Assembly (NCBI GenBank): GCA_003162935.1
Contig: PLUW01000115.1
Location: 1-43,158 of the forward strand
DNA: 43,158 nucleotides
Direction: 5' to 3'
DNA from: Acidobacteriaceae bacterium
GTDB taxonomy: Bacteria; Acidobacteriota; Terriglobia; Terriglobales; Acidobacteriaceae
In this document: positions 1-43,158 of the stretch, in pieces
How the letters are laid out: each line of letters starts with the position of its first letter
How positions within the stretch are numbered: the stretch's first letter is position 1
Program-made: the position numbers and the translations under genes
Notes under the pieces: model-generated
What the model was told of the DNA's origin: nothing
Databases searched by the model: none
Seen by the model: the letters and a program-made list of their open reading frames with translations, nothing else

Positions 1-930
1 TGCGGTACCGACCTGCACATCTACCAGTGGGACCAATGGGCGCAGCGCCGCATTCATCCGCCGCTGATCCCCGGCCACGAGTTCTGCGGCACAGTGGAAG
101 CCGTGGGCGACGAAGTTACCAGCGTGAAGGCAGGCGACTTCGTCTCCGCTGAAATGCATGTGGCCTGCGGCAAGTGCCTGCAGTGCCGCACTGGCGAAGC
201 TCACATCTGCCAGAACGTGAAGATCATCGGCGTCGATACCAACGGAGCTTTCGCCGAGTACGTCGTCATCCCCGAATCGAATATCTGGAAGCTCGACCCC
301 GCCATCCCGCAGGAATACGCGTCCATCCTCGATCCCCTCGGCAACGCCGTGCACACCGTCCTCGCCGGAGAAATCGCCGCCAAAACCGTGGCCGTCACCG
401 GCTGCGGCCCCATCGGCCTGTTCTCGATTGCAGTCGCGCGAGCCGTCGGCGCAACCACCATCTTCGCCATCGAAGTCAACGAACACCGCCGCAAGCTGGC
501 AACAAAAATGAACGCCGATTACGCCCTCGACCCCTCCAAAGACGACGTGCGCGCCATCGTCGCCGAAAAAACGGGAGGCCTCGGCGTCGACGTGATCCTC
601 GAAATGGCCGGCCAACCCGACGCCATCCGCCTCGCCTTCGACATCGTCCGCCGCGGCGGACGCATCTCGCTGCTCGGCCTCACCTCGAAGCCGATCCCGC
701 TCAATTTCTCCGAGGACATCATCTTCAAAGGCATCACCATTCAAGGCATCAACGGCCGCCGCATGTACCAGACCTGGTACCAGATGACCGCTCTTCTAAA
801 GAGCGGGCGCCTGGATCTCCACCCGGCAATCACCGACCGCATCCCCATGAAAGATTTTTCCCAAGCCATGGCCCGCTTGAAAACAGGAGAAGCGAGCAAA
901 ATTCTGGTCTACCCAAACGGCACGAAGTAA
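1..930 (+). CDS. tdh: L-threonine 3-dehydrogenase, 5'-truncated by window edge
   Basis: The frame is open from base 1 and lacks its start, so this is the C-terminal ~309 residues of a ~340-residue zinc alcohol dehydrogenase family enzyme. It would oxidise L-threonine to 2-amino-3-ketobutyrate with NAD+. The opening residues CGTDLHIY followed by the PGHEF stretch match the catalytic-zinc region of threonine dehydrogenases. The structural zinc cluster CGKCLQCRTGEAHIC lies at about 165-215. The Rossmann motif VTGCGPIGLF is near 390-420. The C-terminal half (MYQTWYQM, then an I/P-rich end) is also typical of Tdh rather than sorbitol dehydrogenase. It ends 125 bp before the tRNA-Ser gene and has no visible functional link to the genes downstream. 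Confidence 0.9.
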   Translation, partial: CGTDLHIYQWDQWAQRRIHPPLIPGHEFCGTVEAVGDEVTSVKAGDFVSAEMHVACGKCLQCRTGEAHICQNVKIIGVDTNGAFAEYVVIPESNIWKLDPAIPQEYASILDPLGNAVHTVLAGEIAAKTVAVTGCGPIGLFSIAVARAVGATTIFAIEVNEHRRKLATKMNADYALDPSKDDVRAIVAEKTGGLGVDVILEMAGQPDAIRLAFDIVRRGGRISLLGLTSKPIPLNFSEDIIFKGITIQGINGRRMYQTWYQMTALLKSGRLDLHPAITDRIPMKDFSQAMARLKTGEASKILVYPNGTK

Positions 931-1055
931 GGTTCATCGGGTGGGGGAAGCATCAGCGACGGCACGTTCCCGGACAGACTCGCAGTATCCGTCCAGCCGC
1001 ACGGAGCGCCCCTCTCCACTAGAATTGAGTCTGTAGTAAAACAATTAGGAGCCGC

Positions 1056-1145
1056 GGAGAGGTGGCCGAGTGGTTGATGGCTCCGGTCTTGAAAACCGGC
1101 GTACCCGAAAGGGTACCGGGGGTTCGAATCCCTCCCTCTCCGCCA
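1056..1145 (+). tRNA. tRNA-Ser (anticodon UGA), CCA encoded
   Basis: The acceptor arms GGAGAGG (1056-1062) and CCTCTCC (1135-1141) pair perfectly, followed by discriminator G and an encoded CCA (1143-1145). The anticodon stem CCGGT/ACCGG encloses loop CTTGAAA, giving anticodon TGA, which reads UCA-type serine codons. A long variable arm (GTACCC/GGGTAC) and a T arm with GGTTCGAATCC complete a class II tRNA of about 90 nt. Open frames running antisense through it are the usual tRNA artefacts. Its 3' end and downstream flank resemble two repeats elsewhere in the window, so it may have served as an integration site. Confidence 0.97.
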
Positions 1146-1255
1146 CGCAGTCTGGACTGCAGAGAAATCTGGCTGCGGTACATCGAAATCCTCGCAAAAT
1201 GCCCGCCAAATCGCGGTTTTCTGTTATCGAACCGCACTGCAGAGAACGGACTGTC
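1138..1255 (-). repeat. tRNA-Ser 3'-flank repeat, copy 1 (minus orientation)
   Basis: Read on the minus strand, this stretch aligns with copies at about 30490-30605 and 39716-39830. Shared blocks include CAGTGCGGTTCGA (with copy 2 only), TTGGCGG, GCGAGGATTTC and CAGACTGCGTGGCGGAGAG. The last block runs into the tRNA-Ser 3' end. This is the only copy with an intact tRNA attached. The alignment is by eye and the copies are clearly diverged, so the boundaries are approximate. Confidence 0.7.
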
Positions 1256-1264
1256 AAGCAGGAC

Positions 1265-1855
1265 ATGGGAATAAAGCTTGCATTTTCTCTGGTGGGAAAT
1301 TGGCAGTCCGGTTTCCTCGCTCGCGAATCCGCGTCCCTGTTTGACGAGACGATCAACCAGCCGTTGGGAAGCAGCTTTCGAAGCGAATTCCTAAGCCAAG
1401 TTGCGTCTCTGAGTGTTCCGTCGACGACTCCGAACGCGATCGACTTCATCTCGATAGAGACCGCGAGCCAGTACGATGACGGCGAGAGCCAGGAGACGCC
1501 CCCGCCGACTCCAGCCCCCATGGACTATTTGGCTGCCTTTGCCAACTCGCCTACATTCAAGAACCTCATCCAGGGGAAAATTCCCTCCGGCTCTACGCTC
1601 ACTCCCGTCGACGTTGTGACCCGCGCTCAAACCCAGAGCTGCGCTGGATGTCATCACATCAGCGTCGGCGCGCAATTGGGAGGCGGCCTCGGCACATAGC
1701 CATCGACTCTTCCGCCGACATTCGCGCATGATCAACTGGCACCGCCACTGGACAGTATTTCGGATCCCGCTAGTCCGCGCTACCAGATATCCGATGCCTT
1801 AAGAATTGTGTTCCTCCCGTTCAGAAAACACGTTATTGAGACGTTCTTGCAATAA
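1265..1855 (+). pseudogene. Remnant of a c-heme-motif protein with in-frame TAG
   Basis: From about 1265 the reading frame has protein-like composition (for example SLFDETINQPLGSS and FANSPTFKNLIQGKIP) and contains a CAGCH haem-c type motif near 1650. It is stopped by TAG at 1697-1699. The same frame then continues with convincing sequence (YQISDALRIVFLPFRKHVIE) to a TAA at 1853-1855. The simplest reading is the C-terminal part of a larger secreted, possibly haem-binding protein that lost its 5' end and gained a nonsense mutation. No signal peptide or good start is visible, because the frame upstream runs through the tRNA. The family is not recognised. The TAG could be a sequencing error, but the missing 5' part would still make it a fragment. 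Confidence 0.6.
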
Positions 1856-2158
1856 GGGCCGCGCCGCGCAAGGCACCCCAATCGTTTGTCTGGCGATGCC
1901 GGAGGATGGACGGGGTGCCCGTTGTAAAGGGAACATAGAAACGTAAACGAAACTCGTTCCCGAATCGATTTACTGCGGATGTACCGGAAGCTGCGCCAGA
2001 GCGACTCGCTTCAGCATGTGCATCTTTGCCGGCGGCGCCGCATGCCTCTCTGACTTGCCGTCGCCAACCTGGCGTCAATCTGCAACCAGCCAAACATCTA
2101 TTTCGTGTAAAATTCCCGCCACCACGGTTTGGTGGCGATTTTGCCGCGTTCTTCGTCA
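1856..2158. other. Non-coding region upstream of the sigma-factor gene
   Basis: No supportable gene is seen here. An inverted repeat GGGAAC (1929-1934) / GTTCCC (1956-1961) with a 21-nt spacer lies in an A-rich stretch. Its left arm contains GGAAC, resembling the -35 element of many ECF promoters, so it may mark an autoregulated promoter for the genes downstream. No matching -10 element could be assigned with confidence. Confidence 0.3.
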
Positions 2159-2797
2159 ATGTCCATAAAGGATCTGATCCGTGCCTGCGCCGAAACGAAT
2201 GACGGCGCGGCGTGGGAGGAGTTCGTCGCCCGTTTTCAGCGGCCGATCAGTCTCTCCATCAAGCGCACCGCTTGCCAGTGGGGAAAAAATCCGGAGCAGT
2301 TTGTAGACGACTTACTGCAGGAAACCTACCTCAAACTCCACGCCGAGAAGTGCCGCTTGCTCCTACAGTTTGCCCAGCAACATCCCGAAGAGGCGGTGCT
2401 GCGCTACGTCAAGGCGATTGCGATCAATGTCGCTCGCGATCACTTCAAATCGCTCCATTCCCAGAAACGCGGCGCAGGAGAGACCGATCAGATGGTGGAA
2501 GACTTCGACCCAGTAGCCCGGAGTGACAGCTTCGGCGGCCCCGAGGCCATGGAGCGCAAGGTTTTTCTGAAGCAAGTCGACGATCAACTACAGGACTGCG
2601 CGGCGGGCTCCCATCAACAGCGCGACTGTCTTATCTTCTGGTTCTATTACCAGCAGGGCATGAGCGCCAAAGCCATCGCTGCTTTGGCGACCGTCCAACT
2701 GACGGCAAAGGGCGTCGAGACCGTCATTTTCCGGCTCACGCGGTGTGTGCGGGAGCGCCTCGCCGACGCGGCCACACTACGCGCCGCGGAGTCGTAG
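2159..2797 (+). CDS. ECF-like RNA polymerase sigma factor
   Basis: The protein is 212 aa from ATG 2159; a TTG at 2129 would add ten residues. It has the two-domain layout of small sigma-70 proteins. A region-2 segment contains VDDLLQETYLKLH (about residues 49-61) followed by a helical stretch with AINVARDHFKSLHSQKR. A C-terminal region-4-like helix-turn-helix spans GMSAKAIAALATVQLTAKG to ETVIFRLTRCVRERL. The linker is longer than in a minimal ECF factor. It sits 54 bp upstream of a protein whose N-terminus carries anti-sigma-type zinc-binding motifs and a membrane segment, so it is probably the partner held inactive by that protein. The promoters it recognises cannot be stated from the sequence. 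Confidence 0.85.
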   Translation: MSIKDLIRACAETNDGAAWEEFVARFQRPISLSIKRTACQWGKNPEQFVDDLLQETYLKLHAEKCRLLLQFAQQHPEEAVLRYVKAIAINVARDHFKSLHSQKRGAGETDQMVEDFDPVARSDSFGGPEAMERKVFLKQVDDQLQDCAAGSHQQRDCLIFWFYYQQGMSAKAIAALATVQLTAKGVETVIFRLTRCVRERLADAATLRAAES

Positions 2798-2851
2798 CCG
2801 GGCCAAAAAGGATTCCGGCGTCCATTGTCGTTTTAGAAGGAGAAGCTGATT

Positions 2852-5800
2852 TTGACCAGGCCATTCGACAAACATCTCGACAGCGACGAATTGGATCGTC
2901 TCGTTTCGTTGCAGCAGACGAGTGTGCCCGGTTCGGAGCCACTCTCCGAGCACACTCTGAGAGACGCCCAGCGCCACGTTGAGTCTTGCCCGGACTGCAG
3001 CCGAAAGTTGCAGAGGTACAAGTTTGTGCAGAGCGAGATTTTACGCATGCCAGCGCCCAACCCATCGCCGCGGACTCCCGAGTGCGTGGGAGATGCCGAG
3101 TGGTTGGCGGCGGCCGCCGGGCTGTTCCCCGAGGCGAAGACACGAGAACTGATGAAACACGCGGCAAAATGCGGGCACTGCGGACCTCTGCTAAAGAATG
3201 CCGCGGAAGCGCTCGTGGATGAACCGACTCCCAGCGAAGAATCCTGGCTCGCCTCGCTGCCCAGCGCGCGACCCGAGTGGCGAAAGCATATGGCCGAGCA
3301 GTTGCGCGCCGGCGCTGCAACTCGCGGCGCTTTAGCGATGGAGGGCGGCCGAGAGAAAAAAGAAAAAGGTGCGCGGCGGCCAGCACTTTTCTCCTGGCCG
3401 CGTCCCGTGTTCGCGCTCGCCGGAATTGCGGCGGCGGTCGTGGCGGGATGGCTGGGCATGCGCCTGCTGCGGCCTCCGTCGGCGGAACAGTTGCTCGCAC
3501 GGGCCTATACCGAACATCGCACGCTGGAAGTCAGAATCCCCGGTGCCAAGTACGCTCCCATGCGGGTGGAGCGCGCGGCCGGTGGGTCCAGTCTCGACAA
3601 GTCGCCCTCGCTCTTAAAGGCTGAAGCGTTGATCGGCGATAATCTGCAGAAAAGTCCCAACGACCCGGTATGGTTGCAGGCCAAAGCCCGCGCCGATCTC
3701 CTCGAGGGCAACTACGAGTCCGCCATCAAGTCGCTGCAACGCGCCCTGGAGACAAAACCGGAGGATCCGCCGCTGTTGACGGATCTCGGCTCGGCATATT
3801 TCGTCCGCGCCGAAGCCGCCGACCGCGCCATCGACTATGGCGACGCGATTGAATCTCTGAGCAAGGCGCTGGCCAAATCGCCGGATGATCCTGTCGCCCT
3901 TTTTAATCGCGCCCTCGCTTGCGAACGGATGTTCCTCTACACCCAGGCCATCGACGACTGGCAACACTACCTCCGCGTCGATCCGCAGGGAGAATGGGCC
4001 GAGGACGCCCATGCCAACTTACAGCGAATCAAGCAAAGAATGGCGGAACGAGAGAAGCGCACCGCCATCCCTTTGCTTTCGCCCAAAGAATTTTCCGCCG
4101 CCATCGAGGCGAATCATGATGACGCAGTCGCGCTGCTCGATCAGCGCGCCGAGCGTTACCTGGAGGCAGCTACCCAATCTTGGCTGCCCCTTGCCTATGG
4201 CGCCAGCGACAGCGATCAAGTAACACCCGCCGAAGCCAGCCGCGCCCTGGAGCACCTGGCGGAAATCCTGCAAAGCCGGCACGACGATAACTGGCTGTCC
4301 GACTTCCTGCAAAGCCCACCCAGCCCAACCGAGAAAGAAGCCGTCCACGGCTCGGTCGCAAGCGACGAGGCGCTTCACGCCGGACGTTACGGCCTGGCCG
4401 CGGAACTCGCCCAAAAATCCATGCAGGATTTCCGGCTTTCAAAGAATCAAGCAGGGATGCTGCGCGCCAGTTTTGCATTGATGATGGCGCAAAGTTTTGC
4501 TCTTCGATACAGCGATTGTGATACGACGGCCGCTCGCGCAGTTCTACTCCTATCCAACACTCGCTATCGCTGGTTGCAAAGCCAAACCCTGATACAGCGC
4601 GGAGAGTGCGTGGGAGGGGGAAGGGGGGCACGAATCGAAGACGCCATCCAAAACTCATCAAGCGGCGCTGAGGCTGCTCATGGCGCCCATTATCTCAGTC
4701 TCGAGCTTCGCGCTCTGGCATTTGGTGCGGAATACCGCAGCGAGACCGGGCGCATGGATACCGCGCTGCGCAGTTTGCTCCCCGGTTTAACGGCGTTCTG
4801 GCGATCGGATGTATCCAACACGCGCGGTGAAAATTTATACGAGACTCTCATCAGCATTGCCGGGGTTATGAACTGGCGCCATGTCGAAGTTTGGTCCATG
4901 GCCGAAGAACTCGGTGATTTTCCACCGCGAGACCCAGTAGATCAAGTCGTAGGCTGGGAGATTCTTGCCGGGGCAGAAGAGCGAGCCGGGGATTATAAAG
5001 CCGCAGGCATGGATCTTCAGCGCGCCGCCGCGCGCGTCGCCGCCTTTCCGGAGGACAACGGGATCATTTTGCGGAAGGCGGAAATCGCGGTCGAAAACGC
5101 CCGTATACAGTTGGACCTCGGCGACCCCGAAGGCGCTTCCGCTGCCCTCGCGCCGCTACGACAAGAATTCGAAACGGCCGATCCAGGGCTATTTCAAGCG
5201 AACTACTTTTTAACCTACGGCGAGGCGAACCTTGCCCTCGGTCGTCAACAGGCAGCCGAACCCTTGTTGGAACGCGCTCTCTCCATCACGGAGGCGGGGC
5301 TCATCGAACTTCGATCTGAAGCGGACAGGCTCTCGTGGAGCCGCACTCGAGGTGAGATCTACCGCGACCTTCTCGAGATCCGACTGAACTCGGAGAGCCC
5401 GGCCCAGGCCTTGGCTTGGTGGGAGTGGTACAAAGGCGCTTCCCTCCGCGAAACCAAGGCAGGGAAATACACCCAAGCCGACGACGCAAGGAGTTCATTT
5501 ACCCCTCCAGACCCGTCGACCTATCGGTTGCCGCCGGGGACGGCGCTGATTTCCTACGTCGTGCTCAAGAAGTCGACCATCGCGTTCGTGTCCCGCGACG
5601 GCAATGTGCAGAGCCGATTCCTGCAACTGCCCGATGATTCGCAACTACAAGCGCTGCGCTTCCTGAGCCTCTGCGCGGACCCATTGGCCGATCTTGCGTC
5701 TCTCAACCGCGAGAGCCGGCGCCTCTACGATCTGCTGGTTGCGCCTTTAGATTCCGATATTCAAGGCGCCGCGGCCCTTTGGATCGAAACCGATGGCATC

Positions 5801-6508
5801 CTCGATCGTATCCCGTTCGATCTGCTCCAGGGCCCGGATGATCGCTATCTCGCGGACCGCTTCGTGATTTCGTATTCGCCGGGTTTAGCCTACGCATCCA
5901 ATGTGAGACCGGGGATCCTATCGTCCTCCAGCCCGGCTCTTATCGTTGTCGCGTCGGCGGCGCAAGGCGCGTTCCTGCCGCCCCTGCCGGATGCCCAGGC
6001 AGAGGGCAGCGATGTTGCCTCATGTTTTCGGGAGGCAAGTCTCCTCTCGGGCTCACGGGCAAATCGCACTGATGTGCTTCAAAAGCTTCGAGACGCAGGA
6101 GTGTTTCATTTTGTCGGCCACGCCACGGCCAATGGGGACAAGGTTGGCTTAGTGCTAGGTCCCGACGCTGTTTTGAATTGGCACGACCTCGTCAACATGC
6201 GCCCGAAAAACCTGCGGCTGGCGGTCCTTTCCGCGTGCGATACGGCGAACGGCGACGATGGCACCTTTGCCGACCTCAATAGTGTTGCCCGCAACCTAAC
6301 TGTCTTAGGCGTTCCGCAAACTGTTGCCAGCCGGTGGAATGTCGATTCCGCCGTTACTCGCCAACTGATGCGCGCGTTCTATTCGAATTTGATGTCCGGC
6401 AAGACACCAGCGGCCTCTCTCGCAGCCGCGCGCAATTCCGTTCGGAACTCGCCTGGACACCAGCACCCCTATTACTGGGGAGCCTTTGCTGTATTTGGAA
6501 GTGCTTAG
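2852..6508 (+). CDS. Membrane-anchored zinc-finger / TPR / CHAT caspase-like protein
   Basis: The protein is 1218 aa from TTG 2852, chosen because AGAAGGAG lies just upstream. In order it has: HxxxCxxC (H42, C46, C49) and a second HxxxCxxC (H103, C107, C110), both like zinc-binding anti-sigma domains; a Lys/Arg-rich segment and one hydrophobic helix at about 186-203; TPR-like helical repeats from about 260 to 800 (for example GNYESAIKSLQRALETKPEDP); and a C-terminal CHAT domain. The CHAT domain has the expected dyad, His1090 in HFVGHA and Cys1129 in LSACDTANG, and is therefore predicted to be an active cysteine peptidase. Zinc fingers, TM and C-terminal protease in one chain, next to a sigma factor, suggest that sensing on the TPR side controls sigma release or cleavage of a partner. 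The 355-aa gene downstream lies only 34 bp away. Substrate and trigger are unknown. Confidence 0.85.
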   Translation: MTRPFDKHLDSDELDRLVSLQQTSVPGSEPLSEHTLRDAQRHVESCPDCSRKLQRYKFVQSEILRMPAPNPSPRTPECVGDAEWLAAAAGLFPEAKTRELMKHAAKCGHCGPLLKNAAEALVDEPTPSEESWLASLPSARPEWRKHMAEQLRAGAATRGALAMEGGREKKEKGARRPALFSWPRPVFALAGIAAAVVAGWLGMRLLRPPSAEQLLARAYTEHRTLEVRIPGAKYAPMRVERAAGGSSLDKSPSLLKAEALIGDNLQKSPNDPVWLQAKARADLLEGNYESAIKSLQRALETKPEDPPLLTDLGSAYFVRAEAADRAIDYGDAIESLSKALAKSPDDPVALFNRALACERMFLYTQAIDDWQHYLRVDPQGEWAEDAHANLQRIKQRMAEREKRTAIPLLSPKEFSAAIEANHDDAVALLDQRAERYLEAATQSWLPLAYGASDSDQVTPAEASRALEHLAEILQSRHDDNWLSDFLQSPPSPTEKEAVHGSVASDEALHAGRYGLAAELAQKSMQDFRLSKNQAGMLRASFALMMAQSFALRYSDCDTTAARAVLLLSNTRYRWLQSQTLIQRGECVGGGRGARIEDAIQNSSSGAEAAHGAHYLSLELRALAFGAEYRSETGRMDTALRSLLPGLTAFWRSDVSNTRGENLYETLISIAGVMNWRHVEVWSMAEELGDFPPRDPVDQVVGWEILAGAEERAGDYKAAGMDLQRAAARVAAFPEDNGIILRKAEIAVENARIQLDLGDPEGASAALAPLRQEFETADPGLFQANYFLTYGEANLALGRQQAAEPLLERALSITEAGLIELRSEADRLSWSRTRGEIYRDLLEIRLNSESPAQALAWWEWYKGASLRETKAGKYTQADDARSSFTPPDPSTYRLPPGTALISYVVLKKSTIAFVSRDGNVQSRFLQLPDDSQLQALRFLSLCADPLADLASLNRESRRLYDLLVAPLDSDIQGAAALWIETDGILDRIPFDLLQGPDDRYLADRFVISYSPGLAYASNVRPGILSSSSPALIVVASAAQGAFLPPLPDAQAEGSDVASCFREASLLSGSRANRTDVLQKLRDAGVFHFVGHATANGDKVGLVLGPDAVLNWHDLVNMRPKNLRLAVLSACDTANGDDGTFADLNSVARNLTVLGVPQTVASRWNVDSAVTRQLMRAFYSNLMSGKTPAASLAAARNSVRNSPGHQHPYYWGAFAVFGSA

Positions 6509-6542
6509 AAGGTTTGTGTCCAAAATTCAACAGGAGAACACT

Positions 6543-7553
6543 ATGCGCACCGGAAGGCGAATAGCATTGAACACTGAAACGGACGACTGTGAAAAAATCT
6601 CAGCGCCACTAATTCTCGATCTCATGGGGCCGTTCGTCGTGCAATTCCAGCAAGGCAAGACCGAGGAGGATCCAGGAATAGCGATTATTTGCGCGCCGCT
6701 CTGCGTCGACCACTACGCCAACATCCTCACCGATAGCGACGATGTTTCATTGGCCGGGAATCTGGCGCCTGCGCCCAAAGGGGAATATCACCACGGCTAC
6801 GTGTACCGGTTCAAGGAGGACGCGGCGCCTCGGGGAGCCTATAGATTTAGGTATGAAACAACTCACACAAATATCTTGCGCGTGAAGTATGCAGCGGACC
6901 CATCCCTGAGGATAGCCCGTGACATTTCGAGCTCTCATCCCATGGCCAGGAAATGTCACCTGGTTGTGGTTGCACCCATGCCAAATCGAATCGTTGCACT
7001 GCGCCCCGAGGCAATCTGGATACACAGGAACCAGACTGACACAAAGCTGTGGGTTATTGATCCAGACAAGGATCCAACCGACAGTGGTGATCCGGGCGAT
7101 ATAGTGTCTTCCGATCGTGGCCTCAGCCATGGCCGAGGCCGTGGGCTGCGCTTCATTTATGAGGAGTACAGTGAAAGCCCTACGCTTTCCCTACAGACGG
7201 GGGACGGCAAGGACCGCCCCATTCCTTTCTGCGCCCTGACAAGGGGCCTGCCGGTGGAGGGGGATATTGCGGTCCCGCGTTACTACAGCATGAGTTTGCG
7301 CTTCGCGGCGACCCACGCCTCGGCGGAAGAAGGCCAGGAAGATGCCTATACCTGCTTCCAGCAGATGCGGGCCCTCTTTGATACGGGCACGGAAGGTGCA
7401 CCGATGCTCAGCGAATTTAGCAAATGGCGTGTCGATTTTTCGAATCCCTGTCCCAGCCCCGGCAAGCCACACATTGAACATATAGTTGGAGGCCGCCCGC
7501 ACGATTGCGGAGCAGCAACGATGGCCCTGCAAGACTGGGACGACATGAAATAG
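6543..7553 (+). CDS. Unrecognised protein downstream of CHAT protease
   Basis: The product is 336 aa from ATG 6543, preceded by CAGGAGAAC. I do not recognise the family. It is soluble-looking, with no signal peptide or membrane segment and a mixed beta-rich composition. It contains segments such as LILDLMGPFVVQFQ near the N-terminus, YVYRFKEDAAPRGAYRFRYE, and a Gly/Arg stretch HGRGRGLRF near the middle. Six or more cysteines are scattered without a metal motif. Position makes it the obvious candidate substrate, effector or regulator of the CHAT protein: same strand, 34-bp gap, then a non-coding region with a hairpin. That role is inference only. No catalytic motif is visible. Confidence 0.7.
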   Translation: MRTGRRIALNTETDDCEKISAPLILDLMGPFVVQFQQGKTEEDPGIAIICAPLCVDHYANILTDSDDVSLAGNLAPAPKGEYHHGYVYRFKEDAAPRGAYRFRYETTHTNILRVKYAADPSLRIARDISSSHPMARKCHLVVVAPMPNRIVALRPEAIWIHRNQTDTKLWVIDPDKDPTDSGDPGDIVSSDRGLSHGRGRGLRFIYEEYSESPTLSLQTGDGKDRPIPFCALTRGLPVEGDIAVPRYYSMSLRFAATHASAEEGQEDAYTCFQQMRALFDTGTEGAPMLSEFSKWRVDFSNPCPSPGKPHIEHIVGGRPHDCGAATMALQDWDDMK

Positions 7554-7877
7554 CTCGGCGTTGGCTCGCGGGTTTTAGGGCAGGCCGCCCTTCTGGACGG
7601 CCTGTGCACCACCGCTACGAGCGCGTTGCCTGAAGCGGGGGATTGCTAGTCGACGCGTCCTCGGCCCCAAAGACAGTAGTGTGGACTCATGCCGTCAACT
7701 CTCGACGCACAAACGCTGCCGACGCGGGACATAGCAGGGAGTCACGCTTTTGGGCGCTGATTCTTTTAGATACGGACCGCTGCCGATGCGTTTTGAACGA
7801 TGACGAGGGACACCGTGATTACGCATCTCCGCTTCATACGCATATTGCAAGACAATGGCCCGGTGACATACCAACAG
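7554..7877. other. Non-coding gap between convergent CHAT operon and rrf2
   Basis: A short hairpin CAGGCCG (7581-7587) / CGGCCTG (7598-7604), with two further inner pairs, follows the stop of the unrecognised gene by about 28 bp and may end that transcript. It lacks a clear T-tract, so it is a weak terminator call. The open frame at 7643-7912 has no ribosome binding site or recognisable product, and nothing else is supported here. Confidence 0.35.
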
Positions 7878-8348
7878 TCAGCGGGATTCAATCACCCCTT
7901 TCTTCCTGTTGATTATCTTCGGACGGGAATCAGTCGTAGGCCCACTGATGATTAGGTCGGCCAGCGTCGTATTCTCCAGAATCTGGGCGGCCGCGTCTCG
8001 TGCCTCCAAAAACACTTTGTATAGGGCGCTGTGGTCCGCATCGCGATCGATCAGAATGCGCAACTGACTGGCATCCCCAAACGGCGCGAGTGGGCCGTCA
8101 ATCAAACGGATGATTTCGCTCAAGCGAATCTCCGAAGGTGCCCGGCGCAACCGGTATCCGCCCTTGGCGCCGCGCACACTCTGCACAAGACGCGCATTCT
8201 TCAGTTCTAGAAGGATCAGTTCCAGGAACTTCTCCGGCAGATTTTCTTCGTAGGCGATATCGCGGCTCCGAATCGCGCCCTGCGTATAACGCCGGGTCAG
8301 CACCATCATTGCCTGCAACGCATACAGCCCTTTCTGGGAAATCTTCAT
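7878..8348 (-). CDS. Rrf2-family transcriptional regulator, no Fe-S cysteines
   Basis: The 156-aa protein begins MKISQKGLYALQAMMVL, the classic Rrf2 N-terminus. It continues with the winged-helix signature (LPEKFLELILLELKNARLVQSVRGAKGGYRL) and the dimerisation segment LSEIIRLIDGPLAP. IscR- and NsrR-like members carry three cysteines after this point. Here the equivalent segment (FGDASQLRILIDRDADHSAL) has none, so it resembles cluster-free CymR-type members that respond to cysteine-pathway signals. It lies on the same strand as the sirC-like gene, next to the dsr operon. A dyad 18 bp upstream of its start recurs upstream of several sulfur genes in this window, suggesting autoregulation and control of that set. 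Ligand and direction of regulation are not visible. Confidence 0.9.
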   Translation of the reverse strand: MKISQKGLYALQAMMVLTRRYTQGAIRSRDIAYEENLPEKFLELILLELKNARLVQSVRGAKGGYRLRRAPSEIRLSEIIRLIDGPLAPFGDASQLRILIDRDADHSALYKVFLEARDAAAQILENTTLADLIISGPTTDSRPKIINRKKGVIESR

Positions 8349-8365
8349 AGTGCCTTGCTCCCAAC

Positions 8366-8390
8366 AACCTCTATATCGCGACTAGACATT
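8366..8390 (-). promoter_or_regulatory. Candidate Rrf2 operator upstream of rrf2
   Basis: Read on the minus strand, the left half is AATGTCTAG and the right half AGGTT, in the 25-bp geometry seen at four other promoters here. An additional perfect 7-bp inverted repeat CTCTATA (8369-8375) / TATAGAG (8390-8396) overlaps it. The site is 18 bp upstream of the rrf2 start, suitable for autorepression. Confidence 0.5.
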
Positions 8391-8491
8391 ATAGAGATTG
8401 CACGCGCACTGCCAAAGCACTAAATTTCGGCAAGTTACCGCGGGCGCGGGACTCTAAGAAAGCGGTTTATACAATCCGCATGCTCGACAAC

Positions 8492-9115
8492 CTACAACAA
8501 GTTGGGCTGCTTCCCGCGGCGATTTGCACTTACCTGCCGTCGGAAGCTTAGGAATGCTTTCTGCGCGGCGAGTTTTACCAATTGTTCACGCTTCTCTTTC
8601 AAAGGCATACTCGCACTCAGAATCTCTTGCCGGAGTTTTCCGATGTGCTCCACAAATGATGACCATTCCGTCCCGAATTGCCCCTCCAATTCCTTGCGCA
8701 GTCGTGCTGCCAGGGCCGGACTGTTTCCGCCGGTCGAGATCGCAATCTGTAGTGGTCCGCGACGCACTACGGCAGGATAAAAGAAGTCGCAGTGCGCCGG
8801 ATCGTCAACTACATTGCAGAGTACGCCCCGAACCCGGCAGGTGTGAAACACAGCGCAGTTGGAGGCAGTGGAATCGGTCGCGGCCACCACGAGAAACGCA
8901 CCTCGTACATCTCGGGCCGAAAATACCCGACGACGCCAGGCCAGTTCGCCGGACTTCGATTTCTCGCGAATCCAGTTAACTGCTTTTGGAGCGACGACAA
9001 TGACCTGGGCTCCGTGGTGCAGCAAGCCTGCCGCCTTTGCTGCCGCAATTCGTCCCGCGCCGACGACTATGCAGGTGCGTCCTTCGAGTCTGAGCATCAT
9101 GGGAAAGCAAGTCAT
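8492..9115 (-). CDS. sirC: Precorrin-2 dehydrogenase / sirohydrochlorin ferrochelatase (siroheme synthesis)
   Basis: The protein is 207 aa from ATG 9115, chosen because GGAGG lies a few bases upstream; an upstream ATG at 9142 is possible. It corresponds to the N-terminal (Met8-like) half of CysG. An NAD-binding motif CIVVGAGRIAAAKAAGLL lies near the N-terminus. AATDSTASN follows, and CNVVDDPAHCDFFYPA carries the conserved Asp region implicated in dehydrogenation and chelation. The C-terminal dimerisation helices are present. The methyltransferase half is absent but is supplied by the SUMT gene at 19362. It is transcribed divergently from dsrA and presumably supplies siroheme to DsrAB. Equivalent genes in acidobacterial dsr loci have, as I recall, been called dsrV. 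Whether it has chelatase activity as well as dehydrogenase activity cannot be told. Confidence 0.88.
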   Translation of the reverse strand: MTCFPMMLRLEGRTCIVVGAGRIAAAKAAGLLHHGAQVIVVAPKAVNWIREKSKSGELAWRRRVFSARDVRGAFLVVAATDSTASNCAVFHTCRVRGVLCNVVDDPAHCDFFYPAVVRRGPLQIAISTGGNSPALAARLRKELEGQFGTEWSSFVEHIGKLRQEILSASMPLKEKREQLVKLAAQKAFLSFRRQVSANRRGKQPNLL

Positions 9116-9212
9116 GTGGCCTCCGGCGGCTCTCCGGGCCATCGTATCCTAGAATCCAAGAGATGCTAAGTCCGCCGTGGAGAGCGACTTATCGCTCCCG
9201 CTCTTGCGTCAC

Positions 9213-9237
9213 AATGCCTAGTGACGAATAACACATC
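9213..9237 (+). promoter_or_regulatory. Candidate Rrf2 operator in the sirC-dsrA divergent region
   Basis: Left half AATGCCTAG and right half ACATC lie in the same 25-bp spacing as the site upstream of the cysteine desulfurase (one mismatch in each half). The site lies about 100 bp upstream of sirC and 366 bp upstream of dsrA, so it could act on both divergent promoters. Confidence 0.45.
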
Positions 9238-9245
9238 GCAAATTC

Positions 9246-9279
9246 TTATTCTCTAGTAAATTCATCGTGTATGTATAGT
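9246..9279 (+). promoter_or_regulatory. dsrA: Putative dsrA promoter
   Basis: This AT-rich stretch stands out from GC-rich surroundings. It ends with ATGTATAGT, whose TATAGT (9274-9279) could be a -10 element. The same nine bases occur upstream of the TonB receptor gene (25813-25821). A weaker echo of the operator left half (ATTCTCTAG, 9248-9256) lies where a -35 would be. No good -35 hexamer is visible, which would fit activator-dependent transcription. Confidence 0.35.
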
Positions 9280-9368
9280 ATTAAAGCGGCGGGGGCCTTC
9301 GATCCTTCGGAAGCATCGTGGCAAAGCCAAGGTCAAAATCTTCGATCTGCCCCTAGGCTCAATGTGTG

Positions 9369-9425
9369 CGCCGCGGGCGCGCCGGTATCGGGGGGAGCTC
9401 ACCTTGGCCTCGCGCGGCGTTTTTT
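9369..9425 (+). terminator. Terminator-like hairpin in the dsrA leader
   Basis: CGCCGCG (9369-9375) pairs with CGCGGCG (9413-9419), which is followed directly by six T residues (9420-9425). The intervening 37 nt are GC-rich and can form inner helices. It sits roughly 140 nt after the likely dsrA promoter and 178 nt before the dsrA start. It therefore looks like an attenuator or a leader terminator, or the end of a short leader RNA. No riboswitch class that I know is evident in the preceding leader. Confidence 0.45.
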
Positions 9426-9564
9426 CAATACTTTCGTAACTCTCAGTTGGGTAGTTGATGGCGCTATTCTGATGAGTCCCCCCCTGTTCTTAGGGAAATC
9501 CACATCAAGATGTAGTGCGGCTCGTCACCGCGCGGACGTTGTAATGGCGACGATGTTTGGCCGG

Positions 9565-9590
9565 TTCGAAAGTCAGAGTGAACTTTCGAA
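9565..9590 (+). promoter_or_regulatory. Perfect 9-bp leader hairpin abutting the dsrA ribosome binding site
   Basis: TTCGAAAGT (9565-9573) and ACTTTCGAA (9582-9590) are exact inverted repeats with an 8-nt loop. The Shine-Dalgarno GGGAG (9591-9595) starts at the next base and the ATG is at 9603. The hairpin would affect ribosome access or mRNA 5' stability. No T-tract follows, so it is not an intrinsic terminator. Confidence 0.55.
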
Positions 9591-9602
9591 GGGAGACGCT
9601 TG

Positions 9603-10793
9603 ATGCCCGACCACAAGCCAAAAACCGAACTGCTCGACGAACTCGAAAAAGGGCCCTGGCCCAGCTTCGTCAAGGAAATCAAGTCGGCTGGCCAGACCAG
9701 CGCCAGCGCTCAGGATCTCCTCCGCCAACTGGAGCTTTCCTACCAAGAGAAAAAGGGGCATTGGAAACACGGTGGGCTGGTCGGGGTGCTCGGTTATGGC
9801 GGCGGAGTCATCGGGCGCTACAGCGATGTCGGCGAGCAATTCCCCAATGTCGCCCACTTCCACACCATCCGCGTCAACCAACCCGCCGGCTGGTTTTATA
9901 CCAGTGACGCCATTCGCACCCTCTGCGACATCTGGGAGCGTCACGGCTCTGGCCTTACCAACATGCACGGGTCCACCGGCGACATCATTCTGCTGGGCAC
10001 GCGCACCCCTGAACTCGAGCCGACATTTCAAGAACTGGCACAGGCCGGGTTCGATCTGGGCGGCTCCGGATCTTCGTTCCGCACGCCTTCCTGCTGCGTC
10101 GGCATGGCGCGCTGCGAATGGGCCTGTTACGACGCGATGAGGCTGTGCTACGACCTGACCATGGCCTACCAGGACGAGATGCATCGTCCACCTTTCCCTT
10201 ACAAGTTCAAACTCAAGTGCGCCGCCTGTCCCAATGATTGCGTGGCAGCCATTGCCCGCTCCGATCTTTCGATTATCGGTACATGGAAGGACGAAATCCA
10301 AGTAGACGAGAGCGCGGTAACGGAGTACGCGTCTGCGGGCCTCAACATCCAAAAGGATGTTTGTGACCTCTGCCCCACCAAGTGCATGGCATGGGATGGC
10401 CACAAGCTGGGCATTGAAAACCACGAATGCGTGCGCTGCATGCACTGCATCAACGTCATGCCGAAAGCGCTCCGCCCGGGCAAAGGGCGCGGAGCGGTCC
10501 TCATGATCGGCGGCAAGGCGCCCATCATGCAAGGCGCGTTGCTTTCGTCTGTGCTGGTTCCTTTCGTCGCGGCGGATGAACTGCTGGATACGGTGAAAGA
10601 GTTGCTCCGTCGCATCTGGGATTTCTGGGACGAATACGGCAACAATCGGGAGCGGGTTGGGGAACTGATCCAGCGCGTGGGGCTGCCCGCATTTCTCGAC
10701 GGTATCGGGCTTGATCCAATCCCAGAAATGGTTTCCGCGCCTCGCGATAATCCCTACATTTTCTATCAGGCTGCAAAGGACGGTGCGAAATGA
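9603..10793 (+). CDS. dsrA: Dissimilatory sulfite reductase alpha subunit
   Basis: DsrA (396 aa from ATG 9603; the TTG three bases earlier is rejected because GAAGGGAG fits the ATG) is the catalytic partner of DsrB in the cytoplasmic alpha2beta2 siroheme enzyme that reduces sulfite and passes sulfur to DsrC. The siroheme-[4Fe-4S] cysteines appear at about residues 160-215, in [13 protein letters not shown] and [22 protein letters not shown]. The inserted ferredoxin domain is near residues 253-286 ([13 protein letters not shown] and [12 protein letters not shown]). All expected cysteines are present and the length is near the short end of the family. The stop overlaps the dsrB start by 4 bp (ATGA). 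Co-occurring dsrD suggests the reductive bacterial type; a tree is needed to prove it. Confidence 0.97.
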
Positions 10794-11869
10794 GCGCCAC
10801 CACCGAACCTCGGATCACCGACATCGGGCCGCCGCATTACGAAAAGTATCTGCATCCCCTGATCAAGAAAAACTACGGCCAGTGGAAGTACCACGAAAAT
10901 CTGGCCCCCGGGGTTTATTGCCATGTCGCGGAATCGGGGGACCGCATCTACACGGTACGCGCGGGCACGCCGCGCCTGCTGAGCGTCCAGACGCTGCGCA
11001 TTTTTGCCGATTTGGCCGACAAATACTCGGGCGGCTATCTCCGCTTCACCAGCCGGAACAATCTCGAATTTCTACTGGACGATCCGGTGCGGATCGAGCC
11101 GCTGAAGCAGGAACTGATTGCGCTGGGATATCCGGTGGGTGGCACCAATAACGCCATCAGCAACATCGTGCATACCCAGGGATGGATCCACTGCCATTCC
11201 TCGGCAACCGACGCTTCGGGCCTGGTCAAATGCACGATGGATGCTCTCTACGAGCGCTTCACGCACGAAGACCTTCCCGCGAAATTACGGATCGCGGTGG
11301 CCTGTTGCTTGAACATGTGCGGCGCGGTGCATTGTTCCGACATCGCCATCCTCGGCGTTCATCGCCTTCCTCCGAAGATTCAGCCCACGCTGCCCAGAGT
11401 GTGCGAGGTACCGACGCTGATCGCGGCTTGCCCGACTGGAGCAATTCGTCCGGCGGTCGTGGACGGCAAACATTCGGTCACCGTGGTGGAACAACAGTGT
11501 ATGTATTGCGGCAATTGCTATACCGTTTGCTCCGCCATGCCTATGAATGATGCGGACAACGACGGGCTATCCATCTGGGTGGGTGGCAAGGTGAGCAATG
11601 CGCGGAGCGCGCCCACGTTTTCCAAGCTGGCGATTCCGTTCCTCCCCAACAATCCTCCGCGCTGGCCCGAGGTGGTTGAAGCTATAGTCAAGATCGTGGA
11701 CGTTTACGCCAAACACGCGCGCAAATACGAGCGGGTGGGCGAGTGGATTGAGCGCATCGGCTGGCCGCGCTTTTTCCAACTGACCGGGTTTGAGTTTACG
11801 CGTTATCACATTGATGACTTTAAGCACGCCGCACTGACTTACGCACGCTCGGCGCATGTTCGTTACTGA
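10790..11869 (+). CDS. dsrB: Dissimilatory sulfite reductase beta subunit
   Basis: This 359-aa protein is the second subunit of the sulfite reductase and carries the catalytically competent siroheme in characterised enzymes. The characteristic [18 protein letters not shown] motif lies at about residues 172-190. A ferredoxin domain with [11 protein letters not shown] is near residue 237, and the N-terminal half has the substrate-side strands ([26 protein letters not shown]). It is translationally coupled to dsrA through a 4-bp overlap and is followed by a 40-bp gap containing TGAGGAAG before dsrL. No truncation or missing ligand is visible. Confidence 0.97.
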
Positions 11870-11909
11870 AGCACCTTCTCCAATCCTCCCCCTGTGAGGA
11901 AGCTAGCTG

Positions 11910-13565
11910 ATGGGGTTGTTCAAAGAAGTCAAGAAACCGGTCATTCGAAGCGTGGCGTCGGGGGGGGGCGAGATCAGCCCGTTGCGTCCTCGCTTTGCGC
12001 CCAAGGCGCCGCCCTGTGCCTCGGCGTGCCCGAATGGCAGCGAAATCCGCGAGTTGATGGTAACCATCGCGCAAGCCAAAGACTACGGCTTGACTCGCGA
12101 ACAGGCTTTCGAACGCGTCTGGAATCGGATCGTGGAACGCAACCCTTTTCCCGCGGTCACGGGCCGAATCTGTCCGCACCCCTGCGAAACCGCGTGCAAC
12201 CGCAGCGCCAAGGATGGGCCAGTGGCGTTCAACGCAATCGAACGCATGATCGGAGATTTCGGGATTGCCAACAAGCTGAAGCTCTCGCGGCTCGCGGTTC
12301 AACCGCACGCGGAAAAAGTTGCCGTCATTGGCGCTGGCCCGGCTGGCTTGTCCTGCGCCTATCAACTGGTTCGGCGCGGATACCCGGTCACGGTTTTCGA
12401 AGCCTTGAGCGAACCGGGAGGCATGCTGCGCTATGGCATCCCAGGATTCCGCTTGCCACGTGAAGTCCTCGACGCGGAGATCGGCCGCATTCTCGATCTC
12501 GGAGTCGAGTTGAAGTGCAATTGCGCGGTAGGAAAAGAAATCTCCCTGGAGCAACTCCGCCAGGAATTTGCGGCGGTATTCGCCGGTGTTGGTGCGCACA
12601 AAGGAATCAAGTTGGACGTGCCGGGCGAGGATGCTCCCAACGTGCTTAGCGGGATCGGCTTCCTGAAAAGCGTGCACGGCGGCGAACAAGTTGACGTGGG
12701 CAGCAAGGTGGTTGTAGTGGGCGCGGGCGGCACGGCGTGCGATGTAGCCCGACTGAGCAGGAGACTTGAAGCTGAAGTAACTATGGTGGGCCTGGAGATG
12801 ACGGCCACTAAGTCAGAGGCCGAGGGCGCGCAGGAAGAAGGTGTGCGCATCGACTATCCCGCCGTTCCCCTGGAAATTGTTCGGAGGAATGGACGCGCAT
12901 CGGGAGTGCGCTGTGTCCGCATCAAGCCGGGGCCGGCGGGTTCGGATGGCAGCTCACACGCGGTACCCATCGCGGGCAGCGAATTCGACCTGGACGCAAG
13001 CAGCGTGATTGTTGCCGTCCGCCAACAACCGGACTTCCGAGGTTTGGAAATTCTGAGCAACGGCAATGGCAATGGATGGATCAAGACTGACGATTGGGGC
13101 AGAACCGCGGTTGACGGAATCTTTGCCGGCGGCGATGCTGCCGGACTTGGCACCGCCACCGTTGCTATTGCTAAAGGGCGGTTGGCAGCCGAGGGCATCG
13201 ACGCGCGTTTTCAGGGACGAACCCTCGAAAAGCAGCCCCCGTTGCCTGCCGTCACGATCGAGAAGCTCAAGCTTGATTGGTATCCCGCAGCACCGCGACA
13301 CGAGGGCCAGAAGGTTTCGGTCGCCGAGCGTGAACTCAGCACCGAAGTTGAACGCGGCTTGACGGAAGACGAGGTACTGGAAGAAGCCAAGCGGTGCATG
13401 TCCTGCGGCATGTGCATGGATTGCGAGACCTGCTGGATGTACTGCAGCAACAACTGCTTTGTGAGGCTGCCGAAAGGCGAGCATAGCAAAATCAAGCTCG
13501 AAGTCTGCAACGGATGCAAGAAGTGCGCGGAAGCATGTCCGAGCGGATACATCGAGATGAGCTAA
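11910..13565 (+). CDS. dsrL: DsrL-type NAD(P)H:acceptor iron-sulfur flavoprotein
   Basis: The 551-aa protein has the GltD-like layout of DsrL. N-terminal Fe-S cysteines appear in CASACPNG and GRICPHPCETACNRSA. An FAD-binding motif VAVIGAGPAGLSCAY lies near residue 137. A second dinucleotide motif VVVVGAGGTACDVA is near 267. The C-terminal ferredoxin region at about 496-545 has CMSCGMCMDCETCWMYC and CNGCKKCAEACPSGYIEM. DsrL moves electrons between NAD(P)H and the DsrAB/DsrC pool. It was first known in sulfur oxidisers but a related type accompanies reductive dsrAB. Its place between dsrB and dsrC supports direct work with the reductase. Its direction, NADH oxidation to feed sulfite reduction or the reverse, is not decidable here. 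Confidence 0.9.
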   Translation: MGLFKEVKKPVIRSVASGGGEISPLRPRFAPKAPPCASACPNGSEIRELMVTIAQAKDYGLTREQAFERVWNRIVERNPFPAVTGRICPHPCETACNRSAKDGPVAFNAIERMIGDFGIANKLKLSRLAVQPHAEKVAVIGAGPAGLSCAYQLVRRGYPVTVFEALSEPGGMLRYGIPGFRLPREVLDAEIGRILDLGVELKCNCAVGKEISLEQLRQEFAAVFAGVGAHKGIKLDVPGEDAPNVLSGIGFLKSVHGGEQVDVGSKVVVVGAGGTACDVARLSRRLEAEVTMVGLEMTATKSEAEGAQEEGVRIDYPAVPLEIVRRNGRASGVRCVRIKPGPAGSDGSSHAVPIAGSEFDLDASSVIVAVRQQPDFRGLEILSNGNGNGWIKTDDWGRTAVDGIFAGGDAAGLGTATVAIAKGRLAAEGIDARFQGRTLEKQPPLPAVTIEKLKLDWYPAAPRHEGQKVSVAERELSTEVERGLTEDEVLEEAKRCMSCGMCMDCETCWMYCSNNCFVRLPKGEHSKIKLEVCNGCKKCAEACPSGYIEMS

Positions 13566-13596
13566 CGAAACGAATAACGAACACCGAGGGTGACCT

Positions 13597-13914
13597 GTGC
13601 CGGTATTTGAAATCAACGGAAATAGTTACGAAGTGGACGAAGACGGTTTCCTGCAGGAGCCGGAACGCTGGAATCACGAGGTGGCCAAGGACTTCGCAAA
13701 TACTGAGGCCATTACCGATCTGACCGAGGAACACTGGAAGGTCATTGACTACATCCGCAATTACTACCTGGAGTTTGGCATCGCGCCAATGGTTCGCAAG
13801 GTCTGTAAAGAAACTGGCCACAAACTAAGCGAGATCTACAAGCTGTTCCCGTCCGGACCAGCCAAAGGCGCATGCAAGCTAGCGGGGCTGCCGAAGCCCG
13901 CCGGCTGCGTGTAG
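13597..13914 (+). CDS. dsrC: DsrC sulfur-carrier / sulfite reductase partner
   Basis: This 105-aa protein starts at GTG 13597 with GAGGGTGA upstream. It ends with the flexible arm GACKLAGLPKPAGCV, so Cys93 and Cys104 are separated by ten residues and the last is the penultimate residue. These two cysteines form the trisulfide with the sulfur released from sulfite, which DsrMKJOP then reduces. The helical core (LTEEHWKVIDYIRNYYLEFG) also matches. Both cysteines are present, so it is a true DsrC rather than a TusE- or regulator-type homologue. It is 31 bp after dsrL and 7 bp before the RsbRD-like gene. Confidence 0.97.
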   Translation: MPVFEINGNSYEVDEDGFLQEPERWNHEVAKDFANTEAITDLTEEHWKVIDYIRNYYLEFGIAPMVRKVCKETGHKLSEIYKLFPSGPAKGACKLAGLPKPAGCV

Positions 13915-13921
13915 AAGTCTT

Positions 13922-14410
13922 ATGGACGCGAGCGAGGCCATTCTCGAACGATGGGTTGCGCGAACGGCGGAGTCTTACCCGCGTTACGCGACGGCCCTTC
14001 TGAGCGAGGAACGGGACCCGTTTCGAAATCCGATGGGCGACGCGCTGCGCCGCAACCTGTCGCAGCTCCTGCACGAGCTGTTCGGTGAGATGGATGCAAC
14101 GGCAATCGATTCCGCCCTCGATCCGATCATTCGGCTGCAAGTGGTCCAAGGCTTCGCTCCTGACGATGCCGTGCGATTCGTATCTCTGCTGAAAGACTTG
14201 CTCCGGGAAGACGGGCCGGAACAAAACTCAGAAGCCCTTGGTGGCAGCCTCGACAGTCGCAGAATTGACAATGCCAGGATCGATCGGCTCGCAGACATCG
14301 CAGCGGACAAGTACGCACAATGCCGCGAACAACTGACACGAATCCGGGCGAACGAGGTTCGTCGCGCGAATCAGGTGCAACAACGCATCCGCGCGAGGCG
14401 ACCCGCATGA
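13922..14410 (+). CDS. RsbRD N-terminal-domain-like protein within the dsr operon
   Basis: The 162-aa protein is all-helical by composition: MDASEAILERWVARTAESYP, then a central segment DPFRNPMGDALRRNL resembling the globin-like N-terminal domain of RsbRD-type co-antagonists, and a charged C-terminal helix rich in Arg/Gln. There is no STAS domain, kinase or haem motif. It overlaps the dsrM start by 4 bp, so it is co-translated with the membrane complex. Similar small proteins have been noted next to dsrMKJOP in other sulfur reducers, as far as I recall, but the function is unknown. An assembly or regulatory role for the membrane complex is a guess. Confidence 0.65.
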   Translation: MDASEAILERWVARTAESYPRYATALLSEERDPFRNPMGDALRRNLSQLLHELFGEMDATAIDSALDPIIRLQVVQGFAPDDAVRFVSLLKDLLREDGPEQNSEALGGSLDSRRIDNARIDRLADIAADKYAQCREQLTRIRANEVRRANQVQQRIRARRPA

Positions 14411-15420
14411 AGGCCCTTACGCCGCTGCTGGCCGTTCTTGCGATCGTTGCGCTCGCCGCACTGGGCGGACTCGCGCATGCCAGCCTTGTTTTGCTTGCGG
14501 TGTTTGTTCCCTATTCGGCCTGCGCAGTTTTCCTGATTGGCTTCTGTTACCGTGTGGTGCGCTGGGCGTGGGCCCCGGTGCCGTTCCGCATTCCCACCAC
14601 GTGCGGCCAGCAGAAGTCGCTGCCTTGGATCAAGCCCGCGTCACTGGACAACCCCAGTACCGGATGGGGCGCGTTCCGTCGCATGACCCTGGAAGTTCTT
14701 CTGTTCCGATCGCTCTTCCGCAATAATCGCGCCCGGCTGCACGATCAGCGACTGGTACTGGGTGAAGACCGATATCTGTGGCTGGGCGCTCTGGCGTTTC
14801 ATTGGTCTTTGCTGGTGATTCTGCTCCGCCATCTGCGGCTCTTTCTCCAACCGGTTCCAGTTTTTGTGAGTCTGCTCTCACGACTGGACGGCTCCTTTCA
14901 GGTGGGAACTCCCGCAGTTTACGTCTCTGACGTGGTCGTCGTGGGTGCGCTTGTGTACTTGACGGCGCGGCGATTTCGCAGCCCGCAGGTCCGCTATATA
15001 TCGTTGCCATTCGATTACCTGGCCTTGTTTCTGCTGTTGGGAATCGTGATCTCCGGCCTGCTCATGCGCTTCGTATTTCGGGTAGACGTGGCTGCGATCA
15101 AACAGTTTGCGCTTGGATTGGCGGTCTTCCACCCGTCGGTTCCCAGCACCCTGGCTCCGATATTTCTGATCCACTTGCTTCTTGTCAGCACCCTGGCTGC
15201 GTATTTTCCATTCAGCACTCTCATGCACATGGGTGGAGTTTTTCTCAGCCCCACCCGTAATCTGGCCAACAACAATCGCAGCCAGCGCCACGTCAACCCC
15301 TGGAATCATCCAGTAAAAACGCACTCCTATGCCGAATGGGAGCACGAGTTCCGAGACAAATTGAAGATTGCGAAACTTCCGCTTGAGAATGAAGATGCCG
15401 GAAAAATTGCTTTCGATTGA
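14407..15420 (+). CDS. dsrM: DsrM, NarI-like cytochrome b subunit of DsrMKJOP
   Basis: The protein is 337 aa from ATG 14407. An upstream in-frame ATG at 14320 would overlap the preceding gene by 91 bp and is not preferred. It has five to six hydrophobic helices. Histidines suited to b-haem ligation occur in LGALAFHWSLLVILLRHLRLF, FHPSVPSTLAPIFLIHLLLV and LMHMGG. DsrM accepts electrons from menaquinol and passes them to DsrK. The C-terminal tail (HVNPWNHPVKTHSYAEWEHEF) is cytoplasmic and typical for DsrM. Its end overlaps dsrK. Confidence 0.92.
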   Translation: MKALTPLLAVLAIVALAALGGLAHASLVLLAVFVPYSACAVFLIGFCYRVVRWAWAPVPFRIPTTCGQQKSLPWIKPASLDNPSTGWGAFRRMTLEVLLFRSLFRNNRARLHDQRLVLGEDRYLWLGALAFHWSLLVILLRHLRLFLQPVPVFVSLLSRLDGSFQVGTPAVYVSDVVVVGALVYLTARRFRSPQVRYISLPFDYLALFLLLGIVISGLLMRFVFRVDVAAIKQFALGLAVFHPSVPSTLAPIFLIHLLLVSTLAAYFPFSTLMHMGGVFLSPTRNLANNNRSQRHVNPWNHPVKTHSYAEWEHEFRDKLKIAKLPLENEDAGKIAFD

Positions 15421-17038
15421 ACCAAACAATCCGGAAGGCGATTGGCGCGAGGCCAAGGCCGAATTTCGCAAAGGGACGATCTGTTACAGCGCAGCTCCGA
15501 AGAACGTCACCTATCTCGGCCTGCCCAACCCGCGCCCGTGGCAGCCTTTCGACGCAGACTGGAAACTGCCACCCGACTGGAAGCAAACGATTCTCGATGG
15601 CATGAAAGAGCGATTGCAGAAGTACCGCTCTTTTCGCCTGTTCATGGAGATTTGCGTGCGCTGCGGCGCTTGCGCCGACAAGTGTCACTTCTATATCGGC
15701 TCCGGCGATCCCAAGAACATGCCGGTGCTACGCGCCGAACTGATGCGCTCGGTCTACCGCCGTTATTTCACTCTCACGGGCCGGCTCTTTGGCTCGCTTG
15801 TGGGCGCGCGCGAACTGACCGAAGACGTCATCAAGGAATGGTTCTACTACTTCTGCCAGTGCACCGAGTGTCGGCGCTGTTCCGTTTTCTGTCCCTACGG
15901 AATCGACACGGCCGAAATCACCATGATGGGCCGCGAGCTGCTCGACCTGATCGGCTGCAACATCAACTGGGTCCTGGAGCCTGCCGCCAACTGTTTCCGT
16001 ACCGGCAATCACCTTGGAGTGCAGCCGCATGCTTTTCAGGACAGCCTTCAATTTGCCGCCGGCGAAGCATCGGAGATCACCGGACTGCCGATTGAGGTTC
16101 CCATCAACCGAAAAGGCGCGGAGATTCTCTTTGTCATGCCTTCGGCCGATTACTTTGGCACTCCGCATTACTACACTCTTCTCGGCTATCTGATGTTGTT
16201 CCACGAAATCGGCCTCGACTACACAGTGAGCGCATTTGCTTCGGAGGGCGGCAATTTCGGTCTGTTTTCTTCGCACGAATTGACGAAGCGGCTCAACGCC
16301 AAGATCTACGAAGAAGCGAAGCGACTGGGCGTCAAGTGGATTCTGGGCGGCGAATGCGGCCACATGTGGCGCGTTTTCCATCAGTATATGGATACGATGA
16401 ACGGTCCGGCCGATTTCCTGGAGCCACCGGTTTCGCCCATCACTGGCACGCGTTTCGAGAATGCTCGGGCCACGCGCGCGGTGCACATTTGCGAGTTTAC
16501 TGCCGATCTTATCCATCACGGTAAACTACGGCTCGACCCCAGTCGAAATGATCGTTGGAATGTCACCTACCACGACTCCTGTAATCCTTCGCGCGCCATG
16601 GGTTTGCTGGAAGAGCCGCGCCACATCCTGAAAAACGTTTGTCGAAATTTCCACGAGATGCCGGAGAACACGATTCGCGAGCAAACCTTCTGCTGCGGCA
16701 GCGGGGCTGGGTTGGGCACGGATGAAAACCTAGAGATGCGCCTGCGCGGCGGCTTTCCGCGCGCCAACGCCGTCAAGTACGTACGGGAAAAACACGGCGT
16801 GAACCTGCTGGCTTGCATTTGCGCCATCGACAAGGCAACGCTGCCCACGCTGATGGAGTACTGGGTTCCGGGCGTCGAGGTGGCTGGCGTGCACGAGTTA
16901 CTGGGGAATGCGCTGATCATGACTGGAGAAAAAGAACGGACCACTGATCTGCGCGGTGAAGATTTGCGTGGTGAAGATCTGCGTGTTGAAAACCTGCGCG
17001 GCGAACGGCTGACAAAAGAGGAGGCAACCCGTGAGTGA
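15395..17038 (+). CDS. dsrK: DsrK, HdrD-like catalytic iron-sulfur subunit of DsrMKJOP
   Basis: The protein is 547 aa from ATG 15395; the ATG at 15389 or TTG at 15368 are alternatives. DsrK is the cytoplasmic subunit that reduces the DsrC trisulfide. Two ferredoxin clusters are seen: CVRCGACADKCHFY (about residue 87) with a partner in CQCTECRRCSVFCPYG (about residue 154). The CCG-type site for a special [4Fe-4S] cluster is in YHDSCNPSR (about 390) and TFCCGSGAG (about 431). It overlaps dsrM by 26 bp and dsrJ by 8 bp. Unusually, its C-terminus ends in a tandem DLRGE-type pentapeptide repeat (16946-17005), not expected in DsrK. Confidence 0.93.
   Translation: MPEKLLSIEPNNPEGDWREAKAEFRKGTICYSAAPKNVTYLGLPNPRPWQPFDADWKLPPDWKQTILDGMKERLQKYRSFRLFMEICVRCGACADKCHFYIGSGDPKNMPVLRAELMRSVYRRYFTLTGRLFGSLVGARELTEDVIKEWFYYFCQCTECRRCSVFCPYGIDTAEITMMGRELLDLIGCNINWVLEPAANCFRTGNHLGVQPHAFQDSLQFAAGEASEITGLPIEVPINRKGAEILFVMPSADYFGTPHYYTLLGYLMLFHEIGLDYTVSAFASEGGNFGLFSSHELTKRLNAKIYEEAKRLGVKWILGGECGHMWRVFHQYMDTMNGPADFLEPPVSPITGTRFENARATRAVHICEFTADLIHHGKLRLDPSRNDRWNVTYHDSCNPSRAMGLLEEPRHILKNVCRNFHEMPENTIREQTFCCGSGAGLGTDENLEMRLRGGFPRANAVKYVREKHGVNLLACICAIDKATLPTLMEYWVPGVEVAGVHELLGNALIMTGEKERTTDLRGEDLRGEDLRVENLRGERLTKEEATRE
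16946..17005 (+). repeat. Four 15-bp tandem units encoding DLRGE in the DsrK tail
   Basis: Units start at 16946, 16961, 16976 and 16991 and encode DLRGE, DLRGE, DLRVE and NLRGE. Differences are largely silent or single-base. The period and the (D/N)L(R)G pattern resemble a short pentapeptide-repeat segment. The array probably arose by slippage and remains in frame. Confidence 0.85.
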
Positions 17039-17435
17039 CCGTCCACTAATTCTCGCGGGCTTGACTCTTTTCGTCGGACTGGTCACCACCCCCATCTGGC
17101 ACGGCGCTCTCGACAGAAAAACGGCCCTCACCGCTCCGCCGATCAAACTCCCTGCCCAGGAAAAGCAGTGCGTCGCGCCCACTAGCTACATGCGCAGCTC
17201 GCACATGCGGTTGCTGGAAGATTGGAGGAACGAGGCGGTGCGCGATGGGCAGAGGCAGTTCGTCGCATTTAATGGGAAGACTTACGACAAGAATCCCACC
17301 CGCACCTGCGTCACCGCATGCCACACCGACCGCAAAGAATTTTGCGGGCGCTGCCATGATTACGCGGGCGTTTCCGATCCAGATTGCTGGAATTGCCACA
17401 ACGATTCCCATCAGGCGTCCAGGAGCGCCCCATGA
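17031..17435 (+). CDS. dsrJ: DsrJ, triheme cytochrome c of DsrMKJOP
   Basis: The protein is 134 aa from GTG 17031, which overlaps the end of dsrK. A single N-terminal hydrophobic helix (LILAGLTLFVGLVTTPIW) anchors it to the membrane with the haem domain outside. The motif KQCVAPTSYMRSSHM carries the conserved Cys and His/Met candidates for axial ligands. Three haem attachment sites follow: CVTACH (spacing C-x3-C-H, one residue longer than usual), CGRCH and CWNCH. Their order and spacing, ending shortly before the C-terminus, match DsrJ. It is coupled to dsrO by an ATGA overlap. Confidence 0.9.
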   Translation: MSDRPLILAGLTLFVGLVTTPIWHGALDRKTALTAPPIKLPAQEKQCVAPTSYMRSSHMRLLEDWRNEAVRDGQRQFVAFNGKTYDKNPTRTCVTACHTDRKEFCGRCHDYAGVSDPDCWNCHNDSHQASRSAP

Positions 17436-18196
17436 AAATCACGCGAAAGGATTTCCTGCGGCTCTCGGGCCTGGGCTTGCTGGCCTTGGCCGGAAAGAAA
17501 GCCGTTCGCGCCGTGGGCGAGCGATCATTCGCGTCTTCCTCGCCGCCCAAGAAACGCGTCCGCTGGGGCATGGCGATTGACTTGCAAAAATGCCGTCAGA
17601 AGGATGGATGCGACCGCTGCATTAAGGCATGCCACTCCACACACAACGTGCCGCAGTTCGCCGACCGAGCGCACGAGATCAAGTGGATATGGAAGGAGCC
17701 GTTCAAGAATGTATTTCCCGCCGCGCAGACCGGCTACACGCGCGAGTTCTTCGGAGACCTACCCGTGTTGCTGCTGTGCAATCACTGCGACGATCCTCCC
17801 TGCCAGGACGTTTGCCCGGTCGACGCAACTTGGAAACGGGATAACGGCGTGGTCACCATCGATTTTCATCGCTGCATCGGCTGCCGCTATTGCATGGCAG
17901 CCTGTCCCTATGGCGCGCGCAGTTTCAACTGGCAGGATCCCCGGCCCGCCATCGCAATGGTCAACCCGGATTTCCCAACCCGGACGAGAGGCGTCGTGGA
18001 GAAGTGCAATTTCTGTGAAGAACGATTGGCGAGAGGGCAGGGGCCGGCGTGCGCCGAGAGTTGCGAGGAAAAAGCCATCGTGTCTGGCGATCTAGAAAAA
18101 CCGGACTCCGAGGTGCGCCAGGTGTTGCGCTCGCGCTTTGCAGTGCAGCGCAAACCGGAATTGGGCACTGGCCCGTCTGTCTACTACATCGTCTGA
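17432..18196 (+). CDS. dsrO: DsrO, periplasmic ferredoxin-like iron-sulfur subunit
   Basis: The protein is 254 aa from ATG 17432; the upstream in-frame start at 17384 would run inside dsrJ. The N-terminus TRKDFLRLSGLGLLALAG looks like a Tat signal with RK in place of RR, followed by an Ala-rich hydrophobic stretch. The body has four cysteine groups of a multi-[4Fe-4S] protein: CDRCIKACHSTHN, CNHCDDPPCQDVCPVDAT, CIGCRYCMAACPYGA and CNFCEERLARGQGPACAESC. It would relay electrons between the DsrJ haems and DsrP on the outer face of the membrane. It ends 8 bp before dsrP. Confidence 0.92.
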   Translation: MKITRKDFLRLSGLGLLALAGKKAVRAVGERSFASSSPPKKRVRWGMAIDLQKCRQKDGCDRCIKACHSTHNVPQFADRAHEIKWIWKEPFKNVFPAAQTGYTREFFGDLPVLLLCNHCDDPPCQDVCPVDATWKRDNGVVTIDFHRCIGCRYCMAACPYGARSFNWQDPRPAIAMVNPDFPTRTRGVVEKCNFCEERLARGQGPACAESCEEKAIVSGDLEKPDSEVRQVLRSRFAVQRKPELGTGPSVYYIV

Positions 18197-18204
18197 GTGT
18201 GCTT

Positions 18205-19362
18205 ATGTTTATGTTCGAAAGAGCGCTCACGGGAAGCCGTAAATACTGGCTCTGGGTTGCCTCGCTTCTCTTTGTGGTTCTGGCGGGTTCTCTCTGCTAT
18301 GTCCTGCAACTGACGCATGGTCTGGCCGTCACCGGACTCAGCCGCGATGTGAGTTGGGGCCTCTATATCGCGCAATTCACTTTTTTTGTGGGCGTCGCCG
18401 CTTCCGCGGTCATAGTGGTTCTGCCCTATTACCTGCACAACTATCAGCAATTTGTCCGCCTCACTCTCCTCGGCGAACTTCTGGCGGTCACGGCGGTCAC
18501 GATGTGCATGCTTTTCATCTTCGTCGACTTGGGCCAGCCTTCGCGGATTTTCAACATCGTGCTTCATCCCCAGCTGAAGTCGGTGATGTTCTGGGACATG
18601 ATTGCGCTCGGCGGTTATCTGCTGATGAATGCGGTGATCGCCGTGGTCACGCTGACCGCGCAACGCGAACAAGTACCCGTTCCCGGCTGGATCAAGCCCG
18701 TGATCATCCTCTCGATTCCCTGGGCGATCAGCATTCACACCGTTACTGCGTTTCTCTACAGCGGATTGCCTGGCCGATCCTACTGGCTGACGGCGATCCT
18801 GGCGCCGCGTTTCCTGGCTTCGGCGTTCGCATCCGGCCCAGCTTTGTTGATCCTTCTGTGTCTGGCGCTGCGGAAACTGACGGGCTTCGATGCGGGGTGG
18901 GAAGCCATCCAGAAGCTGGCCGTGATCGTGGCCTATGCTCTCGCCATCAATATCTTCCTGATCCTCGCGGAGGTCTTCACCGCTTTTTACAGCGGGATTC
19001 CGGAGCATGAGGAGGCCTTCAGGTATCTCTTCGTCGGATTCAACGGCGATTACCATCTCGTGCCGTGGATGTGGCTCTCGGCGCTGCTTTCGTGGGTTGC
19101 GTTGACATTGCTGCTGGTCCCGAAGTGGCGAAACAACATCCGCCTGCTGGCGGTGGCATGTGCGGCTATTTTCGTTTCGATCTGGCTGGACAAGGGACTC
19201 GGGCTGATCGTTGGCGGCTTCACGCCTTCGCCGCTCGGGGCGGTCACGCGCTATGTGCCCACGCTACCCGAGTCAACGATTGTCCTTGGGATCTGGGCCG
19301 TCGGCGCCTTGATGATCACCGTGTTCTACAAGACTACGCTTTCGGTTTGGGAGGAGAACTGA
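18205..19362 (+). CDS. dsrP: DsrP, NrfD/PsrC-family integral membrane subunit
   Basis: The protein is 385 aa from ATG 18205; ATG 18211 is equally possible because no strong ribosome binding site is seen. It has about ten hydrophobic helices in the NrfD pattern, starting KYWLWVASLLFVVLAGSLCYVLQL and including the DVSWGLYIAQFTFFVGVAASA segment typical of quinone-interacting NrfD proteins. It probably exchanges electrons between the quinone pool and DsrO. The stop overlaps the next start by one base (TGATG). Confidence 0.93.
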   Translation: MFMFERALTGSRKYWLWVASLLFVVLAGSLCYVLQLTHGLAVTGLSRDVSWGLYIAQFTFFVGVAASAVIVVLPYYLHNYQQFVRLTLLGELLAVTAVTMCMLFIFVDLGQPSRIFNIVLHPQLKSVMFWDMIALGGYLLMNAVIAVVTLTAQREQVPVPGWIKPVIILSIPWAISIHTVTAFLYSGLPGRSYWLTAILAPRFLASAFASGPALLILLCLALRKLTGFDAGWEAIQKLAVIVAYALAINIFLILAEVFTAFYSGIPEHEEAFRYLFVGFNGDYHLVPWMWLSALLSWVALTLLLVPKWRNNIRLLAVACAAIFVSIWLDKGLGLIVGGFTPSPLGAVTRYVPTLPESTIVLGIWAVGALMITVFYKTTLSVWEEN

Positions 19363-20279
19363 TGACAGAGATTTGTTCCGCGGAGATCCCGATACCAAGA
19401 ACGAAAACCGGCAAAGTGTATTTGGTGGGCGCGGGACCGGGCCATCCCGATCTGCTTACGATCCGCGCGGCCGAACTGCTCAAGACCGCCGAAGTAATCG
19501 TGTACGACCGGCTGATTCAGGATGAGGTCTTAGCGCTGGCCAAGCCTTCTGCTGAAAAGATTTTCATGGGCAAGCCCTTGGGCAAGCATTGTTCGCGTCA
19601 GGAAGAGATCCACGATCTGCTGGTCCGCAAGGCCCGCGAAGGCAGGACGGTGGTTCGCCTCAAGGGCGGCGATCCGTTCCTGTTCGGGCGCGGCGGAGAA
19701 GAAGCCGAATATCTTGCGGAGCATGGAATTCCCTTCGAAGTGGTTCCGGGAGTTTCTTCCTGCCTGTCAGCGCCACTGAGCGCCGGAATCGCAGTCACGC
19801 ACCGCGACCGGGCCTCGTCGCTCGCCATTGTCACCGGCCACAACGCGGACGGAAACGACGATCGCCTGGATTGGTGCGCCTTGAGTAAAGTCGACACGCT
19901 GGTGGTTCTTATGGGTGTGCACAACGCGGCGCACATTGCGCAGCACTTGATGGCGGCCGGACGTTCCCCCGACACTCCAGTTGCCGCCGTCCAAATGGCC
20001 TTCTGGCCCGGGGAGAGCGTTGTCTCTGCAACTCTCGGTACCATTGCCGATGAAGTGCGCCGCGCCCATGTCGAAGCCCCGGCGACATTGGTGATTGGCG
20101 AAGTCGTTCGCCTGCGCGAAAAATTGAAGCATCATCAACAACACATCGGAGAGCCGACCGACCAAGATTCGTTGGTTCACATTGTTTCTGCTCCCGACCT
20201 GCCCGCGAGCGATGCGCTAACTCTGGAAGAGGCAAGTTGCGTGGTCCCTGCGCCCTGTGAGAAAGAGGTTCTCCAATGA
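19362..20279 (+). CDS. cobA: Uroporphyrinogen-III C-methyltransferase (SUMT)
   Basis: The product is 305 aa from ATG 19362, preceded by GAGGAGAAC. SUMT makes precorrin-2 from uroporphyrinogen III with two SAM methyl groups, the first committed step to siroheme. Motifs in order: VYLVGAGPGHPDLLTIRA, YDRLIQDEVL, VVRLKGGDPFLFGRGGEE, EVVPGVSSCLSAP, GIAVTHRD and MGV..AAHIAQHL. About 50 residues beyond the standard fold form a polar, acidic C-terminal tail with no recognised domain. Its place inside the operon, with sirC on the other side of the promoter, indicates dedicated cofactor supply for DsrAB. The equivalent has, as I recall, been called dsrW. Confidence 0.93.
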   Translation: MTEICSAEIPIPRTKTGKVYLVGAGPGHPDLLTIRAAELLKTAEVIVYDRLIQDEVLALAKPSAEKIFMGKPLGKHCSRQEEIHDLLVRKAREGRTVVRLKGGDPFLFGRGGEEAEYLAEHGIPFEVVPGVSSCLSAPLSAGIAVTHRDRASSLAIVTGHNADGNDDRLDWCALSKVDTLVVLMGVHNAAHIAQHLMAAGRSPDTPVAAVQMAFWPGESVVSATLGTIADEVRRAHVEAPATLVIGEVVRLREKLKHHQQHIGEPTDQDSLVHIVSAPDLPASDALTLEEASCVVPAPCEKEVLQ

Positions 20280-20530
20280 CGGATGTGACATCGGTCCCAA
20301 TCGAAACTCTGGCGGAAGAGATGTACCGGCTGGTCGCGCACTGCGCCGGAAAACGAAACCTGAAGCCCGGCGATTTGGCCAAAGAGTTGATTGCCAAACA
20401 CGGCGCAGCCTGCAGCAAAGATGACTGCAAGAAAGCTCTGCGAATCTTGACTGACTCAGGCCGCTGCGTCTACAGCTATCTCGGAGGCTCGTACATCCAG
20501 CTTCCGCCCAAGCCAGGCACCGAACTGTGA
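20276..20530 (+). CDS. dsrD: DsrD, winged-helix activator of DsrAB
   Basis: The protein is 84 aa and begins at an ATG overlapping the SUMT stop (ATGA). The size, the helix-rich core (LAEEMYRLVAHCAGKRNLKPGDLAKELIAKHG), the CSKDDCKKALRILTDSGRCVY segment and the small beta-wing at the end fit DsrD. DsrD is a winged-helix protein shown to stimulate sulfite reductase rather than to bind DNA. It is a good marker for organisms running Dsr in the reductive direction. Here it lies beside siroheme genes rather than directly after dsrB, its more common position. No other small protein of this type is present. Confidence 0.85.
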   Translation: MTDVTSVPIETLAEEMYRLVAHCAGKRNLKPGDLAKELIAKHGAACSKDDCKKALRILTDSGRCVYSYLGGSYIQLPPKPGTEL

Positions 20531-21951
20531 CGGATTCTCGCTCCATGCCGCGCCTGCTGATTGCCGGTATGTCCGGGGGGTCGGGCAAGACACTGGTCTC
20601 GCTCGCGCTCCTGCTGGCCCTGCGCCGGGCGGGATTCCCGGTACGCGCATTCAAGAAAGGACCCGACTATATCGATGCCGCTTGGCTGAGTTGGGCCTCG
20701 TCTCACGCCGCACGCAATCTCGACACCTATCTGATGGGTCGGGACATTGTCCGCTCCTCGTTCGCACGCAACGCAATCACGGATGGCGTCAACCTCATCG
20801 AAGGCAACCGCGGACTGTTCGACGGCTTCGACGCCGCCGGCACGCACAGCAGTGCCGCCCTCAGCCACTGCCTCGCCGCTCCCGTGTTGCTCGTCATCAA
20901 TGCATCCATGGTCACGCGCACCGCAGCGGCTCTTGTCGCGGGATGCCGGGCGCTCGATCCGGAGCTCCCGATTCATGGCGTCATTCTGAACAACGTGAGT
21001 GGCCAGCGACATGAGGAAGTCTTGCGGGCGGCGATTGAGTCTGCTTGTGCAATCCCAGTAGTTGGCACAATTCACAAGGCCGCGGTCAATCCGCTGCCCG
21101 AGCGCTACCTCGGATTGGTTCCTCCTCAAGAGCACGACGCCACGGAGCAAATCCAACGGGATCTGCTGCAACTCGCGGATGGGCTCGACCTCAATGCCAT
21201 CCTCTCGATTGCGCGGAATGCGCCGTCGCTGGAAATCGATCACCCGGAGGTTTCTCCATCAGCGGTGAAAGGCATCAAAGTCGGCTATCTGCGCGACGCC
21301 GCGTTTAGCTTTTACTACCCGGAAAATCTGGAGCAACTGGAGCAAGGCGGTGCTGAACTCATCCCAATCTCTTCGCTTCAAAGTGACGCCCTACCGGAAG
21401 GACTATGCGCGCTGTACATCGGAGGCGGATTCCCGGAAAAGTATGCGGAGGTCCTGTCGGCAAACCGCAGTTTTCTGGAGTCGATCCGGCAAGCAGCGCT
21501 CAACGGTTTGCCCATTTACGCCGAATGTGGAGGCCTCATCCTGCTCGCCCAAACGCTGCGCTGGGAAGACAGAGCGTATCCGATGGCCGGAGTCTTTCCC
21601 TTCGACGTGGAAGGCTTCGTTACACCCCAGGGCCACGGCTACAGCGAGTTGCATGTGGACCAGCCGAACCCGTTCTTCCCAACCGGGCTAGTTCTTCACG
21701 GCCATGAGTTCCACTACTCGCGAATTTCGCTTGGGGATAAACCGGCGGATACTGCGTGCGCTGTGCTTCGAGGCGTGGGATGTTTCCAGAAACGCGATCT
21801 TGTCGTCACTAAGAACGTAATGGCAGGCTATACCCACTTGCATGCGCTGGCCACTCCCGAATGGGCCAAAGGCTTCCTGAACGCGGCGCACCGCCTCGTG
21901 CCTCGTTCCGCGCACCGGAATGCTTCGCACACGATTGAAGCGATGGTCTAG
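20527..21951 (+). CDS. dsrN: DsrN, cobyrinic acid a,c-diamide synthase-like siroheme amidase
   Basis: The product is 474 aa from GTG 20527, overlapping the dsrD stop by 4 bp. DsrN amidates siroheme to siroheme amide for dissimilatory sulfite reductase. It has the CbiA layout: N-terminal P-loop-like MSGGSGKTLVSLALLLALRR with KKGPDYIDAAW, then the ATPase body (LIEGNRGLFDG). A C-terminal glutamine amidotransferase domain follows, with IYAECGGLI (catalytic Cys) and GHEFHYSR. It is the last gene of the operon. Its stop is only 2 bp from the stop of the convergent cysteine desulfurase, so no terminator separates them. Confidence 0.9.
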   Translation: MTDSRSMPRLLIAGMSGGSGKTLVSLALLLALRRAGFPVRAFKKGPDYIDAAWLSWASSHAARNLDTYLMGRDIVRSSFARNAITDGVNLIEGNRGLFDGFDAAGTHSSAALSHCLAAPVLLVINASMVTRTAAALVAGCRALDPELPIHGVILNNVSGQRHEEVLRAAIESACAIPVVGTIHKAAVNPLPERYLGLVPPQEHDATEQIQRDLLQLADGLDLNAILSIARNAPSLEIDHPEVSPSAVKGIKVGYLRDAAFSFYYPENLEQLEQGGAELIPISSLQSDALPEGLCALYIGGGFPEKYAEVLSANRSFLESIRQAALNGLPIYAECGGLILLAQTLRWEDRAYPMAGVFPFDVEGFVTPQGHGYSELHVDQPNPFFPTGLVLHGHEFHYSRISLGDKPADTACAVLRGVGCFQKRDLVVTKNVMAGYTHLHALATPEWAKGFLNAAHRLVPRSAHRNASHTIEAMV

Positions 21952-21953
21952 CG

Positions 21954-23192
21954 CTACGCTGTCAGCCCTATAGGTGCTGGAGTTGCCATCAGCACGCGGT
22001 CGCGCTCCGGCTTCCTAACGCGCTCGCGTGCCCAGCTTGCCACTTCGGAGACGGCATGGATCGCGGCGGCCACTTCTTTCTCGGTATTGAATGCGCCCAC
22101 CGAGAACCGCACGCCACCGTGGTTTTCCACCGTGCCCAATTGCGTGTGCACGAGCGGCGCGCAATGCAGGCCCGTGCGGACGGCGATATCATGGTCGACA
22201 TCAAGCATCGTTCCGACATCGGCCGGATCGGCGCCTTGCACGTTCACCAAGACAGTCGAGAGATGGTTCTTGAGCTGGTCGCAACAGTACAGTCGCACTC
22301 CATCGATCTGGCGCAGGCCTTCCACCAACTGTTTCGCGAGCTTCATCTCATGCGCGTACACATTTTCAATTCCGTTTTCGTCAAGCCAGTCCTGGCCCGC
22401 CCAAAGAGCCGCCACTCCCACCATATTCGGAGTGCCGAACTCGAGCCGCCATGGGTATTCTTCCAGATGGTAGGGATCGACCGAGCGTACTCCGGTGCCG
22501 CCGCTGCGTACCTGTGCGATTTCAACATGTTTGCGAATACAAAGGCCGCCAATGCCCATGCTACCCATCAGTGCTTTGTGCCCGGTGAACGCGACCACAT
22601 CAATATTCATTTCTTTCATGTTGATCGGGATCACGCCAGCGGTTTGCGCCGTATCGACGATGAAGACGATGTCGTGCTCCCGGCAAAGACGCCCCATTTC
22701 GCGAAGTGGCTGCACCGTGCCGATGACGTTGGAACCGTGGTTAACAATCAGTGCTTTCGTGTTCGGCCGGATGGCCCGCTTGACCTCGTCGGGTTCGATG
22801 AATCCCTCGGAGTTGAACGGCAGATAGGTTACCTCGGCTCCACAATCGCGAACCAGGTGATTCACCGGCCGGATCACGGAGTTGTGTTCCAGGTTCGTGG
22901 TGATCACGTGGTCGCCCTTGCCGATCAGCCCCGGGATAACCAGGTTTAGCGAGTCCGTGACGTTGTAGCTGAAGACGAGCCGCTCCGGCGCATCTTCGTC
23001 GCCGCCAAAGAACTTGGTCAAACGCTTGCGCAAGTTTGTGAGCAGGGAACCGGCCTCGATCGCCAAGTCATAACCGCTCCTCCCGGGGTTGACCCCGTGC
23101 GTGCGGTAGAACTGATCCATGAACTTGTAAACACTTTCTGGCTTGGGCCAGACGGTTGCCGCATTATCAAAATAGGTCAAGCGTTTTTCCAT
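21954..23192 (-). CDS. Cysteine desulfurase family protein (class V aminotransferase)
   Basis: The 412-aa PLP enzyme starts TYFDNAATVWPKPESVY. It contains ATNLEHNSV-like TTNLEHNSVIRP, the PLP-lysine segment VAFTGHKALMG, and the persulfide-forming cysteine in RTGLHCAPLVH. It would remove sulfur from cysteine to form a protein persulfide for Fe-S, thiolation or Dsr-related sulfur transfer. The family is closer to the SufS/Csd-like subgroup than to IscS. It is convergent with dsrN and has its own candidate Rrf2 operator 40 bp upstream. The C-terminal ~25 residues (RKPERDRVLMATPAPIGLTA) are an extra tail. Confidence 0.9.
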   Translation of the reverse strand: MEKRLTYFDNAATVWPKPESVYKFMDQFYRTHGVNPGRSGYDLAIEAGSLLTNLRKRLTKFFGGDEDAPERLVFSYNVTDSLNLVIPGLIGKGDHVITTNLEHNSVIRPVNHLVRDCGAEVTYLPFNSEGFIEPDEVKRAIRPNTKALIVNHGSNVIGTVQPLREMGRLCREHDIVFIVDTAQTAGVIPINMKEMNIDVVAFTGHKALMGSMGIGGLCIRKHVEIAQVRSGGTGVRSVDPYHLEEYPWRLEFGTPNMVGVAALWAGQDWLDENGIENVYAHEMKLAKQLVEGLRQIDGVRLYCCDQLKNHLSTVLVNVQGADPADVGTMLDVDHDIAVRTGLHCAPLVHTQLGTVENHGGVRFSVGAFNTEKEVAAAIHAVSEVASWARERVRKPERDRVLMATPAPIGLTA

Positions 23193-23232
23193 GGTATGCT
23201 CCGCTACTGGATTTTACGGTCGTTCCCTTCAT

Positions 23233-23257
23233 AATGTCTAGCACATCTATGGACATT
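23233..23257 (+). promoter_or_regulatory. Candidate Rrf2 operator upstream of cysteine desulfurase
   Basis: This is the most symmetrical member of the set. CATAATGTC (23230-23238) and GACATTATG (23252-23260) form a perfect 9-bp inverted repeat with a 13-nt spacer, centred about 53 bp upstream of the desulfurase start at 23192. The strength of the dyad makes a protein-binding site likely whether or not the Rrf2 assignment is right. Confidence 0.65.
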
Positions 23258-23260
23258 ATG

Positions 23261-23492
23261 CCGCAATCTTGTTGCCGATCGGGCCGGAGCTCGGAAATAT
23301 GCAAACTTCTTATGTTTCTGCAACTTAGGAATTCCCGGCGAGGATTGCCACACACCAGCAATGCAATCTCTTGCGGCTTAGCGGCTGCAGTCGGAACTCA
23401 TCCTGTCGTTCATGCGGGCAACACGCCCCTGTTGCCGCTGGACGCGCTCGTCCGCGATCTTCCCAGCGTACAAGCTGCCAATGGACAAGAAA
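23261..23492. other. Non-coding gap between desulfurase operator and pyruvate-kinase-like gene
   Basis: About 230 bp lie between the desulfurase upstream region and the end of the pyruvate-kinase-like gene. A short stem GCAAAC/GTTT..TGC near 23300-23325 is visible and AT content is slightly raised. No gene with a ribosome binding site is supported here. Confidence 0.3.
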
Positions 23493-24548
23493 CTATCCAC
23501 CGCGTTCGAATTCGGTAATCACGCTGACCACCATTTCGACGCATTGGATCGGAAACTTGCCCACGGCGGTCTCGGCTGCCAGCACGAGGCCTTCGGCGCC
23601 GTCGTTCAGCGTGTTGTAGATATCGTTGACTTCCGCCAGCGTCGGCACTGGCGAGTGGACCATCGACTCCAGCAAGTTGGTGGCAACGTAGACCGGCCGG
23701 CCGATGGTCTTTACGCGTCGCATGATGTCCTTCTGGCAGGCGGGTATCTCTGGCAATGGCACTTGGCGGGACAGGTCGCCGCGATCGATCAAAATCGCGT
23801 CGGAGAGCCGGGCGATCTCCTCTGCATGGGCGACACCGTTGAGCGATTCAATCTTGGAAATCAGCCTGGCGTCTGCACCGATTAACGCCCGCATCTCCCG
23901 CACGTCCTCCGGCCGGTTGGCAAAGGAAAGTGCGTAATGATCCGCTCCCATTTGTCGCCCAATCTCGATGGCCTTGCGGTCCTTGAGCGTGATGGCGGGC
24001 AGCTCGATGTTGCGATGCACATTGCACGCCTTGTTATGGCCAACCCGGCCGCCCTTTTGGACGCGCACCACCGCCCTTTCGTCTCCGATCTCCAGTACTT
24101 CGACCACGACGGAGTGAAAGTCAATGGTGATCCGGTCGCCGGGCTCCAACAAATCGAGCGTGGCCAAGGGCGTAAGGCTGAAGCCCCGGGCGTCGCCGCA
24201 AATCGGTTGGCGGTGAATCTGGACGAGACTGCCTTTTGTTAGATTCGTGGTCGCGGCTTTGAACGTGCCGGTCCTGATCTGCGCCCCTTCGCTGTCCAGA
24301 CAGACGGGCACATCGGAGTGTTGTTGCAGGAAGGCGATTGCCGGAGCGACCTTATCAATCGGCGTGTGCGAAAGGTTGATGCGAAACAGGCTCACGCCGA
24401 GCTCCTCAAGGCCTCGGATGATCTTGGGCTTAAGCGAACGTGGGCCAACCGTGCAAATGACCTTCGTCTTTGTCGGGGGCGCTACAACCTGTCCAATCGT
24501 CAAACCGCCCGCGAACTCGGGTCTTTCGCTTTCGTCACTCGTTCGCAT
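23493..24548 (-). CDS. Short pyruvate-kinase-like protein lacking the C domain
   Basis: The 351-aa protein has the pyruvate kinase barrel but not the ~120-residue C-terminal allosteric domain. Recognisable parts are TKTKVICTVGPRSLKP, RINLSHT, KIESLNGVAHAEEI with the catalytic Lys, ILIDRGDLS, ATNLLESMVHSPVPTLAEVNDI and LAAETAVGKFPIQCV. The usual nucleotide/metal segment DTKGPEIRT is altered to DSEGAQIRT, and RGDLGVE is altered to RGDLSRQ, so classical ATP-forming activity is doubtful. It lies 62 bp after the sulfotransferase on the same strand and is probably co-transcribed with it. The pairing suggests a role with sulfated metabolites or PAPS rather than glycolysis. This is inference. Confidence 0.75.
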   Translation of the reverse strand: MRTSDESERPEFAGGLTIGQVVAPPTKTKVICTVGPRSLKPKIIRGLEELGVSLFRINLSHTPIDKVAPAIAFLQQHSDVPVCLDSEGAQIRTGTFKAATTNLTKGSLVQIHRQPICGDARGFSLTPLATLDLLEPGDRITIDFHSVVVEVLEIGDERAVVRVQKGGRVGHNKACNVHRNIELPAITLKDRKAIEIGRQMGADHYALSFANRPEDVREMRALIGADARLISKIESLNGVAHAEEIARLSDAILIDRGDLSRQVPLPEIPACQKDIMRRVKTIGRPVYVATNLLESMVHSPVPTLAEVNDIYNTLNDGAEGLVLAAETAVGKFPIQCVEMVVSVITEFERGG

Positions 24549-24610
24549 AATCTTCCTAAGCCGGGACTCCGGCCGCCCACGCTCACGTCACAAAACTCAT
24601 CCAACGCTTC

Positions 24611-25651
24611 TCAGACAGGATCTGTCAGTTCCAATCTTTTCCCCTTGACGATCAGCCGACCTACAACCGTCTTGGACTTCAGGAATAGCTTGGCGTCGAA
24701 ATACCACGGGTAAGAAAGGCGCATCAGGTTGAGCGTTGGATCGAGGAGAAAGGATCTCCGGCGCTCGGCGGAGAGGCAGTAACCGAATTCCTCCAGACAG
24801 TCGCCGATCAAAGCCTCGAGCGCCACAATCTCCGATTGCGAAAGCTTTTGCTTCCAGCGGTCGATCGAATTGAGGGTCTCCAGGCTGGACTCGTCTTTCC
24901 AAACCGTGTTGGGAGAAGCCACCCGCCCGATGCTGTTCTTTTGAATGCGGCCATGGTCGAGATCGTGATCCAGGAATTCACCAACCGTACGCAAGGTATT
25001 TTCGGGTTCGCGAACCAGATCTTCGTAGCGCACTTCTAAATAATCGTCGGGAAACCGCTCTCCACAGCGTCTTCCCTTTTGCACCGTCCATTGCCAAAGG
25101 AGCGCCCACGCGTACAGTGCCCGTTCCTGAGCCCACCAACGATCGTCGCTGGCATGCTGTTTCTTCATCGACAGCGCAGTGTCCCGGCCGTCGCGAACCA
25201 CGTGCACAAACAGCGCGTCGGGCACCTCGCGCTTGATGGTGGCCATATACATAATGTTGTCGGGATCGTAGTCGGCCCAGCGTTGAACGCCGGCACGGCG
25301 AGCAAGCTCACCCATGGTGATTCGCAAAAAATCGCCACCGCTCTTGCATTCCTGCAGAATCCTGGACCGAAGATCCTCGGGGTTGAGGCCGGTTCGGCGG
25401 AAGGCTTTGCTCCGCAGCCAGATTTGTAACATTTTCTCGCGATTCTTGGGCACGGACGGATCCCCGGACATGGCCAGTAAGGTCGAGTGCAGAAAGGGAG
25501 CAGCGTGGTAAAGCGGAAAGCCGCCGGCGGAGAGAAGGCTATCGTAGAAAAGAGCAGTGCCCGATCTGTGACAGCCAATCACAAACACCGGCGACTTGCT
25601 GCGCTCGATGCCGCGATTCGCCCCTAGATCGTTTGCGGGTTTACCCGCCAA
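24611..25651 (-). CDS. PAPS-dependent sulfotransferase family protein
   Basis: The 346-aa protein begins with a P-loop-like PAPS 5'-phosphosulfate motif VIGCHRSGTALFYDSLL at about residues 24-40. The 3'-phosphate binding region is in FVHVVRDGRDTALSMKK near the centre, and YLEVRYEDLVREPENTL matches the third conserved part of the fold. It would transfer sulfuryl groups from PAPS to a lipid, glycan or small molecule; the acceptor is not visible. It is transcribed away from the TonB receptor, with two candidate Rrf2 operators in between, and precedes the pyruvate-kinase-like gene. No PAPS synthesis gene is present in the window. Confidence 0.85.
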   Translation of the reverse strand: MAGKPANDLGANRGIERSKSPVFVIGCHRSGTALFYDSLLSAGGFPLYHAAPFLHSTLLAMSGDPSVPKNREKMLQIWLRSKAFRRTGLNPEDLRSRILQECKSGGDFLRITMGELARRAGVQRWADYDPDNIMYMATIKREVPDALFVHVVRDGRDTALSMKKQHASDDRWWAQERALYAWALLWQWTVQKGRRCGERFPDDYLEVRYEDLVREPENTLRTVGEFLDHDLDHGRIQKNSIGRVASPNTVWKDESSLETLNSIDRWKQKLSQSEIVALEALIGDCLEEFGYCLSAERRRSFLLDPTLNLMRLSYPWYFDAKLFLKSKTVVGRLIVKGKRLELTDPV

Positions 25652-25703
25652 TGGAACCCTGTTTGTTCATGAGCTTTCCACAATTCGTTCATCGTTCTGT
25701 CCT

Positions 25704-25728
25704 AATGTCTATCACATTACTGTACATT
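25704..25728 (+). promoter_or_regulatory. Candidate Rrf2 operator upstream of the sulfotransferase
   Basis: AATGT (25704-25708) and ACATT (25724-25728) are inverted with the same 15-nt inner spacing as the desulfurase site. The left flank reads TAATGTCTA, identical to the desulfurase site. It lies 53 bp upstream of the sulfotransferase start and about 145 bp upstream of the TonB receptor start. Confidence 0.55.
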
Positions 25729-25784
25729 TGCAAATGGCATGGAGGTGGCGGCACGACGAATGTCCTCCTAAGGAAGAGTCTGTA

Positions 25785-25809
25785 AAAGTCTATTGATCGA
25801 ATCGACTTA
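25785..25809 (+). promoter_or_regulatory. Weaker candidate operator next to the TonB receptor promoter
   Basis: AAGTC (25786-25790) and GACTT (25804-25808) are inverted, with GTCTA and GAC at the positions shared by the other sites. A possible -10 TATAGT (25816-25821) follows, preceded by the same ATG as in the putative dsrA promoter. A protein bound here would cover the -35 region of the receptor gene. Confidence 0.4.
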
Positions 25810-25872
25810 CTGATGTATAGTCGCAATCACGCGGCACCGGAGCGCTTGGTGTGTCACGGAGGAGACTCGGAG

Positions 25873-28800
25873 ATGTCACTCAGAAGCTCAAGCGTTTTGA
25901 GCCAATTGCTGATTGTGATGGTTGGCGTCGCTGTCATGACGGGTTCGCAACTTGCCCGGGCGCAGACGTTTCGCGGCGGAATCCATGGCACAGTCGACGA
26001 CTCTTCCGGCGCGTTCCTGGCGCGAGCCGAAGTGAAGGCCGCAAACGAAGGCACCGGCCAGGTCTATAGAACGGTTACGACATCGGCGGGAGAATTCACG
26101 TTCCAGGACCTTCCGCTGGGAAGTTACACCGTAAGCGTGCGCCAGAATGGCTTTCAACCACTTGAAGTGTCGCAGGTTACCGTGCGGGCAGGCAGCATTT
26201 ACAGCCTGCCTCTGAAGTTGGCATTGGCTTCGGTTGCGACCAAGGTAGAGGTCGCCGCCGCCGCGCTTTCGGTCGACACCACGACATCCGTGCAGACAGA
26301 GGACCTCGCGACGAGTACAGTGCAGACGATTCCACTGAATGGAAGAGACTTCACCCAGTTGCTCACGGTCACTCCAGGCTATGCCGGCTATGGCGTCGGT
26401 TTCTTAAGCGCCATTAACGGCGCCCAGGCAACTCAGACCAACTGGCAAATTGAGGGGGCGGACAACAATGACGCGTGGATCAATACATCCGCCGTGAACC
26501 AGGGTGGCGTCTATGGCATCCCGGGCGTTCTGTTGCCGGTGGATTCCGTGGACGAATTTTCACTGGTCACGCAGGGCAACGCGGAAACCGGACGAAATCC
26601 CGGCGGAACGGTCAACCTGGTTTTGAAATCCGGCACCAACAGGGTGCACGGCAGCGCCTATTATTACAACCGCAACGAGGCGCTGGCGGCATCGCCGGTG
26701 TTCGCGGCAAACGGGTCGGATACCCCGCAGAAAAACAAATTGCGCGACCAGCAGTATGGCTTCACGGTCGGCGGTCCGATCTTCAAAGATAGAACTTTTT
26801 TCTTCCTCAGCTTTGAACGCCAGAGCTTCGATATTGGCATTCCAACTTTGGTCACGGAGCCGTCGCAGGCATATCAGCAAGCTGCGCTCGCGGTGCTGAC
26901 ACAATACAACGTTCCGGTGAATCCTGTTTCCGAGAACCTCCTTGCCGGATTGTGGCCGGCCTCGGCGCTCACCGGCCTCGCTCAACCCGACAACTACTTC
27001 AATCCCGGAACGGAGGACGGTTATAGCAACAATGGCATCTTAAAGCTGGACCATGCTTTCAACGAAAGCAACCGCGTTTCGCTGCGCGCCTTCGTGGCGC
27101 AGGGTCATCAGATTGCGCCGACCAGTTCTTTCCTGTCGCCCTACTTCGAATCCTCTCCGATGCACGTGGAGAACTGGGCTCTGGTTTACAACTCGACACT
27201 TTCCCCGCGCTTGGCCAACCAATTTGTCTTCGGCTTTAATTACTTTGGCCAGACTCTCGCCGACGCCAATACCGACTTCAATCCGATCGCTTTGGGACTG
27301 AATACGGGAGTCACCAGTCCTCAACTCGCCGGCGCGCCGAATATCACCATAGGGGCATTCGATCCCATCGGCCTAAATCCATACTCCGGACGGCAAGATA
27401 CGACCTGGCATCTGACCGATGCTCTCAGCTACAACATCGGCAAACATCAGTTGCGCTTCGGAGGAGAATTCCGCCGATCGAAAGTGGATGAGTTCTACCA
27501 CACCGGACAACGCGGCACTTTCAGCTTCGACGGCTATCAGGGACCCTGGGCCGGAGACCCCAACATTACGGACGGCAACATCACGGCATTGGCGGATTTT
27601 CTGGCAGGTTTTGTCTACCAGTCGACCATCGTGACCGGCAATCCATCTCGAACTGTGTTTACGAACGGGTTCTCATTTTTTGGACAAGACAATTTTCAAA
27701 TAACGCACCGGCTGAACATCAACCTGGGCCTGCGTTACGACTATATTGGTCCGATTCACGACGGCGACAATGACCTGTCGACCTTTATCCCGAGTGCGCC
27801 CGGGGGATTGGTTGTGGTCGGAGAGGGCATAAAGTCACTTTATCCCAGCGATTGGACGAATTTCGGGCCGCGCGTCGGGTTTGCCTACCAACCGTTCAAC
27901 GATGCGGGCACGGTGGTGCGCGGTGGCTTCGGAATCGCCTACGACACCGTCAACGTCTCGCCCTTCCTGGGCAACAGCTTCATCTACAACGGAGGTCCAG
28001 CCGGTGTCGAAGGGAACCCGATCGGGAACAACTCCTCGCAGACTCTCACCCTGAATGGCTTCACTTTGCCAACTGACGGCTCGCTGATCGCATGGCCGAC
28101 GAACACCAATTTCAATCTGTTTTCGGTTAGCCAGAATTTTAAGACACCGTATCTCTATAACTACAGCCTCAATGTGCAGAAGAGTCTGGGTCGAGCGGCG
28201 ATTGCCCAGGTCGGCTATGTTGGAAGCCTGGGTCGGCACCTGCTGCTTCTGCGAGACATTAATCAGGCGGCGCTGGGCAGCGATTCGATCTATCCTCCGG
28301 GCACGCCCAACCAGACGCGGCCGTATTATTCGCAGTTTCAATCGTTCAGTGTGATTGATCAGCTCGAAAGCAGGGGAAATTCAAACTACAACTCCCTGCA
28401 GGCAACCCTGAAAACCTCGTCTTGGCACGGTGTAACGTCGCAATTCGCCTATACCTTCGCTCATACCCTGGACTACGGCAGTTTCACGGCGCTGCCGCAA
28501 AATAGTTTTGATCCCGCCGCGGAGTATGGGAACAGCGACTTCGATGCCAGACATAACTTCACCGCCTATCTCCTGTATGCTCTGCCGCAGTCTTCGCATG
28601 GTCTGCGGCTCGTGACGAATGGGTGGAAAGTCAGCAGTCTGCTCAGCTTTCGTTCAGGACTGCCGTTCACCGTCGATGCCTATGGCGACCCCAGCGGTAC
28701 CGGCGAAAATACCGACCGTCCGAGTCTGACCGGGAACCCATATCAAGGGATTTCGCACAGCGTGATCGATCACCAGCCGGTGCAGTGGATCAATCCCAAC

Positions 28801-29139
28801 TCCTTTACGATCAACTCGAACCAGTTCGGAACGATGGGACGAAATCAACTCTTTGGTCCCGGCTTCAGCGACGTAGACTTCTCCGTCCTGAAGGACACGC
28901 CAATCACCGAACGCGTTTCCACGCAATTTCGCATTGAGATCTTCAACTTGTTCAATCGTATAAACCTTGGCAGCCCGACCTTCACCGGAGCCAACGGGAT
29001 CTATTCGAATGTGCCCTATGGGGGGACGGGGAATGGCGGAATCCCCATCGGTTCCACCAATGGATCGCAGTTTGGGCTACCCGGAATAGGACCGGGTGAG
29101 CCGTTCAACGTGCAGTTAGCTCTCAAGCTTCTCTTTTAG
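25873..29139 (+). CDS. Oar-like TonB-dependent outer-membrane receptor
   Basis: The protein is 1088 aa from ATG 25873, chosen because CGGAGGAG lies upstream and a signal peptide (VLSQLLIVMVGVAVMTGSQLARAQ) follows; a 20-residue-longer start at 25813 is less likely. A carboxypeptidase-like regulatory domain starts FRGGIHGTVDDSSGAFLARAEV (about residues 33-110). A plug with TVQTIPLNGRDFTQLL follows, then a large beta-barrel whose last strand ends in Phe (NVQLALKLLF). This architecture is very common in Acidobacteria. The ligand is unknown. The candidate sulfur-regulator sites in its promoter region and the sulfotransferase next door suggest uptake of a sulfur- or sulfate-containing compound. A TolB-like gene follows 57 bp downstream. 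Confidence 0.9.
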   Translation: MSLRSSSVLSQLLIVMVGVAVMTGSQLARAQTFRGGIHGTVDDSSGAFLARAEVKAANEGTGQVYRTVTTSAGEFTFQDLPLGSYTVSVRQNGFQPLEVSQVTVRAGSIYSLPLKLALASVATKVEVAAAALSVDTTTSVQTEDLATSTVQTIPLNGRDFTQLLTVTPGYAGYGVGFLSAINGAQATQTNWQIEGADNNDAWINTSAVNQGGVYGIPGVLLPVDSVDEFSLVTQGNAETGRNPGGTVNLVLKSGTNRVHGSAYYYNRNEALAASPVFAANGSDTPQKNKLRDQQYGFTVGGPIFKDRTFFFLSFERQSFDIGIPTLVTEPSQAYQQAALAVLTQYNVPVNPVSENLLAGLWPASALTGLAQPDNYFNPGTEDGYSNNGILKLDHAFNESNRVSLRAFVAQGHQIAPTSSFLSPYFESSPMHVENWALVYNSTLSPRLANQFVFGFNYFGQTLADANTDFNPIALGLNTGVTSPQLAGAPNITIGAFDPIGLNPYSGRQDTTWHLTDALSYNIGKHQLRFGGEFRRSKVDEFYHTGQRGTFSFDGYQGPWAGDPNITDGNITALADFLAGFVYQSTIVTGNPSRTVFTNGFSFFGQDNFQITHRLNINLGLRYDYIGPIHDGDNDLSTFIPSAPGGLVVVGEGIKSLYPSDWTNFGPRVGFAYQPFNDAGTVVRGGFGIAYDTVNVSPFLGNSFIYNGGPAGVEGNPIGNNSSQTLTLNGFTLPTDGSLIAWPTNTNFNLFSVSQNFKTPYLYNYSLNVQKSLGRAAIAQVGYVGSLGRHLLLLRDINQAALGSDSIYPPGTPNQTRPYYSQFQSFSVIDQLESRGNSNYNSLQATLKTSSWHGVTSQFAYTFAHTLDYGSFTALPQNSFDPAAEYGNSDFDARHNFTAYLLYALPQSSHGLRLVTNGWKVSSLLSFRSGLPFTVDAYGDPSGTGENTDRPSLTGNPYQGISHSVIDHQPVQWINPNSFTINSNQFGTMGRNQLFGPGFSDVDFSVLKDTPITERVSTQFRIEIFNLFNRINLGSPTFTGANGIYSNVPYGGTGNGGIPIGSTNGSQFGLPGIGPGEPFNVQLALKLLF

Positions 29140-29196
29140 ATTGCGCCGGCTAAACACACGCGGCATGACACGAGACGGAAAGGAACTCATACGGAT

Positions 29197-30258
29197 ATGA
29201 AGCGGGCGATTCGATCCCACGCCGGTCTCACCTTGACAAATCTGTTTCACGCATTCTTGGCCGCATCGGCTCTGATAGCTCTGTGCGCAGCAACCGCTGG
29301 CGCCCAGGCAAACTCTTCCGCTACCGCCGGCGCGCCCTCCGAAGGGCAGGAGTTGCCCGTGCATCAAATCCCGAACCTTGGACGGGGTGCCGAGTTCTAC
29401 TTTTCTCCGGATAGCACCCATATCATCGGCAACGCCCAGCGCGAGAGCGACTCAGGTTTCCGCGTCTATACGCTCAAAATCGATGGCACCGACATCCGTC
29501 GCATCGAGGACAAGGGCGACGATGCCTGCTCGTTCTACTTTCCCGATGGCAAGCGCATCATCTGGACCTCGACCAAAGATCACTTGGACCTGCCCAAGTC
29601 GAACTACTCGAATCCGACCGACTATCCGCAGGGATCTGAGCTTTATACTTCCAACCTCGATGGCACGGATGTGAAACGGCTGACCAACAACACGGTCTAC
29701 GACGCTGAGGTTTCGGTTGGCCCCAACGGCCAGTGGATTCTCTTCGGCAGCGAGCGCTCCGGGAAAATGGAGCTTTGGAAAATGAAGCCCGATGGCAGCG
29801 ATCCGGTGCAGATCACGCACCTCGAAGGCTGGGAACCGGGTGGCGCATTCATCTTCCGCGACAATAAAACCATCATCTTTCGAGCCTGGCGCACTGCCGA
29901 TGCCGTCGCCAAAAAACACCCCCTGCCCATGACGCTCTTTACGATTCAGGAAGACGGCACGCGGCTGACGCCGTTGACCCACGACGAAGGCACCAACTGG
30001 TCTCCGTTCCCAGCCCCTGACGGACACCACTACGTCTTCGTGAAGGTCCTTCCCCCGAACAATTACGAGATCTTTCTTGGAGATTTGAACAGCGATAAGC
30101 AGGTGCGGCTCACTTACAACAACGCCTTCGACGGCTATCCCTCGATCTCGCCCGATGGCCACTGGCTGGTGTTTACCTCAACCCGCGACTCCGCTCCCGG
30201 GGCCCACACAACCGGAGTTTATCTGCAAGATATCTCGAGTCTTCATATCGGACCCTAG
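29197..30258 (+). CDS. TolB-like PD40 beta-propeller, secreted
   Basis: The 353-aa protein has an N-terminal signal peptide (LFHAFLAASALIALCAATAGAQA) and about six propeller blades with PD40/WD40-like cores. Examples are EFYFSPDSTHIIGNA, CSFYFPDGKRIIWTS, VSVGPNGQWILFGSE and YPSISPDGHWLVFTS. It lies 57 bp after the TonB receptor in the same direction. It is probably a periplasmic partner that binds a protein or a ligand delivered by the receptor. It is not the essential TolB of a tol-pal operon, because no other tol gene is nearby. Confidence 0.85.
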   Translation: MKRAIRSHAGLTLTNLFHAFLAASALIALCAATAGAQANSSATAGAPSEGQELPVHQIPNLGRGAEFYFSPDSTHIIGNAQRESDSGFRVYTLKIDGTDIRRIEDKGDDACSFYFPDGKRIIWTSTKDHLDLPKSNYSNPTDYPQGSELYTSNLDGTDVKRLTNNTVYDAEVSVGPNGQWILFGSERSGKMELWKMKPDGSDPVQITHLEGWEPGGAFIFRDNKTIIFRAWRTADAVAKKHPLPMTLFTIQEDGTRLTPLTHDEGTNWSPFPAPDGHHYVFVKVLPPNNYEIFLGDLNSDKQVRLTYNNAFDGYPSISPDGHWLVFTSTRDSAPGAHTTGVYLQDISSLHIGP

Positions 30259-30382
30259 ATATCGGCCCTAGCGTCACTCAACGCGACAAAACGACTTCGG
30301 CAGTCGTGGGGTCAATCACCGATTTAACCTCGGCGATTCGGTTCGCCGGAAATTGACCCCGACGGGCATGCTCGCGGAGATT

Positions 30383-30782
30383 ATCGGTTTCTGATCGCAT
30401 TTGGTTCGCCTGACAGGAGTGATGAAACCGGACTGCCCATTCATCGATCAGAGAAAATGAAGGCTTCCAGGGAAGGTCGGACTGGAGAGTCCATTCTCTC
30501 CAGTGCGGTTCGAGAGGAGAAATTCGCGAATTGGCGGGCTTTTCGCGAGGATTTCAACGAACTACGGCCAGAGTTCGCATCAGCACAGACTGCGTGGCGG
30601 AGAGAAAGACATTCGAACTCTCGGTACCGTTTCCGGAACCCGTAAGAGCCCGCACCGTGCGGGAGTTGCATTTTATTCTGCAACAACAACATACAGTCAG
30701 AGAAAGGGATAAAGGGTCGACATACTTGGGTCCAGTGCGGTTTCATGACTTTGAAAAAGGCGAATGGCAAGCGATTGTGAGG
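30383..30782 (+). repeat. tRNA-Ser-flank repeat, copy 2 (left border of trehalose block)
   Basis: This copy aligns with 39608-40003 in the same orientation and, in its middle part, with the minus strand of 1138-1255. Shared blocks with copy 3 include ATCGGTTT, ACCGGACTGCC, CGATCAGAGAA, TTTTCGCGAGGATTTCAACG and CGTGGCGGAGAGAAAGACAT. From about 30595 the sequence looks like a decayed antisense tRNA-Ser T-arm (ATTCGAAC, CGGTACC). A second similar block (AGTGCGGTT..CATGAC..GCGAATGG) ends the repeat. There is no integrase or transposase in it. Confidence 0.75.
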
Positions 30783-30862
30783 CCGAACGAAATACGAATG
30801 TATGATGTACTTCCCACTTTCGAAACCGTTAGCGAAGACTACGCGCCTGCCGGGCAGTCAGG

Positions 30863-30913
30863 AATCGAACATTCCTTGTAAATGCCCCGGCTAGAAACGA
30901 ATGTTCGGCGATT
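30863..30913 (+). other. Inverted repeat upstream of malQ
   Basis: GAACATTC (30867-30874) and GAATGTTC (30899-30906) pair perfectly over a 24-nt loop, with outer AATC/GATT pairs after a small bulge. It could be an RNA hairpin or a protein site in the malQ upstream region. There is no T-tract. Confidence 0.35.
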
Positions 30914-30986
30914 TTGTCCGCTCCACCGTCGACCTTACATGGTATGCGCCTTGCCCCGGTGACTCAGACCTGAGTATTGTTACGGA

Positions 30987-32513
30987 GTGAAATTCCCGCG
31001 ATGTAGTGGAATCCTGCTGCACTTCACTTCTCTGCCCGGCCGCCTTGGTATCGGCGATCTTGGCCCTTGCGCTTATGAATTTGCGGACTTCCTGTTCGCC
31101 GCCGGACAGAAGTTGTGGCAAGTGTTGCCTTTGAATCCCACCGGATACGGCGATTCCCCGTACCAGTGCTTCTCCGCTTTTGCCGGCAACCCGCTGTTGG
31201 TCAGTCTGGAGCGCTTGCGCGATCAGGGCTTGCTCCAGGCTTCGGACCTGGCTCAGTCACCGCTGTTTCCCGAAGACTTCGTCGACTATGGGCCGGTAAT
31301 TGAATTCAGAATGGCGAGCTTAGGCCGGGCGGCGCAGGTTTTCTTTGCCGACGGCTCCCGGGCGGATCATGCGGCCTTCGACCGCTTTTGCGAAAGCGCC
31401 AGTCCATGGCTCGACGACTACGCGCTCTTCATGGCCTGCAAAGATGAACACCACGGAACGATCTGGACCTCTTGGGACGCACAGATTCGGAATCGAGACG
31501 CGCATGCCCTGAGCGAGTGGTCGAGGAGACTGGTGCCGGAAGTGAACGCTTACAAGTTTTGGCAATTCGAATTCTTCCAGCAGTGGGAGCAGCTCAAGAT
31601 TTATTGCGGGCAACGCGGCATCCGTTTCATGGGCGACGTCCCGATCTATGTTGCGCACGACAGCGCAGATATCTGGGCTCATCCCGATCTGTATTATCTC
31701 GACGATCAGGGCCGCCCGACCGTGGTCTCCGGCGTGCCGCCCGATTATTTCAGCGCCACCGGACAGCTCTGGGGGAATCCGATTTATCGCTGGGACTTGC
31801 TGGCCGCCAGCGGATACAAGTGGTGGATCGAGCGCTTCCGTGCCTCGCTCGCGCTTTTCGATATGGTGCGACTCGATCATTTCCGTGGCTTTGAATCTTA
31901 CTGGGAGGTTCCCGTCGGCGAAACGACCGCTATTCACGGGCGCTGGATCAAAGGGCCGGGAGAAGATTTTCTGTCGGCACTGCAGAACGCGTTTTGCGGA
32001 CTACCGATCGTGGCGGAAAACCTCGGCGTGATTACTCCGCCGGTGGAAAAACTGCGGCAGCAGTTCGGTCTGCCGGGCATGAGTCTTTTACAATTTGCGT
32101 TCGGGACTGATCCGCAGGGTCCATCGTTTCTTCCGCATAATTACAGCCGCGACCTGGTCGCCTACACTGGCGGCCACGACAATGACACAACCGTGGGATG
32201 GTGGTCGAGTTCGGGTGCGGGCGACAGCACGCGCACTCCGGAAGATGTCCGCAAAGAACACGACTTCGCGCGCGCGTATCTCAACTTCCACGACGATTCC
32301 GAGATCAACTGGGTCATGATCCGCGCGGTGCTGGCATCGGTCGCTGATGTTGCGATTGTCCCGTTGCAAGATGTGCTGGGCCTTGGCAGCGCAGCTCGCA
32401 TGAATCTTCCGGGCACGGTCAGCGGAAACTGGAAATGGCGTTATCGTCCGGGCGCATTGAGCGGCGAGTTGGGCGTTAGGCTTCGATCTCTGGTAACCAT
32501 GTACGATCGATAG
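30987..32513 (+). CDS. malQ: 4-alpha-glucanotransferase (amylomaltase, GH77)
   Basis: The protein is 508 aa from GTG 30987. It transfers alpha-1,4-glucan segments between maltodextrins, linking glycogen/maltose metabolism to free glucose. GH77 signatures are present: SGILLHFTSLPGRLGIGDLG at the start, FMGDVPIYVAHDSAD, the nucleophile region VRLDHFRGFESYWEVP, the acid/base region IVAENLGVI, and AYTGGHDNDTTVGWW carrying the third carboxylate. Length and order are typical. The GTG start has only a weak ACGGA before it. It is the first gene of a same-strand block of sugar enzymes. Confidence 0.93.
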   Translation: MKFPRCSGILLHFTSLPGRLGIGDLGPCAYEFADFLFAAGQKLWQVLPLNPTGYGDSPYQCFSAFAGNPLLVSLERLRDQGLLQASDLAQSPLFPEDFVDYGPVIEFRMASLGRAAQVFFADGSRADHAAFDRFCESASPWLDDYALFMACKDEHHGTIWTSWDAQIRNRDAHALSEWSRRLVPEVNAYKFWQFEFFQQWEQLKIYCGQRGIRFMGDVPIYVAHDSADIWAHPDLYYLDDQGRPTVVSGVPPDYFSATGQLWGNPIYRWDLLAASGYKWWIERFRASLALFDMVRLDHFRGFESYWEVPVGETTAIHGRWIKGPGEDFLSALQNAFCGLPIVAENLGVITPPVEKLRQQFGLPGMSLLQFAFGTDPQGPSFLPHNYSRDLVAYTGGHDNDTTVGWWSSSGAGDSTRTPEDVRKEHDFARAYLNFHDDSEINWVMIRAVLASVADVAIVPLQDVLGLGSAARMNLPGTVSGNWKWRYRPGALSGELGVRLRSLVTMYDR

Positions 32514-32586
32514 GAAGAATTCTCGAAGGGGTTCTGCTTGTGCATGACGGTGATGCCGTTCGCGGCATGATGAATAGGACACTTGA

Positions 32587-34227
32587 ATGTCACTAAACCG
32601 GGATGTGCTTTGGTACAAGGACGCGATCGTTTATCAAGTCCACGTCCGCACCTTCCACGACAGCAATGGGGATGGCATCGGTGATTTTCAGGGTCTTGAA
32701 GAGAAGCTCGACTACCTTCAGCAACTGGGGATCAACGCGATATGGCTCATGCCATTCTTCCCCTCGCCGCTGCGCGACGATGGCTACGACATCGCGGATT
32801 ACAACGCTGTCCATTCCAGCTATGGAACATTGGAGGATTTCCGCAAGTTCTTGGGGTCTGCCCACGACCGAGGGATCCGGGTCATTATCGAAATGGTGCT
32901 GAATCACACCTCCGATCAGCACCCGTGGTTTCAAGAGTCGCGGAGTTCGCCGGACAATCCACGGCGCGATTGGTATGTCTGGAGCGACACGGATCGCCGG
33001 TACAAGGGCGTCCGCATAATCTTTCTTGATACAGAAACGTCGAACTGGGCTTGGGATCCGATTTCAAAATCCTTCTATTGGCATCGATTCTTCAGTCACC
33101 AGCCCGATCTCAACTACGACAATCCTGCGGTTCGGGAACAGATGTGGAATGTGATGAAGTTCTGGCTGGAGATGGGTGTAGATGGATTCCGTCTCGACGC
33201 GGTGCCGTACCTGGTGGAACGCGAGGGCACAAATTGTGAGAACTTGCCGGAGACCCACGCGGTTCTGAAGGAATTGCGGCGAAAACTCGATGAACAATTC
33301 CCCGGCAGGATGCTTCTGGCGGAGGCCAATCAGTGGCCCGCGGATCTTCGCCCATATTTCGGCGACGGAGATGAGTTCCACATGGCGTTTCATTTTCCGC
33401 TGATGCCCAGGATGTTCATGGGGCTGAAGTTGGAAGACCGCAAGCCCATCACTGAAATCCTGCAGCAGACCCCGGAAATTCCGGCCTTATGCCAGTGGTC
33501 GCTCTTCCTGCGCAACCATGATGAACTGACCCTGGAAATGGTAACGGACTTGGAACGCGACTATATGTACGACTCGTATGCCGAAAGCAAAACGATGCGG
33601 CTGAACCTCGGAATTCGACGACGGCTCGCTCCGTTGCTGGACAACGACCGCCGGCGCATCGAGTTGATGAACGGAATGCTGATGTCGTTACCGGGCACTC
33701 CTATCATTTACTACGGCGATGAAATTGGCATGGGGGATAACATCAATTTAGGGGATCGCAACGGAGTAAGGACGCCGATGCAGTGGGACGGGGGGACGAA
33801 TGGCGGCTTTTCTAGCGCGCCCCTGGAGCGTCTGTATTCTCCCCTTATCCAGGACCCGGTATATGGTTATCCTGCGGTGAACGTCTTGCGGCAAAAAGCG
33901 AGCGAACATTCGCTCCTCAATTGGATGCAACGCATCGTGACGGTTCGCAAATCGACGGGAGTGTTCGGCAGGGGATCGATTGAGTTTCTCTATCCAGCCA
34001 ACCACAGAATCTTGGCCTATGTGCGGCGACTGGGAAACGAGGTGGTCCTAGTGGTCAACAATCTTTCGAGCACCGCGCAAGCTGTCGAACTGGATCTCCG
34101 GCGCTACAAGGGAAATATTCCGATCGAGATGTTTGGCGGGAATATGTTTCCGCGTGTGGGCGACCTGCCGTATCTGCTAACGCTGGGACCCTACCAGTTC
34201 TACTGGTTTCGGCTGCGGCGGGTGTGA
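32587..34227 (+). CDS. treS: Trehalose synthase-like GH13 glucosyltransferase
   Basis: The 546-aa protein begins [20 protein letters not shown], typical of maltose alpha-D-glucosyltransferase/trehalose synthases. GH13 motifs follow: [24 protein letters not shown] (nucleophile Asp), LLAEANQW (acid/base Glu) and [12 protein letters not shown] (transition-state Asp). It ends with the small C-terminal beta-domain and has no fused maltokinase. It would interconvert maltose and trehalose. With malQ just upstream (73-bp gap) and otsAB downstream, both routes to trehalose are encoded together. An alternative is a related GH13 hydrolase or sucrose-type enzyme. Confidence 0.85.
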
Positions 34228-34303
34228 ACAAATGTAAATAGTTAAAAGCGGCGGCCCATGACGCGCCTCTATACAAGGGCACGCAGCGGTACTTCGAACG
34301 GAG

Positions 34304-35578
34304 ATGAAATTGGCGGAGGAGAGCTATCTTACGGATGATTTTCTTCGCCAACTGGTCAACGTCGGCGAAGTGGACATTCTCGTGGGTTTGCCCACTCACA
34401 ATAACGCCCAAACGATCGGGTCGATCGTTCAGACCATTCAGAGCGGCATCCTGCGCGGGTTTCCGCGAGAGCGAGCGGTGATCATAAATGCCGACGGGGG
34501 GTCGCGTGATGGCACTCGCGAACTGGTCACGGGCGTCTCAATCGATGACGTGCGCCCGGCTTCCAATCTGCACGCTCTGCGGACGCTGCACTCAATCAGC
34601 ACGGAGTATCCGAACAGTCCGTCGAGCGGAGCTGCGTTGCGGACGATTCTGGCTGCCGCCGAACTGCTCCGCGCCAAGGCCTGTGCGGTGCTGTCACCCA
34701 ACTCCGCGAACATCGAACGGGAATGGATCTCCAAGCTTCTAAGCCCCATTTATCGCGACGGGTTTGATCTCGTGACCCCCACCTATCGCAGGCATAAATT
34801 TGAAGGCCTGCTCATCACGAATTTGGTCTACCCGATGACTCGCGCACTCTACGGGTTAAGAATCCGCGAGGCATACTCGCCGGAGTTTGGATTCTCCGGC
34901 CGTCTCGGAAGTCAGTTCCTTGGACAACATGCCTGGAATGACGGAACGGAAGGGGCGGGAGTCGAACTCCGGTTTACCCTGGCTGCGATCACGGGACGAA
35001 ACCTCATCTGCCAGTCCTTTCTCGGAGAAAAGATGCACGTCGAGCGCCATGCCGCCGACCTGGTGCCGGCGCTGCGGGAAACTGTCGGCGCCTTGTTCTC
35101 CGCATTGGAGCCGGACTTTCCCGTCTGGAGCGCGGTGACCCACTCCCAGTCGCTACCTACGACCGGGGCGGACCATGAAGTGATTTTGGAACCGCTGCGG
35201 GTCAATCGGAAACGATTGCGAGAGATGTTCTCGAGTGGAGTTGCCGAATTGGAGTCCGTCTTTCAGTCAATTCTTTCCCTCTCCACACTGGCTGAACTCA
35301 AGCGAATCGCTGCCTTGGGAGAGGAGGAGTTTCATTACCCTCCCGAGTTGTGGGTCAGGACGGTGTACGAGTTTGCCGCCTCGTATCGGAAGTCTGTGAT
35401 CAGCCGGGATCACATTATTCAGGCCTTGGCGCCGCTGTTCCGCGGGAGGGCGTTCACGTTCCTGGTGGAGAACCGCAACGCTTCCGAGGACGAGGTCGAG
35501 AACAACATCGAAGGTTTGTGTCTTGAGTTTGAGCGATTGAAGCCGTATCTGCTGCAGCTGTGGGAATCGAGAGAGTGA
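34304..35578 (+). CDS. Glycosyltransferase, GT2/GT81-like
   Basis: The 424-aa protein has a GT-A nucleotide-sugar binding start, VDILVGLPTHNNAQTIGSIV, followed by INADGGSRDGTRELV. The C-terminal third is helical (VENNIEGLCLEFERLKPYL). The general look is of the GT81 group, which makes glucosyl- or mannosylglycerate-type compatible solutes. I cannot see a diagnostic residue for a particular acceptor, so only glycosyltransferase is certain. It is the third gene of the carbohydrate block and is followed after 7 bp by a membrane protein. Together with trehalose genes this points to osmolyte production. Confidence 0.75.
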   Translation: MKLAEESYLTDDFLRQLVNVGEVDILVGLPTHNNAQTIGSIVQTIQSGILRGFPRERAVIINADGGSRDGTRELVTGVSIDDVRPASNLHALRTLHSISTEYPNSPSSGAALRTILAAAELLRAKACAVLSPNSANIEREWISKLLSPIYRDGFDLVTPTYRRHKFEGLLITNLVYPMTRALYGLRIREAYSPEFGFSGRLGSQFLGQHAWNDGTEGAGVELRFTLAAITGRNLICQSFLGEKMHVERHAADLVPALRETVGALFSALEPDFPVWSAVTHSQSLPTTGADHEVILEPLRVNRKRLREMFSSGVAELESVFQSILSLSTLAELKRIAALGEEEFHYPPELWVRTVYEFAASYRKSVISRDHIIQALAPLFRGRAFTFLVENRNASEDEVENNIEGLCLEFERLKPYLLQLWESRE

Positions 35579-35585
35579 GGCAACT

Positions 35586-36299
35586 ATGCGGGAAATGATT
35601 ATCAGCGAACTAAGTCAGGCGCTGCACGCGATGGCCAGAGGTTTCGCCCACTTCCTTCCTCGTCTCATCGTGATGCTGATCGTTGCCATTGTAGGCTGGG
35701 TGGTCGCGTTCGTGGCAAAAGTGGTTCTGCGCAGCATTCTGAGGCTGGTCAAGTTCGACAAGCTTTCAGAAAATGCTGGCGCCTCTCAATTGCTCGCCAA
35801 GGCCGCGCTGCCTTCAGCCACGGAAATGCTGAGCCGGTTCGTCTTCTGGGTGGCGTGGCTCGGCTTCATTCTGCTGGGTGTGAGCGTGCTCGGGATACTG
35901 GGCCTGCAAGAGCAAGTCGCAAGATTTTTTCTTTTCTTGCCGCGTCTATTCGTAGCCCTGTTCATCATGTTTTTCGGACTGCTGGCAGCTAGTTTCCTTT
36001 CTCGCGCTGCCCTCTTGGCCGCGGTGAACGCGAACATGCCTTCACCCCGGGTTTTGAGTCTCGCGGTCCGCAGCATCATCATTGTTTTCGTATTGTCGAT
36101 CGTGTTTGAAGAACTGGGTCTGGCGGAACAGACCATGCTGGTTGCCTTCGGAATTGCCTTCGGGGCCCTGATGCTCGGCTTGGCAATCGCGTTCGGCATG
36201 GGGGGCAGAGACTTGGCCAAGCGTTTTCTGGAGAAGAAGATTGTTCGCGGGAAGAAGAAAGAGGAAGAGGAGAACGAAGACGAACCGTCGCCGCTCTAG
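35586..36299 (+). CDS. Membrane protein with conserved TM-helix repeats (MscS-related)
   Basis: The 237-aa protein has about five hydrophobic helices. The first pair (HFLPRLIVMLIVAIVGWVVAFV and the linker SILRLVKFDKLSEN) matches the conserved TM-helix repeat seen in small MscS-like proteins. FLPRLFVALFIMFFGLLAASFL begins a second, similar repeat. A glycine-rich helix (LGLAIAFGMGGRDLAKRFLE) resembles the pore helix region. The beta-domain of full MscS channels is absent and the tail is highly charged (KKKEEEENEDE). A role in osmotic adaptation alongside trehalose synthesis is plausible. Its start has GAGTGAGG upstream. Confidence 0.75.
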   Translation: MREMIISELSQALHAMARGFAHFLPRLIVMLIVAIVGWVVAFVAKVVLRSILRLVKFDKLSENAGASQLLAKAALPSATEMLSRFVFWVAWLGFILLGVSVLGILGLQEQVARFFLFLPRLFVALFIMFFGLLAASFLSRAALLAAVNANMPSPRVLSLAVRSIIIVFVLSIVFEELGLAEQTMLVAFGIAFGALMLGLAIAFGMGGRDLAKRFLEKKIVRGKKKEEEENEDEPSPL

Positions 36300-36374
36300 C
36301 GCCGGAAGTGTCAGCTCGCCACCCGTTGCGGTAGGATGAAATCTCCTTCCTTCTCCATTGTGGGGGCTAACGCC

Positions 36375-38663
36375 ATGCGACTGCTCAGCATACGGCTCAT
36401 TGTTTCCCTCATCGTGTGTATCACGCTGGTCTCGCTTTCGTCCTCGTATTACGAGGTACTGGGCGAGAAGCGTGGCCTGCGCCAAGACTTGGAGCGACGC
36501 GCCGAAGTATTGGGCGAAAGCCTCGCGGGGAATGTGGAGCGCGGCCTGGAGAAAGATTCGGCGCAGGATTTGCAGAGCATCGTACAGCATTTTGGGAACC
36601 GGGAGCATCTCTCAGGATTGGCTATCTACGGTCGGCAGGGTGACTTGCTGGCTGTTACACAGGAGTTGGCATCCACGCTGACTACCGTTCCCGCCGTAAT
36701 GTCTGAAGCCTTGCGTGAGAACCGTGGAGTGGGAGCCTTTCAACGGGTGGGCGATGCCTCGTTGCATATTTACGCCCTGCCTCTTCACCAGCAAGACGAG
36801 GTCATCGGCGGCCTCGTGATTGTTCATGATGCCAGCTATATTCGGGCGGAGAGCCTTCGCATTTGGCGGGAAGCATTCCGGCGAGCGCTCATCCATGTAT
36901 TTCTGATCGTGCTGATCACGCTATTGATTGTGCGCTGGAGTATTTCCGCACCCATCGCACGTACGGCGCAGTGGATGCGAGCTTTGCGGACGGGGCGAGC
37001 CGCTTCACCCCGGCACGGCGCCGATCTGGATCTGTTTCGTCCCCTGGTGCGGGAGGTCGCCGCCTTCGCTGAAAGCCTTACCCAAGCGCGGTCGGCGGCC
37101 GAGACGGAAGCGCGCCTGCGCGACACCGGTGAATCGCAGTGGACGGCCGACCGGCTAGCCGTGCACGTGCGCGCGCGACTGGATGGTGGACGTCTTTTTG
37201 TCGTGTCGAATCGCGAGCCTTACATGCACATGCGGCGCGGCCAATCCGTGGAAGTGATGGTGCCGCCCAGCGGGGTGGTCACGGCGATCGAGCCTGTGCT
37301 GCGAGCCTGTGACGGAACCTGGATCGCCCATGGCAGTGGCGATGGCGACCTCGAAACCGTAGATGAGCACGACCGGCTGCGGGTGCCTCCGGAAGATCCC
37401 CACTATACCTTGCGCCGGGTCTGGCTCAACGAAGCGGAGGAAGAAGGCTATTACTACGGATTTGCCAACGAGGGCATCTGGCCTCTATGTCATATCGCAC
37501 ACACCCGCCCGATTTTTCGCGCAGAGGACTGGAAGTACTATCAGACCGTCAACCAAAAATTCGCCGATGCGCTGCTCGAAGAGATGAAGGACGTGGAGAA
37601 GCCCATTGTGCTAGTGCAGGATTACCACTTCGCGTTGTTGCCCCGTCTGATTAAAGAAAAAAGACCGGAGGCCAGGGTGGCTATCTTCTGGCACATTCCG
37701 TGGCCCAACCCGGACGCATTTGACATCTCACCGTGGCGGCGCGAGGTTGTAGATGGTCTGCTCGGCGCCGATCTAATTGGGTTTCACATCCAGTCGCACT
37801 GCAATAATTTCTTGCATACAGTCGATCGGGTAGTGGAATCACGCGTCGATTGGGAGCACTTTTCGGTAAGACGTCTGGATCATCTCACCCGGGTGCGACC
37901 TTTCCCCATCAGTGTGGACTTTACAGATGTGCAAGAACAGGAGGCGACGCTGGATTCCTACACTGAACGTTCCACTTTGCTCAAGGCCCTGGGGGTTGAG
38001 GCTACCTTCATGGGGGTGGGCGTAGACCGGGTCGATTACACCAAGGGCATCCTGGAGCGTTTTCTGGCCATTGAGCTTTTTCTGGAGAAGCATCCCTCCT
38101 ATCAGGGTAAGTTTACGTTCGTGCAGATTGGCGCTCCAAGCCGCAGCCACCTCAAACGCTATCACGATCTGATGCTGGAGGTGGAAGCGGAAGCCACCCG
38201 CATCAACGGGCGGTTCCAGGCGGCGAAATGGAAGCCCATCGTCTTTCTGAACCGGCAGCATAATCACGAGGAGATTCAAAGGTACTACCGCGCCGCCGAT
38301 GTGTGCCTGGTTACGTCATTACACGATGGCATGAATCTGGTGGCGAAGGAATTCGTGGCAGCCCGGCACGACGAAAGGGGTGTTCTAGTCCTGAGTTGCT
38401 TTACCGGCGCCGTCCACGAGTTGCATGACGCCTTGCAGATCAATCCCTACGACGTCGATCAGACGGCTGAGGCGATTCGCACCGCTCTGGAGATGGAGCC
38501 GGAGGAAAAAGAATCGCGCATGAGGCGCATGCGGAAGACTGTCAAGGAACACAACGTTTATCGCTGGGCAGGAACCCTCATCGCGGAACTCTGCGAGCTG
38601 CGAATGGATGCATCGGACGAAGGCAAAGAGAAACTCCGAGCGAGTGCCGCTGGCTGGGAATGA
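36375..38663 (+). CDS. otsA: Membrane sensor-HAMP-like N-terminus fused to trehalose-6-phosphate synthase
   Basis: The protein is 762 aa from ATG 36375; ATG 36336 would add 13 residues. Roughly residues 1-22 form a TM helix ([17 protein letters not shown]). A presumably extracytoplasmic domain spans ~23-165, then a second TM helix ([16 protein letters not shown]) and a HAMP-like coil ([17 protein letters not shown]). The remainder, from about [13 protein letters not shown], is a GT20 trehalose-phosphate synthase with [11 protein letters not shown]-like [55 protein letters not shown] and the synthase core. It makes trehalose-6-phosphate from UDP- or ADP-glucose and glucose-6-phosphate. A membrane sensory front end on OtsA suggests direct control by an external or membrane signal. 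Confidence 0.88.
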
Positions 38664-38670
38664 GGAACAT

Positions 38671-39501
38671 GTGGTTGTACCCACGGTCCATTCAAGCATA
38701 GTCGAGCAGTTCATGAACGCGGTGGCACAGTCGCCGGCTTCGGCGCTTCTGCTTGACTATGACGGTACTCTCGCGCCATTTTGCCTCAATCGCCAGCAGG
38801 CTCTGCCCTATCCGGGAGTGACCGCGCTCCTACAGGAAATCATCGCCAATGGCCGCACGCGTGTTGTCATCATCACAGGTCGAAACGCCCATGAGATCCT
38901 CCCGCTGCTTGTGGTTCACCCCCGTCCTGAGATCTGGGGATGCCATGGGTTGGAGCGGTTGAGAAAGGATGGAACCTGCGAGACACCCCGCATCGAAGAG
39001 CCTGTGCTACACGCCCTGGCTGATGCAGATCAGTGGTTACGGTATCAGGGGCTGCACAACCGGGCCGAATTCAAAACCGGTTCCGTCGCTCTCCATTGGC
39101 GTGGGCTGGACGAAGCGACGGCGGCGGAAATTCGCGGCCAGGTTCTGGTGGGCTGGCTCCCCATCGCGCAAACTACGCCAATGGAACTGCTGGAGTTCGA
39201 TGGCGGTATTGAAATGCGCATGCCGGCCCGTGACAAGGGGGATGCGGTCCGCATCCTTCTGGATGAAATCGGCCCGGGGGTTCCCGTCGCCTACCTGGGG
39301 GATGACTTGACCGACGAGCGGGCTTTCCTCTCTCTTGGCACCCTAGGCCTAAGCATCCTGGTACGCCCCGCATGGCGCGAAACCGCAGCTGCCCTGTGGA
39401 TCAGGCCGCCAGAAGAATTGCGGGAGTTTCTGACACTGTGGCTACAAGCCTGTCGTGGGGGGCCGCTTCGCGCAAGGACAGAGTCTTCTGGTCCTAAATG
39501 A
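38671..39501 (+). CDS. otsB: Trehalose-6-phosphate phosphatase
   Basis: The product is 276 aa if started at GTG 38671, which has GAGGA just upstream and follows the otsA stop by 7 bp; an ATG at 38608 would overlap otsA by 56 bp. HAD-family motifs are clear: LLLDYDGTLAPF (nucleophile and acid Asp), VIITGRNAHEI, and the metal-binding AYLGDDLTDERAFLSL. ELLEFDGGIEMRMP and KGDAVRILLDEI match the cap/phosphatase transition of OtsB. It removes phosphate from trehalose-6-phosphate made by the preceding fusion enzyme. It is the last gene of the block, before repeat copy 3. Confidence 0.92.
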   Translation: MVVPTVHSSIVEQFMNAVAQSPASALLLDYDGTLAPFCLNRQQALPYPGVTALLQEIIANGRTRVVIITGRNAHEILPLLVVHPRPEIWGCHGLERLRKDGTCETPRIEEPVLHALADADQWLRYQGLHNRAEFKTGSVALHWRGLDEATAAEIRGQVLVGWLPIAQTTPMELLEFDGGIEMRMPARDKGDAVRILLDEIGPGVPVAYLGDDLTDERAFLSLGTLGLSILVRPAWRETAAALWIRPPEELREFLTLWLQACRGGPLRARTESSGPK

Positions 39502-39607
39502 GTGCGGTTTGCTCGTCAGTCGGGAGCCAACCGAAACTAGACTGGCCGATTACCTCACATCATTGCGCGAACCATTGAAGTCAAGTCGCCTTCGCCTTCG
39601 CCAAGTG

Positions 39608-40003
39608 ATCGGTTTTTGACCGCATTTCCTTCGCCTCTGGAAATCATCGAAACCGGACTGCCGATTCACCGATCAGAGAAGATGCAGGCTGTAGACGCGA
39701 GGAGGCCCAGGCCGGGCATTCTCTCCAGTCCGGTCTAACTAGAAAGAATCGCAAATTGGCGGCCTTTTCGCGAGGATTTCAACGAACTGCGGAGAGAGTT
39801 CGCATCCGTCCAGACTGCGTGGCGGAGAGAAAGACATTCGAACCCTCGGTACAGGTCTGAATCGTGCAAGAGCCCACACGTCCGTAACTTACAGGGAATC
39901 AATCACTTCAGGATTCTCCGCAGACTGCCCGCCTACCGCGCAGTCGTGCTAAATAGTGCGGTTCATGACACCTCGCAAACGCGAATGGTTGGCGATTCTG
40001 TGG
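39608..40003 (+). repeat. tRNA-Ser-flank repeat, copy 3 (right border of trehalose block)
   Basis: This copy lies in the same orientation as copy 2 at 30383-30782, beginning ATCGGTTTTTGACCGCATTT and ending GGCGATTCTGTGG. The antisense tRNA-Ser-like part starts about 39820 (TGGCGGAGAG, ATTCGAACCCTCGG). The two copies bracket the malQ-otsB block as direct repeats, about 8.8 kb apart. Divergence is substantial, so any insertion is old. Confidence 0.75.
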
Positions 40004-40448
40004 CTAGAAGTGGTCACTTTGGATGTTTTTCTCGGCTGAGTTGGTTAGCGCTGACTGCCTGCTCTAGCGCACAGTCAGACTCTAAAAACCGTCACCGAGA
40101 GCTCTGGGCAGATGACGGGAAAACCGGAAGTAGTCAGTGTCAACTTCCGCTGACAGGTCATTTCACTCAAAACCCGCCAATGAGCGAAATAGAGATGTTT
40201 CGACAACAGACCTCTGGAGCCGCCGCGAACCTCGTGCGTCTGCGCCAGTTGAGTTCACAAACCGGCCCCCGTTTTGCGACTGCAAGTAGTTGCATATTGA
40301 CAGGGCAACCTCCGCGAGACATAATCGCCTCCACCTTTGTGGGGTGCCTTGCGGTCACACCTGTTCTCGAAGCAATCGGGGAGATTACGAGCAGTTCTTT
40401 CTGGGCAAAAAGGAATTCCAACCTAAAGACACGAGGAGCAAACCGAAA
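40004..40448. other. Gene-free region upstream of the zincin-like gene
   Basis: No supportable gene is seen. An open frame at 39946-40452 begins inside repeat copy 3 and has low-complexity, non-protein-like composition, so I reject it. A purine-rich segment just before 40449 (ACGAGGAGCA) is a good ribosome binding site for the next gene. Confidence 0.5.
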
Positions 40449-41621
40449 ATGAAACATCCGATAGAAAAGTATCCCATTGGTTACGCCCTGTTGGTGGTCG
40501 CGGCAGTCGCGACAATTGGCGTGCAACATCTTTTGGCCCAGGAAGCGGCGGCGGAGCTTCCCGGCTATTACCTAACGATACCGTGGACCGAAGGTACCGC
40601 TGCCGACGCGTTGGCCCAGTCCCAGGCGGGTGGCACGGTTCCGATGGTCTCGTACAGCATTACCGCAAGCAAAGACGGTAATACTTACGCCGGAGTCTTC
40701 GCGGGAGGGGATTTTGAAACGGGCGTAAGCACCAAGATTCCGGTTGTGGTGGTTCCACTCAAACTGATAATCGGCAACTCAGTTTTCGATCCGAGCAAAG
40801 ATAACTCGTGCGACGGAAACGCTTCCGCTCTGAGCCGGTTCAAGAAGTCGCCGCTCGTTGTCCATTCGCCGCTCACATTCAACGGTGTCGGAGTGGGCAC
40901 GACCCAGTACTCGGACGGCTTCATGCGCGCCGAATTCTGGAGCATTATCAATAACAAATTTCACAATTACCTGTCTCCGATCAAATATGCCAAGGAGATC
41001 ACCGTCACAGCCGATTCATCCGTGGGCACTACGTATTCCTCCGGATGCAGCGAACTGGGCATCGTGTCCAATGGCGCGTTTGCGAGTTTCCTGGGCGGTG
41101 AGGTTACTACGCTGCAACAAGATGGCATAGTCAGCCCCACGGAATTCGTAATCTTTCTGGTCAAGAACCTCGTGCAGTCGGGCGCCGAACCGCCAACTGT
41201 CAGCAACTGCTGCATTCTCGGCTTCCATACCGCGCAGGGCAGCCCCGCTCAGACCTGGGGGATCATGGATTACGATACGAGCGGAGATTTCGGCTCCGGC
41301 ACACATGACGTTTCCGTCGCGAGCCACGAAATCGACGAATGGATGAACGACCCTCTCGGGAATAATCCGACGCCGGCTTGGGGGAATATCGGCCAGGTAA
41401 GCGGCTGCCAGGACAACTTTGAGGTCGGCGATCCTCTCAGCGGGACGCTGATGCCCACGATTGATCTGAACGGCTACTCGTACCATTTGCAGGAACTGGC
41501 CTTCTTCAGCTGGTACTACAACGCAGACGGCGTTGCCTCTTATGGCACGGGTGGAGAGTTTTCCGGGAACGGCACATTCAAGGGACCATCGAAGGCCTGT
41601 CCTCCGGGCGGCACCTACTAA
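40449..41621 (+). CDS. Secreted putative zinc metalloprotease-like protein
   Basis: The product is 390 aa from ATG 40449, with AGGAG upstream and a signal peptide (YALLVVAAVATIGVQHLLAQEA). The central and C-terminal part is Gly/Ser-rich and beta-like. ASHEIDEWMNDP carries an HExxxW/HE-type zincin-like motif, followed by GCQDNFEVGDPL where another metal ligand or acidic residue could lie. Several cysteines (SCDGN, SGCSELG, NCCILG, SGCQD) suggest disulfides, consistent with export. I do not recognise a named family; similar secreted proteins are frequent in Acidobacteria. Peptidase activity is a prediction from the single motif. Confidence 0.65.
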   Translation: MKHPIEKYPIGYALLVVAAVATIGVQHLLAQEAAAELPGYYLTIPWTEGTAADALAQSQAGGTVPMVSYSITASKDGNTYAGVFAGGDFETGVSTKIPVVVVPLKLIIGNSVFDPSKDNSCDGNASALSRFKKSPLVVHSPLTFNGVGVGTTQYSDGFMRAEFWSIINNKFHNYLSPIKYAKEITVTADSSVGTTYSSGCSELGIVSNGAFASFLGGEVTTLQQDGIVSPTEFVIFLVKNLVQSGAEPPTVSNCCILGFHTAQGSPAQTWGIMDYDTSGDFGSGTHDVSVASHEIDEWMNDPLGNNPTPAWGNIGQVSGCQDNFEVGDPLSGTLMPTIDLNGYSYHLQELAFFSWYYNADGVASYGTGGEFSGNGTFKGPSKACPPGGTY

Positions 41622-41758
41622 CGCCCAGGGGCTGCTTTGACGTTCCGGGCGGCGGTGCGGAGTCAAGAAGCACCGTCGCTCGGAATTGAGGGTCCTCTTC
41701 CCATGGGCGTGGGCCGCCGTGATCGTCAAGGGGAGCGCTAATCCGGTCGGGAGATCCT

Positions 41759-42712
41759 ATGAGTAAGTGGGTTCCAGCGCTTGCCGCGTTTTTGTTCACA
41801 ATGGCCGGCGCTGCGGGCTCCGGCCAGCGGTCTCCCGGAACCGACAGTTTCCTCTTCTCGAACAACGACTCCCCTGCATTTATCAATAGCGTGACGTTCT
41901 ACACAATCGGATCGGGCGGCCTGCCGGTGCGGACCGCGGCCGTTTCCACCGGCGGAATGGGCGTGGGCGGCGGCTTTTTCGCGGCGTCGCGGCTGCTGGT
42001 CGTTCCGGCAGGCTCGATCATTTGCGTCTTTGCTTCCGATGCTGGAACCGGCGACATCGCGGGCATCGATGCGAGCACACAGACCGTGACCGGCAATTTC
42101 GCCGCCTCTTCGTCGGACATTGGCCTGGCCAACGGCATTGGCATGGCCGCGAACGGTTCTTATCTTTATGCCAGCTATTCCACCTCGAGCACGATCGGCA
42201 CCTTCAGCATCGAGGCCGGCTGTGAGTTGAGCTTCGTGAGCGATATCCTGGCGTTCGGGCTCAATAACGGCGATGTTACCGGAATGGCGGTGCACGGAAA
42301 TCTGCTGGTGGTGACTTACGGCGACGGGTCGATCGGGACGTTTGATATCACCGGCGGCGCGCCGGTTTCGAATAACGACACCCGGTTTTCGACAGGTTCA
42401 CGGGAAGACCATTTTCCCAACGGAGTCGATATCACGGCTGACGGCCATTTCGCGATTTTCGGCGACGCCTCGACCGTGGGCACGGTCGAGATCGCGAACA
42501 TCTCAAGCGGCAAACTGACGAATACCATCCCCTATGACGTGACTACGGGCTGGAACTCCGGCTCGGTTCGCCTGAGCCCCGACGAGAGCGTCATCTTCGT
42601 CACCAACAGTTCTTCGGGGCAGGTGACGGCGGCATTTTTCGACAAAAAAGCGATTCATCTGGCCGACCGTGCTGACGATTGTGATGGTGCAGAGAGCGTT
42701 TGCAGGGGATGA
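41759..42712 (+). CDS. Secreted beta-propeller-like protein with odd 3' end
   Basis: The 317-aa protein has a signal peptide (VPALAAFLFTMAGAAGSGQ) and repeated beta-rich units of the lactonase/YVTN-propeller kind. Examples are NGIGMAANGSYLYASYS, VTGMAVHGNLLVVTYGDGSIGTFD and GSVRLSPDESVIFVTNSSSGQ. After VTAAFFDKK the sequence changes abruptly to ADRADDCDGAESVCRG, which does not continue a propeller blade. The DNA there reads in another frame as a hydrophobic leader-like segment. The gene therefore seems to have lost its true C-terminus by recombination or frameshift near 42640-42660. The role is unknown; it follows the zincin-like gene by 137 bp. Confidence 0.65.
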   Translation: MSKWVPALAAFLFTMAGAAGSGQRSPGTDSFLFSNNDSPAFINSVTFYTIGSGGLPVRTAAVSTGGMGVGGGFFAASRLLVVPAGSIICVFASDAGTGDIAGIDASTQTVTGNFAASSSDIGLANGIGMAANGSYLYASYSTSSTIGTFSIEAGCELSFVSDILAFGLNNGDVTGMAVHGNLLVVTYGDGSIGTFDITGGAPVSNNDTRFSTGSREDHFPNGVDITADGHFAIFGDASTVGTVEIANISSGKLTNTIPYDVTTGWNSGSVRLSPDESVIFVTNSSSGQVTAAFFDKKAIHLADRADDCDGAESVCRG

Positions 42713-43158
42713 TGCGAGCGGTCCCGTTCCATTCCGGGTGGATGTCGCAGCACTTCACGACCTACTCAATGACGATAGAAGACAAGTTATGGAGTGCATC
42801 TCTAGCGACACGGTTCGTCTACGAAGGCTCAGCAGTTCACTTCGTGCGGACATCACTGCCTTTGCAGATGGGCGACAAAACTGTGCAAGGTAGTGTGTAT
42901 CAGGCCGAGGAGAAACCAGACGTCTTTTACGTCGTGAATGGTGACGCCATGTTGAAGTTGGGCACAACGTGGGCCTACAACCCCGGTGTTGGCCGGGCGG
43001 AGCTACGAAAGCAATTAGAGAGTGGAGGCAAGAGTGTATCCGCTAGCGTCCCGGCGAAGAATTCGGTCTTATCGAGCGACTGGATCGGTTTGACCGTCGA
43101 AGGCCAAGAGAAAACGGTGCGGCGGCGAAGTTCATCTCGTGGTGCCGCCCAACTCCAG
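42709..43158 (+). CDS. Unrecognised gene, 3' end beyond window
   Basis: One frame is open from a TGA at 42682 to the window end and reads like protein: TTYSMTIEDKLWSASLATRF, then KPDVFYVVNGDAMLKLGTTW and SSDWIGLTVEGQEKTV. Starts at 42709, 42742 or 42769 are all possible and no strong ribosome binding site decides. I do not recognise the family. A competing shorter frame (42669-42893) overlaps its 5' part; the longer frame has the more convincing composition. The gene may be the intact side of the rearrangement suspected at the end of the preceding propeller gene. Confidence 0.45.
   Translation, partial: MMRAVPFHSGWMSQHFTTYSMTIEDKLWSASLATRFVYEGSAVHFVRTSLPLQMGDKTVQGSVYQAEEKPDVFYVVNGDAMLKLGTTWAYNPGVGRAELRKQLESGGKSVSASVPAKNSVLSSDWIGLTVEGQEKTVRRRSSSRGAAQLQ

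Follow-up and report, generated by a model that had tools for sequence, protein, structure and literature searches.

A Cache-HAMP sensor module joined in one reading frame to a predicted trehalose-6-phosphate synthase in an acidobacterium: a probable membrane receptor with a metabolic enzyme as output

Bacteria are generally regarded as regulating their trehalose synthesis through transcription or through metabolites. The window analysed here, the whole stretch of 43,158 nucleotides of DNA from a soil-dwelling member of the Acidobacteriaceae, contains a gene that raises the question of whether trehalose-6-phosphate synthase (OtsA) may also be governed directly by a receptor at the cytoplasmic membrane. 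The original prediction described OtsA behind a two-TM sensor starting at 36375. All genes and features given below with coordinates of the window lie on the + strand. The open reading frame (36336-38663, 775 aa) runs without internal stop or frameshift, and translation probably starts at 36375 rather than at the ORF opening at 36336, because Met14 is nearly invariant in 22 homologues and is preceded by a G-rich stretch. From Met14 the whole fusion, an sCache-HAMP-GT20 trehalose-6-phosphate synthase, comprises 762 aa in a single open frame (36375..38663), in the order TM1-Cache-TM2-HAMP-coil-GT20. Both the start and the layout therefore agree with the prediction, and a frameshift or start artefact parting the sensor from the GT20 part is ruled out by the one open frame and by collinear orthologues. 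The arrangement is collinear in 50 aligned homologues (about 41-93% identical) across phyla, and lies far beyond chance.

The AlphaFold2 model calculated from a 22-sequence alignment (mean pLDDT 82.8) showed a long helix (residues 9-72) that includes TM1 and its extension, followed by a mixed alpha/beta domain at about 76-165, a continuous helix (167-218) formed by TM2 and HAMP helix 1, a loop (219-233), a second helix (234-266) and a short helix (271-282) preceding the GT20 enzyme. The pLDDT was low across the HAMP connector and the coil. The two membrane helices correspond to hydrophobic stretches at residues of about 15-37 (TM1, 36378..36446) and 184-204 (TM2, 36885..36947), and enclose an extracytoplasmic region of residues of about 38-183 (36447..36884).

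Small molecules are the usual ligands of Cache domains. The extracytoplasmic region is assigned as one single Cache (PDC/PAS-like) domain with a WalK-like fold, on the evidence of the structural model together with profile and Pfam matches. A separate model of residues 12-262, also compared with Foldseek, found its best match in the WalK receptor domain 4ywz (VIA-align Z 17.1, 135 aligned residues, rmsd 2.3), with sporulation kinase D, CitA (2j80, Z 14.5) and DcuS as the next matches, and the family profile searched against solved structures retrieved the WalK histidine kinase receptor domain 5is1 (E 3.1e-5). Pfam Cache models stayed below cut-off on the window protein (sCache_3_2 0.12, sCache_4 0.13); among 37 relatives, sCache_3_2 reached 0.1 or better in 15 (best 3.5e-7), and dCache_3 matched family members with a best value of 2.5e-7. 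A weak Pfam match named SMP_2, haemolysin, was dropped as a separate identity, SMP_2 being a Cache-family model in PMC4822843, where Cache domains are called the largest class of extracellular sensors. This domain is the least conserved part of the fusion (mean column conservation 0.54 vs 0.77 for GT20), and column conservation in the aligned homologues revealed no obvious invariant set of ligand-binding residues in it.

The stretch that follows TM2 had been called a HAMP-like linker. A helix-connector-helix arrangement is present in the model (helix to 218, loop 219-233, helix 234-266, with low pLDDT at the connector), and Pfam PF00672 gave no match on the window protein alone at E up to 10, while weakly matching 7 of 37 relatives (best 4.8e-4). 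When the stretch was cut from the family alignment and compared by hhalign with six HAMPs of other proteins of the same genome, it matched over 51 columns with a probability of 96.9, a score of 47.0 and a P of 1.8e-10. Chance likeness is ruled out by the controls, since the best of 100 column shuffles scored 16.6 and reversing the alignment gave 9.0. The resemblance to accepted HAMPs spans the whole domain and thus bears out the predicted linker although the single-sequence Pfam search misses it, and an absence of HAMP similarity in profile searches, which would have spoken against it, does not apply (47 vs 16.6). Residues 205-256 (36948..37103) are accordingly read from these profiles as a divergent HAMP domain, in which P206, W213, G220, E240 and L248 are nearly invariant; the helix-1 proline (P206), the glycine after it (G220) and the helix-2 glutamate (E240) are kept HAMP features. 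The DExG motif is retained in Omnitrophota-type members (DELGKLANEV), and Acidobacteriota have D-L-F-x-P instead. A branch from the order of Noviherbaspirillum and from Gemmatimonadota (L061, L056, L099-L104) is without the HAMP proline and carries an LSWRGW-type sequence in place of GPIAR; the HAMP of this branch appears further reduced or replaced.

A short signalling-type coil (residues 257-268, 37104..37139) connects HAMP helix 2 to the enzyme. In 48 of the 50 homologues, 80-82 residues separate TM2 and the enzyme, the exceptions being the Noviherbaspirillum (74) and Gemmatimonadaceae (71) proteins (L061, L056), with linkers 7-10 residues shorter, while the Cache domain varies between 141 and 163 aa. 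Such a nearly constant length despite a variable Cache domain is what would be expected for mechanical coupling: a fixed helical spacing should be needed where rotation or tilt is transmitted, and a tether would need none.

The GT20 enzyme is complete, from W269 to the end (37140..38660). PF00982 covers residues 286-752 and profile positions 2-471 of 473 (E 2.9e-123), and the best PDB matches are trehalose-6-phosphate synthases. Alignment to 5jij and the invariant columns located the SNR motif, the Y and W of the acceptor site and [25 protein letters not shown], and the catalytic motifs are kept in the fusion enzyme ([27 protein letters not shown]); the roles of the catalytic and substrate-binding residues are presumed to be those of E. 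coli OtsA. The protein scored 435 bits against TIGR02400, the OtsA equivalog, whose cut-off of 564.85 was not reached, and 323 against the NCBIfam equivalog for glucosylglycerol-phosphate synthase, whose cut-off of 569 was not reached either. The enzyme is thus OtsA-like, lies outside the TIGR02400 equivalog and is predicted to be a trehalose-6-phosphate synthase; the identity as glucosylglycerol-phosphate synthase is disfavoured by its lower score. No other GT20 gene was found in the genome, so that all OtsA flux would pass through the fusion enzyme; the genome is 83% complete, and a second OtsA could therefore be missing.

The origin of the sensor part was indicated by searching the full-length family profile against 297 Acidobacteriota genomes, which also found proteins matching only about positions 2-263. 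Ten of these were retrieved, and all nine that were scanned proved to be histidine kinases, with Pfam matches to HAMP, HisKA and HATPase that exceed the cut-offs. The fusion N-terminus is collinear with eight of these kinases over 249 columns (profile-profile probability 99.85, E 1e-30), in line with the kinase-like sensor layout of the original prediction. MWxxxxL opens several stand-alone GT20 relatives at the position matching W269, and in all 14 fused proteins inspected the VVSNREP motif starts 20 residues after the W269 equivalent. Because the N-terminus is collinear with kinases and stand-alone enzymes start at the W269 equivalent, the fusion is a complete OtsA fitted with a sensor module of the kinase type. 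The invariant W269 and L274 had been considered a coupling invention, an idea that was withdrawn since stand-alone enzymes open with the same helix. Two changes of the fused label are required on the GT20 tree, which is compatible with a single origin followed by loss as well as with two separate origins.

The fusion is widely distributed, from Acidobacteriota to several other phyla. A long match was present in 20 of 23 other genomes of the same genus, and full-length matches in about 30 of the 297 sampled Acidobacteriota genomes. In the order to which Noviherbaspirillum belongs, 16 of 200 genomes carried the fusion. Among the named records are MAGs assigned to Ignavibacteria, Omnitrophota, Auribacterota, Nitrospirae, Verrucomicrobia, Elusimicrobia, Methylomirabilota, Bacteroidetes and Gemmatimonadaceae, some assignments of short MAG contigs being possible binning errors. 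One Noviherbaspirillum genome holds two copies of the fused enzyme (G352:C34:46719-48911 and 296942-299140). In one Acidobacteriota genome (G132, L089:1057-3194) sensor and GT20 lie in two overlapping frames; the gene is either naturally split or carries a frameshift from assembly.

The surrounding genes include, upstream, malQ (4-alpha-glucanotransferase, 30987..32513, PF02446 E 1e-176) and treS (maltose alpha-D-glucosyltransferase, or trehalose synthase, 32587..34227, TIGR02456 E 9.7e-277) and, following the fusion gene, otsB (trehalose-6-phosphate phosphatase, 38608..39501, TIGR00685 74.6 bits vs a cut-off of 68.05), whose true start may lie further in and which adjoins the fusion gene in most loci. 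Between treS and the next membrane protein gene lies a glycosyltransferase gene (34304..35578) weakly resembling glucosyl-3-phosphoglycerate synthase (NF010496 1.5e-4, PF00535 7.9e-4, both below cut-offs); the encoded enzyme may make a second compatible solute. The membrane protein (35586..36299) carries conserved mechanosensitive-channel TM helices (PF05552 3.6e-11, two stretches), and the domain search found no MscS beta domain in it. Close relatives and two Ignavibacteria (the latter at about 32% identity) also have a channel-like gene upstream of the fusion; it was not found in most other phyla when fusion loci were compared. In two close relatives (L041:4257, L047:4208) a reversed malQ homologue (67% identity) separates the fusion gene from the channel-like gene. 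HisKA, HATPase and receiver domains were found neither in the fusion protein nor in the scanned neighbour genes, which fits the earlier proposal that no phosphorelay takes part.

Taken together, the fusion is best read, with a rough probability of 0.65, as a membrane receptor with a metabolic enzyme as its output, in which one phosphorelay-free protein would both sense and synthesize. The Cache domain outside the cytoplasmic membrane would bind a small ligand or respond to an envelope condition, and the resulting change would be passed on by TM2 to the four-helix bundle that the HAMPs of a putative dimer would form. From there the signal would continue down the fixed-length coil into the first helix and strand of GT20, beside the substrate-closing loop, so that formation of trehalose-6-phosphate could be raised or lowered; the neighbouring OtsB would then dephosphorylate this product to trehalose. 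This receptor-enzyme reading is supported by the WalK-like Cache domain, the HAMP recognised by profile, the collinearity with kinases and the constant linker, and further by the kept catalytic motifs, by a fusion that recurs across phyla mostly beside otsB and by its being the sole GT20 gene found. Counted against it are the divergent HAMP, the Cache domain as the least conserved part, the low pLDDT at the connector and coil, and the 83% completeness of the genome. Signal-controlled synthesis at the membrane, as proposed in the original prediction, is an inference that architecture and conservation support well.

The same divergence of the HAMP and weak conservation of the extracytoplasmic domain would also suit a kinase-derived membrane anchor and dimerisation device, keeping trehalose synthesis at the membrane and close to the channel-like protein or to other partners, without signal control; the neighbouring membrane protein with mechanosensitive-channel helices points the same way. 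However, an anchor would have no use for a folded Cache domain some 145 residues long or for an almost constant linker length across phyla, and we consider this explanation unlikely. That neighbour, an osmolyte as product and the failure to recognise a conserved ligand pocket could also suggest that the TM helices and HAMP sense the state of the membrane (tension, bilayer packing, crowding), as in some osmosensing kinases, with the Cache domain as a spacer or tuner. Cache domains are mostly seen as ligand binders (general knowledge; PMC4822843) and the channel-like neighbour was not found in most other phyla, so sensing of this kind seems improbable. As to the product, the two NCBIfam cut-offs that were missed would allow another phosphorylated glucoside, e.g. 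glucosylglycerol phosphate, in place of trehalose-6-phosphate, but the higher OtsA score, the best solved relatives and the above-cut-off trehalose-6-phosphate phosphatase next door make this very improbable.

If the receptor-enzyme reading is correct, the committed trehalose enzyme, which appears wired straight to an outside sensor, would take HAMP signalling into primary osmolyte metabolism, outside the range of kinases, chemoreceptors and second-messenger enzymes. Its simple in vitro read-out (UDP release) would make HAMP coupling directly testable, and with it what Acidobacteriota sense on drying out. The odds are somewhat better than even that the fusion represents a widespread undescribed class of receptor enzymes in many phyla, with the biosynthetic enzyme of a bulk osmolyte gated directly by a Cache-HAMP module that senses outside the cell, so that a single protein would act as a switch for osmoadaptation with neither phosphorelay nor transcription. 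No description of a receptor-fused OtsA was found in the open-licence papers searched, an absence that is weak evidence. Cache proteins are described with known signal-transduction outputs, the SMP_2 family excepted (PMC4822843); the models in that work were built from sequences with such outputs, and an OtsA fusion could therefore have been missed.

Comparison with known systems places the novelty in the metabolic output, receptor enzymes themselves being already known. The solved OtsA proteins (E. coli 1gz5, M. thermoresistibile 5jij) share the whole GT20 domain with its catalytic motifs, and otsB as the adjoining gene is a further likeness; they are devoid of a receptor module, of which the fusion carries about 255 residues, and the fusion does not reach the score required for the OtsA equivalog. 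Cache-HAMP histidine kinases (WalK type, and the Acidobacteriota kinases L079-L088) have in common the TM1-Cache-TM2-HAMP order and the same Cache fold, whereas the fusion has a metabolic glycosyltransferase instead of HisKA and HATPase and a more divergent HAMP. Diguanylate and adenylate cyclases that are bound to the membrane and carry Cache domains (PMC4822843) likewise have an outside sensor wired directly to a catalytic domain in the cytoplasm; they produce second messengers, in contrast to the precursor of a bulk osmolyte made here. Another acidobacterium, Granulicella sp. WH15, has more of its OtsA and TreS proteins when sugar is high (PMC7074687). The msc-gt-tpsp operon of Thermoproteus tenax (PMC3634074) also clusters a trehalose synthase gene with a glycosyltransferase and an MscS-TM-like protein, and there a separate GT4 protein binds and activates the TPS-TPP fusion, for which regulated trehalose synthesis was proposed. 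No receptor module is described for that operon, and the window has another type of glycosyltransferase and separate OtsA and OtsB, so that the likeness is one of gene content, not of mechanism.
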